64,000 nucleotides of DNA from Candidatus Korarchaeum sp. (GTDB lineage: Archaea > Korarchaeota > Korarchaeia > Korarchaeales > Korarchaeaceae), in contig JAWAID010000001.1 of assembly GCA_038888615.1 (NCBI GenBank), positions 496,001 to 560,000 on the forward strand. Direction: 5' to 3'. Of the stretch, positions 1-64,000 are shown one piece after another. Both the position numbers and the translations under genes were made by a program. Under the pieces are notes generated by a model, which ran no database searches, was not told the origin of the DNA, and was given only the letters and a program-made list of their open reading frames with translations. How positions within the stretch are numbered: the stretch's first letter is position 1; every line of letters starts with the position of its first letter.

Positions 1-83
1 CATAACCTGTGCCCGGATTCGAAAGGCCTCGTCTGCATCTCTCTCTTAGCGAGCTCCTTAATATCCGGTCTCCAAGTGGACAT
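1..83 (-). CDS. porB: pyruvate:ferredoxin oxidoreductase beta subunit, N-terminal fragment
   Basis: Only the first 27 or so codons lie in the window; the gene continues beyond its left edge. The translation begins MSTWRPDIKEL and runs into SGHRLC, the start of the conserved SGHRxCxGC segment at the N-terminus of PorB/VorB-type beta subunits, which bind thiamine pyrophosphate and a 4Fe-4S cluster. The ATG overlaps the porA stop codon by one base (TGATG), as expected for translational coupling. The subunit acts with PorA, PorD and PorG in ferredoxin-dependent oxidative decarboxylation of pyruvate or another 2-oxoacid. The identification rests on a short fragment but is strongly supported by its position. 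Confidence 0.85.
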   Translation of the reverse strand, partial: MSTWRPDIKELAKREMQTRPFESGHRL

Positions 84-1321
84 CACTCCCTCACCCCCAC
101 GTACTTAACAACTGGAACCTCTGGCTCCGCTCTAGCTGAGAGAAGTTCCTCGTAGATCTTCACTATCAAGCTACGTGGTAGATCCCTCCCTCCAAGCCCG
201 TATATGTAGTTGTGCACTATCGGTCTAGAGGGGAGACCGTATAAGGCGGATCTCACCTCGTTGAACAGGGGACCGCCCTCTCCACCGAAGCTTATGCACC
301 TATCAAGAACGCCAACCGCGTGGAACTTAGAGAGCTCCCTCCTGAGGAAGTCAGCTGGGAATGGTCTGAATACCCTGAGCCTGATGGCACCTACCTTCTT
401 ACCCCTCTCCCTCAAATCATCCACCACCTTCTTAACGACGCTCATCGTTGAGGAGAGGCCTAGGATGATCGCATCAGCATCCTCAGTTCTATAGGGAACC
501 ATGAAGACAGGTTCGTAAGACCTCCCGCTTATCTCACCGTACTCCTTATGCACTCTCTCGATTATCGGGAATGTCTCCTTCATAGCTTCGTTCTGCTGTA
601 CCTTATGCTCGAAGTAGTAGTCGTAGAGGTCCAGCGGCCCGAACGTTATCGGATACTTAGGGTTGAACATAAGCGGTATCTCCTTATCCCCGTGGATCCT
701 AGGCAGCTTTATTCTAGGGATCCTCCTCACACCTACGAAATCTGAGACAACATCGTCTGGGAGCACTGAAACGTTCTGGAGCGTGTGAGATATCGTAAAC
801 CCATCTAAAGTCACCATGACCGGAAAGAGGGACTCCTCAGCTATTTTGAATGCCATTATTGTATTATCATAAGCTTCCTGAGCGTCCTCACTATAGATCT
901 GTATCCAACCGGAGTCCCTCGCCCCCATCGTATCACTGTGATCATTATGTATGTTTATTGGAGCACTCAGAGCTCTATTAACAACTGCCATAACTACAGG
1001 AACTCTTGTAGATGCTGTTATATAAAGGATCTCCCACATCAATGCTAAACCATTAGCAGCCGTTGCTGTGAATGCTCTAGCACCCGCTAGCGCTGCTCCC
1101 CATGCTGCAGTGAGTGCACTGTGTTCGCTCTCGACGTGGATGAACTCCGCATCCATCTCACCATTATTCACGAACTCAGAGATCCTCTCAACAATTATCG
1201 TCTGAGGTGTGATTGGATAAGCGGATACTACATCGACATTGCTCTGCTTCACGGCCCAAGCAACCGCTTCATCACCATTTAGGGCCATCATAACCTGCTC
1301 GACCTTCTTCAGGACCGCCAT
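83..1321 (-). CDS. porA: pyruvate:ferredoxin oxidoreductase alpha subunit
   Basis: About 412 residues, the usual length of an archaeal PorA. It carries the N-terminal pyruvate/ferredoxin fold with the YPITPQT signature, which binds the thiamine diphosphate pyrimidine region at the subunit interface, and the C-terminal half has the transketolase-like RVFRPFP segment. I chose the ATG at 1321 (MAVLKKVEQ) because GGAGGTG lies 5 bases upstream. An in-frame ATG at 1336 overlaps the porD stop (TGATG) and is the alternative. It is the third gene of the operon porG-porD-porA-porB. Substrate preference (pyruvate or a branched 2-oxoacid) cannot be settled by eye. Confidence 0.93.
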   Translation of the reverse strand: MAVLKKVEQVMMALNGDEAVAWAVKQSNVDVVSAYPITPQTIIVERISEFVNNGEMDAEFIHVESEHSALTAAWGAALAGARAFTATAANGLALMWEILYITASTRVPVVMAVVNRALSAPINIHNDHSDTMGARDSGWIQIYSEDAQEAYDNTIMAFKIAEESLFPVMVTLDGFTISHTLQNVSVLPDDVVSDFVGVRRIPRIKLPRIHGDKEIPLMFNPKYPITFGPLDLYDYYFEHKVQQNEAMKETFPIIERVHKEYGEISGRSYEPVFMVPYRTEDADAIILGLSSTMSVVKKVVDDLRERGKKVGAIRLRVFRPFPADFLRRELSKFHAVGVLDRCISFGGEGGPLFNEVRSALYGLPSRPIVHNYIYGLGGRDLPRSLIVKIYEELLSARAEPEVPVVKYVGVRE

Positions 1322-1335
1322 ACCAACACCTCCCA

Positions 1336-1611
1336 TCAAACTCTTATCATCTCGATAGCTTTCGTTGGGCACTCGACCTCGCAGATGCCGCAGCCCTTGC
1401 AGTGATCGAGATCGGGTACTGGAACGCCCTCACCGTCCCACCTGTAAGCACTATCGGGACAGTACATCCAACAGAGGCCACACTTAATACATTTCTTCTC
1501 ATCTATCTTAGGTTGGAAAACAGCCCACTCACCAGTAGGATACTCCTTACTGCTTATGAAGGCTACAGCACCTAAGGGAAGGTCTCTCCAACCTACGAGT
1601 TGAGAACTCAT
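1336..1611 (-). CDS. porD: pyruvate:ferredoxin oxidoreductase delta subunit (2x[4Fe-4S] ferredoxin)
   Basis: 91 residues. Two bacterial-ferredoxin motifs are visible in the C-terminal half, CIKCGLCWMYCP and CKGCGICEVECP, each with the CxxCxxCxxxC spacing that binds a 4Fe-4S cluster. The N-terminal 35 residues (containing GEWAVFQP) match the extension seen in PorD/VorD subunits. It passes electrons from the PorA/PorB active site to soluble ferredoxin. Its start overlaps the porG stop by 4 bases, so the genes are translationally coupled. Confidence 0.93.
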   Translation of the reverse strand: MSSQLVGWRDLPLGAVAFISSKEYPTGEWAVFQPKIDEKKCIKCGLCWMYCPDSAYRWDGEGVPVPDLDHCKGCGICEVECPTKAIEMIRV

Positions 1612-2192
1612 ACCCTAACCACCTCCTTCGCATGATCGACTCTTGCCTCTCGCATTGCTCTCTTCATGGCGTTTATGTTCTTCTGGGCTACCTCCCCTGT
1701 CCACCTCCACTTTATGCCTTCCTCCAGGTACTCCAAGGGCAGTATGTTGGTTGCAGCCAGGAGTAAGCCGAGCATCGTTGTGTTAGGGGAGGCCCTACCT
1801 ATCTCCTCCAAAGCTATGGTCGTAGCATCAACACTCCATATTTCGAACTTCTCAGGCAAGGCTAACTGAGATCTGATGGAGGAAGGTTCCTCATCCGAGT
1901 TAGCTAGGAACTTCCCACCCGTTTTCAGCCCTTCGATCATTGATGGGACATACTTAGGCTTCAGTAAGCTGGGATCTATCACTATGACGATGTCCGGTTC
2001 GTATATAGGACCTCTCTCTACTATTGGTTCATCATCGATCCTATTGAATGCGGTTACAGGTCCTCCTAACCTTTCAGGCCCGAACTGCGGGAATGATTGG
2101 GCGTATTTTCCAGCTTTTATCGCAGCATAGGCAAGAACGGCAGAGCCGCTCCAGACCCCCTGACCTCCTCTCCCATGCCACCTTATCTCCAT
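1608..2192 (-). CDS. porG: pyruvate:ferredoxin oxidoreductase gamma subunit
   Basis: About 194 residues, the expected length for PorG. The N-terminus MEIRWHGRGGQGVW holds the GxGGQG signature of the POR gamma domain, followed by SFPQFGPERLGGPV, also typical. I start it at the ATG at 2192. A GTG five codons upstream (2207) is in frame but leaves no room for a leader. No clear Shine-Dalgarno site precedes 2192, which suggests a very short leader, and an AT-rich stretch around 2224-2239 could be its TATA region. It is the first gene of the por operon. Confidence 0.92.
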   Translation of the reverse strand: MEIRWHGRGGQGVWSGSAVLAYAAIKAGKYAQSFPQFGPERLGGPVTAFNRIDDEPIVERGPIYEPDIVIVIDPSLLKPKYVPSMIEGLKTGGKFLANSDEEPSSIRSQLALPEKFEIWSVDATTIALEEIGRASPNTTMLGLLLAATNILPLEYLEEGIKWRWTGEVAQKNINAMKRAMREARVDHAKEVVRV

Positions 2193-2439
2193 CAAGTGAA
2201 GGCACACCCAGGTTAGTAGCTAGGCTTAAGGTAAAAAGTTGCCGTACAGCGGTGCCGTGGAAAAATGGAAAAAAATTTAATAAGACTGTGTTAGAGAAAT
2301 ATTTATTAAAGCTTAATCGTAAAGATTTGGAAAATAGTGAATTGTATGAGTGGATTAAAATACCTTCTTACTATCCCTATATACCTGTATGAGAGTTCAC
2401 TTATATCACCTAGAGCTCAAATCCTTTAGTAAAGAAAGC
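2193..2439. other. intergenic region with an AT-rich open stretch
   Basis: No recognised gene. The stretch 2250-2392 is much richer in A and T than its surroundings. On the plus strand it stays open for about 45 codons, ending at 2392 with residues SELYEWIKIPSYYPYIPV. No start codon with a ribosome site is obvious, although a GTG lies near 2288. It could be the tail of a lost gene, or simply the promoter region of porG, which is transcribed leftward from here. Confidence 0.4.
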
Positions 2440-3000
2440 CTAATTAGAGAATTTTCTTCTCCTCAGCTCGCTAACCAGAAGTGAGAAGGATAGTGCTGTT
2501 AGCGCTTCAGTAATAGGGCCTATCATGAAAGCACTCCCTCCGCCGGCAGGTAGGAACAGTCCTGTGATCCCCACTATCAGTGAGTGCAGGGGGGTCAACC
2601 CGAAGGCCATGTACAGTATCCAGGACGTCAGGATATCGTAAGATAAAGTGAGCGAGTAAGATAGGAAAAATGATATCCTCTTGGAGTTCGTTATCCCTCT
2701 AAAGATGCTCGTAAGGGAACCTACCAGTCCTGCTATGAAGCCGTCAACGAACGTCCAAAGCCCGATCCCTAGGAAGGAGTCTGAGATTAGAAAAGATAGG
2801 AACCCGACGGTGAAGCCTACCAGCACTCCATCGAAGTAGCCAGCTAGCATCGTGAAGAGTAGGGGTAAATTTATCACCTGCATAGGTCCTATTAATAGAT
2901 GCTTCCCTAATCTGGTAAGGACGCTCAATGATACCCAGATACCCACTCTAGAGGCTACTCTGGAGGGGCCATCCTCCGAAGGACCTCCTGTTACCCTCAA
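2440..3000 (-). CDS. ECF-transporter S-component-like membrane protein
   Basis: 186 residues with five to six hydrophobic segments. The pattern PMQVINLPLLFTMLAGY, then GFLSFLISD, then FVDGFIAGLVG resembles the membrane-embedded substrate-binding (S) subunits of energy-coupling-factor vitamin importers. No ATPase or T component lies nearby, so it would have to share an energising module encoded elsewhere. I chose the TTG start at 3000 because AGGAGG precedes it by 10 bases. An in-frame GTG about 18 codons later would remove a polar N-terminal tail and is the alternative. The substrate is unknown. Confidence 0.6.
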   Translation of the reverse strand: MRVTGGPSEDGPSRVASRVGIWVSLSVLTRLGKHLLIGPMQVINLPLLFTMLAGYFDGVLVGFTVGFLSFLISDSFLGIGLWTFVDGFIAGLVGSLTSIFRGITNSKRISFFLSYSLTLSYDILTSWILYMAFGLTPLHSLIVGITGLFLPAGGGSAFMIGPITEALTALSFSLLVSELRRRKFSN

Positions 3001-3079
3001 CGAATGTCATCCTCCTTGGATGGATTATCTATCCAATAATACTTAAGCCCTCCTGGTACGGAGTTCCAACCCAACGAAG

Positions 3080-3088
3080 TTTAAATAT
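3080..3088 (+). promoter_or_regulatory. TATA-like box of the disulfide oxidoreductase gene
   Basis: TTTAAATAT lies about 33 bases upstream of the ATG at 3117, placing the expected transcription start some 5-10 bases before that codon. This supports the later ATG over the ATG inside the box itself at 3087. Confidence 0.5.
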
Positions 3089-3116
3089 GTCCCGCTCCCC
3101 GGAGCTCGGTGAACGC

Positions 3117-3842
3117 ATGGCATCGAAAGGAAGGATAATAGATGAGCAGACAGCGGCTCAACTCAGGGCAAGGTTCGAATCAGAGATGGTTAGATCGATA
3201 GATGTCATCTTGCTGAGAGGAATCGGGAACGAGGAGTACTCCGAGTGGGCAGAAGAACTACTACTAGAACTAGCGAATCTATCTGAAATGATAAGAGTGG
3301 AAGTAATAGATGTCAGAATGGAGCCCCAAGCTCTGGAGGAGTACGGTGTCACTAGAACTCCCACGATACTACTAGACCCTAAGAGCGGATACAGAATAAG
3401 GTATACAGGAGCTCCAATTGGATATGAAGCCTGGGCTTTCGTTGAAACAATCATTCTTCTTAGTAGGGACGATAGCGGTTTGAGTGAGAGGACTAGGGAG
3501 ATCCTAAGATCAGCCCACAATTACAATGCTGATGTGCGCATAGTGACCTTCGTTACCCCAACATGTCCCTACTGCCCTTACCAAGTTCTCCTTGCCAATA
3601 AATTCGCGATAGAATTGAGGGGGATCGTTGAAGCGGATTGTGTAGAAGCTTACGAGAATTCAGATCTCGCTGACAGATACCAGGTTTCAGCAGTTCCTCA
3701 TAACGTCATAGCTGTCAAGGAGGGTAGTGCGGAGGAGGTCTTAGATGTATCCGTCGGTTCCCAACCCGAGGAGAAGTACGCTATCGATCTGATCAGGGCG
3801 CTGAGGTCTAAGTATGGAGAGCGAGATACTACTTACCAATGA
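3117..3842 (+). CDS. protein disulfide oxidoreductase (tandem glutaredoxin fold)
   Basis: 241 residues, matching the family of archaeal PDO proteins made of two thioredoxin-fold units. The C-terminal unit has the redox motif CPYC at residues 150-153 within TPTCPYCPYQ, followed by SAVPH with the cis-proline. The N-terminal unit keeps the fold (RTPTILLD holds its cis-proline) but has no cysteine pair where the first CxxC of Pyrococcus PDO would be. The protein therefore has one redox centre. The likely role is forming or reshuffling cytosolic disulfides, common in hyperthermophiles. The start follows from the TATA box at 3080. Its last 29 bases overlap surE. Confidence 0.88.
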   Translation: MASKGRIIDEQTAAQLRARFESEMVRSIDVILLRGIGNEEYSEWAEELLLELANLSEMIRVEVIDVRMEPQALEEYGVTRTPTILLDPKSGYRIRYTGAPIGYEAWAFVETIILLSRDDSGLSERTREILRSAHNYNADVRIVTFVTPTCPYCPYQVLLANKFAIELRGIVEADCVEAYENSDLADRYQVSAVPHNVIAVKEGSAEEVLDVSVGSQPEEKYAIDLIRALRSKYGERDTTYQ

Positions 3843-4698
3843 CGACGGTATACACTCAGCTCCCTTCAGAGCTCTTTGGATAGCTCTGCTGGAGATGAAG
3901 GTTGGAAGGGTGACCGTTGTCGTACCCGAACATGAGATGAGCGCAGCCGGTAAGGGGATAACGCTCCATAAACCCCTAAGGATAAGGAAATTACCGGTTA
4001 AAGTCGGGAACTTCGGTTATAGGGAGGCCTATACAGTAAGTGGGACTCCTGGGGATGCCGTGACGGTAGCTCTTAAGTTCATAATGAACTCCACCCCCGA
4101 GGTGGTCATCTCGGGTATAAACATAGGCGATAACATAACTTTAGACAACATATTCACCAGTGGCACCATAGCGGCAGCTCTGCAAGCTACCATAATGGGA
4201 ATAAAGTCCGCTGCCTTCAGTGTCGAAGTGCCCAGTGGTCAACTGAGCAAACCGGTAGAGAGGTTCTTGACACAAGCTAGAATCGCAGCTAAGATAACGG
4301 AGTGGATCCTCGATAGAGGGCTACCGGACGGTGTTGACCTACTCAACGTCAACTTTCCCTATAGGATCTCCGCGGATACTCCCATCAGGATAACCAGACT
4401 AGGGAGAGTTAAATATGAGAACTATGTGTTGGAGAGGATCGATACTAGGGGGAATCCCTACTATTGGCTTGGAGGGAACCCTGTTCCAGTATCAGAAAGG
4501 GATAGAGGGACAGACCTCTACGCTTTGACTGTGGAGAGAGCTATCTCTATAACCCCCATCTCCCTTGAAATGAGCATTGAGATCTTGAACTGCGATGACC
4601 TGAATAGAAAAAGAAGGGAGGCTTTAGAGGAGCTTAACCGGCTCACAGATAACCTATTGGAGTTCTTAAGGAATATTTCATACGTTCAAAAGGGTTAA
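3814..4698 (+). CDS. surE: 5'/3'-nucleotidase SurE
   Basis: 294 residues, a little longer than bacterial SurE. The N-terminus has the acidic metal-binding motif TNDDGIHS (Asp10, Asp11), then AAGKGITLHKPLR, SGTPGDAV and SGINIGDN, all signatures of the SurE metal-dependent phosphatase, which removes phosphate from nucleoside monophosphates. The ATG sits inside the last codons of the disulfide oxidoreductase gene, so the two are probably co-transcribed and coupled. The 3' end overlaps the convergent PPC-domain gene by 21 bases. Confidence 0.95.
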   Translation: MESEILLTNDDGIHSAPFRALWIALLEMKVGRVTVVVPEHEMSAAGKGITLHKPLRIRKLPVKVGNFGYREAYTVSGTPGDAVTVALKFIMNSTPEVVISGINIGDNITLDNIFTSGTIAAALQATIMGIKSAAFSVEVPSGQLSKPVERFLTQARIAAKITEWILDRGLPDGVDLLNVNFPYRISADTPIRITRLGRVKYENYVLERIDTRGNPYYWLGGNPVPVSERDRGTDLYALTVERAISITPISLEMSIEILNCDDLNRKRREALEELNRLTDNLLEFLRNISYVQKG

Positions 4699-5091
4699 AC
4701 CACCACTAACTAAATCCCTAACGAGTTCCCCACCTAAGTCGAATATAGCTACCTCGACGGTCCCTCCAACGTAGCCTTCGAGCAGGTGTCCGGCTAAAGT
4801 CCTCTTCTCGTCCCCGATCACCACGTGTATATGTGCGAAGGGTCTACCATCCTTGATACTGATGTTCCCGGTTAATGAAGCCAGCTCTAGGGGCTCATCT
4901 ATCTCCATCGTCCTATAACTCTGAGTGACGGGATCGAAGAACGCTATCTTACTCCTCGAGAGTAACCCTAGACCCAGTAGAATAGCGCCCCTAACACCTT
5001 TCTCCTCACAGACACGGAGGATCTCCCCTACTACTTCCTTCCCCTGATCAACTCTGAGTACGTGGATCCCCTTGAGATCGAATGTCCTCAA
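4678..5091 (-). CDS. PPC-domain (DUF296) protein
   Basis: 137 residues forming a single PPC/DUF296 domain: a GVRGAILLGLGLL segment, LASLTGNIS, and the conserved AHIHVVIGDEKRTLAGHLLEG block, whose histidines coordinate metal in archaeal homologues. In plants the domain is fused to AT-hooks; stand-alone archaeal versions have no established function. The start is TTG at 5091, directly after the TGA of the upstream SPFH gene, with GGAGGTG 5 bases before it. That spacing decides the start and implies an operon with the SPFH and PAC2 genes. Confidence 0.8.
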   Translation of the reverse strand: MRTFDLKGIHVLRVDQGKEVVGEILRVCEEKGVRGAILLGLGLLSRSKIAFFDPVTQSYRTMEIDEPLELASLTGNISIKDGRPFAHIHVVIGDEKRTLAGHLLEGYVGGTVEVAIFDLGGELVRDLVSGGLTLLNV

Positions 5092-6102
5092 TCAACCACC
5101 TCCTCGAGTTGGATATATTATCGGTAGGTTCCCCCCACCAGTCACTATTATCGTCGCATTGGATCTCGATATATCCTTGAGTCCCTCCAAGTACACTATC
5201 AGGGAGGCTATCTCCTCCGGTTTAGCACCTCTACTAACCAGTACCTCAACCATCCTGGCGGTAGCGTTCACTAATATCAGCCTGGCCCTCGCCTCTCCCT
5301 CAGCCTCAAGCACCTTTGCAGTAGCGCTGGCGTTCGCTAATATAAGGGTCCTGTTCCTCTCGAAGTAAGCAGCTATCATCCTCTGCTGGGAGGTTAGCTT
5401 CTCCTGTATGGCTTTGAGGAATTCATCAGGCAACCTTATATTCCTGATGTAAACCTCGTCTATCATTATTCCACCTCCGACCGTCGGATCCTTACTCAGT
5501 GATGACTGCAGTACCTCGAATATCTCCACGCCTATCTTCCCCCTAACTAAGGGAACTTCAGCTGCTTCATAATTAGAAACTATGTTCCTGCAGACCTGCC
5601 TTATCAAGGGCACGAGCAGTTTGTCCTTGTAATCTATCGAAGGGTAATTCCTGATTATCGTTGGCACGGAGCTAGGTGATATGTGCCACCTAACCGTTAG
5701 ATCAATCCAGGCCTGAAGGCCGTCCTTCGTAAGAGTCTCGACAGCAGGGTAATCCCCTATGACACCTACTCCGTAGCTGCTCGCGTTGACATCGGTCCAC
5801 ATGTTTAGGGCATCACTAGCCACATAAACCTTCTTCAATGACTGCCAGGGCATCTTGATAGCTACTCTGGGGCCTACTACGGGATCGGAGATGGAGCCCG
5901 TTAAGGGATCTACGGTAACAGCCGCGTAACCTAGGTCGACTATGTAAACACTGAGATAAGAGATTAAGAGCATGATTAGTACGATTAAGGCCACCAAAAA
6001 TATTTTCGGACTAGGTTTACCTCTGATAGGGATTTCCGGCGTGTAAACAGGTATCTCATCATCTCTTCTGGGCACGATCCTAACCTCCCTAAGATCTCTC
6101 AT
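5092..6102 (-). CDS. SPFH/prohibitin-family membrane protein
   Basis: 336 residues. A cytoplasmic head of about 32 residues is followed by one membrane helix (roughly residues 33-53), a band-7/SPFH domain with a conserved IDEVYIRNIRLP stretch, a helical region rich in Ala and Glu (KVLEAEGEARARL), and a glycine-rich tail. Such proteins form membrane-bound rings or scaffolds and often associate with proteases. No NfeD partner is adjacent. Instead it lies between a PAC2 protein (4-base overlap) and a PPC protein, which suggests a membrane quality-control setting; that role is inference. Confidence 0.8.
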   Translation of the reverse strand: MRDLREVRIVPRRDDEIPVYTPEIPIRGKPSPKIFLVALIVLIMLLISYLSVYIVDLGYAAVTVDPLTGSISDPVVGPRVAIKMPWQSLKKVYVASDALNMWTDVNASSYGVGVIGDYPAVETLTKDGLQAWIDLTVRWHISPSSVPTIIRNYPSIDYKDKLLVPLIRQVCRNIVSNYEAAEVPLVRGKIGVEIFEVLQSSLSKDPTVGGGIMIDEVYIRNIRLPDEFLKAIQEKLTSQQRMIAAYFERNRTLILANASATAKVLEAEGEARARLILVNATARMVEVLVSRGAKPEEIASLIVYLEGLKDISRSNATIIVTGGGNLPIIYPTRGGG

Positions 6103-6860
6103 CCATGATAAGGTAGTCCCCTTTCCTCCTCCTTGTACTCTGCCTCCGGAAGCTTCATCTCCTCTTTAGCTACTTCCTCAGCGATCTCAGCTTCTCTCTC
6201 CAACTCACTCAAATCTATTTTCAAACCGAACAATCTGGATAAAACTTCAAGCACCATTTTGGATGCTTTAGGATCCGGGAAGGCGCCGTTAGTCGTTCCT
6301 AGGAGGCACGCGCTAGTCAATCCTCTGAGATCCGCCAGACCGACAAGCAGACCAGCTGCACCGGTGACATAGCCTCCCGTGAGGGGTCTCACCCCGACCT
6401 CGCTGAGCTTCTTCATGAACCCATCGTCATTAGTGCAAGCGAACACCCCCCTGACCTCCGGGGAGCCTGGGACGTAGCCTCCCATCGTTATCACGATCTT
6501 CACGCCCAGCTGTTGTGCGTAATCTAAAACAAGTTCTCCTATCTCATACTGACCGAAGACAGTTGGCTGAACCTCTGATGTTAAAACTATGAGATCGCAA
6601 CTGCTCCCTCTCACTAAATAGAGATCGTAGCTCGGAGGGACGATCTCATCACCATCTACCCTCACTCCGGAGGTCCCATCGGGTAGGGGTAAGTGATCGC
6701 TGTATATGGAGGCTATCTTCTCGGATTCTAAGCTCTCTATCAGGTAATTTGCAGCTATCTTTCCGACAAGACCAAGCCCTGGAACTCCCTGTACTAGCAC
6801 TGGGTTCTTCGGCTTGACGTCCTTGATCCTCACCAGCTCCACATATCCCAAGGATGACAC
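6099..6860 (-). CDS. PAC2-family protein (proteasome assembly chaperone-like)
   Basis: 253 residues with the PAC2 hallmark GVPGLGLVG near residue 26, then LTSEVQPT, ITMGGYVPG and a C-terminal LLGTTNGAFPDPKASK block. Family members include eukaryotic proteasome assembly chaperone 2 and archaeal homologues of proposed similar role. A charged Glu-rich tail follows. It is the first gene of an operon with the SPFH and PPC genes. A second PAC2 paralogue lies at 9618-10385. Confidence 0.85.
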   Translation of the reverse strand: MSSLGYVELVRIKDVKPKNPVLVQGVPGLGLVGKIAANYLIESLESEKIASIYSDHLPLPDGTSGVRVDGDEIVPPSYDLYLVRGSSCDLIVLTSEVQPTVFGQYEIGELVLDYAQQLGVKIVITMGGYVPGSPEVRGVFACTNDDGFMKKLSEVGVRPLTGGYVTGAAGLLVGLADLRGLTSACLLGTTNGAFPDPKASKMVLEVLSRLFGLKIDLSELEREAEIAEEVAKEEMKLPEAEYKEEERGLPYHG

Positions 6861-6921
6861 CTCTAGGTAATCGATCTACTCACTTTTAAATAGGGAGGGA
6901 ATCGATGGAAAGGTGTCCTGA

Positions 6922-8274
6922 GTGGATTACGTAGTGATAGGTCATGGTACGGCAGGTCAAACAGCAGCTGCTGTTCTGAAGAAGGTTGATCCAGAGTCTC
7001 GGGTCACCGTGATTGAGAGAGGAAGGCATGTAGCGATACATCCCTGCTCCCTTCCAATGGTACTCAGTGGTAAGCTCTCACTATCGGATGTTGAGGAGAG
7101 GTTAGCTAAGGGTAAGGTAGATCTGATCCTAGAGAGTGAGGCCAAGAGGATAGATAGAGAGAGAAAAATCATTTACTTCACTAAGGGTGGATCCCTAGAA
7201 TCGGTCCATTATGATAGAGCAATACTAGCGACCGGCTTGAGCCCAGTGGTACCGAGGGTAGATGGGATAGATCTAGAGGGTGTGGGTACTGTGTGGGATT
7301 TGGAGAGCGTGGGCAACTTACTCAATCAACTCGGCAATAAGGTAGTGGTTGTAGGGGGGAGCGCGACTGGAATAGAGGTAGCATCGGAGCTAGCTATGAC
7401 CGGGAGGGATGTCACGCTCATAGAGGCGATGGAGCAGCTCATGCCGGGAAAGGTAGATCCACCGATCTCATCCCTCGTGATGAAGTCACTAAGTGACTTG
7501 GGAGTTAGAGTGATGCTGAAGACCCCTATGGAGAGATTGGAGGGATCAGGAAGTAAGTTAACCCATGTGATCACTTCCAAAGGAAAAATAGAAGCTGACA
7601 CAGCTATAATAGTGGTAGGTGCTAAACCTAATGTGAGCGTAGCTGTCGAATCAGGACTGAGCATCGGGAAGACGGGCGGCGTCAAGGTAGATGACTACAT
7701 GTTCACCTCGGATCCCCATATCCTAGCAGCTGGTGACGTAGCCGAGGTGAGGGACTTCGTCACTGGAAAGCCTACTCTCACTGGTCTAGCTTCCACAGCG
7801 TTAGTTCAAGGGAGGATCGCAGCTGAGAATGCTGCAGGAGGGAAAACAAAGTATTTAGGAGCCTTATCTCCCTTCCTAGTCTCTATTGGAGGCTACTTCT
7901 TCGGAGGAGTAGGTCTCTCAGCGAGTAGGGCAGAAGCCCTCTCAATCGATTACTTGGCCTTCAGGTTCTCAGGCGCGGATCTGCCGAAGTACATGAGAGG
8001 TAAGGATAATACGGTAATCTGGATGATAACCGATAGAGAGGGCAGGTTACTGGGGGCTCAGGTCTTCGGGAGGAGAGGGGTTAGGGAGAGGATCCTGTTC
8101 CTAACTGCGGCGATATACGCTAACTTCAGAGTGCAGGATATCAGGATAATGGAGTTCGCTTACCAACCAGAAGTATGCGATGTCTTAGAGCCTATAGCGA
8201 CGGCTGCGGAAGGGATTTACAGGAAGTACTTAGCGTTTAGAGGATCATCGATGGGACATCCTCCTGAGGATTAG
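6922..8274 (+). CDS. FAD-dependent pyridine nucleotide-disulfide oxidoreductase (NADH oxidase / CoA-disulfide reductase type)
   Basis: 450 residues. The N-terminal FAD-binding motif is GHGTAGQTAAAVL, the single redox cysteine sits in IHPCSLPMVLSG (the position of Cys42-43 in NADH oxidase and CoA-disulfide reductase), the NAD(P)H-binding motif is VVGGSATGIEVASEL, and a second FAD motif is LAAGDVAEV. The C-terminal dimerisation domain is present. The substrate could be oxygen, CoA disulfide, polysulfide or another thiol, and the sequence does not choose among them. GTG start at 6922 with AGGTG 6 bases upstream. Confidence 0.88.
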   Translation: MDYVVIGHGTAGQTAAAVLKKVDPESRVTVIERGRHVAIHPCSLPMVLSGKLSLSDVEERLAKGKVDLILESEAKRIDRERKIIYFTKGGSLESVHYDRAILATGLSPVVPRVDGIDLEGVGTVWDLESVGNLLNQLGNKVVVVGGSATGIEVASELAMTGRDVTLIEAMEQLMPGKVDPPISSLVMKSLSDLGVRVMLKTPMERLEGSGSKLTHVITSKGKIEADTAIIVVGAKPNVSVAVESGLSIGKTGGVKVDDYMFTSDPHILAAGDVAEVRDFVTGKPTLTGLASTALVQGRIAAENAAGGKTKYLGALSPFLVSIGGYFFGGVGLSASRAEALSIDYLAFRFSGADLPKYMRGKDNTVIWMITDREGRLLGAQVFGRRGVRERILFLTAAIYANFRVQDIRIMEFAYQPEVCDVLEPIATAAEGIYRKYLAFRGSSMGHPPED

Positions 8275-9281
8275 CTCAGGACCTTCCTGATGACGTCTCT
8301 GGGGTCCTCCAAGTTCCTCAACAGGGACATCGTATCGACTATGTGGGAGTCAGGGTCCCTCAGGATCGCCCTTATTATGCTCGCAGCTTCCTCATAGGAG
8401 CTCGCTCTCCATATGGGGAAGCCCATATCCCTCAAGTAATCGTTAACGTAAAGTCTCTCGTTCAGAGGGAAGACGCACAGAGAGGGAGTACCTAAGAGAG
8501 CAGACTCCCTCGCCATGGTCCCTCCCCCGGTCACGACCATAACTACCCTCCTAAAAAGATCGAGAGTATCTACGGTGCTCTCCAGCACGGTCACCCTCTC
8601 TCCATAGACCTCCTTTATGACCCTCGCCTGCTCTTCGTACCTCGGCTTCACCACGACATCGGCCCCACATTCGATGATGACCTCAATGAGCTTGAGGGAG
8701 AACCCCTCCCTACCCAGCATGTAAGAGGCTCCGCTCTCCTCCGGCCTGATGAAAACCCTAAAATCCCTACTGAAGCTCACTCCATTTTCTAAGCTTTCCT
8801 TCACCCAAGCTACTTCATCTACACCATTATAGGGGACTAGAGAATCCTCAGAAGCACCTAACTTGATCATCTCGTCCTTCGGTATTGCTGCAGGATAGAT
8901 CACCCTCCAGGAGAGGGGGAGGGTGAGTCTACCGACGTAGTATGAGTGAGGAGAATCGTTCATCGTGATGGGCCTTATTGAGAGACCGTAAGCTACTCTT
9001 ACGGCTTCTGGAGAGGAAAAGGATATCAGAAAGTCCGGTTTATATTCGATAGCAAACTCCGTGAGAAGCTTCACTCTATCAGCATAATAAATAAGCTTCT
9101 CCCTCAGATTCCTGGGAGAATAGCTTCCTACTTCGATGAACTTCACGCCTAGCTTCCTCAGTATATCCACGGATTCTGAGTATCCCTTCACTGTGATCAC
9201 GTAATCCTCTCCTATACTCTTAGCTATCGAGGACATCAGCCTCGCTTGCTTCGGTGTTATGGCATCTAACCAGATCTTCAT
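8271..9281 (-). CDS. DUF354-family glycosyltransferase-like protein
   Basis: 336 residues. It begins MKIWLDAITPKQARL, typical of the DUF354 (COG1817) family, whose fold resembles GT-B glycosyltransferases such as MurG. A C-terminal VVTGGGTMARESALLGTPS stretch fits a nucleotide-sugar-binding Rossmann half. The substrate is unknown. It overlaps the PadR regulator by 4 bases and the convergent oxidoreductase by 4 bases. Confidence 0.75.
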   Translation of the reverse strand: MKIWLDAITPKQARLMSSIAKSIGEDYVITVKGYSESVDILRKLGVKFIEVGSYSPRNLREKLIYYADRVKLLTEFAIEYKPDFLISFSSPEAVRVAYGLSIRPITMNDSPHSYYVGRLTLPLSWRVIYPAAIPKDEMIKLGASEDSLVPYNGVDEVAWVKESLENGVSFSRDFRVFIRPEESGASYMLGREGFSLKLIEVIIECGADVVVKPRYEEQARVIKEVYGERVTVLESTVDTLDLFRRVVMVVTGGGTMARESALLGTPSLCVFPLNERLYVNDYLRDMGFPIWRASSYEEAASIIRAILRDPDSHIVDTMSLLRNLEDPRDVIRKVLS

Positions 9282-9652
9282 CCTATATTCTCCCCTCTAA
9301 GGGATTCGAGTGTTTTCTCGAGGAATTGTAGACCTTTCTCTAGGAGCTTTACACCGGATTCCGTTATCTCGTAATAGTTCCTCATCTTCCCAGTGTCTTC
9401 CCCTCTTTTAGTTGAGACCCTCACATACCCCTTGGCCCTTAGGGACCTCATAACCATGTAGGCAGTTACTCTAGCGGGCTTCCAGCCAAACCTCTCCTCT
9501 ATGAGCTCTGATATCTCGTAAGGGTAGGCAGGTCTCTCCTTGAGTATGGAAAGCACGTATATCCAGAGGTTCTCCTTCGTGAGCTTCTCCTCTAGTCTCT
9601 GTAGTGGAGCCGGAGCCTTACCCGACGTACTCCGTTGACTCACTTCCCTCAC
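9278..9652 (-). CDS. PadR-like winged-helix transcriptional regulator
   Basis: 124 residues. A winged-helix domain starts around residue 26 (LWIYVLSILKERPAYPYEI, then RVTAYMVMRSLRAKGYVRV) and ends in a C-terminal helix suited to dimer formation. This matches PadR/ArsR-like regulators. It overlaps the end of the upstream PAC2 gene by 35 bases and the start of the DUF354 gene by 4, so the three are probably one transcript. Its target is not visible; a role in the neighbouring glycosyltransferase-like gene is inference only. Confidence 0.8.
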   Translation of the reverse strand: MREVSQRSTSGKAPAPLQRLEEKLTKENLWIYVLSILKERPAYPYEISELIEERFGWKPARVTAYMVMRSLRAKGYVRVSTKRGEDTGKMRNYYEITESGVKLLEKGLQFLEKTLESLRGENIG

Positions 9653-10385
9653 CTTGAAATCCCTGCTCCTCCCTTATCCTCCTCTCTATCTCCCTTATTA
9701 TCTCGCTCTTTATCTTATCTATTTCCTCTATCTGTCTATCGATCGATTCGAAGTCTAGATTGAGTGAGAACACGGCATCCAATGACTGCAGGACCCTCTT
9801 AGCAGCTCTAGGATCAGGGGAGTAATCAGGGGATACTCCGCTCACTACGATACTGCTGATCCCCCTTATCCTCGCTAGCCCGAGTACCGATCCCGCGAGA
9901 CCCACTACGACTTTTATAAGGTCCTCCTTCACAGCATTGGCTGATAAGAAAGCATCTAGGAGCTCACTATCGGTCCCAAAAACTAGAACCTTTCCTGCGA
10001 CGCTTTCCTCAACGAAACCCGTTATTACAATTACCCTCCTCACGCCTAATCTAGATAGGGCCTTCAGGATCTCATTAGCGACTTCCATGGAACCCCAAGG
10101 TACGGGCTGAACGTCACTAGTCACTAGCACAAGAGGGGGGTCATTCAGCTGGAATACGGATACAGAAGGAAGCAGGAACCTGCCGTCCTCGGTCACGGAG
10201 ATCCCGACCATATTGTTAGGGAAGATGAGATACTCCGAGTATATCCTCATCACCGGTGTAGCTTTCTTCTCCCTCACCAGGTAGGTTATCACTTGCTCCC
10301 CTACGTTAGCAACCCCCGGGAACCCTATTATGGCTGTCTCAGCTCCAGAAGGTTTTGACAGCTCCACTAATTTCGTCCACCCCAT
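9618..10385 (-). CDS. PAC2-family protein, second copy
   Basis: About 255 residues, with GFPGVANVG near residue 23, LVTSDVQPVPWG, VITGF and a C-terminal SPDYSPDPRAAKRVLQSL block, the same architecture as the PAC2 protein at 6099-6860. I start it at the ATG at 10385 (MGWTKLVEL), about 35 bases from the TATA-like element shared with apgM. An ATG at 10400 is in frame but would lie at or upstream of the predicted transcription start. It is the first gene of a unit with the PadR and DUF354 genes. Confidence 0.82.
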   Translation of the reverse strand: MGWTKLVELSKPSGAETAIIGFPGVANVGEQVITYLVREKKATPVMRIYSEYLIFPNNMVGISVTEDGRFLLPSVSVFQLNDPPLVLVTSDVQPVPWGSMEVANEILKALSRLGVRRVIVITGFVEESVAGKVLVFGTDSELLDAFLSANAVKEDLIKVVVGLAGSVLGLARIRGISSIVVSGVSPDYSPDPRAAKRVLQSLDAVFSLNLDFESIDRQIEEIDKIKSEIIREIERRIREEQGFQGEGSESTEYVG

Positions 10386-10415
10386 GATCAAGCCCCGCAT
10401 ACCAGCACGGGTCGG

Positions 10416-10425
10416 CTTATTAAAG
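10416..10425. promoter_or_regulatory. shared bidirectional TATA-like element, PAC2 / apgM
   Basis: CTTATTAAAG, near-palindromic (its complement reads CTTTAATAAG), is the only AT-rich element between the divergent starts at 10385 and 10447. Its centre is about 26 bases from the apgM ATG, implying a leaderless mRNA, and about 35 bases from the PAC2 ATG. Confidence 0.5.
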
Positions 10426-10446
10426 AAGCAGCACTGACCTAAGCGT

Positions 10447-11742
10447 ATGAGGAGAGTGCTCCTGCTCATAATAGATGGACTGGGAGATAGACCCTGTCCC
10501 TCCTTGAAGTGGTTGACGCCACTACAAGCAGCTGAGATCCCCAATATGGACCTAATGGCAGCTAAGGGGATCCTAGGTATGCAGTATCCGATAGCTCCGG
10601 GGGTTCCACCGGGGAGCGACTCGGGTCACCTATCCCTCTTCGGTTACGATTTGGAGAGGGAATACCCTGGAAGAGGGGTCTTCGAGGCCCTGAGTGAGGG
10701 TATAGAGTGGGAAGGTATAACACTCAGGGCGAACTTCTCAACAGTTAGAGAGGAGAACGGGAAGTTCATAGTGGTGGATAGAAGGGCCGGGAGGATAGAG
10801 GGGGAAGATGCGTCATCCTTAGCTTCGGCATTGGGGGAACTCCATCTCCTCGACGGGGAAGTTAGAGCTAGGTTCGTTCATACTTTAGAGCATAGAGGTT
10901 TCCTCTTACTCGAAGGTGAGGGCCTTTCTAGCTCCGTGACGGATGTAGATCCTCATGAGGAGGGCTACTATGTGCTGGAGCCTAGGCCTATGGAGGAAAA
11001 CGCTGCAAAAACAGCTAAAGCATTGAAGGAGTTCCTAAGGGTGTCCTACGAGATACTGAAGGAGCATGAAGTCAACAAGAGGAGGATAGCCGAGGGTAAG
11101 AAGCCAGCGAACTTCATCCTCCTCAGAGGAGCCTCTTCCCCAGTTAAGCTAGAGCCTTTCGCAGCTAGGTGGGGATTCAGACCGGCTGCCGTAGCTGCAG
11201 GACCCATGTACAAAGGTATCGCTAAGGCACTGGGCTTCGAGGTCTTTCACCCTCAGGGAGCGACAGGGCTCCCTGACTCGGACTTCTCCGCCAAGATAAG
11301 TAATGCTTTAGATATCCTAGACGAGTTTGATTTCGTTTACGTTCACATGAAGGGTACGGACGTGGCTTCTCATAGTAAGGACCCTCTACTGAAAGTTAGG
11401 GTTCTGGAGAGGATAGATGCGGCCGTAGAACCCCTGACCGATCCACCTGAGGACCTGCTAGTGGTTATAACAGGAGATCACGCGACTCCTTGCTCTATAG
11501 GGAAGCACTCAGGAGATCCCGTACCCGTTCTGTTCTACGGTAGTGGTCTTCCCAGGGACGACTCATCTAACTTTCATGAGCTAGACGCCCAGGTCGGCGG
11601 CCTGGGTTGGTTCACCGGAGCCGATATGATGCGGTTGATACTCAATTACTCGGATAGAGCGTTAGAGTACGGGCTGAGGCCCCTCCCCCAAGCTAGAGCC
11701 TATATACCTAAGATCGGAATGCTGAACCCGTTGCTCTTCTGA
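10447..11742 (+). CDS. apgM: 2,3-bisphosphoglycerate-independent phosphoglycerate mutase, archaeal type
   Basis: 431 residues. Alkaline-phosphatase-superfamily metal-binding motifs appear in order: LIIDGLGDRP at the N-terminus, GSDSGHLSLFGYD with the phosphorylated serine, YVHMKGTDVASHSKDP, and ITGDHATPC. The length and the long central insertion match the archaeal ApgM branch, which interconverts 2- and 3-phosphoglycerate in glycolysis and gluconeogenesis. The mRNA is probably leaderless. The 3' end overlaps the convergent tRNA thiolase gene by 35 bases. Confidence 0.93.
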   Translation: MRRVLLLIIDGLGDRPCPSLKWLTPLQAAEIPNMDLMAAKGILGMQYPIAPGVPPGSDSGHLSLFGYDLEREYPGRGVFEALSEGIEWEGITLRANFSTVREENGKFIVVDRRAGRIEGEDASSLASALGELHLLDGEVRARFVHTLEHRGFLLLEGEGLSSSVTDVDPHEEGYYVLEPRPMEENAAKTAKALKEFLRVSYEILKEHEVNKRRIAEGKKPANFILLRGASSPVKLEPFAARWGFRPAAVAAGPMYKGIAKALGFEVFHPQGATGLPDSDFSAKISNALDILDEFDFVYVHMKGTDVASHSKDPLLKVRVLERIDAAVEPLTDPPEDLLVVITGDHATPCSIGKHSGDPVPVLFYGSGLPRDDSSNFHELDAQVGGLGWFTGADMMRLILNYSDRALEYGLRPLPQARAYIPKIGMLNPLLF

Positions 11743-12697
11743 TAGAATCGAGATCGATCCTCAACTCTCCCTTGAGCCCCATGAGCGAGGAGATCTCTCT
11801 CCTGAACTGGCAAGCCTTACAGATATCAGATGTAGTTGGTTCTCCGCAAATAGAACACTTACCTATGCTTATATCGACCTCTAGTTTCGACGATACGTTC
11901 TCAAAGAAACTGAGGGCCCTCAGCTTCGCTCCCGGCATTGAATCCTCAATGCGGTCTATCTCCCTTCTAACGCTTATCCTCATCCCTTGAGCTAGAGGAC
12001 ACTTTCCCAGGTGAGCAGGGATCCCTAGAGCTACTACTAAGCTAGCGATCTCCCTCTCATAAACGTATTTGAGGGGCCTTACTCTCGGAACTAACCCCTC
12101 TTCATACTTCCTTTCATGTCTCATAGTCTTCGTGAACGCGTTCAGATCCCCTCTGACTAGGTTCATTAAGGAGGTCTGAACCAGGTCGTCTAGGTTATGC
12201 CCTGTAACGGCAACAGTAGCTCCTATCTCCCTAGCTACAGCGTTGATCAATTGTCTCCTCAAAACACCACAGTAAGTACAAGCGTTCTTCTTCCAATCCC
12301 TAGGGATAACTGACCTTAAGTCCTCTATAGAGAAGCCCAGGACCTCGCTCATCCGTACTGTCACCTGCTTAACCCCCAGTCTTTCAGCCAGTTTCCTAGC
12401 TAGCTCTACGGAAGCTCTTCTGTAGAGCGTTCCCTCGTCTATCGTTACGGAAACAACCCTGAGATCAAGATCCTTAGCCTCATCCGAGAACTCCTTCGTT
12501 AGGAGGAGTGCTAGTGAACTATCCTTCCCCCCGGAGTGAGCCACCATGATCCTATCCTGCTGACGGATCTCCTTCCTCAAAACGGACCAAGCCCTCCTCT
12601 TAATGGATTTCATCAGGCAATCAGAGCAGAGGGAAGCTCCCAATGAGTAATTTGTATATATGGCTTCCCTAGATTTGCAGATATCGCAGAGCCTCAT
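11708..12697 (-). CDS. ttuA: tRNA 2-thiolation PP-loop ATPase (TtuA/Ctu1/NcsA family)
   Basis: 329 residues. An N-terminal zinc finger (Cys4, Cys7, Cys24, Cys27) precedes the PP-loop SGGKDS at residues 55-60. CTYC (Cys140, Cys143) and Cys233 in GKCPLAQG correspond to the three ligands of the 4Fe-4S cluster in TtuA. A C-terminal zinc finger (CSICGEP, CKAC) closes the protein. It adenylates and thiolates a uridine in tRNA (U54 for TtuA, U34 for Ctu1/NcsA), using sulfur from a ubiquitin-like carrier. A ubiquitin-like protein gene lies directly upstream with a 4-base overlap. Choosing U34 or U54 would be guesswork. Confidence 0.92.
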   Translation of the reverse strand: MRLCDICKSREAIYTNYSLGASLCSDCLMKSIKRRAWSVLRKEIRQQDRIMVAHSGGKDSSLALLLTKEFSDEAKDLDLRVVSVTIDEGTLYRRASVELARKLAERLGVKQVTVRMSEVLGFSIEDLRSVIPRDWKKNACTYCGVLRRQLINAVAREIGATVAVTGHNLDDLVQTSLMNLVRGDLNAFTKTMRHERKYEEGLVPRVRPLKYVYEREIASLVVALGIPAHLGKCPLAQGMRISVRREIDRIEDSMPGAKLRALSFFENVSSKLEVDISIGKCSICGEPTTSDICKACQFRREISSLMGLKGELRIDLDSIRRATGSAFRS

Positions 12698-12912
12698 CTA
12701 TCACTCACCGGACTCTCATGGTAAGTTATCCTGATCCAAGTCACGAGATCACCTTCCTCGAGGTAGCGGTCATCTGAGCAGGGCTTACCGTTGACTAGAA
12801 GGAGGATCTCCCACTTATTGAATCCCAGAGTATCATAAAGATCGGATAGCTGTGTATTAGCGGGCAGCTCAGTATCACTGCCTACTAAGGAAACTTTTAT
12901 AGTCTCCCTCAT
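12694..12912 (-). CDS. ThiS/MoaD-like beta-grasp protein without a GG tail
   Basis: 72 residues. The central part [26 protein letters not shown] aligns with the ThiS/TtuB pattern (VNG, then a basic or acidic turn, then LxEGDxVxxxxP). The position, overlapping the tRNA thiolase gene by 4 bases, is that expected for its sulfur carrier. The C-terminus reads YHESPVSDR and lacks the diglycine that sulfur carriers need for adenylation and thiocarboxylation. It may therefore be a non-covalent partner, or the carrier may be encoded elsewhere. No frameshift exposing a GG tail is apparent. Confidence 0.7.
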
Positions 12913-12948
12913 AGCACCGCTAGGATCCGCATGTACCTATCTAAAAAG
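12894..12948. promoter_or_regulatory. interlocked divergent promoters, ThiS-like / hexapeptide transferase
   Basis: CTTTTATAG at 12894-12902 lies inside codons 4-7 of the minus gene and 33 bases from the plus ATG at 12931. TCTAAAAAG at 12940-12948 lies inside codons 4-6 of the plus gene and 32 bases from the minus ATG at 12912. Only 18 bases separate the two start codons, so each gene's TATA-like box sits in the other's coding sequence. Confidence 0.5.
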
Positions 12949-13638
12949 GCATCCGTTGAGGGGGCCCTCTTCGAAGGGGAAGCTGTAGTGCTAGGACCCA
13001 CCACGATAGGTAGGGGTAGCGTGATAGGCCTCTACTCGATAGTAGGTTATCCTACCTCGCTGAAGGTGAGGAGGTCGGGAGCGAGCTTAGAGGCTTATGA
13101 TGAGTTAAGCGAAGGAGCGATGATAGGTGAGAACTGTCTCATAAGGAGCAACTCGGTAATTTACGAGAGAGTGACAATAGGCAATGGAGTTCAAACGGGA
13201 CATTTCATCCTCGTGAGGGAGGACTCCCGGGTGGGTGATAACACTGTGATAGGTACGAACTCCCTCATAGATGGAAGGGTTAAGATAGGGAGCGGGGTGA
13301 GCATACAGAGCGGAGTTTACATACCGCCGATGAGCGTGATAGGGGATAGGGTCTTCCTCGCGCCCTTCGTGGTGATTACTAACGATAAGTACCCACCTAG
13401 CAAGAGATTACTCGGGGTCATCGTGGAAGACAACGCTATAATAGGTGCTAACTCGGTGCTGGTATCCGGGGTCAGGGTAGGCGAGGGCGCTGTGGTAGCA
13501 GCCGGTGCCGTAGTTACGAGAGACGTACCTCCGGGTAAGGTAGTGATGGGGGTTCCTGCGAAGGTCGTTGGGACCAGGGATGATTACGAGAGGAAAAAGA
13601 GGGAATATGAAACTCAGACGTCCTCTATTCCGCCTTGA
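12931..13638 (+). CDS. left-handed beta-helix (hexapeptide repeat) acyltransferase-like protein
   Basis: 235 residues built almost entirely of hexapeptide repeats (VIG, AMIG, TIGNGV, VIGTNS, KIGSGV, IIGANS, GAVV patterns) that form a left-handed beta-helix. It ends with [20 protein letters not shown], the C-terminal signature of sugar O-acetyltransferases. It probably transfers an acetyl or acyl group to a sugar or amino sugar; the acceptor is unknown. The last 25 bases overlap the end of radA in convergent orientation. The expected leader is about seven bases. Confidence 0.82.
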
Positions 13639-14655
13639 GTTATTGCGATTTCTATGGTCCCCTCAGGGAGATAGGGGCTCTTAACTAACTTAACGACCCT
13701 CCTGTCCTTCTTTCCCCTCTTTATGTAGAGCCTAGCTGTGACTCCGTGGCCTAGAACATGGCCTCCGGCTGGTTTGTTTGGATCACCGAAGAAAGCTCCA
13801 GGATCCGCAACGACCTGATTCGTTACTATAACGGCTAAATTGTAACCTAAGGCGAGCCTAAGTAGCCTATGTAGGTACTTATTGAGTTTCTGCTGTCTCT
13901 CCGCCAGTGTCTCCCTGCCGACGTACTCACCCCTGAAGTGACTTATCAACGAGTCCACTACTATCAGTCCTATGTTCCTCTCCTTCACGAAGGATTCAGC
14001 CCTCTCCGTCACTATCATCTGATGATCGCTGGTGAAGGCTCTAGCGTAAAGTATACTCCTCAACGTAGACTCCGGGTCCAGTCCGAATCTTTCAGCTATC
14101 TGGAGAATTCTCTCAGGTCTGAAAGTACCCTCAGTATCTATATAGAGGGCCCCTCTTCCTAGTCCTCCTCTTTCCTCATCTAATTGAACTGTAACAGCCA
14201 TCTGATGGCAGAACTGAGTCTTACCGGATCCGTAAGGCCCGTATATCTCCGTTATCGACTGCGTCTCCACACCTCCCCCCAGGAGTTCATCTAGAGCCTT
14301 GGATCCGGTTGTTATCCTCTGAACAGCCTTCCTCTGCTGGTAAAAATCGTAAGCAGACATGACGTCTATATTAAGCCTGTTTCTGGCAGACTGTATGATT
14401 TTCTGAGCTACGGTCTCGCTTATACCAGCGTAAACAGCTAACTCGGCTGGTGTCGACATGGCTATCGACTCTAGGCTCGTGAACCCTGCCTCCCTAAGTC
14501 TTCTAGCTGTAGCGGGTCCTACTCCTTCGAGTTCCGTCAGATCATACTCGCCACCGAGCTCAGTTCCGGAGTCATAGTAATCCTCATCGACCTCCCCAAG
14601 TTCCTCTTCCTCATCAGCCTCCTCCTCACGAACCTTCCTCCTCGGGATACAGCAT
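13614..14655 (-). CDS. radA: DNA repair and recombination protein RadA (start region broken or non-canonical)
   Basis: RecA/Rad51 recombinase: Walker A GPYGSGKT, Walker [16 protein letters not shown] and the C-terminal ATPase core are complete. The reading frame stays open upstream through a helix-hairpin-helix domain ([16 protein letters not shown]) and an acidic leader back to a TGA at 14655-14657, but contains no ATG, GTG or TTG before the internal ATG at 14459. That internal start would cut the HhH domain in half. An ATG at 14655, about 8-10 bases from the expected transcription start, reads MLYPEE in another frame and needs a one-base shift near 14630-14645 to join the radA frame. I give the extent from that ATG. 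Confidence 0.9.
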
Positions 14656-14684
14656 CACCTTCGGGGATGATCTCCTCCAAGCCC

Positions 14685-14692
14685 TATATAAT
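14685..14692 (-). promoter_or_regulatory. TATA box of radA
   Basis: On the minus strand the sequence reads GATTATATAGG. Its centre is about 33 bases upstream of the ATG at 14655, placing transcription initiation near 14662. This argues that translation begins near 14655 and not at the internal ATG 14459. Confidence 0.55.
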
Positions 14693-14699
14693 CTTGATA

Positions 14700-15110
14700 C
14701 TAGCTGATTATGGTCTCATCCGATGTGTTATCGGGAGAGAAGGTACTATCCTTGGCTTCATCCCGAGGACCCTCACCCGGTCTCCCTTCCCGTCCTCCGC
14801 CGTATCTCCATAAGTAAGTAGCAGTAGCTAGGGAGGGGAGGGATATCAACAGACCCTCAGGCGGTAGACTCAACGCTAGGAGAATGCCGACTAAGGCCAA
14901 GATAAAGTAGAAGATAGATAATATCTGGAGTGCTATGTCCTTCCCGAGAAAAGCCGCCGCTGATAGGATCGCGAGTGTAATGCTAACAGCGACTCCTATG
15001 TAGGAGGAGGGAGTGAACTTATGGAGGAGGTTGATGGATGCGTAGAGCAAAGAGAGTGAGATCATGAGTGTCATGAAGGTTGAGATGAGTATTCCAAGTT
15101 TCACTCTCAA
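14700..15110 (-). CDS. four-helix membrane protein of unknown function
   Basis: 136 residues with four hydrophobic segments (roughly residues 5-27, 37-55, 60-80 and 84-100), then a polar, Asp/Glu/Ser-rich tail of about 35 residues that would lie outside the membrane. No catalytic motif is visible. It overlaps the end of prs by 4 bases, so it is probably the second gene of the prs operon. I do not recognise a family. Confidence 0.65.
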   Translation of the reverse strand: MRVKLGILISTFMTLMISLSLLYASINLLHKFTPSSYIGVAVSITLAILSAAAFLGKDIALQILSIFYFILALVGILLALSLPPEGLLISLPSLATATYLWRYGGGREGRPGEGPRDEAKDSTFSPDNTSDETIIS

Positions 15111-16012
15111 CGGAGATCACCTGATTTCAAGGCCTCAGCCACTACATGAACTACAGTCGCCCTCGACCCGACCCATTCAAGGGTATCCGTTGCTACCAAG
15201 GCATCAGCTCCAGCTCCTATCAGCTTCTCCAAAGAACCTGGGACGAGTACAGGGTGGACGAAGGCTGCGACTAAGTAGCTAGCTCCCATCTCCTTAGCCG
15301 CTCTAAGAGCATTAGCCATGGTCCCTCCCGTAGAGACGATATCATCTACCACTACGACGTCCCTTCCCTTGAGCTCCAAGCTCTTCACGAAGGTCCTTAT
15401 CTCACCCGTACTGAAGTCCCTCTCCTTTCTGAGGTAGTCATAGTCGCTGGTTCCGTAGTGTTCAGCGAGCTCCTTAGCCCAGTTCACGCTCTCAGTGTCC
15501 GGCCCCAGGATGAAGGGATCCTTAAGAGGTAGTCTCATGAGTTCCCAAGCTAAGGGCTTAAATCCACTTAGATTGAGGAAATCGATCTTGCTAGAGAGCT
15601 CTTTTAGATCACCCAGCCTATGGAGATGCGCTGTGACAGTTAGTACGCTATCGGCACCGGAGTCCTCGAGGAGCTCGACCACGTACTTAGAGGAGAGGGG
15701 CTCTCCCTCCCTGAATATAGCGTCCTGCCTGGAGTAAGGGAAGTAAGGCATTAACACGCTCACAGGACCTGCTCCCATATGCTTCCTCAAGTTCCTGAGT
15801 GTGAAGAGGATCTCCGTGAGGTAATCATTGGGTCTACAGCTTCCAGCTTTCATCCTCATTGAGAGGATTACCCTTTCCCCGCTAACTCTTCCCATAACCC
15901 TGGGACAGACCTCACCATCTGGAAAGGTCCTTCTCTCAATGGGAACTAACCTCGCTCCGATCTCCCTCGAGAGGACCACGTTGAACTCATCCTCAGGTCC
16001 AACTACTAGCAT
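15107..16012 (-). CDS. prs: ribose-phosphate pyrophosphokinase
   Basis: About 301 residues. It makes PRPP from ribose 5-phosphate and ATP for nucleotide, histidine and (in archaea) pentose metabolism. Motifs in order: FPDGEVCPRV, PYFPYSRQDAIFREGEPLSSK, GPDTESVNWA and the PRPP loop VVVDDIVSTGGTM. I start it at the ATG at 16012 (MLVVGPEDEF), which lies 26 bases from the centre of a TATA-like element, so the mRNA is probably leaderless. An upstream in-frame ATG at 16105 would run through that promoter and into the divergent tmk gene. Confidence 0.93.
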   Translation of the reverse strand: MLVVGPEDEFNVVLSREIGARLVPIERRTFPDGEVCPRVMGRVSGERVILSMRMKAGSCRPNDYLTEILFTLRNLRKHMGAGPVSVLMPYFPYSRQDAIFREGEPLSSKYVVELLEDSGADSVLTVTAHLHRLGDLKELSSKIDFLNLSGFKPLAWELMRLPLKDPFILGPDTESVNWAKELAEHYGTSDYDYLRKERDFSTGEIRTFVKSLELKGRDVVVVDDIVSTGGTMANALRAAKEMGASYLVAAFVHPVLVPGSLEKLIGAGADALVATDTLEWVGSRATVVHVVAEALKSGDLR

Positions 16013-16032
16013 ATTAAGCGAGGTAGTTGGAG

Positions 16033-16044
16033 AATTAAAAGTTA
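16033..16044. promoter_or_regulatory. shared bidirectional TATA-like element, prs / tmk
   Basis: AATTAAAAGTTA is the only AT-rich element between the divergent ATGs at 16012 and 16063. Its centre is 26 bases from one and 25 from the other, so both genes would be transcribed leaderless from one box or from two overlapping boxes. Confidence 0.55.
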
Positions 16045-16062
16045 GTTCGGCGGGGTAGTTCG

Positions 16063-16638
16063 ATGTTAGTAGCATTCGAGGGTATCGATGGAGCTGGTAA
16101 GACAACTCAAAGCAAGAGGTTACTCGCTAAATTGAGGGAGTTGGGAGTGAGAGCGAGCTGGAGCAAGGAACCGTCAGATGGAAGGATAGGTGCGTTAATA
16201 AGGAGTGCTCTCAGGGGGGAGATAGACCTGGATCAGAGGACTTTAGCGCTGTTATTCGCTGCGGATAGAATAGAGCATATGAGGAGCCTCTCAGTGAACT
16301 GTGTTATCATAATCGATAGGTACATCCTCTCATCACTAGCTTATCAAGGGGTCTTCATGCCCTTCGAATGGATCTTAGAGCTCAATAAGTGGGTCGAGTT
16401 ACCTGACGTCGTCTTCTACCTAGATCTAAGCCCAGAGGTAGCGTTGAAGAGGGTAACCGATAGGAGCATATACCATTCCATCGATTTGCTTAAGATGGTC
16501 AGGGAGAACTACATGAAGCTCATTGAGGAGGAACCCTGGAAGTCCAGGACTTACGTGATCGACTCGGATAGATGTGAGGAGCTTGTCTTCGATGAAATCC
16601 TTAATATATTCCTCACAAGGCTCAGGGGAGAAAAATGA
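16063..16638 (+). CDS. tmk: thymidylate kinase
   Basis: 191 residues. P-loop FEGIDGAGKTTQSKRL at the N-terminus, IIDRYILSSLAYQG with the DR(Y/H) motif that contacts dTMP, and YLDLSPEVALKR in the lid region. It phosphorylates dTMP to dTDP. It is the first gene of a tmk - pfkB - membrane protein run with 4-base overlaps. A leaderless start is likely. Confidence 0.93.
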   Translation: MLVAFEGIDGAGKTTQSKRLLAKLRELGVRASWSKEPSDGRIGALIRSALRGEIDLDQRTLALLFAADRIEHMRSLSVNCVIIIDRYILSSLAYQGVFMPFEWILELNKWVELPDVVFYLDLSPEVALKRVTDRSIYHSIDLLKMVRENYMKLIEEEPWKSRTYVIDSDRCEELVFDEILNIFLTRLRGEK

Positions 16639-17543
16639 GGTTCGTGGCGATAGGTAACGCGAACGTTGATATAAAGATATTCGTGGAGAGAGTACCTAAT
16701 CCGGATGAATCAATCGACGCTCTAGCCGCTAGCGTGAGCGCTGGGGGTGCGGCTTCGAACTTCGCGATAGCGGCAGCTAGAATAGGTGTTGAGTCACATA
16801 TAATCGCTTCTCTAGGGAATGACGATTTGGGCAAGATATACCTAGAGACGTTAGGGAGATGTGGCGTCAACACGTCAAATGTCAAGGTAGTAGAGGGAAT
16901 TAGGACAGGTTTAGTCGTGATACTAAATGTTTTAGGTGAGGATAGGAGAATGATAGAGAGTACTGGAGCTAATGAGGAACTAATGCCATCCGATATCATC
17001 GATAGGAAGGACCTGATGATCTCCGCGGATGAGGTTCACATGGCGAGCGTGAGACCTGAGATAGCTGAATCCGTCCTAGGGATAAGGAAGGATGCTTCAT
17101 GGGATCCCGGGATGAGGATCATAAGGAAATACAGGGATAGAATATGGTCCTTAATCAGTAAGGCTGGAAAAGTATTTTTGAACGAGAGGGAAGCCGAAGC
17201 ACTCGCGGGAGAGAGTGATCCACTCACTTGCATCACTAAGATAGCTGAAAGGGGGTCAAACGAGGTGATAGTGAAGATGGGGTCGAGGGGTTCCTTAGCC
17301 TGGGTTGAGGGCGAAACTTATAGGGTGAGTGCGATCCCAGTGAAGGTAGTTGACACGACGGGAGCTGGGGATATATTTGCAGCCGTCTACTTGAAGGCTA
17401 GGAGGAAGGGGTATAGCGTCGAGGACTGTCTGAAGTTAGCAAATGCAGCATCAGCTATTAAAGTATCGAGGCCAGGTACTGTTGGTGGAATGCCAAACTG
17501 GGATGAGATACAGACGATGAGCCTCATGTTCTACGGTAAGTGA
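16635..17543 (+). CDS. PfkB-family sugar/nucleoside kinase
   Basis: 302 residues. The N-terminus has a Gly-rich PfkB signature 1 region (SAGGAASNFAIAAARIG) and the C-terminus signature 2, DTTGAGDIFAAVYL, with the catalytic aspartate and the anion hole. The ribokinase-like fold would phosphorylate a sugar or nucleoside; archaeal relatives include ribokinase, KDG kinase and ADP-dependent nucleoside kinases. It lies next to tmk and opposite prs, which is compatible with nucleoside or ribose salvage, but that is inference. Confidence 0.85.
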   Translation: MRFVAIGNANVDIKIFVERVPNPDESIDALAASVSAGGAASNFAIAAARIGVESHIIASLGNDDLGKIYLETLGRCGVNTSNVKVVEGIRTGLVVILNVLGEDRRMIESTGANEELMPSDIIDRKDLMISADEVHMASVRPEIAESVLGIRKDASWDPGMRIIRKYRDRIWSLISKAGKVFLNEREAEALAGESDPLTCITKIAERGSNEVIVKMGSRGSLAWVEGETYRVSAIPVKVVDTTGAGDIFAAVYLKARRKGYSVEDCLKLANAASAIKVSRPGTVGGMPNWDEIQTMSLMFYGK

Positions 17544-18568
17544 GCGTGGTTCATATGGGAAATCAGAAGGAGGTCCCTAAGATAGGTAGGAGAAACATCC
17601 TCCTTATGCTTGTTGGTGTGACCCTAACGGTACCTCTTCTCATCACGTTTGACTTCCGATCAGCTGTAGAGAGGATGAAATCTATGGGATTGATTCCAGT
17701 GATCGTGGCTTTCGCATCAATCCACGTGGGCGTCCTCTTCTATAACTTGGGGTGGTACTTCCTCTTGAGAAGGAGGGTAAAGTTTAAGGACGTTTTTCTG
17801 ATAGGTTGGGTAAGTCTATTCATGAACCTTCTCATTCCAGCGGCATCGACAACGGGCGAGATAGCTAGAGTTTACTTATTAACTAAGAGGTCTAATGTGA
17901 GCGCTCCGGAAGCCCTATCATCGGTAGTGGCTCACAGGATAATAATGGTGGCTCCCTTCATAGTGAGCGTAACCCTAGGTCTCTCTTACCTCATGACCTT
18001 CAGGCTAGATGGTAATAGTGCGGTAGTGATACTGCCCGTAGCGCTCCTGACGGTGGTGTTCTACTTAATATATAAGCTCAGTATGAGGGAGGACTACTTA
18101 GAGAGGATAATCAAGGTGCTCGAGAGGATCTTGAGGAAAGATTTTGAATTTCTCAACAGTTTGGCGAGAGAGTACTCAGAGTCATTCAGGTATTTGATGT
18201 CGAATAGAGCAATGCTCTCAATAACGGTGCTCTGCGCATTTCTGAATTGGCTATTCGATATGCTCCCCATATTCATATATTTCGGAGCTCTGGGGCACAC
18301 TCTGAACCCTCTATTAGGAGTCCTGATATACTCAGTCTCCATAATACTGATACTGATCCCTGTGGGCATCCCGGGAAACATGGGAGTGAGGGAATGGGTC
18401 ATGACCAGTCTGCTGGTACTTGTGGGCTTAAGCAGCGGAGAGGCCCTTGCTCTCACACTGGCTTCCTCTACGATAACGGTGTTTCTGAACGAGTTGATCT
18501 TCGGCTTAGCAGCTTACCTGATCCTGATGGGATCATCGGGCTCCCTTAGTAAAGATGAAAGTTTTTAA
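17540..18568 (+). CDS. UPF0104 / lysylphosphatidylglycerol-synthase-type membrane protein
   Basis: 342 residues with about eight membrane helices. The pattern GWVSLFMNLLIPAASTTGEIARVYLL followed by SSVVAHRI is characteristic of the COG0392/UPF0104 family, related to the flippase half of MprF. The likely role is moving or handling polar lipids or sugars across the membrane; the substrate is unknown. The GTG at 17540 overlaps the kinase stop codon. An ATG at 17555 is the alternative start. It is the last gene of the tmk run. Confidence 0.78.
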   Translation: MSVVHMGNQKEVPKIGRRNILLMLVGVTLTVPLLITFDFRSAVERMKSMGLIPVIVAFASIHVGVLFYNLGWYFLLRRRVKFKDVFLIGWVSLFMNLLIPAASTTGEIARVYLLTKRSNVSAPEALSSVVAHRIIMVAPFIVSVTLGLSYLMTFRLDGNSAVVILPVALLTVVFYLIYKLSMREDYLERIIKVLERILRKDFEFLNSLAREYSESFRYLMSNRAMLSITVLCAFLNWLFDMLPIFIYFGALGHTLNPLLGVLIYSVSIILILIPVGIPGNMGVREWVMTSLLVLVGLSSGEALALTLASSTITVFLNELIFGLAAYLILMGSSGSLSKDESF

Positions 18569-18598
18569 TAAATTATGCGGTAGATAATAGGTGAGTTT

Positions 18599-19768
18599 AT
18601 GCCTAGATTCGCATCTAGGATGAGTAGATTAGGTGTTGAGGGAGCTTTTATAGTTCTCGCTAAAGCAAAAGAACTGGAGAGAAAGGGGAAAAGTGTAATA
18701 CACTTGGAGATAGGTGAGCCTGGTTACAATCCACCGAGGCATGTGATAGAGGCGACTAAGAAGGCTGTCGAGAGCGGAATGACGAAGTATACGCCATCAT
18801 CAGGGATATATGAGCTTAGAGAAGCAATAGCAGAGAGAGTATCTGAGAGCAGAGGCCTGGAAGTCAAACCTGAGAACGTTGTCATCACTACAGGAGCGAA
18901 GTTAGCTATATTCGGAGCATTAATGTCCTTCATCGACCCCGGTGATGAGGTAATAATCCCAATGCCCGCTTACCCTGCTTACGAAAGCGTTACTAACTTC
19001 ATAGGTGGTATCGTGAGGCCCGTCATGCTTAGAGAGGAGAGGGGGTTTTCCCCTAGCGTCGAGGACGTGATGGCTCAGGTATCCGATAAGACGAAGGCTA
19101 TAGTGATAAACACACCTTGTAATCCCACAGGTGGTATGTACAGCAGGAGGGATCTCGAGGAGATCGTCAGGATAGCCAGGGAGAGGGACTTACTGGTGGT
19201 GTCTGATGAGATATACGAGGATATAGTGTTCGATGGTAGGAAGCACGAGAGCATATTATCCATCCCGGGGGCAGAAGAAGTAGCTATTATGGTCAGCGGT
19301 TTCAGTAAGACTTGGGCGATGACGGGGTACAGGTTAGGCTATGCCGTTGGGAAGCGGGAATTCGTCGATAAGATAGCCCAGATACAGCTCAACACGTCGT
19401 CCTGTCCTGCTCACTTCGCTCAGATCGCTGCGATAGAGGCTATCAGAGGACCGCAGGACGAGGTCTACGAGATGCTGAGGGACTACGAGAGGAAGAGAGA
19501 TGTGATATACGAGGAGGTCTCTAAGGTAAAGGGTTTCAGAATGATTAAGCCAGCTGGAACTTTCTATGCTTTTCCGAACATAAAGGCTACAGGTTTCTCC
19601 TCTAGGGAACTTGCTGATAGGCTACTTCTCGAAGCCGGAGTAGCTCTACTACCCGGAACGGCTTTCGGAGAAGCCGGTGAGGGTTACCTGAGGCTATCGT
19701 TCGCCGGTCCAATGGAGGATATCAAGGAAGGGATGCATAGAATTAGGGAGTACATTGAATCTCTATAG
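18599..19768 (+). CDS. class I/II aminotransferase (aspartate/aromatic type)
   Basis: 389 residues, fold type I PLP enzyme. Visible motifs are TPSSGIYELREAIA, the substrate-binding NTPCNPTGG, VVSDEIYEDIVFDG, the Schiff-base lysine in SGFSKTWAMTGYRLGY, and the C-terminal YLRLSFAGP with the carboxylate-binding arginine. Close to archaeal aspartate/alanine aminotransferases; amino-acid preference is not readable by eye. TTTTTAATAAA at about 18562 and GGTGA before the ATG suggest its own promoter and a short leader. Confidence 0.9.
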   Translation: MPRFASRMSRLGVEGAFIVLAKAKELERKGKSVIHLEIGEPGYNPPRHVIEATKKAVESGMTKYTPSSGIYELREAIAERVSESRGLEVKPENVVITTGAKLAIFGALMSFIDPGDEVIIPMPAYPAYESVTNFIGGIVRPVMLREERGFSPSVEDVMAQVSDKTKAIVINTPCNPTGGMYSRRDLEEIVRIARERDLLVVSDEIYEDIVFDGRKHESILSIPGAEEVAIMVSGFSKTWAMTGYRLGYAVGKREFVDKIAQIQLNTSSCPAHFAQIAAIEAIRGPQDEVYEMLRDYERKRDVIYEEVSKVKGFRMIKPAGTFYAFPNIKATGFSSRELADRLLLEAGVALLPGTAFGEAGEGYLRLSFAGPMEDIKEGMHRIREYIESL

Positions 19769-19769
19769 A

Positions 19770-20276
19770 TCATAAATCCAATATTTCCGCTTTTTTCGCC
19801 TCGGTATACAATAAGGCTGCGGTTCTCCTTCCACTGAGCTTACCGCAGAGCTCACCTGGATTGACGACGAGCGTATCGCCAATCTCCTCAATATGCACCT
19901 CATGCGTGTGCCCATAGAGAACGAAGTCGAACCTTCCACTGCTCGCTAGGGATACGGCAGTGAACTTCGTCAGCTCACTGTCTCCAAACCCATGAAAGAG
20001 CAGTAATTTAGCTCCATCGAGATCTACCTCAACGGGGGATTGATAATAGGTACCCCCTCCCTCAACGCTCCTCAGGGCTGGGAGAACTTCGGCATCGTTA
20101 TTTCCCCTCAAGATCCTAAATGGAATCCCAGAGCTTAAGATAGGGTCCAAGGAAAATGGGGAAATTAGGTCCCCTAAGTGGATTAACTCATCGATACCGA
20201 ATCTCTGAAAGAGTTCCAGAACCCTCTCCAACGATTCAACGTCATCGTGAGAATCCGAGATAAGCCCTAATATCAT
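19770..20276 (-). CDS. YfcE/MJ0936-family metallophosphoesterase
   Basis: 168 residues. The calcineurin-like metal-ligand set is complete: LISDSHDD (Asp, His), HLGDLIS, LRGNNDAE, LFHGFGDSE and LYGHTHE. Length and arrangement match the small YfcE/MJ0936 phosphodiesterases, active on model phosphodiesters. It converges on the aminotransferase with a single base between the stop codons. Confidence 0.88.
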   Translation of the reverse strand: MILGLISDSHDDVESLERVLELFQRFGIDELIHLGDLISPFSLDPILSSGIPFRILRGNNDAEVLPALRSVEGGGTYYQSPVEVDLDGAKLLLFHGFGDSELTKFTAVSLASSGRFDFVLYGHTHEVHIEEIGDTLVVNPGELCGKLSGRRTAALLYTEAKKAEILDL

Positions 20277-20574
20277 ATAATCACCTTCGTCGGATAGTCG
20301 ATGTTAACTCTTTAAAATCTCCCTGTGCGTGGTTACCTGCTCCGTCCAAGCTCAAAGGCTTCAGATAGCTCATGGTCAGAAGTGAAGGACGTCATTAGAG
20401 TTTTGCAGCTTTACTCCAGGAAGGATGACTGCTTATCTCACCTCAAGGGTATTAGGACAAATCCTCAGACCAACATGCCTCACTGAGCACTAGTAATCTA
20501 CCTACTCAACATGCTATACCTAGTTTAACAAAGATACTGACTGGTTTTTAGAGGGACTCTACTTAGGAATTTCC
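20277..20574. other. gene-free stretch
   Basis: Apart from a TATA-like ATTTTAAAGAG (minus strand, near 20309-20319) that probably serves the phosphoesterase, nothing is firmly identifiable. A plus-strand frame of about 34 codons (from GTG near 20379, beginning VKDVIRVLQLYSRKDD) looks protein-like but has no recognisable family or ribosome site. I see no tRNA or strong RNA hairpin. Confidence 0.4.
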
Positions 20575-21330
20575 TCAAGAGTCTTCTTCGTAGACCTTAA
20601 GGGATTCCATCAGGTAATCTCTACCCTCCGGTGTAGAGAATAGCGGAATCTCCCAGTCGACCAATGGCACCTTTCGAGTCACTCTCTTTAAGGAAGAGTC
20701 CTTCTCCTTATATCCCTTTCTGACGACGACACCTCTCCTCTGCCATGACGGCACTTTAGCGATATTGATCCCCAATTTATCGAAAATCACTTCGTGAAGT
20801 TGCTCAGCTTTCTTACCTCTTAATTCCCTTACGGCATCCTCCCTCCTTAAGCCAGTGCTCTCCAGAGCAATGAGGGCGTAAGAGTTGAGGGCGTTTCTCC
20901 ATGCTTCGGACTGTCTCCAGCTAAGGTAGTCTAAGACGTCCTTAAGGTCCCTGATGATAACTATCCTCGCATCGAAGCATACGGGGTAGTTCAGCACGGT
21001 TGAGACTATAGCGGAGGAGTAGGATGGGATCACGCTAATTAACTTCTCAACTCTCCCGTTCCACGGAACCGGCGGGTAAATTAAGAAGGATATCTCATCA
21101 GAAAATAAGAACGATAGAGCTAAAGGAAATCCTATGCGCATTAGTCTGAGCGGAACTTGAGATAATGCTCTGATCAATCTCTCATCAAACGGTCTGTTCA
21201 ATCCTAGTTCCTCAGATACCCTGTGAAACCTCCATCCATCTACTCTCACTATTAAAGGGCTATCTACAGGCACCCTGAGCCCGGAGAACACTTCCCTGTC
21301 CTTCCAACGAGCGCCTTGGTTACTTACCAT
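20575..21330 (-). CDS. thg1: tRNA(His) guanylyltransferase (Thg1-like)
   Basis: 251 residues. Thg1 motifs: RVDGWRFHRVSEELGLNRPFDE (first metal-binding Asp31), LFSDEISFLI (second acidic pair), and YLSWRQSEAWRNALNSYA, the Thg1 signature near the tRNA/nucleotide site. Thg1 proteins add a nucleotide to tRNA 5' ends in the 3'-5' direction: G-1 of tRNA(His), or repair of truncated tRNAs in archaeal Thg1-like proteins. Presence of the gene suggests that G-1 is added after transcription in this organism. Confidence 0.92.
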   Translation of the reverse strand: MVSNQGARWKDREVFSGLRVPVDSPLIVRVDGWRFHRVSEELGLNRPFDERLIRALSQVPLRLMRIGFPLALSFLFSDEISFLIYPPVPWNGRVEKLISVIPSYSSAIVSTVLNYPVCFDARIVIIRDLKDVLDYLSWRQSEAWRNALNSYALIALESTGLRREDAVRELRGKKAEQLHEVIFDKLGINIAKVPSWQRRGVVVRKGYKEKDSSLKRVTRKVPLVDWEIPLFSTPEGRDYLMESLKVYEEDS

Positions 21331-21481
21331 GAAGGATCACCTACTGGGTCCCAGGGGTACCTCAGGAAATGTGGAAATAAAATTCAGAATCTCCCACAAA
21401 TCCGGAATAGGTAGTGCTCTTGGAGATTAACGCGTTCATAGACGGGAATACTCAGGTATCCACTGATGATGAGCATTCTAA

Positions 21482-21814
21482 TCACTCACTCAACCTTGAG
21501 ATATTCTCAGCAACCTCCAATACAGCAGACTCAACATCATTTTTCTCAGTCTCCAATATTATAATTCCCCTAGCCTCAACGAGCTCCTTCAATCTCAAGT
21601 CAAACTTCTTAGCGATTAAGACCTCGCAATCCCTCAGTATCTCTAATACGGAGGTAGGGCCTCTCCTGCTATCCCTCCTCGTATTGACCCTCATCTCAAC
21701 TCTCGTAGGACTCTTGCCTAAGACATCGTATATGGCAAAGAACTTAGCGGTGTGGAACGATCCCTCGTTTAGACTCTTACCATCGTCTGTAGCTACAGCT
21801 ACCCTGATGGGCAA
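21482..21814 (-). CDS. NifX/NifB-type (dinitrogenase Fe-Mo cofactor) domain protein
   Basis: 110 residues. The N-terminus VAVATDDGKSLNEGSFHTAKFFAIYDV and the DCEVLIAKKF segment match the stand-alone Nitro_FeMo-Co domain, common in non-nitrogen-fixing archaea, where it is thought to bind Fe-S or metal clusters. No nif genes are nearby. It is flanked by a 151-base gene-free stretch on the downstream side. Confidence 0.78.
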   Translation of the reverse strand: MPIRVAVATDDGKSLNEGSFHTAKFFAIYDVLGKSPTRVEMRVNTRRDSRRGPTSVLEILRDCEVLIAKKFDLRLKELVEARGIIILETEKNDVESAVLEVAENISRLSE

Positions 21815-21877
21815 ACACTCTCATCCTCCCAGCCATAGGATCCACTGCTACTCACGGGCAAGAAGATATTAATGTTT

Positions 21878-22930
21878 TTAGTCTACTCTATTGCACTGTT
21901 TTAACCTATCCTTGAGTCTAATGAGGACATTTAACATAGTCTCTGAGCCAATTACCATTGATAAGAAACCCATTCCTCCGAAAATAGACCACTCGGACTC
22001 TCTCTCTAGTATCTTCAATGCTTCAGCATTTAGATCGATATTTTGAGGTGCTGAGATGTAAACTAAGCCGAGTGGAGGATCATAGAAGAATGAAATGGCG
22101 GCTTTAGCTATTCTCCTTGCCTCTATAGAGAATACGAATCTCTGATATGGCTCATTTACCTCCCAAATGCCAATTCCCTCATCGATCATGAACGGTTCGG
22201 CTAGAATGTCCCTTATCTTCCCCTCGAAATCCATCAACTTTGATCTCAAGAGACTCGATGTAGCGGAATTCCCTTTTATGAACCACCAAGGATCGTCCGT
22301 GGATTCCTGGAGAGAGGATACCGCTATCATGATCCACTCCTCTCCCTCAAAGCAGGCGGCCGAAAGGGCCTTCTGAATGAACCCAATAGCGTTCTCCTCC
22401 ATTAAGTCCGGCCAGTAGAGTTGCGATTTTTCCTTGACAGAGTTGCAGAGTTCGGAGGAACATTTATTCTTGAAACCTGCTACGGCTATCCAAGAGAGAT
22501 AATCATTCTCCTTGGAGTAGTAGGAGGATATTAGGTATAACATCAAGCTAGTTGAAACACCTCCCAATGGAAATCCCACTCTACTCACGCCCCAGCTGAG
22601 GGGAATCTCGGTAGATCCATGATCTATTATCATTAAACCTTTATACAAATCCCTGGCTATAGAAATCGGCCCGTAGCCGTGAGGGGGGATCTCTAAGAAG
22701 ACCAGGTAATCGCACTTGTTCAGCATGGACTCCACAGCATCTAGGATAGTCTCGGGAAGCGATACTAGGAATTCGGAGTCGATGCTCATCTGAGAGCAGA
22801 GCTCAGATAGGATAACTGAGGAGGCTATCCCATCGGGAGTTGGTGGGAAGATTATTCCGATCCTCTCAACACCTCTCATGGAGTCCTCAAGGATATGAGT
22901 AGCTCTCTTAACCCAATTACCTACTTCCAT
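21878..22930 (-). CDS. degenerate DHH-superfamily phosphoesterase-like protein
   Basis: 350 residues. The outline follows DHH/RecJ/Cdc45 proteins: a hydrophobic strand then PDGIASSVIL where DHH enzymes have HxDxDG, LVFLEIP where a catalytic Asp is expected, and MIIDHGS in place of the DHH triad. Two of the usual metal ligands are changed (no HxD, and DHG for DHH), so it is probably not an active nuclease. Archaea carry inactive RecJ/Cdc45 relatives in the CMG replication helicase, and this could be one. It overlaps the end of the upstream surface-protein gene by 10 bases. Confidence 0.6.
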   Translation of the reverse strand: MEVGNWVKRATHILEDSMRGVERIGIIFPPTPDGIASSVILSELCSQMSIDSEFLVSLPETILDAVESMLNKCDYLVFLEIPPHGYGPISIARDLYKGLMIIDHGSTEIPLSWGVSRVGFPLGGVSTSLMLYLISSYYSKENDYLSWIAVAGFKNKCSSELCNSVKEKSQLYWPDLMEENAIGFIQKALSAACFEGEEWIMIAVSSLQESTDDPWWFIKGNSATSSLLRSKLMDFEGKIRDILAEPFMIDEGIGIWEVNEPYQRFVFSIEARRIAKAAISFFYDPPLGLVYISAPQNIDLNAEALKILERESEWSIFGGMGFLSMVIGSETMLNVLIRLKDRLKQCNRVD

Positions 22931-25332
22931 GCGCGACTACCCTTCCTAACTCTTCTCACCACGAATAGGAGGAGAGCGAAGCCACCCCCTATCATAAAGT
23001 AAATCAGGAAGTTGAACAGATCTCCTATACGCGTGTAAGTTCCCTCCTCCATGCTTATGATAATATCTTCGGCTTTCTTCAATAATCTCTCGGCGTCAGA
23101 GTATCTCCTCTCATTTATGAGGACCTCACTCTCATTAAACAGGTCTCTAATCATGCTCAGAAGTTCTTGATAAGAGGTAGACCCCCTTAGGGTCTCGACT
23201 AGGGTCTTATATCTCCTATTGAGATCTGCTAGCTTCGACTTGAGCTCCCTCTCCTTCTCACTCTCAGCCTCGCTGACGACGTATATCTGAGCAGCGTCGA
23301 CTTGCAGGAGCCTAGTATCATTCAGTAACGCTAGACTTGGCACGGTGAAGCTCCCCGATGAGTTGAAGCGTAACACTACCCTCGATTGGGAGGGGGATAC
23401 TACTTTCAACTTGTTGCCTGATATGACCCCCTGAGATTCCACTATAAACACTCCCTTGGGGAACTCCAGTGTGACCTCCCCCTTCGAGCTCTCTATCCTT
23501 ATTGTAACTTCAACACTCTCGTTTACCGCTACCCTCATCTTCTTAGCCTCAGCGATGACCCTCCCACCAACCCCTCCTACGGAGACCGAGACCTCCTTGA
23601 AGGTGGCCCTATAAGTGGAGTACCCCTCAGGAAGGTAATAGGCGGAAATGAGGATAGAAGAGGATCCCACAGCTTTAGTCTTGAAGGAGAACTCAAGTCT
23701 CACAGTTTCCCAATCGCTTAAGTTAGCTAAAAGCTTGGAAGTATCAGAGATAGGACTCATATCCGCTGAGCTGACGTTCACTAAAAGCCTCCTCAATGGA
23801 ATCGCTGAACTCAGGCTGATGATCAACTTGACATCATCGCCCAGATTGGGGTTCTCGGGTAACACGAGAGCGAAAATGTTAACAGGATCTTCCACTGTTG
23901 AATAAATTTTTATGTCCTCAGACGAAACTAGTGTATAAGTTTTATTCAAAGAATCCGTTATATTTAGAGAAATTTTACCTGTGTATTGTCCGACTGGGAC
24001 ATTCAGATACAGGGGCACGGTCACCGAGGACCCCGGAGGTACCTGATCGTATACCGGGAAGGAGAGCATGATGGGGGTGTTATCACTGAGTAGATCCATC
24101 CTTATACCACTTATTCTAGCGACGATGCTGCCGGAATTGTATAACTTGATGTGAAGGGAGCCCTTACCTCCCAATAGGTAGACTCTCGTGGAGTTCACCA
24201 GGGATACCCGGTACGCGGGTAAGATCCTTACCCCCTTCTCCTGCCCGAAGATTCCCTCTCCGGTCTCTACTGTAATGAGTAATGTAGCATTGTACTCTTT
24301 CTCAGCAGTAGGTGCTCTCATCTCAATTCTCATTGGTATTCTAATATCCTCTAAGACGATTGAGGTATCTTCGAAGATCAGAGTGATCGCTCTTGAGCCA
24401 TCAGGTGGCTTTAGCGATATACGAAATGATGTACCGCTTATAATCTCACTCGGCATTTCTGCTTGTATATCTATTCTAAAACTTGAATCAAAATAAAATT
24501 TATTTCCATTAAACTCACATACACTGCAGGACATCGGGTCAAGTACCTCGTATGGGGCCCCGCCTAGCTCCTCGATCTCGAGTAAGGACCTTGACCCCTC
24601 GTAAAGCAAGAGCCCCCTCTCAAGTTTTACTGAGTCAGATCTAGCAGGTTTGATGGATGGTCCAAATGCCCTAAGGATAACGGAGGATTCCTTTAGCTTT
24701 ATCTCGACCATCTCATAGGGTTTTACTATGTTCTTTAAGGTGATTTGACTTGAATTTACCTTAGAGACTCCTCGGAAAGTTAAATAGGTCCCATTATCGA
24801 GAATCAGGAGGTAAGAGAGCTCTCCTTGCTGATCCCAGCTCCTTCGGAAAAGCCACCCTCCTACACTCCCTACCCATGAACCGATGAGATGTTCGTTATT
24901 CAACTTGACTTCAGCTACCCCTCCCCTCTTAGTCTCGATGATCTCCAGAGCCTCGAAGATGATGTCCCTAGTTAGTAAGCTGACCTCCTCAATCGATCCA
25001 TTGTAGAGCGTTACTAGGAAAGGTAGGAGGAACGATGCATAACGATCCCCAACCGGTATCGCAGAGGAGTTCCTCTCCAGTACTAGCCTCACGTGGCTCC
25101 CATTGAAGAGGACCTCGTTGAAAGTACTGTTCGGAGCGATGAGGGGGAAGGTACCGTTAGAGTCTACGTTAGCTAGGAGCTTGATTCTATAGGACTTACT
25201 CACGTAGTTATGACCGCTCCCCATGATAGCGACAGTTCCTCCGTACCTTATCGAATCGGGTTGAGCGCAAGTCCTAACATGAGTGAGCAACAGAATGGAT
25301 AGGATGAAGAAGGATAGTAATTTCCTCATCAT
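22921..25332 (-). CDS. large membrane-anchored surface protein
   Basis: 803 residues. Signal peptide (MMRKLLSFFILSILLLT, cleavage near the Ala-Gln at residues 23-24), a long extracellular part rich in beta-sandwich-like Ser/Thr/Val stretches (NEW3/COG1361-like, CARDB-like spacing from about residue 380 to 640), a charged coiled-coil region around residues 690-760, and a C-terminal membrane helix followed by a basic tail RRVRKGSRAWK. This type-I topology matches archaeal envelope proteins of unknown function. It may be co-transcribed with the DHH-like gene. Confidence 0.75.
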   Translation of the reverse strand: MMRKLLSFFILSILLLTHVRTCAQPDSIRYGGTVAIMGSGHNYVSKSYRIKLLANVDSNGTFPLIAPNSTFNEVLFNGSHVRLVLERNSSAIPVGDRYASFLLPFLVTLYNGSIEEVSLLTRDIIFEALEIIETKRGGVAEVKLNNEHLIGSWVGSVGGWLFRRSWDQQGELSYLLILDNGTYLTFRGVSKVNSSQITLKNIVKPYEMVEIKLKESSVILRAFGPSIKPARSDSVKLERGLLLYEGSRSLLEIEELGGAPYEVLDPMSCSVCEFNGNKFYFDSSFRIDIQAEMPSEIISGTSFRISLKPPDGSRAITLIFEDTSIVLEDIRIPMRIEMRAPTAEKEYNATLLITVETGEGIFGQEKGVRILPAYRVSLVNSTRVYLLGGKGSLHIKLYNSGSIVARISGIRMDLLSDNTPIMLSFPVYDQVPPGSSVTVPLYLNVPVGQYTGKISLNITDSLNKTYTLVSSEDIKIYSTVEDPVNIFALVLPENPNLGDDVKLIISLSSAIPLRRLLVNVSSADMSPISDTSKLLANLSDWETVRLEFSFKTKAVGSSSILISAYYLPEGYSTYRATFKEVSVSVGGVGGRVIAEAKKMRVAVNESVEVTIRIESSKGEVTLEFPKGVFIVESQGVISGNKLKVVSPSQSRVVLRFNSSGSFTVPSLALLNDTRLLQVDAAQIYVVSEAESEKERELKSKLADLNRRYKTLVETLRGSTSYQELLSMIRDLFNESEVLINERRYSDAERLLKKAEDIIISMEEGTYTRIGDLFNFLIYFMIGGGFALLLFVVRRVRKGSRAWK

Positions 25333-25395
25333 CCCGTGAGCACCAATGTCCCCTATTATCCTTATATACCGATCGTCGTCATCATACCCACAGAT

Positions 25396-26673
25396 CTACG
25401 GCAATATCCTATCTGGGTCTCTCGGGAACAGGGAGGCCTCCTTGACGCTACTGAGGTCTAGCATCTTCATTAAAAGTCTCTCTATACCTATCGCGAATCC
25501 ACCGTGGGGTGGGGCTCCGTAAGCGAAGAACTTAGTAAACCACTCTAAGCCCCCAGGGTCGAGACCCTTCTCCTTTATCTGAGATATTAGGACATCGTAT
25601 CTATGCTCCCTTTGGCCACCACTGCTCAGCTCTAACCCCTTGTAGAGGAGATCTACGCTTCTAGCCCAAGTTTCATCCTCTTTCATGACGTAAAACGGCT
25701 TCACTTTGAACGGAAAGCGGTTCACGAAGAAGAAGTCCGAGTCATACTCTTCCTTCACGTACTGCCACAGGATCCTCTCGCCCTCAGTGTCGTAATCCTC
25801 TCCGTACTCCACTACCTTCCCGTAATCTGCCAATATATCGTAGATCTTAGGAAACCTGAGCTCAGGAAACGGAGTCTTAGGGATATCTAAGTCCACTTTG
25901 AGTACCTCCAGCTCCTTAGACCTCTCCTCAACAACTCTCTTTATCCCTTCCCTGATTATCTCCTCTTCGATTCTCATCGTGTCCTGCTCGTTTTCGATGA
26001 AAGCCATCTCAACAGCTAATGATCTGAATTCGCTTAAATGTCTTGGAGTACGGCTTAATTCCGCTCTCCAATTTGTTCCCAGGTCGTAAATCCTCTCGAA
26101 GCCCCCTAAGATCGTCAACTGCCTGTGAAGTTGAGGATCCTGTCTCAAATAGGCCTCTTTATCAAAGTAATCTACCTTGAAGACCTCCGCCCCACTCTCA
26201 CTCGCGGCTCCTATCAAAGCTGGTGTGAAGACCCTGATGAAGCCCCTCCTCCTGAGGCAATCCTCCATCCCATCGAGCAGTGAGGACTGTATCTTGAAGA
26301 TTGCTTGGACCTCTGGTCTCCTCAAATCTAGAGGTCTGTTATCGAATCTAGTGGGGACATGCGCCGGAACCTTCCAATTTGGATCCAAAGGAAGCTGAGG
26401 ACTCGCATATGAGTGTACTATTATCTTCTCCGGTATCACCTCTCTATCAGCTCCTAAAGCGATCTTCTCCGTGACTTCCCTTCCTAAAACTTCTATTACG
26501 GACTCCTGTGTCAAATTCTCCGTTAACTCGAATAAACTATCATCAACGAATCCCTTTTTCATCGTTACTTGAATTCTCTCATTCCAGTTCCTGATAATCA
26601 CGAACCTCACTTTTCCGAGACTCCTTACCTCGCTCACCCATCCGTGCACTTTTACTCGAGCTTCTTCACCCAT
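25396..26673 (-). CDS. aspS: aspartyl-tRNA synthetase, archaeal type
   Basis: 425 residues, class II. An N-terminal OB-fold anticodon-binding domain (VHGWVSEVRSLGKVRFVIIRNW) is followed by the catalytic core with motif 2 (DLGTNWRAELSRTPRHLSEF) and motif 3 (GFAIGIERLLMKML). Length and end (SLFPRDPDRILP) match archaeal AspRS. Whether it also charges tRNA(Asn) cannot be judged by eye. The ATG overlaps the end of ileS by 22 bases, so the two genes form an operon. Confidence 0.94.
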   Translation of the reverse strand: MGEEARVKVHGWVSEVRSLGKVRFVIIRNWNERIQVTMKKGFVDDSLFELTENLTQESVIEVLGREVTEKIALGADREVIPEKIIVHSYASPQLPLDPNWKVPAHVPTRFDNRPLDLRRPEVQAIFKIQSSLLDGMEDCLRRRGFIRVFTPALIGAASESGAEVFKVDYFDKEAYLRQDPQLHRQLTILGGFERIYDLGTNWRAELSRTPRHLSEFRSLAVEMAFIENEQDTMRIEEEIIREGIKRVVEERSKELEVLKVDLDIPKTPFPELRFPKIYDILADYGKVVEYGEDYDTEGERILWQYVKEEYDSDFFFVNRFPFKVKPFYVMKEDETWARSVDLLYKGLELSSGGQREHRYDVLISQIKEKGLDPGGLEWFTKFFAYGAPPHGGFAIGIERLLMKMLDLSSVKEASLFPRDPDRILP

Positions 26674-29606
26674 ATGAACACCTTCCTCCCGTCAATCTCC
26701 CACTCCTTACCGAGGGAAATACCTGAAACTTCCTCTGCGCTCTCAACGACGTGAATCGCATCTGCATCGGAATTCCAGGCTATATCCTCGTAGAAACTCT
26801 CAACAGCCTTTCTTACAGCATCATCTCCCTGTATGTAAATCTCTATCCTCTCGACGCCCAGTGTAAGGCCTAGCTCCTTTCTCATGAGTTGGATTCTCCT
26901 TATTATCTCTCTGGAGAGGCCCTCAAGGATCTCTTCCTCTCCGATCTCCAGCGAGATGTAAATCTTTCCTCCGTTAAAGCTACCTTCGGACCATCTTCCC
27001 CCTTCTGGTGGGCTCCCCAACTCTAAACTCTTCACGTTAGCCTCTACCGCTATGACCTCGGCGAACTTCTCGACAACCCTCCTTACTTGGGGGTTTTCTG
27101 AGGAGATTATCATCTCTCTGAGGGGTTGTCTCCTCTTAAGACCTGCATTGGCCCTAGCTTGGCCTGATGAACTTATTATCATTTTCGCTACTTCCATCAA
27201 GGACTCCAGCTCTTTATCTATCAGGGAGTCATCCGGCTGGGGAAGGGGAAGCATGTTAACGCTATCAGGATCTCCCTCCATCCTAAGAGAATCCAAGTAG
27301 ATCTTCTCGGCTAAGAAGGGAGTCACGATGGATAGGTAAGGTAGGGTCTGCTTGAGTACATGATAAAGCACACTGGACCACTCCAAGGAAACGGACTCGT
27401 CTCTAGACCTAATCTTCCTCCTCGAGACCCTGAGGTATAGATGGCTGACATCCTCCACCAGGAAGTTGATGACCTCGTTAGCAGCGATGTGGAGACTATA
27501 GTCCTCCATAGCCTCTCTGAAGTTCTTCATCATCGTGTTCAACCTGGAGATCAACCACTTATTTATAGGGTCCTTTACCTCTATCCCGTCTAGGGACCTG
27601 ACCTCCCTATCTCCTATGTAGGTTGATGCGAAAACGTACACGTTCCATATTACGTTCAATTTCCTCTCCATCTCCTCCATACCTTTCCAGGAGAATCTTA
27701 AATCCTGCCATGGAACCTTGGTCAGTACAAAAGCCCTGAAGCAGTCCCTTCCATGCCTCTTTATTATCTCCTGAGGAGGTACGTAGTTCCCGAGTCTCTT
27801 GTGCATCTCCCTGCCCCTCTCATCTAACATGAAACCGTGCATTAGAACGGATTTGTAGGGGGCCCTACCGAACAACAGAACTCCTATCCTGAGTAGTGAG
27901 AAGAACCATCCTCTCACTTGATCATGTCCCTCAGTTATGAAGTCAGCTGGAAATATCTCATCGAAGGGTTCTCTGCTCTTGTACGGATATCCGAAGCTAG
28001 CGAAGAAGGACACTCCTGAATCATACCATACATCCATTATATCAGGGATCCTTCTCATATTCCCCCCGCAGGACTTGCAGGAGAAGGAAACGTTATCCAC
28101 CCAAGGCCTATGTAAGTCCTCCAGCTTCACACCGGACCTCTCCTCCAACTCTCTAGACGATCCCACTACCTCGAGATTACCGCAGCTATCACAGACCCAT
28201 ATCGGTATCGGTATACCCCAGTAGCGTTGCCTCGATATTATCCAGTCCCCAACGCCCAGTAACCAGTCCCTAAACCTCCTCTCCCCACCCCATCTGGGAA
28301 CCCACTTCACACTATCGCTCTCGCTGAGGAGCTTCTCCCTTATGTCCGAAAGCTTGATGAACCACTGTCTCGTCGTCCTTATTATGAGGGGAGTGTCACA
28401 CCTCCAACATACTGGGTACTTGTGTATTATCGTTCCCTTAGCTAGAAGGGCCCCTCTACTCTCTAAATCCCCTATTATCAGACTATTGGCTTCTCTCACA
28501 TTTAAACCAGCGTACTTTCCAGCTTCGGAGGTGAAAGCACCCCTCTCATCAACAGGGCTCCTAACGGGGAGCTCGTACCTTAAGCTCATCTCAAAGTCCT
28601 CCCTCCCATGCCCAGGGGCTACGTGAACGCAACCGCTCCCCTCCTCCATAGATACGTACTCAGAGCTCAGGATCACCTTATGAGAATCCTTAAGGCTCTT
28701 CTGAAGGTCTACTATATCCTCCAGAGGGTGCTCGTATCTTAAACCCTCTAGGGAGCCTCCTTGGAATTCCTCCAGAAGCTCGTAATGCTTGATCCCAGAC
28801 TCTCTCACTACATGTTCTAGCCTTTTCTCAGCTAATATCAGCACTCCCGCGTCCGTCTTAACCCTAACGTACTTCTCATCGGGATGAACCATTACCGCTA
28901 CGTTAGCTGGCAGTGTCCAAGGGGTCGTGGTCCATATAACTAGGTACTCATCCCTTCCGACTACCTTGAACTTGACGAATATCGAGGGGTCCATCATATC
29001 CTTGTAACTCTCACTGACCTCGTAATCCGAAAGCACCGTCTCGCATCTTGGGCACCAGTGCACGGGTCTCTCACCCTGATAAAGTCTTCCCTCTTCCCAG
29101 ATCCTCTTCAATCCCCACCAAGCGCTCTCTATGTACTCTCTATCGTAAGTCTTATAGGGGGAGCTCCAATCAAGTGAGACCCCGAACTCCTTGAAGTGCT
29201 TGGTCATGGATTCTATGTTCTTCGAGGCTAATTCTCTGCACTTCTCCACGAATTTATCTATTCCAAAATTCTCTATATCCTTCTTTGAGGAAAATCCGAG
29301 GGCTTTTTCCGTCATGACTTCTATCGGTAATCCGTGAGTATCCCAACCAGGTTTATCCAGTACCAGGTAGCCCTCTCCCCTCTTGAACCTCACTACAGCG
29401 TCCTTCACGATCTTATTCCATACGGTACCAGGGTGAGGTGTATCTGAGGATGGATAAGGAGGTCCATCTAAGAAATAGAACCTCTTCGATCGAGTCCTCG
29501 ATTCTCTGATCTTATCATAGATCTTCTTCTCTTCCCAGTACCTCAATATCTCCGATTCATAGTCCTTGGGACTGAGCAGTCTCCCCAGCCTTCTCATCTT
29601 ATGCAT
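26652..29606 (-). CDS. ileS: isoleucyl-tRNA synthetase
   Basis: 984 residues, class I, with the IleRS order: GPPYPSSDTPHPGT (HIGH-equivalent) at about residue 50, the large CP1 editing domain (TTTPWTLPANVAV), GWDTHGLP, WISRQRYWGIP, zinc-type CxxC pairs (CDSCG, CKSCGG), and EMHKRLGN in place of KMSKS. The C-terminal anticodon-binding domain is complete. Both class I signatures deviate from the bacterial consensus, as in some archaeal enzymes. ATTAAAAG near 29661-29669 is a plausible promoter with a leader of about 30 bases. Confidence 0.95.
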   Translation of the reverse strand: MHKMRRLGRLLSPKDYESEILRYWEEKKIYDKIRESRTRSKRFYFLDGPPYPSSDTPHPGTVWNKIVKDAVVRFKRGEGYLVLDKPGWDTHGLPIEVMTEKALGFSSKKDIENFGIDKFVEKCRELASKNIESMTKHFKEFGVSLDWSSPYKTYDREYIESAWWGLKRIWEEGRLYQGERPVHWCPRCETVLSDYEVSESYKDMMDPSIFVKFKVVGRDEYLVIWTTTPWTLPANVAVMVHPDEKYVRVKTDAGVLILAEKRLEHVVRESGIKHYELLEEFQGGSLEGLRYEHPLEDIVDLQKSLKDSHKVILSSEYVSMEEGSGCVHVAPGHGREDFEMSLRYELPVRSPVDERGAFTSEAGKYAGLNVREANSLIIGDLESRGALLAKGTIIHKYPVCWRCDTPLIIRTTRQWFIKLSDIREKLLSESDSVKWVPRWGGERRFRDWLLGVGDWIISRQRYWGIPIPIWVCDSCGNLEVVGSSRELEERSGVKLEDLHRPWVDNVSFSCKSCGGNMRRIPDIMDVWYDSGVSFFASFGYPYKSREPFDEIFPADFITEGHDQVRGWFFSLLRIGVLLFGRAPYKSVLMHGFMLDERGREMHKRLGNYVPPQEIIKRHGRDCFRAFVLTKVPWQDLRFSWKGMEEMERKLNVIWNVYVFASTYIGDREVRSLDGIEVKDPINKWLISRLNTMMKNFREAMEDYSLHIAANEVINFLVEDVSHLYLRVSRRKIRSRDESVSLEWSSVLYHVLKQTLPYLSIVTPFLAEKIYLDSLRMEGDPDSVNMLPLPQPDDSLIDKELESLMEVAKMIISSSGQARANAGLKRRQPLREMIISSENPQVRRVVEKFAEVIAVEANVKSLELGSPPEGGRWSEGSFNGGKIYISLEIGEEEILEGLSREIIRRIQLMRKELGLTLGVERIEIYIQGDDAVRKAVESFYEDIAWNSDADAIHVVESAEEVSGISLGKEWEIDGRKVFIWVKKLE

Positions 29607-29842
29607 AGGGTCGCACCCCTATCACCACTTTCCGTTCCAGTTCCCCGCTACTCTCGGTACTTTTAATGCTTCCGCAACGGAGGGAGTTACACACTCTCAT
29701 AACCCGGGAAGTATTACTACTAGCTCAACAAATGGATTTCAGGGTTGAATGAAGTAAGCTGTTATCTGATGGATCTCGAGAACTCATAACAAGTCTTGAG
29801 GCTGAACACTCTCCCTCCTAAGGGAACCTCGCCTAGTCAGCA
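29607..29842. other. intergenic region upstream of ileS
   Basis: Contains the probable ileS promoter on the minus strand. The remainder (about 29690-29842) shows no gene and no clear left end of the transposon remnant that follows at 29880. Confidence 0.4.
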
Positions 29843-29852
29843 GTTTTAAAAT
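29843..29852 (+). promoter_or_regulatory. TATA-like box ahead of the TnpB remnant
   Basis: GTTTTAAAAT on the plus strand would start transcription near 29873, just before the conserved tnpB remnant. It could drive an RNA covering the remnant and its right-end hairpins. Confidence 0.4.
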
Positions 29853-29879
29853 GAATATAGACATAGGGGGCTGTCGAGC

Positions 29880-30052
29880 GTGGTGATCCTCAACCCTACG
29901 AGTAAAAGATGCTCCAGATGTGGGATGATCAATGCCCCGAAGGGAGCTTAAGAATGCGGGTTGATAGGCAGCTAAATGCTGCCTTCAGATGGAGGGTCTT
30001 TCTCCAAGCCCTAAGCTCTTTAGAGCTGATGGCTCGGAGCGGTTCACCCTGA
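29880..30052 (+). pseudogene. decayed 3' end of an IS605-family tnpB
   Basis: The plus strand encodes LNPTSKRCSRCGMINAPKG (29889-29945), the first half of the TnpB/OrfB C-terminal zinc ribbon (TSxxCSxCG). A TAA at 29949 is followed in the same frame by ECG, and after a one-base frame change by VDRQLNAAFRW (from 29960), the conserved DRxLNAA segment carrying the last RuvC aspartate. The frame then ends at the TGA at 30050. A stop and a frameshift inside the catalytic region, and absence of the upstream four-fifths of the gene, mark it as a dead remnant. Confidence 0.8.
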
Positions 30053-30133
30053 CGGGAGGCCGATAATCCAGAGGCCGGTGAGTCCCAAGGGCTACGTGAG
30101 TCTAAGACTGCGTAGCTCAGAACCCCTACGCAG
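30053..30133 (+). mobile_element. IS605-type right end with omega-RNA-like hairpins
   Basis: Directly after the tnpB remnant lie a GGCC/GGCC stem (30059-30078), a short AGTCT/AGACT stem (30099-30109) and a perfect 8-bp hairpin, CTGCGTAG (30108-30115) with CTACGCAG (30126-30133) around a 10-base loop. In IS605-family elements the 3' part of tnpB and the right end encode the guide (omega) RNA and the hairpin recognised by TnpA. Naming this the right end is inference from position and structure. Confidence 0.55.
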
Positions 30134-30151
30134 AGGTCTACTTCTGACGCG

Positions 30152-30165
30152 TAATTTTTTTAAAG
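30152..30165 (+). promoter_or_regulatory. promoter of 5S rRNA
   Basis: TAATTTTTTTAAAG on the plus strand, centred about 22-24 bases before the 5S 5' end at 30181. Its T-run could also end transcription coming from the transposon remnant. Confidence 0.5.
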
Positions 30166-30180
30166 TGGATAAGTGGTATC

Positions 30181-30313
30181 GTGAGGGCGAGCGGCCATAG
30201 CGGCCAGGGACACACCCGGACCCATTCCGAACCCGGAAGTTAAGCCTGGCCGCGTTCCGCGGAGTACTGAGCTCCCCAAGGGCTCGGGAAACGCGGAAGC
30301 TGCTAAGCCCCAC
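30181..30313 (+). rRNA. rrf: 5S ribosomal RNA
   Basis: The plus strand carries the archaeal 5S core: GCGGCCATAGCGGCCAGGG, ACACCCGGACCCATTCCGAACCCGGAAGTTAAGCC (loop B/C and helix III), and GAGTACTGAGCTCCCC with GGGAAACGC (loops E and D). The termini pair as GUG/CAC and GGGC/GCCC with one bulged A, giving a 133-base molecule. No 16S or 23S gene lies in the window, so it is an isolated 5S gene, as in many Thermoproteota. Its last 11 bases overlap the 3' end of thiI on the other strand. Confidence 0.93.
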
Positions 30314-31427
30314 TGCAACCCTTCAGAAGCTCCTTTAGTCCGAATCTTTCAGCTACCTTAATGAAATCCCTCCAGCTCGCTACAGTCTTAGGTTTCATGG
30401 GCGCGAATGGGCACGGGTCCTTGTAAGTAATTGAGATGTCATAAGTCCCGATCTCCTTAGCCAACTTAACTATATCCTCCTTGTCCATACCTATGAGTGG
30501 CCTGAGGACGGGTTTCTCCAGGCACGTGCTCTCTACCTCGAGATTAGCTAGGGTTTGGGAGGCCACTTGTCCCAAGGAATCTCCTGTAACAATAGCATTA
30601 GCTCCGAGTTCCTCGGCTAATTTATTGGCAGTGGTGAGCATCCTCCTCTTACAAAGGAGGCAAGTCCATTCCCTAGAGCTCCTGCTCACTAAATCTCGGA
30701 GGAATGCGCCGTGCTCTATCACTATCGGCTTGAATTCCGTACCATAAGAGTACCTCTTCAGTACATCGACTATCCTCCTGAACGTCCCCTCCTCAGCTCT
30801 GCTTTTGGAGAAGTGCACCGGGATCACCTGAGCCCCTCTTCTCATGATCAGCCAGGCTGCCACTGGGCTATCGATACCTCCGGAGATCAGGGCAATGACC
30901 TTTCCCTGAGTACCTACCGGCAGCCCACCGTAACCTTTTATTCTCTCATCCGAAACGTAAGAATACCTCCCGACGAGTTCTACAATTATCTCCTGATCCG
31001 GCTCATTTAGATCCACAGCTCTTCCGGTCTTACTCTTCACTATAGCTCCCAACTCCTTCGCTAATTCTAAGGAGGTCATTGGGAATTCTTTCGTTACTCT
31101 CTGGACTCTTATAGCAAAGCTTCCCTTACTCCATTCAGCTACACGCTGAACAGCTTTCGCTATGAGATCTAGATCGGTATCTACCTCTATCGATGGACTA
31201 TATGAACTAACACCGAAGACGAGTTTTGTGAAATCCCTCGCTCTCGGATCCGAAGTGTAAACTATCAATCTAGCTGCTCTTTTGACTACTTTCAGGAAAT
31301 TGATGCCCTCATTTCTGTAAGTCTCTTCCAGATTTCTCTTTAAAGTTCTCTCCATTTGGTGTCTCACTCTTGGACTCTTTAGACCTATTTCCGAATACCT
31401 CACTACGAGAGAATCGAACTCCCTCAT
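30303..31427 (-). CDS. thiI: tRNA 4-thiouridine synthase ThiI (no rhodanese domain)
   Basis: 374 residues: ferredoxin-like N-terminal domain, THUMP domain, and a PP-loop ATPase with LISGGIDSPVAAWLIMRRG. It ends soon after the PP-loop domain and lacks the C-terminal rhodanese extension of E. coli ThiI, as in most archaea, where sulfur comes from another donor. It installs s4U8 in tRNA. The stop codon (complement of 30303-30305) lies inside the 5S rRNA sequence. The ATG at 31427 is about 30 bases from its TATA-like box. Confidence 0.92.
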   Translation of the reverse strand: MREFDSLVVRYSEIGLKSPRVRHQMERTLKRNLEETYRNEGINFLKVVKRAARLIVYTSDPRARDFTKLVFGVSSYSPSIEVDTDLDLIAKAVQRVAEWSKGSFAIRVQRVTKEFPMTSLELAKELGAIVKSKTGRAVDLNEPDQEIIVELVGRYSYVSDERIKGYGGLPVGTQGKVIALISGGIDSPVAAWLIMRRGAQVIPVHFSKSRAEEGTFRRIVDVLKRYSYGTEFKPIVIEHGAFLRDLVSRSSREWTCLLCKRRMLTTANKLAEELGANAIVTGDSLGQVASQTLANLEVESTCLEKPVLRPLIGMDKEDIVKLAKEIGTYDISITYKDPCPFAPMKPKTVASWRDFIKVAERFGLKELLKGCSGA

Positions 31428-31431
31428 ATCG

Positions 31432-31460
31432 TTTATTATATCCCTCAGGCCGCATATATA
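31432..31460. promoter_or_regulatory. divergent TATA boxes, thiI / polB
   Basis: TTTATTATA at 31432-31440 is centred 33 bases before the polB ATG at 31469. CATATATA at 31453-31460 is centred 30 bases from the thiI ATG at 31427 on the minus strand. Both boxes sit face to face in the 41-base gap, giving leaders of only a few bases. Confidence 0.5.
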
Positions 31461-31468
31461 GAAGCCAC

Positions 31469-33658
31469 ATGGGAGAGGGAGTTTACTTCCACATAGAGGA
31501 ACTTGAGGATGCCCTGGAGCTTTGGTTCTCAGGGGGGTCCAGTAAGAGGATTAAACAGAGGCCCTACTTCTACATCCTCCCGGAGGAAGAGGGTAGCGTC
31601 ACAGGTTTCTTGGAGAAGGAGAGGGTTAGGAGGAAAGTGATGGGGGTGGAGAGGGAGCTAATAAAGTTATACTTTAAGGACGAGAGATCCATGAAGAGAG
31701 CTATCAGAGCCCTAAAGAACCCTATAGAAGCTGGATTACCAGCCTGGCTCAAGTACGTACTAGATGAGGGACTAGTTCCCTTCAGCACCCCTGGTCCTGA
31801 GGGTGGGAAAGGGGGAGGTATGGAGGACCTGAGGAAGCTCTTCTTCTCAGGTATTGTTTACAGTGAGGACGGTTTCCCAATAGAAGGGAAGAGCCCTCTG
31901 GTTGCTATCTCTTACGCCATAGACGAAGGTCCTGTTGAGGTAATTCACACAGCGGATGTGGACGATTCCTCAGTGATAAGGGAGTTCTCCTCACTGATAG
32001 TTAAGGAGGATCCTGACGTCCTGATCGGCTACGGTCAAGATGCCGATGAATTCAAGCATATAATGGGACGTGCGAGGTCATTGGGAATCAGGTTTCAAGT
32101 GGGTAGAGACGGATCAGAGCCTGTTGAGACTGGGAAGTTCTTCAGAGGTACGATAATTGTCGAGAACAGGATCAGAGGGAGGGCAAACCTGGATCTGTTC
32201 TCAGTAGCTTGGAGGGACTTCCCCTACCTCCCTGAGAGGACATGGTATGAGCTAGCTGATGAGCTCGGTGTGGAGAGACCCAAGGTGATGATGAAGTTCA
32301 GGATAGCTGATGCCTGGAAGCATGATAAAGATGCTACTTTATCGTATTTAAAGAGAAAATTAAATACAATAATCGGTATATACTCTAAGGTAATCGATTA
32401 CCAAGTCGAGTTATCGAGGATGTCCCTCATACCGATCCATAGGCTGCTCAGGAGCTCTGTTGGTGAGATAGTGGAGGCTATATTACTTAGGGAGGCTAGA
32501 AGCAGGGGTTGGGTAGCTTCCCAGATCGTTCAGAAAGCTAGGGAGGACTACGAGGGAGGTTTCGTATGGATGAAATCCCCAGGTATTTATGAGGACATCT
32601 GCTACTTGGACTTCGCTAGCATGTATCCCTCCATAATGATCCTGCACAACATAAGCTTCGAGACGGTCGATCCGCATGAGGGCTTATGCGGGGATCTGGA
32701 GGAGGTCAGCGTAGAGGGAGTTAAAGCTAGGGTGTGCAGGGATAAGAGGGGGCTAGTTCCAGGGGTCGTTGAGAAGCTTATGGAGGAGAGATACAAGGTA
32801 AAGGAATCTCTTAGAAAACTTAAACGGGACGATGTTGAGTACAGGAGATTGGAAGCCGCTCAAAAGGCGATAAAAGTAGTTACTAATGCGATATATGGAT
32901 ATATGGGATGGGAAAGCGCTACTTTCAAGAACTTAACTGCAGCCAGACTGACCTCGGCCTACGGTAGGTCCTACATAAAGAAGGTGAAGGATTTACTTGA
33001 ATCTAAAGGTCTTGACGTCATTTACGTTGATACAGATGGTATTCAATTCATTGGAGGGGGCTGCGAGAGCGTAATAGATGAGGTAAATACCGTGCTACCA
33101 TTGAGACTCGAACTCCGCTATAAGGCTTTAAGGGGGATCTACTTAGCCAAGAAGAAGTACGCTCACATCTTAGAGGACGGTGGGGTGATAGCGAGGGGTT
33201 TAGAGTTCGTGAGGAGGGATTACCCCAAGATCGTTAAGGATGCCCAACGCGAGGTCGTTGAGATGATCCTGAAGGGGGAGAAGGATAAGGTCGGGGAATT
33301 AGTAGAGAGGTTCAGGAGGAGGATCCTTGAGGGTGACTTAGAGAAGGAAGATCTGATCATGTTTGAGACAATGGGTAAGGAGGAGGAGAAGTTCGAGAGA
33401 ATGACCAAGGGCCTAAGGGTTTCTCTATGGCTTAGGGAGAATAAGGGGATTGAATTGCACAGGGGTCAGGTTCTAAGGATTATTATCATTAAAGGCCCGG
33501 GAAGCGTGACGGAGAGAGCTAGGCCAGCGGAGTTCTTCGATGTGGAGGACGCGGACCTAGGTTATTATCTGGACCTGTTAAATCAGGTCATGGAGAGGAC
33601 CCTCGCCCCTCTGAGGGTGAGTGAGGATAAGAGGGGAGGGTTGGAGTATTGGTTCTGA
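31469..33658 (+). CDS. family B DNA polymerase with degenerate 3'-5' exonuclease
   Basis: About 729 residues. The polymerase motifs are intact: motif A DFASMYPSI (Asp381), motif B KVVTNAIYG (Lys469) and motif C VDTDG (Asp521, Asp523). The exonuclease domain keeps the fold but not the acidic residues: LFFSGIVYSED occupies the Exo I (DIE) site, GYGQDADEF the Exo II (NxxxFD) site, and no YxxxD Exo III is evident. It should polymerise but not proofread. I start at the ATG at 31469, placed by the TATA box at 31432; upstream in-frame codons run into thiI. A second, proofreading family B enzyme lies at 47909. Confidence 0.88.
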   Translation: MGEGVYFHIEELEDALELWFSGGSSKRIKQRPYFYILPEEEGSVTGFLEKERVRRKVMGVERELIKLYFKDERSMKRAIRALKNPIEAGLPAWLKYVLDEGLVPFSTPGPEGGKGGGMEDLRKLFFSGIVYSEDGFPIEGKSPLVAISYAIDEGPVEVIHTADVDDSSVIREFSSLIVKEDPDVLIGYGQDADEFKHIMGRARSLGIRFQVGRDGSEPVETGKFFRGTIIVENRIRGRANLDLFSVAWRDFPYLPERTWYELADELGVERPKVMMKFRIADAWKHDKDATLSYLKRKLNTIIGIYSKVIDYQVELSRMSLIPIHRLLRSSVGEIVEAILLREARSRGWVASQIVQKAREDYEGGFVWMKSPGIYEDICYLDFASMYPSIMILHNISFETVDPHEGLCGDLEEVSVEGVKARVCRDKRGLVPGVVEKLMEERYKVKESLRKLKRDDVEYRRLEAAQKAIKVVTNAIYGYMGWESATFKNLTAARLTSAYGRSYIKKVKDLLESKGLDVIYVDTDGIQFIGGGCESVIDEVNTVLPLRLELRYKALRGIYLAKKKYAHILEDGGVIARGLEFVRRDYPKIVKDAQREVVEMILKGEKDKVGELVERFRRRILEGDLEKEDLIMFETMGKEEEKFERMTKGLRVSLWLRENKGIELHRGQVLRIIIIKGPGSVTERARPAEFFDVEDADLGYYLDLLNQVMERTLAPLRVSEDKRGGLEYWF

Positions 33659-34000
33659 TTAGACCTTAAGGAACTTGAGAGGTAGATTGGATACCTGTCT
33701 CCTCGCGAGAGGCCTATTTATGGGTAAGGCCTCCTTCCTCTCCTCCTCAGCCCTAGGTCTGACTATGCCCAGGTAAACCGCGCAACTAACGCAGTAATAC
33801 CTGGTCTCGAGCCTCTTAGATACGTAAGCCCCCTGCCTCTCCAGATCCTTCCCTAAGCTCCCACCCACGGGGGATGTCCACCTGGTGACCTTGACGGCCT
33901 TATCGGCAGGAATGACTCTCCCGCATTGAGAACACTGAACAGTCCTCTCATGCCCGGAACCGCCCAGTTTCCTACCCCTGTTCTTCCTCTTTTTAGGCAT
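33659..34000 (-). CDS. rps26e: ribosomal protein eS26
   Basis: 113 residues. Begins MPKKRKNRGRKLGG and carries the zinc-finger pairs VQCSQCGRVIP and YYCVSCAVYLGIVR typical of eS26, a small-subunit protein shared by eukaryotes and several TACK archaea. Its presence supports the TACK assignment. The gene converges on polB with no base between the two stop codons. Confidence 0.93.
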   Translation of the reverse strand: MPKKRKNRGRKLGGSGHERTVQCSQCGRVIPADKAVKVTRWTSPVGGSLGKDLERQGAYVSKRLETRYYCVSCAVYLGIVRPRAEEERKEALPINRPLARRQVSNLPLKFLKV

Positions 34001-34108
34001 ACTCTCACCTTAGGTAGTATGAGTACACGAGAATAAAAGGTTTCCCTTCAGATCCAGTGACCCTTCCACGGATGAGCGGAGTGGGTGTTATTGGGGGAAG
34101 CACCTTCC

Positions 34109-35548
34109 TCAGTAAGACCTACCTATCCAGCATCTATGCTTTGCTTCCTCTCCACAAACGATACATCTCTCACCTTTCCCTTCGAGTACACCTTCCTCAT
34201 ATCCGAGAAGACCATAACCGCCCTTCTCCTCAACTTCGTGACCGCACTCCTCCTTCCCGCACCAAGCGAAGGACACTACTTTAACTTTAACGTTCTCAAC
34301 TAGTTCCTCTAAGTTCTTAGCGTTATACATCCTCTCCCTAAAGTAATTCCATGCTTGTTCCGCGAGTACTCTCTCAATGTCTCTCAAGAGCTCATCTATG
34401 AACTCAACAGCTCCTTCTAATGGTACATTGAGTCTCTCCATTTTATCCCTTCTGAAAATAGTCAGTTCCCTACCTTCGAGCTCTTTCCTCCCAATCTCTA
34501 CTCTAATGGGAACTCCCCTCATCTCCCACTTGTAGAACTTATAGCCAGGTCTCTCATCGCCCTCATCCAGATGCACCCTGAACCTCTCAGAGAGGAGATA
34601 TCTCACCTCCCTGCAGTAATCCAGTATCCTCTCCTCGTAGTCCTTCGTGGGTATCGGGACTATGACCACTTGTATAGGAGCTATCCTCGGTGGTAACCTG
34701 AGTCCCCTGTTATCTCCATGTATAGCTATGACAGCTGCTAGAGATCTCTCTGAGATCCCGAACGAAGTGGTGTTGACGTTCCTCTTCTCACCCTTCTCAT
34801 CCATGTACGTTAGGTCATACGTCTTAGCAAAGAGATCTCCGAAGTTTATCGCACTACCGAGCTCCAAGGCCTTACCATCCGGCATTATCGTTACTATGTC
34901 GTAATTGTAGAGAGCGCCCGGGAAGGTGTCCCAGGGCATCGTCTTCACAACTATGTAGGGGACGAGCAGTTCATCGTAAAAGCTCTTATAGATCCATACC
35001 TCTAAATTGACTTGTTCAACGGCTTCCTCATATGTGGCATGGAAGCTATGACCTTCCTTGAAGAAAGCGACTTCCCTGACTCTCAGCATAGGCCTGGTCG
35101 CTTTAGTTTCGTATCTGTAAATAGGAGCTATCTGATATATCCTTATCGGGAGATCCCTATAGCTACTTATCCATCTCGATAGGACCTCGTACATTATAGC
35201 CTCGCTCGTGGGTCTGAGGGCCAATTTCTCCTGTATCTCTTGCCTACCCAATCTAGTTACCCAGAACACCGAATCCTGGAAGCCCTTGATGAATCGGAAC
35301 TCCCTACTAAGAACGCTCTCAGGGACTATAGACGGGAAGTATACCCTCTTATGACCTGTTTTTCTAAGCAATCTCTCCATAATGTTCATTATATTCTCCA
35401 TGAGCTCGTACCCGTACGGTAACCAGACGTACATTCCCTTTACCGGGTACCTCTCATCCAATATCTCCGACTTGAAGATCACCTCATCGAACCATCTGGA
35501 GAAGTCCTCCTCCTTGGGCACTACCTCGTACGCTTCCCTCTCGGACAT
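34109..35548 (-). CDS. proS: prolyl-tRNA synthetase, archaeal/eukaryotic type
   Basis: 479 residues, class II. Motif 2 is around YRYETKATRPMLRVREVAFFKEGHSFHA. The anticodon-binding domain follows, then the C-terminal zinc domain characteristic of this ProRS branch (CGKEECG, then CIVCGEEAKHRC), ending in the expected Tyr (GRSY). No editing insertion is seen between motifs 2 and 3. The gene stands alone between eS26 and the Ctu2-like gene. Confidence 0.95.
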   Translation of the reverse strand: MSEREAYEVVPKEEDFSRWFDEVIFKSEILDERYPVKGMYVWLPYGYELMENIMNIMERLLRKTGHKRVYFPSIVPESVLSREFRFIKGFQDSVFWVTRLGRQEIQEKLALRPTSEAIMYEVLSRWISSYRDLPIRIYQIAPIYRYETKATRPMLRVREVAFFKEGHSFHATYEEAVEQVNLEVWIYKSFYDELLVPYIVVKTMPWDTFPGALYNYDIVTIMPDGKALELGSAINFGDLFAKTYDLTYMDEKGEKRNVNTTSFGISERSLAAVIAIHGDNRGLRLPPRIAPIQVVIVPIPTKDYEERILDYCREVRYLLSERFRVHLDEGDERPGYKFYKWEMRGVPIRVEIGRKELEGRELTIFRRDKMERLNVPLEGAVEFIDELLRDIERVLAEQAWNYFRERMYNAKNLEELVENVKVKVVSFAWCGKEECGHEVEEKGGYGLLGYEEGVLEGKGERCIVCGEEAKHRCWIGRSY

Positions 35549-35563
35549 TCTCCCATCACCTAG

Positions 35564-36247
35564 TCACTGATCACTCCGAACCCCTACCGCCCTTAAAAAA
35601 TCTGTCCTCTCGGTGAACCTTAAAAGGTTGAATCTGATCCCCGGGCTGTCCCTCTCGAGTTCTTCCACCATCCTCAAGTAAGGGTCATTCGGCGTACCTA
35701 CTTCTCGACACCTGTCTCCACAGAGGGCGAGTATCTCCTCCAGAGGCACCTCGACGAAGGGCGCGACGAAGTTCTCAATCTTACTGAGGGCGATGTGGAG
35801 TCTACCTGAGATTATGAGGAAATCCGGTGAGCCCGTGAATATGAATCGCATTAATAGGGAGACAACATCATCGAGGATGAGCGGAAGGATCACCTTCTCA
35901 CGTCTAAATGAGAAAAACTCCACTACCTCACGTAGCATTTCGGGGATCTCCTCCCTAGAGTGAAAACCCAGCTTAGCAGAATCTATGCTAACCGGAAATT
36001 CGGACTCCATCTCAAAGAATAAACTCGATAGTTCCTTATCGTAAGGCAATTCTGTTCTCAGCATGAGAATATGATCATTTCTTGACAGTAAGTTGTTCTT
36101 ACTGACAAACCTCCCCATCCTCGTCAGGAGGGACGCCCTGAGGCATCTTCTGCATAGGGCCTCCCCTGAATACCTCCTCACCAGTACTGCCTCGGGAGCT
36201 CCGCACCTAGAACAACGGGTCAAGTTTTTAGAAGGGTTCCGCATCAC
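35564..36247 (-). CDS. inactive PP-loop paralogue resembling Ctu2/Ncs2
   Basis: 227 residues (GTG at 36247, or the adjacent ATG at 36244). The N-terminal zinc finger CSRCGAP and LCRRCLRASL (Cys12, 15, 32, 35) and the following RMGRFVSKNNLLSRNDHILML align with residues 4-52 of the TtuA-like protein at 11708-12697. Where TtuA has SGGKDS this protein has TELPYD, and FLIISGRLHIALSKIENF replaces the GHNLDD block. All ATP- and cluster-binding residues are missing. Eukaryotic Ctu2/Ncs2 is likewise a dead paralogue that partners active Ctu1. The homology is my reading by eye; the Ctu2-like role is inference. Confidence 0.6.
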   Translation of the reverse strand: MMRNPSKNLTRCSRCGAPEAVLVRRYSGEALCRRCLRASLLTRMGRFVSKNNLLSRNDHILMLRTELPYDKELSSLFFEMESEFPVSIDSAKLGFHSREEIPEMLREVVEFFSFRREKVILPLILDDVVSLLMRFIFTGSPDFLIISGRLHIALSKIENFVAPFVEVPLEEILALCGDRCREVGTPNDPYLRMVEELERDSPGIRFNLLRFTERTDFLRAVGVRSDQ

Positions 36248-36277
36248 TGAGAGGTGCGTGGCTCACTTGATATAAAG
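36224..36277. promoter_or_regulatory. interlocked divergent promoters, Ctu2-like / nucleotidyltransferase
   Basis: GTTTTTA at 36224-36230 is centred 27 bases from the plus GTG at 36254. GATATAAAG at 36269-36277 is centred 26-29 bases from the minus starts at 36244/36247. Each box lies inside the opposite gene's first codons, and the start codons are only about 6 bases apart. Confidence 0.5.
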
Positions 36278-36967
36278 CCGGAGGGGGAGGAGCTCTACGA
36301 GGGGAGGAGATGGGAGATACTGAGAGAGAAGAGGAATAGGGGAATGATTATTTTAGAGACCTTGATGGAAAGTGGAATTTCCGGATTCATTTACGGGAGT
36401 GTTGCAAGAGGGGATGTGAGAGAGGAGAGCGATATAGATGTGGTGATCTTAGATTGCTCACTCCCTCCTTCCTTAATAGAGGAAGTCCTACTGACCGAGA
36501 TAGGAGATCCCTACTACAGGGAAATAGTACAGGCCTCCCCTAGGAGCGTGCCGAAGTACCACATACACTTCGACAACGAGCTAGTGGTTTCCATTCCTTT
36601 GGGAACTGTGAGGATGAGGGAGAGGGAGTTCTACAGGTTCGGTGGAAGGGTGGGGTTGGAGGGATTGAGAGAGGGTATCAGAGTACCTGGTGTGAGCAAG
36701 GAACTCAAGCTGATATACCCGACACCCTCAGGTCATCTGGTGTTCCCGGTCATAGGATATGAGAGCGCGGTAGCTAAGATACTAGGGATAGATGAGGGTT
36801 CAGTGAAGGAGAGAGTCACTGTCCTAACCAAGAGGAAGACAGTCGGTAAGACCGGATTGTACGCCTATTATCGCTTGATGCCCGGGGAATCTGTAGAGGA
36901 AGCCCTCTCCAAGCTTAGAGGAGTTAAAAAGTGGTTCGATGAGAGGCTTAAGGAAGAGGGACTCTAG
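36254..36967 (+). CDS. archaeal nucleotidyltransferase-domain protein
   Basis: 237 residues. The nucleotidyltransferase (Pol beta-fold) signature GSVARGDVREESDIDVVIL holds GS and the paired aspartates. The rest, including ELKLIYPTPSGHLVFPVIGYESAVAKILG, matches a conserved archaeal COG2413-like family of unknown substrate. It is too long to be a MNT-type antitoxin. GTG start at 36254 with a nearly leaderless mRNA expected. Function unknown beyond likely nucleotidyl transfer. Confidence 0.75.
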   Translation: MRGSLDIKPEGEELYEGRRWEILREKRNRGMIILETLMESGISGFIYGSVARGDVREESDIDVVILDCSLPPSLIEEVLLTEIGDPYYREIVQASPRSVPKYHIHFDNELVVSIPLGTVRMREREFYRFGGRVGLEGLREGIRVPGVSKELKLIYPTPSGHLVFPVIGYESAVAKILGIDEGSVKERVTVLTKRKTVGKTGLYAYYRLMPGESVEEALSKLRGVKKWFDERLKEEGL

Positions 36968-36970
36968 CAG

Positions 36971-38056
36971 TTAAGAATAAATCTTATATCTCAACTTAGC
37001 CGCTATCCCGCCTATGCTTTCTAACTTCTCCCCTGGTTCGCTTTCAGAATTTATTATTCGGAACTCAGCTCTAGTTCTCTCGCATCCCTCCAGCAAGTAG
37101 AAAACGTCGCCTCTGATGTCGGGATCGAAGAAGAGGGAGCTCGAGATGAGCACTAACTCCGCTGCTCCCTGATCAACGACTCCAATCACCTCTTTGAGTC
37201 CATACACCACGAGCTCCGATCCCTTAGCGAGGAGATTGAAGATCTCATCTACGTTCATCATGTCCTTAGTGAGCTCGAGTTCCCTCAACACCTTATCAGC
37301 TTCCCCTCTTCTTAACATCTCTATCACCCCTGAGAATGTCGCACTGCTGGCATCGCCCTCCCTGATCTTCTCCCCGAGCTCAGGATCCTTCAGCTTCACG
37401 TAGGAGATGAGCTTCTCCTTGGTGAATCCCGGCCCTCCAATCACTATTGCCTTAGGCTTAACCTTGCTGTTCAGTTCATGCAGGACGCTTAGGACCTCCG
37501 AGAAGTACCTCCTCTCCTCCCCCTCCCTCCCCCTCAGGTCTTCCATCTTGGAAGGGAGCTTTGATCTTACATAAGCTACTTCCTCGGCTCTGATAGGGTT
37601 TACCCTAGCTATAGTAGCTCCTTCGTCGTCTATTGCCACTAGAACAAGCTCTCCCTTCTCTGAAAGACTTTCTGCTTTCTTAAGAATATCTAAATGAGCT
37701 TTTTTCCAGGATTTCTTGATTACCGTGAGTACGGAGCCCTCGTCAACGGAGAAGGTGTGGTGTTGCCCTTGAATCCCGAACTTGTCAGGTCCAACCCTTA
37801 CTACACCGGAGATCCTCAACCTGGATGAGTAGTGATCTAGCTTAACCTTATCGACCTCTATCGTAAGCGTCATAGGGACCCTCTCCCCGCTATCAGCTCT
37901 TATCCCATCTTGCTTGACCCTCCTGAGAGTCCTCATTGTCACGAGATCCCCCTTCTCGATCACTGCGGATAACCAGTACATATCGTTCAAGTTTTCTATC
38001 TTTATTTTCACGATTCCCCTCTTAAGATCTTCCTCCAGGATCCTCAAGGATTTCAC
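36971..38056 (-). CDS. pelA: Pelota (Dom34) ribosome-rescue factor
   Basis: 361 residues with three eRF1-related domains: an Sm-like N-terminal domain ([23 protein letters not shown]), the central domain starting near [16 protein letters not shown], and the C-terminal domain with [18 protein letters not shown]. There is no GGQ loop, which separates Pelota from release factor aRF1. With aEF1A or aABCE1 it dissociates stalled ribosomes. It lies 9 bases downstream of dnaG, so the two are probably co-transcribed. Confidence 0.93.
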
Positions 38057-38065
38057 CTATAAGTC

Positions 38066-39280
38066 TCACTGGATGGTATATATCGCGAGACCGGCGCCCT
38101 TCCTCACTATATCCTTGGCGACGTTCCCTACTATAGCCTTGACACCGACCTCGTAAGCTCGGTCAAGTATCCTTTGGGTGATCACTCTATCATAAACTAT
38201 ATACCTCACGCCCTTAAGGTCGTTGAGCTCATTCAGGAGCTCCCCTACCGAAGTCTCCTTCATAACGTTGAGGTCATCGTCTAGGAAGATGACCTTATCC
38301 GTATTTCTGACCCTCTCGTAAAATCCTCTGAACATTTCTGGAATCCTCAATAATCTCTCATCTACATCATACGAGGTCGTCCTACTCTCAGAAACGGGCT
38401 TAGATTCTACTTGGACGTACTTCTCTCTCATAAGCGATATGCCTAACTCCCTCCTCACATCATCGGCTGGGACAGCTGAGGATAACGCTTTTCTTATCTC
38501 CTTAGCTGTCAACTCCTCCACAACCTTCCCATCAGGCGCTCTAGCCACATAATCGATATCTGTCTGCTCTAATAAGGTTCTCAGAACCATCTCTCCACCT
38601 CTATCCCCATCAACGAAGGCTATAGCTTCCTTCTCAGATATCAGCTTTACTAGGGATTTAGGGACCCTCTCTAAAGCTCCGCCCATCGCTATTACGTTAT
38701 CGAAGCCGTACTTCAACAGGTTCATCACGTCAGCTCTACCCTCAACCACTATTATCTCAGGAGACTCCTCGATACCCCTGCCTGCTGGGAGCTGTTCCTC
38801 CCCATAAAGCATGAAACTCGACTTAGCGCTCTCCCTTTCAACGAATTCTATAAGCCTCCTGAAGCTATCCTCCTTCTCTATGGACCAGTTCTTCAGTATC
38901 TCAGTAGCCCTCCTAGCGATTTCGTTTCTCCTCTCCTCCCTCTCATCTACTATCCTTATTAGCTTGAAGCTAGCCTGATAAGGCCCGACCTTATCGATTG
39001 TTTCCATTGCAGCAATGAGGAGAGCTGTTCTAACCTTATCCAGCCCTGAATACAGCTCTACTACACCCTTAGACCCTTCTCCCTCCCTCCTCAGCTTTAT
39101 GTTTATCCTACCAATTTTCCCAGTTCTTTGAAGTTCCTTGAGCTCCAACTCAGGCCCCAAGAGGCCCTCCAGTTGTCCGAATATGGCGCCTATGACATCA
39201 CTCGTCTCCACAACCCCGTTAACCGATACTTCGAGCTTAGCTATGTACTTAGGATGGAAAGCATCCTTCTTACCTTCCAT
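38066..39280 (-). CDS. dnaG: DnaG-type primase, archaeal
   Basis: 404 residues. The archaeal DnaG core is a Toprim domain with IIVVEGRADVMNLLKYGF (catalytic Glu) and FVDGDRGGEM (DxD), flanked by archaeal-specific N- and C-terminal parts. It is reported to associate with the exosome in archaea and has primase activity in vitro. I start at ATG 39280 (MEGKKDAFH), preceded by GGGAGGT at 8 bases; the longer version from 39307 lacks such a site. The leader contains the H/ACA-type RNA at 39305-39391. Confidence 0.92.
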   Translation of the reverse strand: MEGKKDAFHPKYIAKLEVSVNGVVETSDVIGAIFGQLEGLLGPELELKELQRTGKIGRINIKLRREGEGSKGVVELYSGLDKVRTALLIAAMETIDKVGPYQASFKLIRIVDEREERRNEIARRATEILKNWSIEKEDSFRRLIEFVERESAKSSFMLYGEEQLPAGRGIEESPEIIVVEGRADVMNLLKYGFDNVIAMGGALERVPKSLVKLISEKEAIAFVDGDRGGEMVLRTLLEQTDIDYVARAPDGKVVEELTAKEIRKALSSAVPADDVRRELGISLMREKYVQVESKPVSESRTTSYDVDERLLRIPEMFRGFYERVRNTDKVIFLDDDLNVMKETSVGELLNELNDLKGVRYIVYDRVITQRILDRAYEVGVKAIVGNVAKDIVRKGAGLAIYTIQ

Positions 39281-39304
39281 CAAGTTAAACCTCCCTCTCT
39301 GATA

Positions 39305-39391
39305 CACTGTCCGCCCGCCAACTAGTCCCCAGAGGTCATCGATCAGCCCACGCTTTCCTCCCTACCTCCGAGGTCATCGAGTGGCGGGCGG
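39305..39391 (-). ncRNA. H/ACA-type pseudouridylation guide RNA (predicted)
   Basis: Read on the minus strand. A perfect 10-bp basal stem joins CCGCCCGCCA (39382-39391) to TGGCGGGCGG (39311-39320) and is followed at once by ACA (39308-39310). Inside, a 10-bp upper stem joins CCTCGGAGGT to ACCTCTGGGG. Between the stems lie an 8-base (CTCGATGA) and a 6-base (ACTAGT) strand, forming a pseudouridylation pocket with 16 bases from its top to ACA, as in archaeal H/ACA RNAs. The apical part has CTGA and GATGA, compatible with a kink-turn for L7Ae. The predicted target would read ACUAGU-UN-UCAUCGAG or a subset. Confidence 0.7.
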
Positions 39392-39411
39392 TAATTATAC
39401 GACACTTGCCG

Positions 39412-39422
39412 CTAATATAATC
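39412..39422 (-). promoter_or_regulatory. TATA box of the H/ACA RNA / dnaG transcript
   Basis: GATTATATTAG on the minus strand, centred 26 bases before 39391, exactly where the basal stem of the H/ACA RNA begins. Only 24 bases separate the predicted RNA 3' end from the dnaG ATG, so dnaG is probably transcribed from the same promoter. Confidence 0.55.
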
Positions 39423-39487
39423 TCTTCGGATGAGTCGGTACTGAGTAACGCTTATAGCTCTCATACCTGAGGTGAGGCGGATGAATC

Positions 39488-39691
39488 ATGGGAACGGTAA
39501 GAGAGAGGGCCATTAAGAGGGTAGCTTATAAGCTCGTGAAACAGTATCCGGACCTCTGGACGGAGGACTTCGAGCATAATAAGATAATACTATCTCAGAT
39601 AGCTGAGATAAAATCTAAAACATACAGGAACAGAATAGCTGGCTATATAACTCGTCTGAAGGTTAGAGAGAGACAGGGAACCCTCATATAG
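39488..39691 (+). CDS. rps17e: ribosomal protein eS17
   Basis: 67 residues, the normal archaeal length. VRERAIKRVAYKLVKQYPD, DFEHNK and the strongly conserved RNRIAGYITRL identify eS17. The ATG follows GAGGTGAGG, and a TATA-like GCTTATAGC lies near 39449. It diverges from the H/ACA-dnaG-pelA unit. Confidence 0.95.
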   Translation: MGTVRERAIKRVAYKLVKQYPDLWTEDFEHNKIILSQIAEIKSKTYRNRIAGYITRLKVRERQGTLI

Positions 39692-39786
39692 TCTGCAGAG
39701 GTCTTCAACCACCTGATTTTCATCGATTTCATCGATTTCAATGGAATGGTTTTTGAAGGGAGAAGGTCCGGGGAAGAGGATGCTGA

Positions 39787-41190
39787 ATGAACGTACACTT
39801 CCTGCGACTGAGAGAGAGTATTCTAAGCAGAGATGCGAAGATATCTGTGATAGGGCAAGGTTACATAGGCCTCCCCACAGCTCTCCTCTTAGCTGATTCT
39901 GGTTTTAGGGTAGTTGGATATGATGTGAACCCTGAGATAGTAGAAGAGCTCTCCAACGGTGAGACTAGGATGGAAAGCGAAAGGGGGATAAGGGACCTCC
40001 TCCTTAAGCATCTAGGACGTAATTACTTCCCAACAAACGATCACAGAGAACTGACAGGGTCCGACGTAATCATAATAGCTGTTCCCACTCCAAGGAAAGA
40101 CGGATCGGCGGATTTGAGTATGGTCTTACAAGCAATTGAGTTATCAGAATCTACTATCAGCAGAGGTGGCCTCATAGTAGTTGAGAGCACGCTTCCACCA
40201 AGGACGTTTGAGGGCGTTATACTAACGGAGATAAGGAGAGCGGGTTTTAGGTTAGGGGAGGATATCTTCGTCGCATACTGTCCTGAGAGAGCCATGCCGG
40301 GGGATCTAATCGAGGAGCTGATTAAGAGCTATAGGGTAATAGGTGCTGCTGATAGCGGATCAGCTGAGCTATCGAAGATCCTGTATAAGTCATTTGTCAG
40401 GGGGGATGTAGATGTGACGGATCCCCTCACAGCTGAGGTATCGAAGTTGGTCGAGAACTCATATAGGGATGTCAATATCGCATTCGCCAACGAGGTCGCG
40501 AGGATATGCGAGGCCTTAGGAGTAGATGTGAGAAAAGTCAGGGAGGTCGTCAATAAGCATCCTAGAGTTAAGATGCTGGTTCCCGGCATAGGGGTAGGAG
40601 GAAGCTGCCTTACGAAAGATCCTCTCTTCCTCTATTGGGCCTCTAGGGAAGCTGGTTACTCCCCAGAGCTTATAAATTTAGCTAGGAGCATTAACGAACG
40701 TATGCCTCATCACTACGCTGACCTAATTGATGGGTTCATCAGGGGTAAGAGGTCCGAGGGCAAGGGAAGGGTTTGCGTCCTCGGCGTCACCTACAAGGGA
40801 GATGTCCCGGATACCAGAGAGTCTCCCGCTGGCTACTTGATAAGGGAAATGATCAGAAGAGGGCATGAAGTCAGGGTGCACGACCCGATCGTACGCGAAT
40901 CATTCGGCGCTCTGTTCTTCGATAAGGTGGAGGAGGCTGTAGAAGGGGCTGACGCTGTAGTAATAGCTAGTGATCATACTGCGTTCAGAAAGATAGATCT
41001 TAAGGGACTGAAAGCTCTGACTGGAGAAGATCCTGTTCTTCTCCTGGATGGAAGGCTCGTTCTGGACCCTAGCGAAGCTGAGAGTTCAGGATTCATTTAC
41101 GCATCTGTCGGTAACATAAGCTCCCTAAGCGAGGTCATTAAGGAAATCTCTTCCGGAAAATATTTAATCTTTAATGAGATTATCTCATGA
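39787..41190 (+). CDS. UDP-sugar 6-dehydrogenase (UDP-N-acetyl-mannosamine/glucose type)
   Basis: 467 residues. NAD-binding Rossmann motif GQGYIGLPTALLLADSG, central helix with VENSYRDVNIAFANEVARICE, catalytic cysteine in GVGGSCLTKDPLFL, and a C-terminal UDP-binding domain with VLGVTYKGDVPDTRESP. It oxidises a UDP-hexose C6 alcohol to the acid, probably UDP-ManNAc or UDP-GlcNAc given the WecC-like pattern. It would feed surface glycans or N-glycosylation. The 3' end overlaps the convergent GlcF-like gene by 11 bases. Confidence 0.88.
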   Translation: MNVHFLRLRESILSRDAKISVIGQGYIGLPTALLLADSGFRVVGYDVNPEIVEELSNGETRMESERGIRDLLLKHLGRNYFPTNDHRELTGSDVIIIAVPTPRKDGSADLSMVLQAIELSESTISRGGLIVVESTLPPRTFEGVILTEIRRAGFRLGEDIFVAYCPERAMPGDLIEELIKSYRVIGAADSGSAELSKILYKSFVRGDVDVTDPLTAEVSKLVENSYRDVNIAFANEVARICEALGVDVRKVREVVNKHPRVKMLVPGIGVGGSCLTKDPLFLYWASREAGYSPELINLARSINERMPHHYADLIDGFIRGKRSEGKGRVCVLGVTYKGDVPDTRESPAGYLIREMIRRGHEVRVHDPIVRESFGALFFDKVEEAVEGADAVVIASDHTAFRKIDLKGLKALTGEDPVLLLDGRLVLDPSEAESSGFIYASVGNISSLSEVIKEISSGKYLIFNEIIS

Positions 41191-42280
41191 ATTCTAATAT
41201 AAAACTTGATATATGTGAAATTTTTATCCCTTTCATCCGACTTTTTGTTTCTAAAACATCCATTAGCATAGTATAGCATCCAATGTCCTCGATCACTACG
41301 TGGTTTGCCCCTAAGGCGCCAGCGGTGAATAAGACCTTCTGAACCCAGTTCGAGAATCTCCCTCTCTCCTCCCTATACATCAGCGTGAACCCGCAATCGC
41401 AACAGAGCCACTCTGGAGGATCCACCAAATTCACACCATCGAGAGCCATTATTAACGCATTAAGGTAGCTCTCGTTACTGCACGAGGGCACCGGAAGTAC
41501 GGAGAGATCCTTACCTTTGTACTTGTTCAGCTTTAATCTTCCCGATTTAACTGAGTCTATTATATAAGATGTTAAATCGACAAACCCTAAACCCTCATAC
41601 ATATTTGTGGTTAATGAGCACCCTGAAATAACTTTTTTCGGATTGAGGTCCAGTATGGTACTCAGAAGTCTGCCCTTGGACTCGTCAGCGAGATCCCTCT
41701 CCCCCAGTAAGTAGAGCAGAGCACCTGAGCAGGGCTCATTTGGACCTATAGTAGTGAAGTTTTCGGACGCTTTACCTAGGATCTTCATCACGTTCAGAGC
41801 TACCTCCGTCGCTCTATGCATCCAACAACCTGCGAATAGGAGGACATCAGAATCTCTCTTTGGTTGGAAGTCCGGAGGGAGCCAGTTACCCTTTATTAGG
41901 TCTTCGCCTATCGGGCTACCGGACTTCCTGAAGGAGTCCCTTATACCCACAGTGACTAGAGGGACATATCCCATGTCTATGAATGAGCTCCTCGCTACCA
42001 CCATCAGATCGAAGGGATTAAGACCGACGGGACAGTAGTCGTTACAGAGGCCGCAGTTAGCACACGTGAAGATATGCCTGAGCGTACCCTCCGTCAACTC
42101 GATAGTGCCCCTGGATAGCATAGATAGGATCTTCACCCTGGATCTCATACCCGAACTCTCAACCCGGTCCTCGACATTGAAGATGGGGCAAGGTATGTTA
42201 CAACCACCGCACCCCAAACACCTAGAAAGTTCTGAAGAGAGCTCGGAGTCGAATTCTACGCTCAAGAGATCACCTCTCAT
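41180..42280 (-). CDS. GlcF/HdrD-like Fe-S oxidoreductase subunit
   Basis: 366 residues. Two N-terminal 4Fe-4S motifs (CLGCGGCNIPCP, CANCGLCNDYCP) are followed by cysteine-rich CCG-type domains with AGCWMHR, EPCSGALLYL, PVPSCSNES and LCCDCGF. This is the electron-accepting subunit of glycolate/lactate dehydrogenases and relatives of heterodisulfide reductase. The gene overlaps the FAD subunit by 4 bases. Electrons from a hydroxy acid would go to quinone or another carrier; the acceptor is inference. Confidence 0.88.
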   Translation of the reverse strand: MRGDLLSVEFDSELSSELSRCLGCGGCNIPCPIFNVEDRVESSGMRSRVKILSMLSRGTIELTEGTLRHIFTCANCGLCNDYCPVGLNPFDLMVVARSSFIDMGYVPLVTVGIRDSFRKSGSPIGEDLIKGNWLPPDFQPKRDSDVLLFAGCWMHRATEVALNVMKILGKASENFTTIGPNEPCSGALLYLLGERDLADESKGRLLSTILDLNPKKVISGCSLTTNMYEGLGFVDLTSYIIDSVKSGRLKLNKYKGKDLSVLPVPSCSNESYLNALIMALDGVNLVDPPEWLCCDCGFTLMYREERGRFSNWVQKVLFTAGALGANHVVIEDIGCYTMLMDVLETKSRMKGIKISHISSFILEFMR

Positions 42281-43617
42281 ATGAGTTTTCCGGGGTTCAT
42301 TATCCCGCTGGGGTCAAGTACCTGCTTAATCATCCTGAGTAAATTAAGATAACCTTCATCGAAGTTTTCATCAATTTTATGGACACCTACCCCAGTCCCA
42401 AATCCCATAGATGCACCTAAGGAGGATGCGCTCTCTATTAAGTTAGATGCGGCCTTATTCGTCCTCTCTACCTCTTTGGGGTCCCTCGAGTTATAGAGGA
42501 ACACGGCGGTCACCCAACCCAGCGGCGGATCTATTACCGTGACCGAAGGTATTTTCATTCTAGAGCTAATCTTATCTATTTCTTGGACAATATCTCTCAC
42601 CAAATGTTTATAAGATAGCATACTAACCAATCTAATGGAAGATTTTTTTCTCTTTGCTATCTCGTATATCTTCTCCCTCCTCTCCCAAACACCATCCAAA
42701 CTGCTTCCCTCAACCTCGCTATGCTCCAATGCTACCTCTGACAGTATCCCGTCAATCCGTGATCTCCATTTTTCAACGCAGTCTGAACTTCCGGAGACCT
42801 CCAGGAAGCCTATAGCTTCTACACCGGTGAGATCTCTATCCTCCATTAGCTCCTTATAGTTATGATAAACCTCAAATCCCGAGACCTCGATACCAGCTCT
42901 CTCCATAGCGTCTTGTATGAACAGGGAGTCAGAGACGTCGTTAAGTTCCATATAGTAGGAGAGCCTTGACTCAGGGCGATACTCGAGCCTCAGTAATGCG
43001 GATGTAATCACACCGAGTATACCCTCAGATCCCACGATAAGACCTATAACGTTCCTCTTGCTAGGAGGACCCGGTTGCTCCAGCGATATCACCCTCCCAT
43101 CAGGGAGCACAACCTCCAATCCCATAACGTGAGCCTCCATAGGACCGTACTTCGCTGAGAGGGGCGAGGCCGCGTTCTCAGCGATGAGCCCACCCACTGT
43201 AGAGAGCCCTACTCCATCGGGATTTATCGGCAGGAACATATCCTTAACCAAATCATTTACCTCCCTAACTCTAATGCCTGCTTCCACCCTCACCAGCCCT
43301 GCGTTCTCATCTTTCTCAATGACCCTGTTCATTACTTGCGTATCAAGCACGATCCCTCCTCTAACCGGGAGCGGTCCACCAACTAACGAGGTTCCCGATC
43401 CTCTCGGAGTAACAGGTACACCGTACTTGCTGGCGATCTCCAATACTACGGATACTTCTTCCACGTTTCTTGGTCTGACAACAGCGTCAGGGACGAACTC
43501 CATCCCAGAGGAATCATAAGAGTAGGAGTATCTATCAACTTCTTCCCTCAATAACTGAGATCCTCCCAGATAAGACGAGAGTTCCTCCAGTGCCTTCTCC
43601 ACATTAAGCTCACTCAT
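42277..43617 (-). CDS. FAD-linked glycolate/lactate-type dehydrogenase (GlcD-like)
   Basis: 446 residues. The FAD_binding_4 (PCMH) domain includes VRPRNVEEVSVVLEIASKYGVPVTPRGSGTSLVGG, and the C-terminal oxidase domain ends GFGTGVGVHKIDENFDEGYLNLLRMIKQVLDPSGIMNPGKL. With the Fe-S partner it would oxidise D-lactate, glycolate or a related 2-hydroxy acid. Divergent from gcvT, with a 62-base gap holding an AT-rich element (CTTTAATTC, 43649-43657) that could serve both. Confidence 0.9.
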   Translation of the reverse strand: MSELNVEKALEELSSYLGGSQLLREEVDRYSYSYDSSGMEFVPDAVVRPRNVEEVSVVLEIASKYGVPVTPRGSGTSLVGGPLPVRGGIVLDTQVMNRVIEKDENAGLVRVEAGIRVREVNDLVKDMFLPINPDGVGLSTVGGLIAENAASPLSAKYGPMEAHVMGLEVVLPDGRVISLEQPGPPSKRNVIGLIVGSEGILGVITSALLRLEYRPESRLSYYMELNDVSDSLFIQDAMERAGIEVSGFEVYHNYKELMEDRDLTGVEAIGFLEVSGSSDCVEKWRSRIDGILSEVALEHSEVEGSSLDGVWERREKIYEIAKRKKSSIRLVSMLSYKHLVRDIVQEIDKISSRMKIPSVTVIDPPLGWVTAVFLYNSRDPKEVERTNKAASNLIESASSLGASMGFGTGVGVHKIDENFDEGYLNLLRMIKQVLDPSGIMNPGKLI

Positions 43618-43679
43618 AGTCCCTTAACATACTGCGTTGATAGTGATAACTTTAATTCTTTACCTGGGTAGAAGGTGCG

Positions 43680-44801
43680 ATGTTGAAGCTCGGCCTCAGG
43701 GACCTACATCAGGAACTAGGAGCCAAGTTTTTCGAATTTGCAGGATGGGAAATGCCCATGAAGTACACCAACTCACTAGAAGAAGCCCTATCTGTCAGGA
43801 AAAACGCTGGAATATTCGATGTCTCTCACATGGGGAGGTTGAGGTTGGAGGGGCCCGACTCGGCTAAGTTCTTACAGATGGTCACATCGAACAACGTCGA
43901 TGTGGATGTCGGGAGGAGCAGGTACACACTCACACTTAATGAGAGGGGTGGTATAAAGGATGATAACGTGGCCTTTAGGCTATCGGAGGATGAGTACCTC
44001 TTCGTCGTCAATGCGGCAAATAGGGTGAAGGTACTGGATTGGTTCAGGGAGCTCATCGCGAGATGGGACCTCGGGGTTGAGGTGAAAGATATTACATTCA
44101 ATAGCTTTATGCTGGCTATTCAAGGACCAAAAGCCAGGGAAATATTTCATAAAATTATTGGATTTTCTATTAACATAAAAAAATTTAGTTTAGCTAGGGT
44201 CACTTGGAGGGGAGATGAGCTCATCGTTAGCAGAACCGGCTACACAGGCGAGGACGGCTATGAGATTATCCTAAGCGATCAGGAGTTAGCAGCAGAGTTA
44301 TTAACCTCCTCAGTGAGGGAAGGAGTCAAGCCCTGTGGTTTAGTCGCTAGGGACATTTTAAGGCTAGAGGCAGGTCTCGTCCTTTACGGGAACGATATAG
44401 ATGAGAACACGAGCCCCATTGAAGCGAAACTCGAGTTCGCGGTAGATCTGAGAAAAGATTACTTCGTTGGGAAGGAGGCTATCCTCGAAATCATGAGTAG
44501 AGGTGTCGAGAGTGTTAGAGTGGGTTTAGTGAGTGAGGGCAGGAGTGCCCCAAGGAGGGGGGAGGGGGTTTACGCGGGGGAGGAGAGGATCGGCTCAGTG
44601 ACTAGCGGGACGTTCAGCCCAACTGTGGGGAAGGGCATAGGTATGGCTTACGTGTTGAAGGAGCACTCTGATGTAGGGAGGGAACTTCTGGTTGGGGAGG
44701 AAAGGAAACTGAAGGTAAGTATATCGAAGATGCCCTTCTACGATGAGAGCATCTACGGTTGGAAAAGAACTACTTCAGCTTCCCTAGGACTACATGGCTG
44801 A
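43680..44801 (+). CDS. gcvT: aminomethyltransferase (glycine cleavage T protein)
   Basis: 373 residues, full length. KFFEFAGWEMPMKY at the N-terminus, the tetrahydrofolate/pterin-binding core (IFDVSHMGRL, LNERGGIKDD), SRTGYTGEDGYEI and EAGLVLYGNDID are typical GcvT motifs. It transfers the methylene group from H-protein-bound aminomethyl to a folate or archaeal pterin. No gcvH or gcvP is adjacent, so it acts with partners encoded elsewhere. AAGGTG precedes the ATG. The end overlaps the convergent uS17 gene by 32 bases. Confidence 0.92.
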   Translation: MLKLGLRDLHQELGAKFFEFAGWEMPMKYTNSLEEALSVRKNAGIFDVSHMGRLRLEGPDSAKFLQMVTSNNVDVDVGRSRYTLTLNERGGIKDDNVAFRLSEDEYLFVVNAANRVKVLDWFRELIARWDLGVEVKDITFNSFMLAIQGPKAREIFHKIIGFSINIKKFSLARVTWRGDELIVSRTGYTGEDGYEIILSDQELAAELLTSSVREGVKPCGLVARDILRLEAGLVLYGNDIDENTSPIEAKLEFAVDLRKDYFVGKEAILEIMSRGVESVRVGLVSEGRSAPRRGEGVYAGEERIGSVTSGTFSPTVGKGIGMAYVLKEHSDVGRELLVGEERKLKVSISKMPFYDESIYGWKRTTSASLGLHG

Positions 44802-45102
44802 CGGTCTTCGCGAGCCTTCTAGTCTCAACTATCCTCACGAAATCCCCATCGTTGACCTCTAAGCAAGGTGGTAAGTGCGCATGGATCTTATTGCGCCTTC
44901 TCTCGTACCTCTTATACTTCTTGTTATAATGGAGGTACTCTATGAGTACACTAACGGTTCTCGTCATTTTCGTGCTAACGACCCTCCCCTCGAGGATAGC
45001 GTTCCTTAAGGATATATTGCCGTGCCAAGGACATTTGTCATCATTGCAACTACCCTCAGGAGGTGTTATCCCTCTCACCAATTCCTCAGATATCTTCCTC
45101 AT
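44770..45102 (-). CDS. rps17: ribosomal protein uS17
   Basis: 110 residues. The OB-fold core is clear: EGRVVSTKMTRTVSVLIEYLHYNKKYKRYERR, KIHAHLPPCLEVNDGDFVRI and the C-terminal ETRRLAKTVSHVVL. The N-terminal extension with CNDDKCPWHG is the usual archaeal one. The ATG overlaps the Rpp29 stop by 4 bases. It is the last gene of a detached S10-cluster fragment; uL14, normally next, is absent. Confidence 0.95.
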   Translation of the reverse strand: MRKISEELVRGITPPEGSCNDDKCPWHGNISLRNAILEGRVVSTKMTRTVSVLIEYLHYNKKYKRYERRRNKIHAHLPPCLEVNDGDFVRIVETRRLAKTVSHVVLGKLK

Positions 45103-45362
45103 ACCTTCTTCACCCTCTCCTCCGGTCTCCCTATTAACCTATCCCCCAACACTACTACTGAGCTACCATCATCGACCCTAAATAAAAATAGTCTAGAGCC
45201 CTTAGCTATCACGGATCTCTTACCCTCTCTACCGATGATGAGGCAATTCCTCGTCTCCAAGATAACCCTACCTTTAATACCCATCTCATGGATATTCGGT
45301 GAATGAATGACTTCTACCTCCAACCCAATGAGCTCATGGACGAGTATATTGCCTGCTCTCAC
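45099..45362 (-). CDS. rnp1: ribonuclease P protein component 1 (Rpp29/Pop4)
   Basis: 87 residues. NILVHELIGLEVEVIHSPN and GIKGRVILETRNCLII match the Sm-like barrel of archaeal Rpp29, which binds the RNase P RNA specificity domain. It sits between uL29 and uS17, its conserved archaeal place. ATG start, 5 bases after the uL29 stop. Confidence 0.93.
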   Translation of the reverse strand: MRAGNILVHELIGLEVEVIHSPNIHEMGIKGRVILETRNCLIIGREGKRSVIAKGSRLFLFRVDDGSSVVVLGDRLIGRPEERVKKV

Positions 45363-45367
45363 GGGGC

Positions 45368-45571
45368 CTATACCTTCACACCTCTCTCCCTCAGGATGGT
45401 CAGTATCCTAGCCCTCTCCCTCCTTAGAGCTCTCCTCAAATGCGTCTTTTCGGTAGCACCCATCAACCTCTTCGTTTCATTCAAGAATATGTCCCTCTCG
45501 ATTTCTCTCAGTCTTTCGAGAAGCTCATCGGAATCCATTCCCCTAAGTTCATCAAGCTTGCTCGGACTCAT
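45368..45571 (-). CDS. rpl29: ribosomal protein uL29
   Basis: 67 residues. SKLDELRGMDSDELLERLREIERDI is the uL29 helical hairpin. I start at the ATG at 45571 because GAGGTG stands about 6 bases before it and uL29 proteins begin this way; a longer version to 45610 would add a tryptophan-rich tail read out of frame through the uS3 gene. It overlaps the end of uS3 by 20 bases. Confidence 0.9.
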   Translation of the reverse strand: MSPSKLDELRGMDSDELLERLREIERDIFLNETKRLMGATEKTHLRRALRRERARILTILRERGVKV

Positions 45572-46307
45572 CCCTTTCCACCTCACCAGCCACCTCCAAC
45601 TCCTCCTCAAGCTCCTCCGGTATTTCTATGCTCTCCGACTCTGATAAGGACTCCACTTCAGACCTTATCCTCTCCCTTATCTCCTCTATAGCTTCCTCCT
45701 TAACTATCACAGCATCCGGGCCCCTCACACCTGGCTTGACTATCCTCACTCTCACCCCTATCATGCCTTGAGGCATTAACACATGCTTCACAGCATACTC
45801 AACGTTTTCAACGTAATCTTGACCGCACTTGTATATCACCCCATCCCTGAACCTCTCCTCCCTAGCCCTCTGGCTCCCAAACTTTCCAGAGAGCCTTATC
45901 TCGACGCCCTTAGCTCCAGCGGCCATCACTCTCCTCAGGGCTGAGTAAGCTACCTTCTTGTACCTCTCGCCCTTAGCGATCCTCCTGGCTATGTAGCTAG
46001 CTACTATTCTAGCGCTCAAGAAGGGCTCATCTACCTTTTTCGTTTGGATATAGGGGTTCTGTATTCCGAGCTCCTCTCGCAGAATGTCGCTGATCCTCTT
46101 AGATGTCCTCCCACCTCTACCGATGATCACACCCGGGCTCTCCACGTAGACCGTTATTATGTCCCTTATAGGAGTAGAGGATATTTCTACGCAATGGAAC
46201 CCAGCCTTATCGGATAACCTCTCCATGAATTCGTGAAGCTTGTACTTCACGATGCCCTCCTGAACGAGCTTCTTGTAGATAGGCATCGATCTTGAGGAAC
46301 TCATCAC
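45552..46307 (-). CDS. rps3: ribosomal protein uS3
   Basis: 251 residues. The KH domain carries GVIIGRGGRTSKRI, followed by the C-terminal S3 domain with RVMAAGAKGVEIRLSGKF. The last 45 residues are an acidic, Glu-rich tail of the archaeal type. It overlaps uL22 by 4 bases and uL29 by 20, in one operon. Confidence 0.95.
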   Translation of the reverse strand: MMSSSRSMPIYKKLVQEGIVKYKLHEFMERLSDKAGFHCVEISSTPIRDIITVYVESPGVIIGRGGRTSKRISDILREELGIQNPYIQTKKVDEPFLSARIVASYIARRIAKGERYKKVAYSALRRVMAAGAKGVEIRLSGKFGSQRAREERFRDGVIYKCGQDYVENVEYAVKHVLMPQGMIGVRVRIVKPGVRGPDAVIVKEEAIEEIRERIRSEVESLSESESIEIPEELEEELEVAGEVERDESEQA

Positions 46308-46774
46308 TCACCCTCCTCCCTCTCCTCGAGAACTATCTCAACATGCACAAGCTGCTCTACCTTTGGAGTAGCTCTCCCGTAAGCCCTAGGGAAGAAACGC
46401 CTTAGCTTCATCCCCATTTGAGCTGCAGCATGCTTCACGTAGAGGCTATCTGGATCCAGATCTTTATTCATGGCGTTGTGCTCGGCGCTTTTAAGGATCT
46501 TCTTAACGAGCTTAGCAGCCTTAACAGGATATCTTCCAGCTTTGAACGTAGATAGACCCCTCCTGTGCGGTACTCCCCCATTGTACCTCCTGAACGGGAT
46601 GGGCCGCTTGAGGGAAATAACTTCATCAAGTATTTCGTATGCCTCAGAGAGTTTCTTGCCTCTTATCTCCCTCAGTAACTCCACCATCTCCTTAAAGGAT
46701 ACTCTGAGGTCTCTTCCAGAGGCCATGGCTTCTTTTTCACCCTGAGCAGCGTACGAGTATCCCCAGCTAGGCAA
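46304..46774 (-). CDS. rpl22: ribosomal protein uL22
   Basis: 156 residues. PSWGYSYAAQGEKEAMASGRDLRVSFKEM is the archaeal uL22 start, and the long beta-hairpin region is RRFFPRAYGRATP. The TTG start at 46774 is favoured by GAGGTG 6 bases upstream and by the conserved N-terminus. First gene of the fragment uL22-uS3-uL29-Rpp29-uS17; the uS19 gene expected upstream is missing. Confidence 0.93.
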   Translation of the reverse strand: MPSWGYSYAAQGEKEAMASGRDLRVSFKEMVELLREIRGKKLSEAYEILDEVISLKRPIPFRRYNGGVPHRRGLSTFKAGRYPVKAAKLVKKILKSAEHNAMNKDLDPDSLYVKHAAAQMGMKLRRFFPRAYGRATPKVEQLVHVEIVLEEREEGE

Positions 46775-46807
46775 CCTTTACACCTCTCTTGGGGAGCTGC
46801 GATCAAC

Positions 46808-46820
46808 CTTTATAAAAATA
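46808..46820 (-). promoter_or_regulatory. promoter of the uL22-uS17 ribosomal operon
   Basis: TATTTTTATAAAGG on the minus strand, centred about 40 bases before the TTG at 46774. Transcription would start near 46788, leaving a short leader that contains GAGGTG. Confidence 0.5.
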
Positions 46821-46871
46821 CCACTTCAGTCTCGAGGCACTACTGTAGGGTATAAGAGGGAATTGGTGGTT

Positions 46872-47840
46872 CTATTTCTCAGACTCCCCCCTAACTTTCG
46901 AGGATCCGCTTCTCACTCTCCAAAAGATGTATGAGCCCACTACGATCGGTGGTATTGAGGCCAACAGTATCAGCTGCGGGGTGATGTAGACCTCCGCGCG
47001 TTTCACCACTATAGTGAGGGACTTACCATCCTTCTGCAGCTGGGGAACAAACTCCCAGAGGGCGTTGTTCCACAAGATCACCTTGGGTGCTAAGTTAGCA
47101 CCCATTATCTGCATGGATGCGCTCGTGAAATTGACCCAGAGGTTACAGGCAATGTCATCAGGTAGTAGATAGGTAAGGGGGCTGAGATCCAATATGTAAT
47201 AATCTCCGCTGCTGCTCCTCTTTAGTTCCAATGGTAAAGTTTCAGCGCTCACCTCATAACTCACCACAAGAGTTCCCGTAGCCTCTAAGGTCTCGCTAGT
47301 GTAAGACACTGAGAGACTCTTGATCCTGCCTAAGTTCGATGATGCTGAGGCCGTGGCTACTATCCCGGTGAAGCTTATATCGGGAAGACCCCTGTAAGTC
47401 ACGTTAAGGAAATCCCACCTGAGACCGTAAAGAACGAGCGTTTTCCTACCGTAGAAGAAGCTCATCATATCGAGTACGGTCGAGTTACTCAAGTAACCCA
47501 GGGAAACTGCTCTCCTGAGGAAGTTAGCTCTATTAGTCGGATCCCCGTATTGAGGGTAAAATAAGAACCTGTAAGTCCCTCTAAGCCCAGCAGGAGTTTG
47601 GTTCATCGTTAAATTTCCTCTGAAGTTCATCCAGTTGAAGATAGGAGCCTTCAGAGTGTTCGTATAGAAGAGAGTCTCATCTCCGCTCAAGGTCCTGTAA
47701 ACGCTTGCTTTCAGAGTGGCGGATAGGTCCTCCCTCACCTGAATTGAGGCTACAGGCATGGGGTATGCGGATTGTAAGGTTCCGGCTTGACCGATCAGTA
47801 TCACCGCGAGGATCGCTATAGCGAGGAGCTTGGGCCTCAT
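46872..47840 (-). CDS. membrane-anchored extracellular protein of unknown function
   Basis: 322 residues. N-terminal signal peptide (LLAIAILAVILIGQAGTLQSA), an extracellular beta-rich part with several N-glycosylation-type NxS/T sites, one C-terminal membrane helix (ITPQLILLASIPPIVVGSYIFW) and a short basic tail. The architecture resembles the larger surface protein at 22921, but I see no shared sequence motif. Stands alone between the ribosomal operon and the divergent polymerase gene. Confidence 0.7.
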   Translation of the reverse strand: MRPKLLAIAILAVILIGQAGTLQSAYPMPVASIQVREDLSATLKASVYRTLSGDETLFYTNTLKAPIFNWMNFRGNLTMNQTPAGLRGTYRFLFYPQYGDPTNRANFLRRAVSLGYLSNSTVLDMMSFFYGRKTLVLYGLRWDFLNVTYRGLPDISFTGIVATASASSNLGRIKSLSVSYTSETLEATGTLVVSYEVSAETLPLELKRSSSGDYYILDLSPLTYLLPDDIACNLWVNFTSASMQIMGANLAPKVILWNNALWEFVPQLQKDGKSLTIVVKRAEVYITPQLILLASIPPIVVGSYIFWRVRSGSSKVRGESEK

Positions 47841-47908
47841 CGATTACACCTCTTTCGAACGCTCCGGAAATCACCTTATTTAAATTCTCCTACACTCAGA
47901 TATCGTGA

Positions 47909-50392
47909 ATGCCCTCAAGGAGAGGTATCCTACTATCTGTATTTTACTCTGGAGATGAAAAGTCCGCTATAATGAAATTTTATGATGCAGATAGCGGCGA
48001 AATTTTTTCCATAAAGGATAACACTGATCATAAACCTTACCTTCTCACAGACGCTCCTGAGGAGAAGTTACCCGAACTGCTCTCTGAGTTCTCATCTAGG
48101 ATACACTCGATCTCCAAGGTGAGGAAGTACGATGTGTTGAGGGATGCTGAGGTTGAGCTGACCAAAGTGGAGGCTAAGGATCCATTAGCGATAGGAGGCT
48201 CACCTAAGAACATGAGGGACACGCTGATGAAATTGGGGTACAGCGTCTGGGAGGCGAGGATAAAGTACTACGATTGCTTCACCTTTGACAGGAACCTCGT
48301 CCCCGGATCGCTCTACGAGGTGGATGATTACGGGAACTTGAGGAGAGTATCTGCTGATGCGTCGAGCGAGGATATAGGGAGCTCAAATGAGGAGGTAAGG
48401 GATATTCTGATTTCAATGATACCCCTGTTCGATGAACCCTCTCCTAAGCTGCCTAGTGCAGCCTTGGATATAGAAGTGCTCTCCCCTTTAGATAAGATCC
48501 CAGATCCTAAGGAGCCGGATAAACCTGTCGCGGCAGCGGCCATAGTCGATAGTCTCGGTAGGAGGGAGGTACATATCCTTCACAGAGGAGGTAAATTACC
48601 TGAGGAACTGCCTGATGGCACTAAAATAATGGCTTATGAGAGCGAGGGAAGACTTATAAGGAATGTACTGGACAGGATAAGTGAGTACCCTCTCTTATTC
48701 ACTTATAACGGAGATAACTTCGATCTCCCTTATCTAGCTAGAAGGGCTAAGGAGCTGGGTGTGAGCGATAGACCCATCAGACTGGAGAGGGATCGGGCGA
48801 TACTCGATACGGGCATACACATAGACCTCTACAAATTATTCAGTAACAAATCAATACAAGTCTACGTCTTCAATAATAAGTACGCTGGATACACTCTAGA
48901 TGAAGTCGCAGAAGCTCTATTAGGGGAGAGGAAGATAGAACTCGAGGTTAGGGACTTCTACTCACTGGAGTCAGTTACTCTAGCGGAGTATTGTCTCAGG
49001 GACGCTGAACTCACCTTCAAGCTCGGGAACATAGGGTCGGGGGAGTTAGTTAGGTTGCTCTTCCTCTTCGCCAGAATAAGTAAGATGTCATTGGAGGAAG
49101 TGTCTAGGCAGGGAGTTTCCTCTTGGATCAGGAACATGATATTCTTCGAATATAGGAGGAGGAACTGGCTGATCCCGGAGAGGGAGGAAATAATGGCTGT
49201 CAGGGGAGAGAGGACTTACTCTCAAGCGATCATTAAGGGAAAGAAGTACATGGGAGCGATAGTGTTGGAGCCCGTGCCAGGCATACACTTCGATGTAGCG
49301 GTCATGGACTTCGCGAGCTTGTATCCATCTATCATAGGTCACTGGAGAGTCAGCTTTGAGACGATAAATTGCCCTCACGAGGAGTGCAGATCGAACAGAC
49401 CCGTGGAAGACCTTCCGCACTGGATATGCTTGAAGGGTAAGGGTGTAGTTCCTTACGTGATTCAGGCACTCAGGGATCTGAGGGTGAGGAGGTATAAAAG
49501 GAGAGCAAAGGAGGAGAAGAATGAGTACCTGAGGGAGTGGTTCGACACGGTCCAAAGGAGTCTCAAAGTGTTCTTAAACGCTTCCTATGGGGTCTTTGGC
49601 TTCGAGAACTTCCCCCTCTACTCACCTCCAGCTGCTGAGATGATAACGGCCTTAGCCAGGAAGGCGATGCTCTTATCGATAGAGGAGGCGCGTAGGATGG
49701 GACTCAAGGTGATATACGGGGATACTGACAGCCTCTTCATAAGAGGCGCGACTCAGGAGCAGATCGATGAGCTGGAGCGGAGGGTGGAGGAGAAGCTCGG
49801 GATAGACTTGGAGTTAGATAAGTGGTACAGGTACGTAGTCTTCTCTAAGTTGAAGAAGAACTACTTAGGTGTGACTAGGGACGGTGTTGTGGAGGTCAAA
49901 GGGCTGCTCGGAAAGAAGAGGAACATACCAATATTCGTTAAGAAAGCATTCAATGAGGTGATAGAGATACTCTCGAGCGTCAACAGCCCTGAGGACTTCT
50001 CGAACGCGAGAAGGAGGATAGAAGATACCATAAGGAGTTACGTGAGGAGACTGGAGTTAGGCGATTATGAGATCGAGGAACTAGCATTTAGGTGCATGTT
50101 GGGTAAGAGCCCTGAGGATTACGTGAAGACCACACCTCAGCATGTGAAGGTAGCTAAGATACTTGAGAGGATGGGCAAGCGTATTGAAGCGGGTCAGGTG
50201 ATAAAGTACGTTAAGGTCAGCGGGAAGGACGGTGTGATGCCGATAGAGCTAGCGAATAAGTCTCAGATAGACAAGGATAAGTACCTAGAGATAATGAGGA
50301 CGACCTTTGAGCAGATATTGAACGCTCTAGATATAGATTTTGATGAGATAATTAAGGAAAGAAAAGTATCAAGCCTTGATGAATTCTTCTAA
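47909..50392 (+). CDS. family B DNA polymerase with intact proofreading domain
   Basis: 827 residues. Exo I is LDIEVLSP (Asp187, Glu189), Exo II TYNGDNFDLPYL and Exo III YCLRDAELTF. Polymerase motifs are A, DFASLYPSI (Asp467), B, KVFLNASYG, and C, YGDTDS (Asp605). All catalytic acids are present, as in replicative archaeal PolB enzymes (PolB1/PolB3 type). Together with the exonuclease-dead enzyme at 31469 the organism has at least two family B polymerases. The 3' end overlaps gatE by 24 bases. Confidence 0.94.
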   Translation: MPSRRGILLSVFYSGDEKSAIMKFYDADSGEIFSIKDNTDHKPYLLTDAPEEKLPELLSEFSSRIHSISKVRKYDVLRDAEVELTKVEAKDPLAIGGSPKNMRDTLMKLGYSVWEARIKYYDCFTFDRNLVPGSLYEVDDYGNLRRVSADASSEDIGSSNEEVRDILISMIPLFDEPSPKLPSAALDIEVLSPLDKIPDPKEPDKPVAAAAIVDSLGRREVHILHRGGKLPEELPDGTKIMAYESEGRLIRNVLDRISEYPLLFTYNGDNFDLPYLARRAKELGVSDRPIRLERDRAILDTGIHIDLYKLFSNKSIQVYVFNNKYAGYTLDEVAEALLGERKIELEVRDFYSLESVTLAEYCLRDAELTFKLGNIGSGELVRLLFLFARISKMSLEEVSRQGVSSWIRNMIFFEYRRRNWLIPEREEIMAVRGERTYSQAIIKGKKYMGAIVLEPVPGIHFDVAVMDFASLYPSIIGHWRVSFETINCPHEECRSNRPVEDLPHWICLKGKGVVPYVIQALRDLRVRRYKRRAKEEKNEYLREWFDTVQRSLKVFLNASYGVFGFENFPLYSPPAAEMITALARKAMLLSIEEARRMGLKVIYGDTDSLFIRGATQEQIDELERRVEEKLGIDLELDKWYRYVVFSKLKKNYLGVTRDGVVEVKGLLGKKRNIPIFVKKAFNEVIEILSSVNSPEDFSNARRRIEDTIRSYVRRLELGDYEIEELAFRCMLGKSPEDYVKTTPQHVKVAKILERMGKRIEAGQVIKYVKVSGKDGVMPIELANKSQIDKDKYLEIMRTTFEQILNALDIDFDEIIKERKVSSLDEFF

Positions 50393-52264
50393 CTTCTTCT
50401 TCACTCTCTCGCTTACTATGGCTCCATCTATTCTCCCCCTCACAACGCTCATTACCTCTCCCATTACCATACTGAAGGCCCTGCTTCCTCTCTCCGAGAT
50501 TCTATCCCTCAATCTCTCCAAGACAGAGTCTATCACGGAATCCAACTCCTCTAAGCTTATAGAATGACCTCTCACGTAATCGTAGACGCTTGAGAAACTC
50601 CCCCTGGATATCCCCCTAAGTACCTCAGGTACAGCTTCCTTAGCGAGTTTACCCTCACCTATAAGTCTAAAGATCTCCTCCAAGTGACCTTCTGAGATCC
50701 TCTCAACTCTCTCATCCTCTCTCCTCAGCATTTTTATCGTGGACGTTAGCGTAGAGGCCGTGAAGCTCGCGGGTGCTCCGTAAGCCACTAGCCTCTTGAA
50801 GAGCTCCACCTTCCCATCATCGTATAGCTCCCAAGCCAACTCGCTATTTATCCCGTAATTCTCAACTAGTTCCCTTACTATATCCTCAGGCATTCTCGGC
50901 AATCTCTTAATCCTAGCGACTATAGGGGCTGTCTTAACCGGTAGCACGTCGGTCTCAGGATACATCCTAGCCGATCCCGGCATGGGTCTCATGAATGAGG
51001 TATTACCATCGGATAGGGCTCTTCTAGTCTCACTGGGGACTCCCCTAACAGCTGCTTTAAGCCTAGATCTCACTGACTCTAGGGCTAATAAAGAGGTCAC
51101 TTTCTGACCGAAGACAAGTACGAAAGAATCATCATCTTGGCATAGTAGTCTCTCCCTGATCATTTTAACGTCCTCATCGCTTATACCGTAACTCGGTAAC
51201 TCATCCCCATGGATGATCCCCTTGACACCACCGAATACCTTAGCGTAATCCGCTAGCTCGGTCCCGAACCTCCTCCCCGGCTGAACTTCCCGGCCTATCA
51301 ACCCCCTCATACCTCTCACTCTCATCCCGAAAACCCTATCCCCCTTAGAGATCGCCCCCTCTATCAGCCGGGACTTCTTACCCAGGAAGATGTCAGTTAT
51401 ATCTTCAACTGGATCCGAGAAGTAGCTCTCACGGATTCCTCGATGTTCTAATTCCTCCTTGATCCTCAAGAGATTCTGCTGTCGAGATATCTCCCTCCTA
51501 ACTATCTCCGGTATAAGCTCCAGCTCCTGTATCCCCTTTATCTCCTGCCTAGCCCCTCCCTCTATGGAGATGTTTATGTCCTGCCTTATGGTTCCGATCC
51601 CCCTCTGCACCCTACCCGTCGCCCTGAGTATTCTCCCTATCCTCAGAGCGGCCTCCATCGCTTGTTCAGGGTGCCACACGTCAGGCGAGGTGGCTATCTC
51701 AACCAGGGGGATCCCTAATCTATCCAGCTTGTACTTCGCGAACTCAGAAGTACTTTCTACTATGAACGCGGATTCCTCCTCCAAACAGAGGGTTTCTAAT
51801 CCTACCTTTCCCTTAGAAGTGTCTATATAACTTTTTTCTCCTCTTAGGGCAACTAAAGCCGTTCTCTGGAATCCGGTGGTATTACTACCATCGATCACAA
51901 TCTTCCTCATAACGTGAACCTCATCAACAGGTTTCATGTTGAGCATTAGAGCTATCTCTATCGCTATCTCCAAAGCCTCATCATTTATGGGGAGCGGTGG
52001 TGCTTCGTCAACTTCTATCTCGCAGGTAGTATCGTAATACACTCCATAGAAGAAGTCCCTCTTCCTTAAGGACTCGAACTTAGCTGCTGGATCTATAAAC
52101 CCTAACTCGCTGTAAGAGATATTCAAGTTCCTTCTTATCCATTGGTGGGGCTCTTCGTCCCTCAGAGTTGAGGGGCAATTGCAGAAGAGCTTGTGGGAGT
52201 CCAGTCTCTGATGAATCTCAAGGCCCACTCTCAAACCGATGCTCTTGTAGAATTCCTCTTCCAA
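50369..52264 (-). CDS. gatE: glutamyl-tRNA(Gln) amidotransferase subunit E
   Basis: 631 residues. Archaeal GatE: the N-terminal kinase-type domain shared with GatB (GLRVGLEIHQRLDSHKLFCNCP), the central AspRS-like insertion domain found only in GatE, and a C-terminal tail domain with EGKLAKEAVPEVL. With GatD it converts Glu-tRNA(Gln) to Gln-tRNA(Gln), implying that the organism uses the indirect route for glutamine. It directly follows gatD. Confidence 0.95.
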   Translation of the reverse strand: MEEEFYKSIGLRVGLEIHQRLDSHKLFCNCPSTLRDEEPHQWIRRNLNISYSELGFIDPAAKFESLRKRDFFYGVYYDTTCEIEVDEAPPLPINDEALEIAIEIALMLNMKPVDEVHVMRKIVIDGSNTTGFQRTALVALRGEKSYIDTSKGKVGLETLCLEEESAFIVESTSEFAKYKLDRLGIPLVEIATSPDVWHPEQAMEAALRIGRILRATGRVQRGIGTIRQDINISIEGGARQEIKGIQELELIPEIVRREISRQQNLLRIKEELEHRGIRESYFSDPVEDITDIFLGKKSRLIEGAISKGDRVFGMRVRGMRGLIGREVQPGRRFGTELADYAKVFGGVKGIIHGDELPSYGISDEDVKMIRERLLCQDDDSFVLVFGQKVTSLLALESVRSRLKAAVRGVPSETRRALSDGNTSFMRPMPGSARMYPETDVLPVKTAPIVARIKRLPRMPEDIVRELVENYGINSELAWELYDDGKVELFKRLVAYGAPASFTASTLTSTIKMLRREDERVERISEGHLEEIFRLIGEGKLAKEAVPEVLRGISRGSFSSVYDYVRGHSISLEELDSVIDSVLERLRDRISERGSRAFSMVMGEVMSVVRGRIDGAIVSERVKKKLEEFIKA

Positions 52265-52268
52265 GAGA

Positions 52269-53606
52269 TCACCTCCAGCAAGGTGGGAAGGTGTTGATGG
52301 GGATCCGAGACCCTATCTCCCCAGCTAGGTTAGTCAACATGAGTCTTCTGATCTCCTCGAGTTCCTGAGTATGCCCCAGAACGAACATAAGTTTCACGAG
52401 GGAGACCTCAGGAAGCATATCCATAGCAGGTATGGCACCAGCTTCTAGGAGCCTTCTCCCTGTCTCATAGACCTTCAAGTCAACCCTTCCGAACAGACAC
52501 TGGGATGATATTACTACGGGTACTCCGTCTCTAACGAGTTCGCGTACCTCAGGTATCACATGCTTGGGTACGTGGCCCAACCCAGTGCCCGCTATGACGA
52601 TCCCCCCGAACATCGCCTTAAGTGAGCTTAGGTAACCTGAAGGTATCCCGGGCCAGACTTGAACGAGAGCTACCTTATCATAAAGTCTATCATCGAGAGT
52701 AACTTCACTAACTCCCTCCTTCCTCCTTCTGAAGCTATTGGAGATCAACTCGATTGAATCACGACTCACCTTAGCTAGCGGTGGTTCGTTCACTGAAACG
52801 AAAGCGTCCCTCCTCGATGTATGCATTTTCCTCGCTCTCACCCCTCTCAGGACATAAGCGTAATCATCCGAGGGACTCGAGTGCATCACTATGACGGATT
52901 CCGCTATCGGTCCCTGGGCAGCTAATCTAGCGGCAGCTACCACGTTCATAACGGCATCCGTTGATGGTCTATCCACCGATCTCTGAGAACCCACTAAGAT
53001 GACGGGCTTATCGAGACCTCTGAGCATGAAAGCAAGTGCTGATGCCGTGTAATGCATTGTATCAGTACCATGAGCTATGATTACGCCCTCCGATCCCCTC
53101 TTAAGCTCTCTCTCCACGACTCTGGCTATCTCCTTCCAGTGGTCGGGAGTCAGGTTCTCGCTGAACTCAGCGAACAACTTCACGTAATCTATGTTCGCTA
53201 TATCAGCTAGCTCCGGTATCAAGTCGAGCAACTCCTCGGGTCTCTCATGAGATATGACGGCACCCGTTGAGTAGTCCACTCTCGAAGTTATCGTGCCTCC
53301 GGTGACCACCAACGGTACCCTGGGCAATCCCTCCCTGTAGCTCAGCTCCGGAACGGATGTCTCCCTCCTCTCCCCCTTTGAGACCAGCTCGAACTCAGCC
53401 CCCTTTATGTTGATGCCCACGTTGTACCCGTTATCGAGCTTGAGTATGACATGCTCATCATCGAGTATCTCAGGTCTGGGTATGAGGATACCCTCGAAAA
53501 CGTAGCGGTCCTTCCTCACCCTCACCCTATCGAAGTCCTCTATGCCCAAGCTGGAGAGTATTTCCCCAACCCTTCCCCTGTAGTGCAGCATCAAGGGATA
53601 CCTCAA
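52269..53606 (-). CDS. gatD: glutamyl-tRNA(Gln) amidotransferase subunit D
   Basis: 445 residues. An N-terminal beta-barrel-like extension precedes a type I asparaginase domain with VVTGGTITSRVDY (first catalytic Thr) and IIAHGTDTMHYTASAL (second Thr and Asp). It releases ammonia from glutamine or asparagine and channels it to GatE. The two genes are 4 bases apart in the order gatD-gatE. Confidence 0.95.
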   Translation of the reverse strand: MRYPLMLHYRGRVGEILSSLGIEDFDRVRVRKDRYVFEGILIPRPEILDDEHVILKLDNGYNVGINIKGAEFELVSKGERRETSVPELSYREGLPRVPLVVTGGTITSRVDYSTGAVISHERPEELLDLIPELADIANIDYVKLFAEFSENLTPDHWKEIARVVERELKRGSEGVIIAHGTDTMHYTASALAFMLRGLDKPVILVGSQRSVDRPSTDAVMNVVAAARLAAQGPIAESVIVMHSSPSDDYAYVLRGVRARKMHTSRRDAFVSVNEPPLAKVSRDSIELISNSFRRRKEGVSEVTLDDRLYDKVALVQVWPGIPSGYLSSLKAMFGGIVIAGTGLGHVPKHVIPEVRELVRDGVPVVISSQCLFGRVDLKVYETGRRLLEAGAIPAMDMLPEVSLVKLMFVLGHTQELEEIRRLMLTNLAGEIGSRIPINTFPPCWR

Positions 53607-53636
53607 CGCACATTAAAAAAGTGGGGGGAGAAGGGG

Positions 53637-54053
53637 TTAATCGCTCTTTATCAATGGTCTGAACTTGTAAGCATAAGCTATTATCCCGGATTCCCCGCTC
53701 ACCCTCACTTTCCTGAGTACCATCTCGACATCCATGCCCTCAGTGACTTGAGAAGGATCGATATCGGTTAACTGGCTAAGGAGCATCGTCCCATCCTCTA
53801 ATCTCACGAGAGCCACTACGTAAGGTGTGTAGTACTCGTAACCCCTAGGTGCATTCCATACCACGGAGTAATTCACCACTTTACCTCTCCTAGGGAGCTG
53901 CTTCGTGACGACATCTCTGGATCCACAAGAAGGACAGACGTCCTCCTTAGGAAGCATCGTATGGCCGCAGTTCTTACAAATACCCCCCTCCAGCCTATAC
54001 CTAGCTGGTATCTCCCTCCAGTGGGAGGGAACGCTCACCCAGTAGGCCCACAA
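53637..54053 (-). CDS. DUF35 OB-fold/zinc protein of the HMG-CoA synthase complex
   Basis: 138 residues. A rubredoxin-like zinc site (CKNCGHTMLPKEDVCPSCGS) is followed by an OB-fold ending VRVSGESGIIAYAYKFRP. In archaea this protein bridges acetoacetyl-CoA thiolase and HMG-CoA synthase, channelling acetoacetyl-CoA. The gene order HMGCS-thiolase-DUF35 found here is the conserved one. Confidence 0.9.
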   Translation of the reverse strand: MWAYWVSVPSHWREIPARYRLEGGICKNCGHTMLPKEDVCPSCGSRDVVTKQLPRRGKVVNYSVVWNAPRGYEYYTPYVVALVRLEDGTMLLSQLTDIDPSQVTEGMDVEMVLRKVRVSGESGIIAYAYKFRPLIKSD

Positions 54054-54057
54054 GATC

Positions 54058-55194
54058 TCACACTCCCTCCACTAGATGAACCACGGAGTTGCTGCCCAAT
54101 CCTCCGATGCTAAGGACTAGGGCCCTTCTCGCGCCACTCACCTGCCACCCCTGGGCCCTTCCCGCTAGCTGGAGGTAAGCCTCGGCCAACTGGTAGATAG
54201 CTGTAGCGCCAACAGGGTCTCCCCTAGCCTTGGATCCACCCTCTGGGTTAACTGGGATCGGTCCATCCCTCCTCGCCTCACCTTCCCTGAAGAGCTTGTA
54301 GGCCTCTCCCCTGCGGGCTAACCCAAGCTCCTCTACAGCTATGTAACCTAGGACGCTCGAGTACTCCTCTATACTGTAGAAATCTGGCTTAAATTCACTT
54401 ACCTTCGAAAGAGCTCTTTCTAAAGCTGCTCTAATGGAGGGCATTTCCACGATGGAGCTCCTGCTGTATAGAGAAATTCTATCCGTAGCTTGTCCGAATG
54501 AGACGATCTTAGCGTTACCGTTAGGCCCCTCCTCCCTCGACGATATGATCAGGGCAGCGGCACCGTCAGCGAGACCGGGCACGTCCATCATGCTCAGGGG
54601 CTCAGCTAGTAAGGGAGACGACATGTATGTGTTCAGATCTATCTTAAATCTATACTGGGCATGCGGCGTATCCACAGCGTTCTCATGCATGATGATCGGA
54701 AAGTGAGAGAAGTCCTCCCTGTTAATACGGTACCTCTTCATGTACTCCCTCATCACCAGGGCGTGCATGGAGTCCAGGGTCGCCCCGTGGAAAGCCTCGT
54801 ACTCGGAGTCTATGAGTGTTGAGACAGCGGTATTGGAGTCCTCGAGCGATGTGTAATCCGTCATCTTCTCGACTCCTACGACTAGGACCCTTTGAGCCTC
54901 ACCGCTCCTTATCAGAGAGTTAGCTACGATGACTGCAGCAGCTCCAGAAGCGTTAGCTGCCTCTACCTTTAATGCAGGCACTCCTGCTATCCCTAAATGG
55001 GAAGCGACGTAAGAGCCTAGGTTCTCCTGCCCGTTTATGACTCCTGAGAGCGAGTTAGATACGACCAGGTAATCCACAGGAACTTCACCGGCATCTCTCA
55101 AAGCAGCTAGCGCTACCTCAGTAACTAAGTTCCTCAAGGACTTTTCCCAGTGATCCCCGACCTTCAGGACACCTGCGCCTATTATGAAGACCAT
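54058..55194 (-). CDS. thiolase-fold protein lacking the catalytic cysteine and histidines
   Basis: 378 residues, archaeal SCPx-type thiolase fold and length. The active-site block VEAACAS of archaeal acetoacetyl-CoA thiolases reads VEAANASGAAA here (Asn81 in the cysteine's place). The HDCF motif reads IEEYSS, and the GHPVGATG loop reads GDPVGATA (Asp326). All acid-base and nucleophile residues are replaced, so thiolysis or Claisen condensation by the usual mechanism should not occur. Its place between HMG-CoA synthase and DUF35 genes suggests a structural role in that complex, or a different reaction. Confidence 0.85.
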   Translation of the reverse strand: MVFIIGAGVLKVGDHWEKSLRNLVTEVALAALRDAGEVPVDYLVVSNSLSGVINGQENLGSYVASHLGIAGVPALKVEAANASGAAAVIVANSLIRSGEAQRVLVVGVEKMTDYTSLEDSNTAVSTLIDSEYEAFHGATLDSMHALVMREYMKRYRINREDFSHFPIIMHENAVDTPHAQYRFKIDLNTYMSSPLLAEPLSMMDVPGLADGAAALIISSREEGPNGNAKIVSFGQATDRISLYSRSSIVEMPSIRAALERALSKVSEFKPDFYSIEEYSSVLGYIAVEELGLARRGEAYKLFREGEARRDGPIPVNPEGGSKARGDPVGATAIYQLAEAYLQLAGRAQGWQVSGARRALVLSIGGLGSNSVVHLVEGV

Positions 55195-55203
55195 TCTATC
55201 ACC

Positions 55204-56289
55204 TCAATATCCGCTGAAATCGTGTAACATCCTTATCATCCTCCTGTACCTAGCGTAAATAGCGTAATCAACGTACTCCTTCCTAGAGACATAATCCATC
55301 GTCTTCGGAGCTAGATCCTGAACGGCCTCTATCCCCTCCCGGGTCTCTATATGGAAAGCATCGCTACCAGCACCGGATCCGAAGGAGACGACTAAGATCC
55401 TCTGTCCGGGCTTCGCTTGGTCCAGTACTGCAGCCAGACCTACTAGGGCTGATCCACTGTACGTGTTCCCTATGAAAGGGGTCACCAATCCCGGCTTTAT
55501 TTTATCAGGGGTGAACCCCAACCTAGTACCCACCCTCAGTGGGAACTTACCGTTCGGCTGGTGGAAGATGGCGTAATCGTAGTCCTCAGGCTTAGTCCCC
55601 ATTAGGCTCATCAACTCCTTAGCTGCGGATATTATGTGTCTGAAGTAAGCGGGCTCTCCTGTGAAAGCCCTCGTGTGAGCAGGGTAGTGCTCATGCTGCC
55701 TCCTCCAGAAATCAGGGGTATCTGTGACGTAGGAGAGAGAGGATTCTATGACAGCTACGGATTCGCTAGAAGGTCCTAAAATGTAAGCAGCTCCTCCTGC
55801 AGAAGCTGTATACTCTAAAGCATCTCCAGGAGCTCCTTGTGCGGTATCGGCCCCTACAGCAAGTCCGTAATCTATCATCCCAGATCCTACTAATCCGATA
55901 ACGGATTGAATAGCTTCAGTTCCCGCTTTACACGCGAACTCGTAATCAGCCCCTGTAGTGAGCCTCCTCGGTCCTCCGGCGCCGAGAGCTTCCACTAGCA
56001 TTGTGGCAGTCGTTTTAACAGCATAAGGTTTTGATTCCGTACCCACGTACACAGCCCTTATGTTCGAGGGGTCTATCCTAGCTCTCCTGAGGGCGTTCAC
56101 TGAGGCCTCGTAAGCTATGGTGAAGGTGTCCTCGTCCAGACCAGGTACGCTCTTCTCATCGACCATTATGCCAGCTGCGTAACGCTTCCATTCTCTTCCC
56201 CACCCCCTAGCGAGCTCCTCTGATCTTATTCTCCACTTGGGTACGTAGACCCCCCACCCAACTATCCCAACTTTCCTGCTTGCCTTCAT
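55204..56289 (-). CDS. hmgB: hydroxymethylglutaryl-CoA synthase, archaeal
   Basis: 361 residues. Archaeal HMG-CoA synthase: [14 protein letters not shown] at the N-terminus, catalytic Cys120 in [11 protein letters not shown], catalytic His in [11 protein letters not shown] and a Gly-rich loop [10 protein letters not shown]. It condenses acetoacetyl-CoA with acetyl-CoA as the entry to the mevalonate route for isoprenoid lipids. GGTGA lies 7 bases before the ATG. Expected leader of about 65 bases. Confidence 0.94.
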
Positions 56290-56333
56290 ATGGTCTTCAC
56301 CCTTCCTCTCACCGCACCATAGGGAGCATAGCA

Positions 56334-56373
56334 GTAATCGTCGAGGATTGCCGAGCTTGGCTGGAGCGATTAC
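56334..56373. promoter_or_regulatory. inverted repeat at the HMG-CoA synthase promoter
   Basis: GTAATCG (56334-56340) and CGATTAC (56367-56373) form a perfect 7-bp inverted repeat with 26 bases between, enclosing a second GCC/GGC hairpin. The TATA-like AAATATTTTTAGG (minus strand, 56375-56386) directly adjoins it, so the repeat spans the expected transcription start near 56355. Position suggests an operator; no binding protein is known. Confidence 0.35.
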
Positions 56374-56502
56374 CTAAAAATATTTGTTGTACTAACGTGA
56401 AGCATAACACATAGTGATCTACTGGCCGAGAAGCCATAATTCGCTCCGAGTAAAAACCGTAATTTGATTAATTTTTAACCTCTTCCGATATGTAAGGAAA
56501 AT

Positions 56503-56973
56503 TTACATATTGTACCACCTGCCCAGGAGCTTCAGGAGGAGGGAGCCTATCAGCACTATTGAGATTAGAGAACCAGCAAGCACGTAGATGAAGGTTACCG
56601 GGAAGGGAAGACCTAGTAGCTCATAGAGATATGAGGAGACTACTATAGATATTGTGAACGGCATCTGGGCTAATGCGAGAACCTTTCTTCTCCTGAGCCT
56701 CCACCCTAAATAAGCAGCTATTAAGTTGGCTAAGGAACCGCCTATAGCATCTACCACGCCGAAGGGCCCTAACAAGTTCGCGATGAAGCACCCTACTGAT
56801 GTCCCTATTACTACGGGTGTCCCGAACAGCAATGATAGGGCTAGCAAAGAGTCGGAAATCCTCACTTGGATTTCGTAGAAGGATATGGGTGTTAAGGCGA
56901 TCGTAATGGTCGCATATAAGGCAGCGAATACTGAGGTCATGGCCACCCTCATCGTTAACCCTTGATCCCTCAT
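56503..56973 (-). CDS. queT: QueT-family ECF S component (queuosine/archaeosine precursor uptake)
   Basis: 156 residues, five to six membrane helices. FAALYATITIALTPISFYEIQVRISDSLLALSLLFG and GCFIANLLGPFGVVDAIGGSLANLIAAYLG are the QueT/QrtT signature. These membrane subunits import deazapurine precursors such as preQ0/preQ1 in bacteria; in an archaeon this would feed archaeosine in tRNA. It lies 21 bases after the Ogg2 gene in the same direction. The upstream 200 bases toward HMG-CoA synthase hold no further gene. Confidence 0.82.
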   Translation of the reverse strand: MRDQGLTMRVAMTSVFAALYATITIALTPISFYEIQVRISDSLLALSLLFGTPVVIGTSVGCFIANLLGPFGVVDAIGGSLANLIAAYLGWRLRRRKVLALAQMPFTISIVVSSYLYELLGLPFPVTFIYVLAGSLISIVLIGSLLLKLLGRWYNM

Positions 56974-56994
56974 ACGGCCTAGCCGCCGTCCAAG

Positions 56995-57630
56995 CTACTT
57001 TATAACCTTACCTGTCCCCAGGTACCATAGGTAGAGATCCAGTTCTCCCACGGGCATACCTGACCTCCTAGCTACGTGCTCTAGCAAGGACTCTATCTCT
57101 AGATACCTCCTTCTACTCAAACTCTTAGGTCTTTCCTCCAACAGACCGAACCTTAACAATACGTTGAGCACATGCAAGTCGATTATCGAGACATTCTTAT
57201 ATCCGATGTTCCTGAGGAAATGACTAGCCTCCTTATAGCCTAATCCCTTCACGTTCTTGACTAGCCACTCCCTAAGGAGCTTCTCATCCTTAAAGCTGTT
57301 CATCACATCCCTCAGTACTGGTACTAGCCTCCTAGCCCCTACTATGAACTCAGCTCTCCTCTTAGGATACCTATGACCTAACTCAGCTAGTCTCTCAGCG
57401 AGCTCTCTCTCGGTTAGCGTGAAGATACCGTCCCCTAGTGAGCGGAGGATCCTTAAGGCGCCCTCCGCGCTGAAGTTCGCAGTGAGTAGGCAGAAGACCA
57501 ACTCCCTGAACAAGTCCTCATTACTCCCGTTCCTCAGCTCCTCGAACTCTTTCATCCTTCTCTTCACTATATCTCTAACCTGGCTGCTCTTCAGCTTATT
57601 TATCTCATCTAAAAGCTCCTCAACACCCAA
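56995..57630 (-). CDS. ogg2: 8-oxoguanine DNA glycosylase/lyase (Ogg2 family)
   Basis: 211 residues. Helix-hairpin-helix VKGLGYKEASHFLRNIGYKN with the catalytic Lys133, and Asp151 in SIIDLHVLNVLLRFG, match archaeal Ogg2 enzymes. The C-terminal Lys next to the end (GTGKVIK) is also typical. It removes 8-oxoguanine and nicks the DNA by beta-elimination. TTG start at 57630, chosen because GAGGGAG stands 6 bases upstream and the frame directly follows the superoxide-reductase-like gene. Confidence 0.9.
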   Translation of the reverse strand: MGVEELLDEINKLKSSQVRDIVKRRMKEFEELRNGSNEDLFRELVFCLLTANFSAEGALRILRSLGDGIFTLTERELAERLAELGHRYPKRRAEFIVGARRLVPVLRDVMNSFKDEKLLREWLVKNVKGLGYKEASHFLRNIGYKNVSIIDLHVLNVLLRFGLLEERPKSLSRRRYLEIESLLEHVARRSGMPVGELDLYLWYLGTGKVIK

Positions 57631-57631
57631 A

Positions 57632-58282
57632 TCAATCTCCCTCTAAACTATAAGTAACGAAAGCTCCCTCATCATCCTCCTCTATGACCTCTAGTTTTGA
57701 CTTCACCCCGAATTCCTCTAAGAGCTGTCTGAAATCCTCGAAGTAATCGTAGAAACCGCAGGTCCTGCAGAAGTTACCGGAGAACTCCACTTTAATCGTC
57801 TTATCAGTGACCTGCAGTATGGTAGCAACGGATTCCCTTCCTCTAAGTGAATTGTACTTATCTATAGCCTTTAAAACGGCTTCCGAGATCTCGAGATTGG
57901 CCGGTTCGTATTTATGCTCCCACAAACCGTGTTTCGAGCACATCACCCTTACGGTGAAGGGACCATCGAGTTTACGGAAGGAAGCTTCGGGCCGGCTCAT
58001 GAGATCCAAGTACTCCCTCGCACGCCGGGCTCCATCCTTAGCTACTTCTATCCAGAGGATCCTGCTTCCCTCGTTCATGTCATGTGGAACCAGTCCCACC
58101 TCGATTATCATCTCACCCTCATCTAGGTAAACTCTGGGCATATGATCTTCCGAGAATCCGATGGAATTGGGAGTCAACTGAGTCATGCTCTTACCGCAGC
58201 AGATAAGGGGGCTTTCTCTCGGTATATGCTCCTCCACGATCCTTCCGCATGAGGGACAGTAGAGGAACTTGGAGGTCCCCAT
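57632..58282 (-). CDS. divergent desulfoferrodoxin/superoxide-reductase-like fusion protein
   Basis: 216 residues. The N-terminal desulforedoxin-type finger has Cys9, Cys12, Cys28 and Cys29 (YCPSCGR, ICCGKSM). The next part follows the superoxide reductase fold: EDHMPRV (His47), VPHDMNEGSRI (His67) and MCSKHGLWE (Cys115, His118). Of the five iron ligands of the reductase, the third histidine is replaced by Arg74, and the usual Lys before the first His is Asp. From about residue 130 a new domain follows with FCRTCGFYDYFEDF (Cys172, Cys175). It heads an operon with ogg2 and queT. Whether it still reduces superoxide is uncertain. Confidence 0.7.
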   Translation of the reverse strand: MGTSKFLYCPSCGRIVEEHIPRESPLICCGKSMTQLTPNSIGFSEDHMPRVYLDEGEMIIEVGLVPHDMNEGSRILWIEVAKDGARRAREYLDLMSRPEASFRKLDGPFTVRVMCSKHGLWEHKYEPANLEISEAVLKAIDKYNSLRGRESVATILQVTDKTIKVEFSGNFCRTCGFYDYFEDFRQLLEEFGVKSKLEVIEEDDEGAFVTYSLEGD

Positions 58283-58400
58283 GATACCATCCGGTTTCAG
58301 AGTGGACCTCCCAAAATAATTGTTATGAGGTCAGGACTCGGCAAACTCGTCATGGGACGTCAGCCGGTTGATCCTACTTCATTCCTCATGGAACGAGACT

Positions 58401-58421
58401 CAAAAGAAATAAAAATTTTTC
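58401..58421 (-). terminator. T-rich terminator of the sdh operon
   Basis: About 12 bases past the sdhB stop codon the minus strand reads GAAAAATTTTTATTTCTTTTG, a T-rich tract of the kind that ends archaeal transcripts. No strong hairpin is needed. Confidence 0.5.
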
Positions 58422-58432
58422 GGTATTTGGCC

Positions 58433-59269
58433 TTACCTCCTCTTAACTTCTCCTATCTTCGACGGCAATACCTCAGCTGGTTTGTGGGGCCTGAAACCGA
58501 ACTTCCTCCTTACGATGAGCCTCTTAAGGAGCTGTATCCCCTGTCCTGGATCCACGTACTTGGGGCAGACATCTGAGCATGAGGTAGCGAAGTGGCAGCG
58601 CCAACAACCGTGATCGCTATCTACGATAGCTATTCTTTCATCTAACCCATCGTCCCTGCTATCGACCATGTACCTGTAAGCTTGAGCTAGCGCCTGAGGA
58701 CCCAAGTACTCGTGATCCGTCGCGACCGTGGGGCAGGCGGAGTAGCAAGCTCCGCACTTAAGGCAGTCCGTGAACTGGTAATATCTAGCATATTCCTCTA
58801 TGGTCTGCCTATACTCTCCTGTAGGATTCTCCAACTCCTCGACGTCCTTCCTTATTATCCAAGGTTTGACAGCTCTATGCTTCTCAAAGAACGGAGTGAA
58901 GTCCCCTACCAGATCTCTGATCACGGAGAAGTTATCTAGGGGTCTGAGCTCGATGAAATCCCTATTGTGAGCGACCTCAAGGACTCTAGTCCTGCAAACG
59001 AGCATCTGCCTTCCGTTAACCATCATAGCACAGGAACCGCATAAAGCTTGTCCACATGAGTATCTGAAACTCAGTGATGGGTCTATCTCCTCCTTTATCC
59101 TGAGCAGAGCGTCTAATATGGTTGTACCTCTACTTACCTCGATCTCATACTCCTTCCACTCAGGGAAGAAGTCCTTCTTGGGATTATACTTGTAAACTCT
59201 CAGCTTAACCACCTTAACGGGCTTCCAGAGGTCAATTGAAGACTGCTCCATCATCGAGATCACCTCCAC
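58433..59269 (-). CDS. sdhB: succinate dehydrogenase/fumarate reductase iron-sulfur subunit
   Basis: 278 residues. The [2Fe-2S] motif is YSCGQALCGSCAMMVNG followed by a single C (CRTRVLE). The [4Fe-4S] motif is CLKCGACYSACP, and the third cluster lies in CWRCHFATSCSDVCPKYVDP. It transfers electrons from the flavin of SdhA to quinone in the membrane. The C-terminus ends soon after the last cluster with a basic tail. It is the last gene of sdhACDB. Confidence 0.94.
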   Translation of the reverse strand: MEVISMMEQSSIDLWKPVKVVKLRVYKYNPKKDFFPEWKEYEIEVSRGTTILDALLRIKEEIDPSLSFRYSCGQALCGSCAMMVNGRQMLVCRTRVLEVAHNRDFIELRPLDNFSVIRDLVGDFTPFFEKHRAVKPWIIRKDVEELENPTGEYRQTIEEYARYYQFTDCLKCGACYSACPTVATDHEYLGPQALAQAYRYMVDSRDDGLDERIAIVDSDHGCWRCHFATSCSDVCPKYVDPGQGIQLLKRLIVRRKFGFRPHKPAEVLPSKIGEVKRR

Positions 59270-59590
59270 TCATATGAGACCTAAGGCCATCAGCAGGACT
59301 TGAATGCCCACGATATACGCGGCGATCCCAATGAGGAGGATGGCCCATCCTATTAGCTTAGTCCAGCACGTGTCCGGAACGAGCTCGATGAGTATAACCC
59401 TTACACCATTAAACGCGTGGTAGAGGAGGGCCGCGAGGAAGATGCCCATGTTAGCGAGGTAGAAGTAAACGTTACTAGTTATCAGCTTACCGATGTTCGG
59501 TTCGTTGTTAGCGAGTAGGTGAATTAATCCCGTTATTATCATCAGTATTCCGGTGATGTAATGGAGGAGCATCTTCGTGGACTCCCTCAT
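59270..59590 (-). CDS. sdhD: succinate dehydrogenase membrane anchor subunit D
   Basis: 106 residues, three hydrophobic helices. MLLHYITGILMIITGLIHLLAN, LAALLYHAFNGVRVILIELV and the last helix GWAILLIGIAAYIVG match short archaeal SdhD anchors; the histidines in LLHYITG, LIHLL and LYHAF are candidate haem or quinone ligands. It lies between sdhC and sdhB with gaps of a few bases. Confidence 0.88.
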   Translation of the reverse strand: MRESTKMLLHYITGILMIITGLIHLLANNEPNIGKLITSNVYFYLANMGIFLAALLYHAFNGVRVILIELVPDTCWTKLIGWAILLIGIAAYIVGIQVLLMALGLI

Positions 59591-59594
59591 GCAA

Positions 59595-60020
59595 TCACCC
59601 TCCCATCAGGGGTTTCACTAACACCGCGTAATAGGACCAGATAATCGCTAACACTAGGAAGAGCAATATGGTGAGAGCTAGGAGGTATCTCTGCTTACCC
59701 TCAATGGAAACAGGTCTTTGGAAGGGCTTTTTAACGAGCAGCGGTTTACCTATACCTATGCCCAGGAGCTCGAGTAAGGTAAGCCTTATGCCGTTCGCAA
59801 CGTGGAAAGTGATAATTATACCGAGAAGGGCATCCCACCATAATCCCGGGTGCCACCCCGTGCTGTAGAAATGCGGTAGCATGAAGAGCACTATGAGTAT
59901 ACCCGTTATCCTGTGGAACAGGTAAAGCTTCCTCTCGAGGACGTAACCCCTGATCTTGAACCATCCGGATACCCCTCTCCTATTGAGGGCATAATACTCG
60001 AGGTACTCCCTCTCGCCCAT
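59595..60020 (-). CDS. sdhC: succinate dehydrogenase cytochrome b subunit C
   Basis: 141 residues. A soluble head (YLEYYALNRRGVSGWFKIRGY) precedes three membrane helices; LYLFHRITGILIVLF with its histidine and ITFHVANGIRLTLLEL are the SdhC pattern, binding haem b and forming the quinone site with SdhD. I start at ATG 60020, which has GAGGTG 6 bases upstream; the GTG at 60029 lies inside that site. Overlaps nothing and follows sdhA by 10 bases. Confidence 0.9.
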   Translation of the reverse strand: MGEREYLEYYALNRRGVSGWFKIRGYVLERKLYLFHRITGILIVLFMLPHFYSTGWHPGLWWDALLGIIITFHVANGIRLTLLELLGIGIGKPLLVKKPFQRPVSIEGKQRYLLALTILLFLVLAIIWSYYAVLVKPLMGG

Positions 60021-60030
60021 GGGGATCACC

Positions 60031-61785
60031 TCAATACTTCCTCTCAGCCGGAGGCCACTTAGTTATCCTAACGGGGAGGTAACTGAATAGGGGTTCGCCA
60101 TCAGCTCCTCTGCTGATGAGGGTGTGCTTCAACCAGTTATCGTTATCCGTCTTCGGGTAATCCAGTCTGGTGTGGGCCCCCCTTGTCTCAGTCCTATTAA
60201 GAGCTGAGAGGGCAACTACGTAAGAGATCTCGAGCATCGCATCTAACTCAAGCACATGAACCAAGTTCATGTTGTATTCACGATCCTTATCCGCGACATA
60301 ACCCCTTCCGAATCTCTCCTTGAGTTCCTTAAGTTTCCTTATAGCTTCCTTGAGCCCACTCTCATCCCTGAAGACGTAAACGTAATCACTCATCGTCTTC
60401 TGCATTTCCCTTCTTATCAGGTAGGGGTTCTCCCCCGTAGAACCCCTCAGTATACCGTCAAATATCCTCTTCTCCTCAGCACTAACTCTCTCCATTGGGA
60501 TCTCCCTCCTATCCCTACTTAAAGCGTAATCCGCAGCTTGTCTACCGGTCAACATACCGTAAACTAAGCAATCAGTTGAGGAGTTAGTCCCTAGCCTATT
60601 AGCACCGTGTAAACTAACACAAGCCACCTCGCCCGCGGCCCAGAGCCCTTTTACGGGCGTGGCCCCGTAGGTATCGGTGTGGACACCTCCCATCGAGTAG
60701 TGAGCTACGGGCCTGATGGGTATCGGCTCTTCCACCGGATCAACACCTGCGAACTCTATGGATATCTCCCTGACATCTGGGAGTCTCTCGTTTATCTTAT
60801 CCTCCCCTAAGTGCCTCAGATCCAATAGGACGTAATCTAATCCATTTGGACCCTTAAATCCCCTTCCCTCAAGTATCTCAGTCATCTCCGCTTTTGAAAC
60901 GACGTCCCTTGGAGCAAGCTCCATCTTCTCAGGGGCGTACTTACTCATGAACCTCTCTCCCTTGTTGTTTATCAGGTAGCCTCCCTCTCCCCTGGCTGCT
61001 TCCGTTATCAGTATACCGGATGGCACTAACCCAGTTGGGTGGAACTGGAAGAACTCCATATCCTTCAACGGGAGTCCGGCTCTGTAAGCGATGCTCATGC
61101 CGTCTGCTGTCGAAGAGTGGGAGTACGTGGTGAATGAGAATATCCTCCCTGCACCCCCGGTAGCTAGTATCCCCGCTTTAGCGTGAAACACGTAGAAGTC
61201 CCCACTCCTAAGTTCAATAGCCGTGACCCCTCTGAACTCACCGTCTTCGACGAGTAAGGAGGTGACGAAGAACTCATGGTAAAATTTTATACCATCGTAT
61301 TTCGAGGTTGTATCGTAGAGGGTGTGCATCGCGTATAACCCCGTCTTGTCTGCGGCGAAACAAGCTCTTGGGAAACTGTGTCCTCCAAAAGGCCTTTGAG
61401 CGATCCTACCATCACTTCTTCTAGCCCAAGGCATTCCCCAATGCTCTAATTGATATATCTCTTGAGGGGCTAATCTGACGAACAACTCAACGGCATCTTG
61501 ATCCGCAAGCCAGGCGGCGCCCTTCACGGTATCGTAAGCATGAAGGTCAAAACTATCACCCTCATCAGGGTATAGGACAGCACCTGTCCCTCCAGCGTAA
61601 GCCACGGAGTGGGATCTCATTGCATGGACCTTAGTCACCACGCTTACGTTCAACTTATCCTCACTTCTTCTTGCAGCTTCTATAGCTGCTCTGAGACCCG
61701 CTAAGCCTGATCCTACGATCACAACATCTGTTTCAACGACTTCCACCAAGGTGCCGACCTCCCTCACCAGTACATCATTTGTCAT
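60031..61785 (-). CDS. sdhA: succinate dehydrogenase/fumarate reductase flavoprotein subunit
   Basis: 584 residues. FAD motif VVIVGSGLAGLRAAIEAAR, His59 in AMRSHSVAYAGG at the position of the covalent flavin attachment, HPTGLVPSGILITEAARGEGGYL, catalytic RPVAHYSMGGVHTD, and HGANRLGTNS near the C-terminus. It oxidises succinate to fumarate (or the reverse). First gene of sdhACDB. TATA-like ACATTTATCTT lies about 23 bases before the ATG, so the mRNA is close to leaderless. It diverges from the Rieske/cytochrome b operon. Confidence 0.95.
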   Translation of the reverse strand: MTNDVLVREVGTLVEVVETDVVIVGSGLAGLRAAIEAARRSEDKLNVSVVTKVHAMRSHSVAYAGGTGAVLYPDEGDSFDLHAYDTVKGAAWLADQDAVELFVRLAPQEIYQLEHWGMPWARRSDGRIAQRPFGGHSFPRACFAADKTGLYAMHTLYDTTSKYDGIKFYHEFFVTSLLVEDGEFRGVTAIELRSGDFYVFHAKAGILATGGAGRIFSFTTYSHSSTADGMSIAYRAGLPLKDMEFFQFHPTGLVPSGILITEAARGEGGYLINNKGERFMSKYAPEKMELAPRDVVSKAEMTEILEGRGFKGPNGLDYVLLDLRHLGEDKINERLPDVREISIEFAGVDPVEEPIPIRPVAHYSMGGVHTDTYGATPVKGLWAAGEVACVSLHGANRLGTNSSTDCLVYGMLTGRQAADYALSRDRREIPMERVSAEEKRIFDGILRGSTGENPYLIRREMQKTMSDYVYVFRDESGLKEAIRKLKELKERFGRGYVADKDREYNMNLVHVLELDAMLEISYVVALSALNRTETRGAHTRLDYPKTDNDNWLKHTLISRGADGEPLFSYLPVRITKWPPAERKY

Positions 61786-61920
61786 ATGGGGAGAGAGTCA
61801 ATAAGATAAATGTTTCTGGAGCATTAGTTCTAAAAATCCATTTTCATTATGCAATTTATTTAATAAATCTATTAGATATCGTTCAATTTGTAGGTATTTT
61901 ATTTCCTATAATTTCATCAG

Positions 61921-61935
61921 TAATTTTAATATTTT
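61921..61935 (+). promoter_or_regulatory. promoter of the Rieske/cytochrome b operon
   Basis: TAATTTTAATATTTT on the plus strand, centred about 42 bases before the first ATG at 61970. Transcription would start near 61955. The 135 bases between it and sdhA are AT-rich and hold no gene. Confidence 0.5.
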
Positions 61936-61969
61936 TGGGGTGATCTCCAGCTCACTAGGGAGGGGCGAG

Positions 61970-62155
61970 ATGATAGTTCAGCTGAATGGTATCAAAAACT
62001 TTATTGATGGTATCCTTCAGGCGCATATAGGTACCGTTGAGCAGCTTTGGATAAGCGTTTGTTTATTTGCCATGTTTGTGATCGGCCTCATAATATATTA
62101 CTGTTACTCTAAGAGTATCGGTTTTCATGAGGGGTGGGCTCATGGTAGAAATTAG
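61970..62155 (+). CDS. small single-helix membrane protein leading the Rieske/cytochrome b operon
   Basis: 61 residues: a polar head MIVQLNGIKNFIDGILQAHIG, one membrane helix (LWISVCLFAMFVIGLIIYYCYS) and a short tail GFHEGWAHGRN. GGGAGGGGCGAG directly precedes the ATG at 61970, a strong ribosome site that favours it over an upstream start at 61940. It overlaps the Rieske gene by 14 bases. I do not recognise a family; position suggests a small subunit of the quinol-oxidising complex. Confidence 0.7.
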   Translation: MIVQLNGIKNFIDGILQAHIGTVEQLWISVCLFAMFVIGLIIYYCYSKSIGFHEGWAHGRN

Positions 62156-62645
62156 CAGGAGGGATTTCATAAAGGCCGGGGTTCTAGCATCGGTAGCTTT
62201 AGCAGCAGCATCACTCGGAGTTCCGCTATCACAGTTCCTCTCCTCAGAACGCGTGGTCACCGGGAAGATAGGTGAGAGCTCCAGATCGCTACCACTGAAG
62301 ATAGCCAACGTGAGTGATGTGAAACCTGATTCCCAGATATCCTTCATAATGCCCCTGAATCCCGATGGTAGTAGAGGCCAGCACCCGGCCATCCTTATAA
62401 GGCTTAGGACGGAGCTGGCGCAGAGGGCTGGGACGGAGTTTAAAGCTTACAGCGCATTGTGCCCGCATCTCGGATGCATAGTTCACCTAGAGCCAGGTAA
62501 CGATATATACTGTCCCTGTCACGCTGGCTACTTCGATCCGGTCGATGGGAAGGTGATAGCGGGACCCCCGAAGAAACCTTTGCCCGAAGTGGAGATAAGG
62601 ATCGATGAGATAGGGGACATCTACGCGGAGGGATGGAGGAAATGA
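62142..62645 (+). CDS. Rieske iron-sulfur protein
   Basis: 167 residues. The twin-arginine signal (SRRDFIKAGVL) and hydrophobic segment anchor it outside the membrane. Rieske box I is CPHLGC (Cys107, His109, Cys112) and box II CPCHAGYFDP (Cys124, Cys126, His127), with ligands Cys107, His109, Cys124, His127 and a disulfide Cys112-Cys126. I start at ATG 62142, with GAGGGGTG 5 bases upstream; an ATG at 62127 lies in that site. It donates electrons from quinol to an acceptor, with cytochrome b downstream. Confidence 0.93.
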   Translation: MVEISRRDFIKAGVLASVALAAASLGVPLSQFLSSERVVTGKIGESSRSLPLKIANVSDVKPDSQISFIMPLNPDGSRGQHPAILIRLRTELAQRAGTEFKAYSALCPHLGCIVHLEPGNDIYCPCHAGYFDPVDGKVIAGPPKKPLPEVEIRIDEIGDIYAEGWRK

Positions 62646-64000
62646 GTTGTGAGGAGACTGGTTGCCTCTCTAAGTTCGTCAACTGGTTCATCGAGAGGTT
62701 GGGTCTAAGGGAGTTCACAGAGCTCAAAGTACATAGGCACACGCTACACCCTCTCTACAGCTTAGGCGGATTGACTACGCTGATGTTCGTGATAAACGCA
62801 CTCACAGGAGTGCTCTTACTCATGTTCTACGTACCTGTGTTCGGGGAGAGCAACCTCGCTTACGATAGCATAGTGAGGATTATGGAGGAAGTAGCTTACG
62901 GTTCCATCATAAGAGGTCTACATAACTACGCAGCTAACTTGATGATATTACTCTCTATGCTTCACTTCCTCAGGGTCTACTTCATGGGGGCTTACAAGAG
63001 ACCTCACGAACTGACTTATGTAATAGGAATACTCACTGGACTGCTCGCGATCCTCTGCGGAGTCACTGGCTACTCGCTTAGGATGGATCACATCGCAGCT
63101 GAAGCGATAAGGATAGGGAACACACTGGTATCGAACATGCCCGGCGGTAAGTGGATAGCACCGCTGATATACGGGACTGGGACCTTCGATGAGATCTTAG
63201 GAAGATACTTCGGGTTCCACATATTAATAGCGGGGTTCATCGCGATACTCATGTTACTTCACTTCCTCATGGTGCACACGCATCACTCATCCCCTCCTTA
63301 CGATGACTCGCCTCCTGAACCAGCGGTGCCCTTCTTCCCAAACCATCTACTGACCGAGGTAGCAGCTATATTCGTGGTCCTAGGATCACTGATCGTACTA
63401 TCAGCGGCTTTTCCAGCGGAGCTTGGTCAGAAGTTCCTGCCCACCGAACAACTACCCGTTGGACAACCTGAATGGTATCTCATGGCGATCTACTCTGGCA
63501 TAAAGACGGGGGTGGATCCCTTCCTAGCTTTCGCAGTGGTCCCTGGGATACTGCTCCTAGTACTCGTTCTGATGCCTTGGATAGATCCGACTTACAGTAG
63601 ACATCCTAGGAACAGGAGGATAGCCACTCTCTACGGTTCAATACTGCTGGGGGAGTTCGTAGTCTTCACCATATACGGCATTCTCACACCAGGTCAGGAG
63701 ATACCGCTGACACACGCTTTAACAGTAGCTCTAATCACAGCTATCGCAATAGGCTTACCTGTCGCGAGATATACCTCTAAGCCGGTACCTCCGAGGAGCG
63801 TAAAGAGGGTCAGGAGAGTAAAACACACACCGCTGATAATCAAGCAGGGAAGCTATATTCTCCTAGCTATACTCATAATTCAAGCGATTGCTTCAGTTCT
63901 AGGTATTAACGCTCACCTCCAAGGGCTTTACACACTCGCCTCACTCTACTTCGGGATTTCGATAATAGCGTTCGGTTGGGTAATATTCATAGCTAAAGTG
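62642..64000 (+). CDS. cytochrome b of a bc1/b6f-type complex, 3' end outside window
   Basis: Open to the window edge, at least 453 codons, so long enough for fused b6 and subunit IV halves plus an extension. It starts MSCEETGCLSKF, with the ATG overlapping the Rieske stop (ATGA). Haem ligands pair as His94/His108 and His193/His207 (14 apart in both helices). The quinol-site motif PEWY is at residues 276-279. About 11 hydrophobic segments are visible. It forms the membrane core of a quinol oxidising complex with the Rieske protein. The electron acceptor genes lie outside the window. Confidence 0.93.
   Translation, partial: MSCEETGCLSKFVNWFIERLGLREFTELKVHRHTLHPLYSLGGLTTLMFVINALTGVLLLMFYVPVFGESNLAYDSIVRIMEEVAYGSIIRGLHNYAANLMILLSMLHFLRVYFMGAYKRPHELTYVIGILTGLLAILCGVTGYSLRMDHIAAEAIRIGNTLVSNMPGGKWIAPLIYGTGTFDEILGRYFGFHILIAGFIAILMLLHFLMVHTHHSSPPYDDSPPEPAVPFFPNHLLTEVAAIFVVLGSLIVLSAAFPAELGQKFLPTEQLPVGQPEWYLMAIYSGIKTGVDPFLAFAVVPGILLLVLVLMPWIDPTYSRHPRNRRIATLYGSILLGEFVVFTIYGILTPGQEIPLTHALTVALITAIAIGLPVARYTSKPVPPRSVKRVRRVKHTPLIIKQGSYILLAILIIQAIASVLGINAHLQGLYTLASLYFGISIIAFGWVIFIAKV

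What the first reader, a model, noticed from the sequence alone, without database searches (positions are those of the whole stretch)
39305..39391. H/ACA guide RNA in the leader of dnaG
Minus strand: a perfect 10-bp basal stem, a 10-bp upper stem, an 8+6-base bipartite pocket, 16 bases from pocket to ACA, and ACA flush with the stem. A TATA-like box is centred 26 bases before its first base. These features together are the archaeal H/ACA layout. The RNA ends only about 25 bases before the dnaG ATG, so the guide RNA and the primase mRNA probably share one transcript, which would need processing.
Basis: partly seen in the sequence, partly recalled or inferred. Interest (0 to 1): 0.65.

Follow-up and report, generated by a model that had tools for sequence, protein, structure and literature searches.

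The report
H/ACA RNA leading dnaG–pelota operon
Just in front of the archaeal gene dnaG sits an unannotated small RNA of the H/ACA kind (RNAs that tell an enzyme where to convert uridine to pseudouridine); it has kept this exact position across a whole class of archaea, probably as the first part of the dnaG message, although the RNA it acts on in this organism is not yet known.

Summary
Minus strand 39391-39308 is the only H/ACA-shaped site in the window on either strand; none appeared in six shuffled windows. It is a real RNA. It occurs once in all 16 genomes of the genus and in 9 further Korarchaeia genomes. In all 25 the next gene is dnaG, and pelota follows wherever the stretch held reaches that far. 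97.4% of base pairs are kept, 12 of 24 change on both sides, and ACA and the apical kink-turn are retained. TATA-like boxes lie 22-29 nt before the RNA in most lineages. In two lineages the box lies 41-43 nt upstream, where an extra outer stem lengthens the RNA. Only 27 nt separate ACA from the dnaG ATG, so RNA and mRNA almost surely share a transcript (inferred, no RNA data). Rfam has no such family. Cbf5 and L7Ae genes are present.

Weak point: the guide's target. No U in 16S, 23S, 5S, tRNA, SRP or RNase P RNA pairs convincingly with this pocket. The class-level relative G025 pairs 4+7 Watson-Crick with 23S U~1777 (E. coli), and the same site gives the longest one-sided match in Korarchaeum, so it is a lead. 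Six Thermofilales genomes carry a different covarying H/ACA hairpin upstream of dnaG.

The parts
39308..39391 (-). H/ACA sRNA, basal stem through ACA (84 nt)
   Evidence: fold, covariation, conservation in 25 Korarchaeia genomes
39382..39391 (-). basal stem, 5' strand CCGCCCGCCA
   Evidence: 6 of 10 pairs with changes on both sides, 97.8% of cells paired
39374..39381 (-). 5' pocket strand CUCGAUGA (in relatives CNNNAUGA: three variable positions, then AUGA nearly invariant)
39364..39373 (-). upper stem, 5' strand
   Evidence: 5 of 10 pairs with changes on both sides, 96.0% paired
39337..39363 (-). apical kink-turn: A.G pair with the GAU bulge on the 3' strand, short helix GG/UC (covarying A-U, G-U, G-C), tandem G.A/A.G, GG/CU, loop AAAGCGUGGG
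   Evidence: textbook tandem G.A in G017/G021/G020; in this genus an A-U pair replaces one of the two G.A pairs
39327..39336 (-). upper stem, 3' strand
39321..39326 (-). 3' pocket strand ACUAGU (AYUAGU in relatives)
39311..39320 (-). basal stem, 3' strand UGGCGGGCGG
39308..39310 (-). ACA box, invariant in the 18 aligned sequences while neighbouring bases change (one further relative, G016, has UCA)
39413..39428 (-). promoter: BRE-like CGAAGAGA plus TATA-like TTATATTA, centred 25.5 nt before the RNA
   Evidence: equivalent box at -22 to -29 in most lineages, at -41/-43 where an outer stem is added
39290..39295 (-). Shine-Dalgarno-like GGGAGG of dnaG
   Evidence: kept in the genus alignment
38066..39280 (-). 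dnaG (archaeal DnaG, exosome cap subunit)
   Evidence: NF003108, 394.8 bits; directly downstream of the RNA in 25/25 Korarchaeia genomes
36971..38056 (-). pelota (Dom34), 9 nt after dnaG, third member of the conserved unit
   Evidence: TIGR00111, 226.4 bits; follows dnaG in relatives
39488..39691 (+). divergent neighbour, ribosomal protein S17e; linkage kept in the genus and G017, G021, G019 only

Best explanation
This is an archaeal box H/ACA small RNA whose gene is fused to the dnaG-pelota transcription unit. Transcription starts at the RNA's 5' end from its own TATA/BRE promoter and runs on into dnaG and pelota, so the newly made RNA is the 5' leader of that mRNA. L7Ae (on the apical kink-turn) and Cbf5 (on the ACA and basal stem), with Nop10 and Gar1, would assemble on it and protect an excised ~84-nt sRNP, with dnaG translated from its Shine-Dalgarno site just downstream. 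The RNP would pseudouridylate a stable RNA. The best candidate for the ancestral target is 23S U~1777 (E. coli numbering), clear in the class-level relative G025 and half-preserved in Korarchaeum. Shown here: structure, covariation, conservation, synteny, promoter placement, presence of Cbf5 and L7Ae genes. Inferred: co-transcription, excision, RNP assembly, the target.
For: Covariation 97.4% paired, 12/24 pairs with double changes, 0/500 shuffles, all slid controls far lower. One copy per genome in 16/16 genus members and in 9 more family, order and class members, down to DnaG at 47% identity. DnaG is next in 25/25 and pelota follows. ACA is invariant while flanking bases vary (one further relative, G016, has UCA). 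The kink-turn has a covarying inner helix, and tandem G.A in several lineages. TATA at -22 to -29, shifting to -41/-43 where an 8-11 bp outer stem extends the RNA (G024, G025), so promoter and RNA boundary move together. Cbf5 and L7Ae genes present. Only such site in the window. Target lead: G025 pocket pairs UUUGUUA/UAACAAA and CAGU/ACUG across the U-N gap, 11 WC pairs, reached by 2 of 2000 shuffled pockets; the same site tops the strict Korarchaeum scan, with 7 pairs on one side in all five rRNAs.
Against: No target for the Korarchaeum pocket beats shuffled pockets. At 23S U~1777 the 5' pocket strand does not pair in Korarchaeum beyond two pairs, the n-1 pair is G-U, and G018, G019 and G022 break the 3' side. 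Spacing (16 nt) and upper-stem length (11 layers to the second G.A position in the genus) lie outside the 14-15 nt / 10-layer rule for productive guides (PMC4652768), although inside the general ranges given there. No outer processing stem in this genus. No RNA data.
Confidence: 0.72

Rival explanations
1. The element works mainly in cis: an H/ACA-like RNP (L7Ae, or L7Ae-Cbf5) bound to the dnaG leader controls translation or stability of the dnaG-pelota mRNA, and the pocket no longer guides modification in Korarchaeum.
For: dnaG is next in 25/25 genomes, often with only 20-60 nt to the start codon. No target found in stable RNAs. Three positions of the 5' pocket are free to vary. The products, an exosome subunit and pelota, are RNA-surveillance factors (PMC4227792).
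Against: The invariant ACA and the covarying 10-bp basal stem are needed for Cbf5, not for a simple L7Ae switch. Outer stems that suggest excision exist in G018, G020, G024, G025. In G016/G020 the RNA lies ~180 nt from dnaG. The G025 pocket fits a 23S site.
Confidence: 0.2
2. An ordinary independent H/ACA gene with its own terminator that merely lies next to dnaG; dnaG is expressed from elsewhere.
For: The RNA has its own promoter. In Thermofilales L234 a TATA-like stretch lies between the RNA and dnaG.
Against: In most Korarchaeia 20-60 nt separate ACA and dnaG, too short for a promoter plus leader with a Shine-Dalgarno site; linkage kept over the whole class although S17e is not.
Confidence: 0.12
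3. A chance hairpin or terminator of the S17e or dnaG unit.
For: GC-rich inverted repeat in a short intergenic region.
Against: Covariation, invariant ACA and kink-turn, conservation over the class, no T-run, no such site elsewhere in the window.
Confidence: 0.01

Closest known systems
Archaeal box H/ACA sRNAs of Pyrococcus/Archaeoglobus (Pab and Afu RNAs; 10/5/9 and 10/6/9 folds, PMC4652768)
   Same: Single hairpin with internal-loop pocket, apical kink-turn, ACA flush with the basal stem
   Different: Lower stem 10 bp, 16 nt from pocket to ACA, 11-layer upper stem in the genus, one kink-turn G.A replaced by A-U, no recognised target, fused to an mRNA; no Rfam family matches
Sulfolobales/Aeropyrum Sso1-type H/ACA RNA for tRNA-Tyr Psi35 (described in PMC4652768)
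   Same: H/ACA RNA aimed at something other than the usual rRNA sites is a precedent
   Different: The Korarchaeum pocket does not match any tRNA conserved across the genus
Pyrobaculum H/ACA-like RNAs sR201-sR210
   Same: Crenarchaeal-type kink-turn hairpins, variable geometry
   Different: Those mostly lack the lower stem; this one has an unusually long one
H/ACA hairpin upstream of dnaG in six Thermofilales loci (found here)
   Same: Same position relative to dnaG, same architecture, covarying stems
   Different: Different pocket (AGAGAG / GUUAA) and apical loop; homology with the Korarchaeia RNA not shown

Membership tests
Archaeal box H/ACA sRNA | Stem - internal-loop pocket - stem hairpin with covarying helices | tested here: met
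   97.4% of cells paired, 12/24 pairs with double changes
Archaeal box H/ACA sRNA | ACA (ANA) box directly 3' of the basal stem, 14-16 nt from the upper stem | tested here: met
   ACA invariant in the 18-sequence alignment (UCA in G016), 16 nt here, 15 nt in G022/G019; outside the stricter 14-15 nt rule for productive folds
Archaeal box H/ACA sRNA | Kink-turn or K-loop for L7Ae in the upper stem | tested here: met
   U.U, G.A, A.G with NNU bulge in G017/G021; A-U plus G.A in the genus; inner helix covaries
Archaeal box H/ACA sRNA | Upper (GA) stem of 10 layers for productive guides, 8-11 in general | tested here: inconclusive
   10 layers in G017, G018, G020-G022, G024; 11 in the genus if counted to the second G.A position
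Archaeal box H/ACA sRNA | Pocket complementary to a target around an unpaired U-N | tested here: inconclusive
   No significant target in this organism; 4+7 WC match to 23S U~1777 in G025
Archaeal box H/ACA sRNA | Cbf5 and L7Ae encoded in the genome | tested here: met
   (Nop10 and Gar1 not tested)
Archaeal box H/ACA sRNA | Expression as a discrete RNA bound to Cbf5/L7Ae; a pseudouridine that depends on it | not testable with these tools
   needs RNA and RNP data
cis-acting L7Ae kink-turn leader | Kink-turn within the mRNA leader close to the ribosome-binding site | tested here: met
   27 nt from ACA to ATG here, next to dnaG in 25/25
cis-acting L7Ae kink-turn leader | No need for ACA or pocket | tested here: not met
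   ACA invariant in the alignment and basal stem covarying
Known Rfam H/ACA or other RNA families | Score above a family's gathering threshold | tested here: not met

The most novel reading that the evidence does not exclude
Across a whole archaeal class, and in parallel in Thermofilales, an H/ACA RNA is an obligatory 5' leader of the mRNA for the exosome subunit DnaG (with pelota in Korarchaeia). Release of the guide RNA and expression of an RNA-decay factor would then be coupled, a feedback link between RNA modification and RNA degradation that I found described nowhere in the papers I could search.
Probability: 0.3. Interest if true: 0.8.

Novelty: new member of a known kind. Interest (0 to 1): 0.52.

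Why it matters
[quoted passage not shown] A guide RNA held in the leader of one mRNA over a whole class gives a concrete case for asking how such RNAs are cut out, and whether the exosome subunit encoded behind it takes part. It also adds an H/ACA family absent from Rfam and shows that an H/ACA gene next to dnaG occurs in two distant archaeal groups.

Tried and rejected
(2) tRNA-Val D-loop, 9 continuous Watson-Crick pairs in this genome: not conserved in the genus. (3) 16S U~1052: only 3+3 pairs. (4) SRP and RNase P RNA: no convincing or conserved site in the genus. (5) H69 U1915/U1917: fits G141 (and by inspection G102), which are not next to dnaG, but not Korarchaeum, whose H69 reads UAACUCUGA. 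(6) Reading the pocket as a C/D box or second kink-turn: the tandem G.A would require breaking the conserved upper stem. (7) Antisense hairpin: the coding strand scores about 106-112 bits, the reverse about 26-28. (8) The element between TATA and RNA as a repeated promoter motif: no second good copy in the genome.

Full report
What is there. On the minus strand, 39391-39308 folds as a 10-bp basal stem, an 8+6-nt internal loop, a 10-bp upper stem capped by a kink-turn, and ACA flush with the basal stem. A mechanical search for this architecture finds exactly this one site in the 64-kb window on both strands and none in six block-shuffled windows. No Rfam family matches at the gathering threshold, and none overlaps the RNA at E <= 5 locally.

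Where it is. The window is G000:C1:496001-560000. G010 is a single contig of 1,590,757 bp, the size I recall for Ca. Korarchaeum cryptofilum. The locus L201, identical in contig length to G022:C62, is titled Ca. Methanodesulfokora washburnensis. The host is therefore a Korarchaeum-like archaeon. The RNA lies between rpS17e (divergent, +) and dnaG (-), with pelota 9 nt behind dnaG.

Conservation. A DNA search finds one copy in each of the 16 genomes of the genus. A covariance model built from 18 sequences adds the other Korarchaeia genera and families: 25 genomes in all, including G024 (order) and G025 (class). In all 25, DnaG is the next gene, even in G025 where DnaG is only 47% identical; pelota follows wherever the stretch held reaches that far. 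S17e is a neighbour only in the genus and in G017, G021 and G019. Two further hits, G141 and G102, are not next to dnaG; by pocket they look like guides for 23S helix 69 and are probably separate H/ACA RNAs picked up through shared architecture.

Structure test. On the 18-sequence alignment, 97.4% of cells form standard pairs, 12 of 24 pairs show changes on both sides (37 cells), and no shuffle of 500 reaches these values; partners slid by 1-3 columns give 32-55%. ACA is invariant in that alignment although the base before it is G, C, A or U and the base after it varies; one further relative, G016, has UCA. The apical part keeps a bulge NNU followed by GA. In G017, G020 and G021 it is a textbook kink-turn with tandem G.A pairs; in the genus one of these pairs is A-U. 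The two-pair helix behind it covaries A-U / G-U / G-C.

Promoter and transcript. A TATA-like box lies 22-29 nt before the RNA in most lineages. In G024 and G025, where an 8-11 bp outer stem precedes the hairpin, the box sits at -41/-43, that is roughly 26-32 nt before the outer stem. Promoter and RNA boundary thus move together, which argues that transcription starts at the RNA. Only 27 nt separate ACA from the dnaG ATG here, with a Shine-Dalgarno site inside, so no separate dnaG promoter fits. G016 and G020, with about 180 nt, are the exception. Co-transcription is therefore the best inference. Outer stems in G018, G020, G024 and G025 would help excision; the genus has none.

Does it guide, and what? 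The 5' pocket strand is CNNNAUGA (three variable positions), the 3' strand AYUAGU. Scans of 16S and 23S of up to eight species, with tolerant offsets, G-U pairs and mismatches, give nothing above shuffled pockets. tRNAs, SRP RNA and RNase P RNA also give nothing conserved. One lead remains. The G025 pocket pairs UUUGUUA with UAACAAA and CAGU with ACUG around U-U in 23S 'CCCGACUG-UU-UAACAAAAAC', 11 Watson-Crick pairs with the first 3' pair 14 nt from one of its ACA boxes; 2 of 2000 shuffled pockets do as well. The same U is the top site of the strict Korarchaeum scan, where UAGUUGG pairs with CCGACUG in all five species (in G024, UAGUCGG pairs with six Watson-Crick pairs and one G-U). But there the other pocket strand gives at most two pairs and the n-1 pair is G-U. 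The site corresponds to about U1777 of E. coli 23S (counted in a 2906-nt copy). I hold it as the likely ancestral target (about 50% for G025, 25% for Korarchaeum). By the rules of PMC4652768 (10-layer upper stem, 14-15 nt to ACA) the Korarchaeum fold is borderline, so loss of guide function or a target outside stable RNAs is possible.

Mechanism. Best reading: one transcript H/ACA-dnaG-pelota; L7Ae and Cbf5 (both genes present) bind the nascent leader and define the stable sRNA; DnaG, an exosome cap subunit that binds RNA and enables tailing (PMC4227792), is translated from the remainder. Steps shown: gene order, promoter placement, RNA structure. Steps inferred: co-transcription, excision, RNP, modification.

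A parallel. Looking upstream of dnaG in named archaeal genomes turned up an H/ACA-shaped hairpin in six Thermofilales loci, L207, L219, L231, L234, L240 and L243: three of them in the strict mechanical search (with none expected from shuffles), L207 in a looser one, and two more by inspection. An alignment of the six gives 11 of 19 pairs with double changes, 0 of 500 shuffles. Pocket and apical loop differ from the Korarchaeia RNA, so whether this is one ancient linkage or two is open.

Verdict. As an RNA it is a new member of a known kind; the leader arrangement is the surprising part and is directly testable.

Noticed in passing
window 39397-39412 (-) and the same place in all 16 genus loci: GCGGCAAGTGTCGTAT, a near-dyad CGNCANNTGNCG element between the TATA box and the RNA start, strongly conserved in the genus and without a second good copy in the genome. 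It may bind a regulator of the divergent S17e / RNA-dnaG promoters.
   Followed up: partly
L207, L219, L231, L234, L240, L243, about 45-180 nt upstream of dnaG: Covarying H/ACA hairpin family with pocket AGAGAG / GUUAA in Thermofilales, nested in an outer stem, not matched by Rfam; target not found in the 16S and partial 23S of L207.
   Followed up: partly
L164 (G141) 1501-1585 and L165 (G102) 1501-1583: H/ACA RNAs whose pockets match 23S helix 69 at U1915 and U1917: in G141 GUUA/UAAC plus GAGGGUUA/UGACCCUC, or UAGU/ACUA plus GAGGGU/ACCCUC. One pocket may serve two neighbouring uridines; G102 judged from the pocket only.
   Followed up: partly
23S rRNA of G010, G012, G022 (L053, L054, L185): Sequence departs right after CUCUCUUAA of helix 69, which looks like an rRNA intron absent from G000, G001, G009, G018-G020.
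   Followed up: no
23S helix 69 of all Korarchaeia read (L052-L056, L184-L188): Loop reads UAACUCUGA, with C at the position of the usual A1916 (UAACUAUGA in G141).
   Followed up: no
window 30187-30308 (+): 5S rRNA gene away from the 16S/23S operon; no tRNA gene in the window.
   Followed up: no
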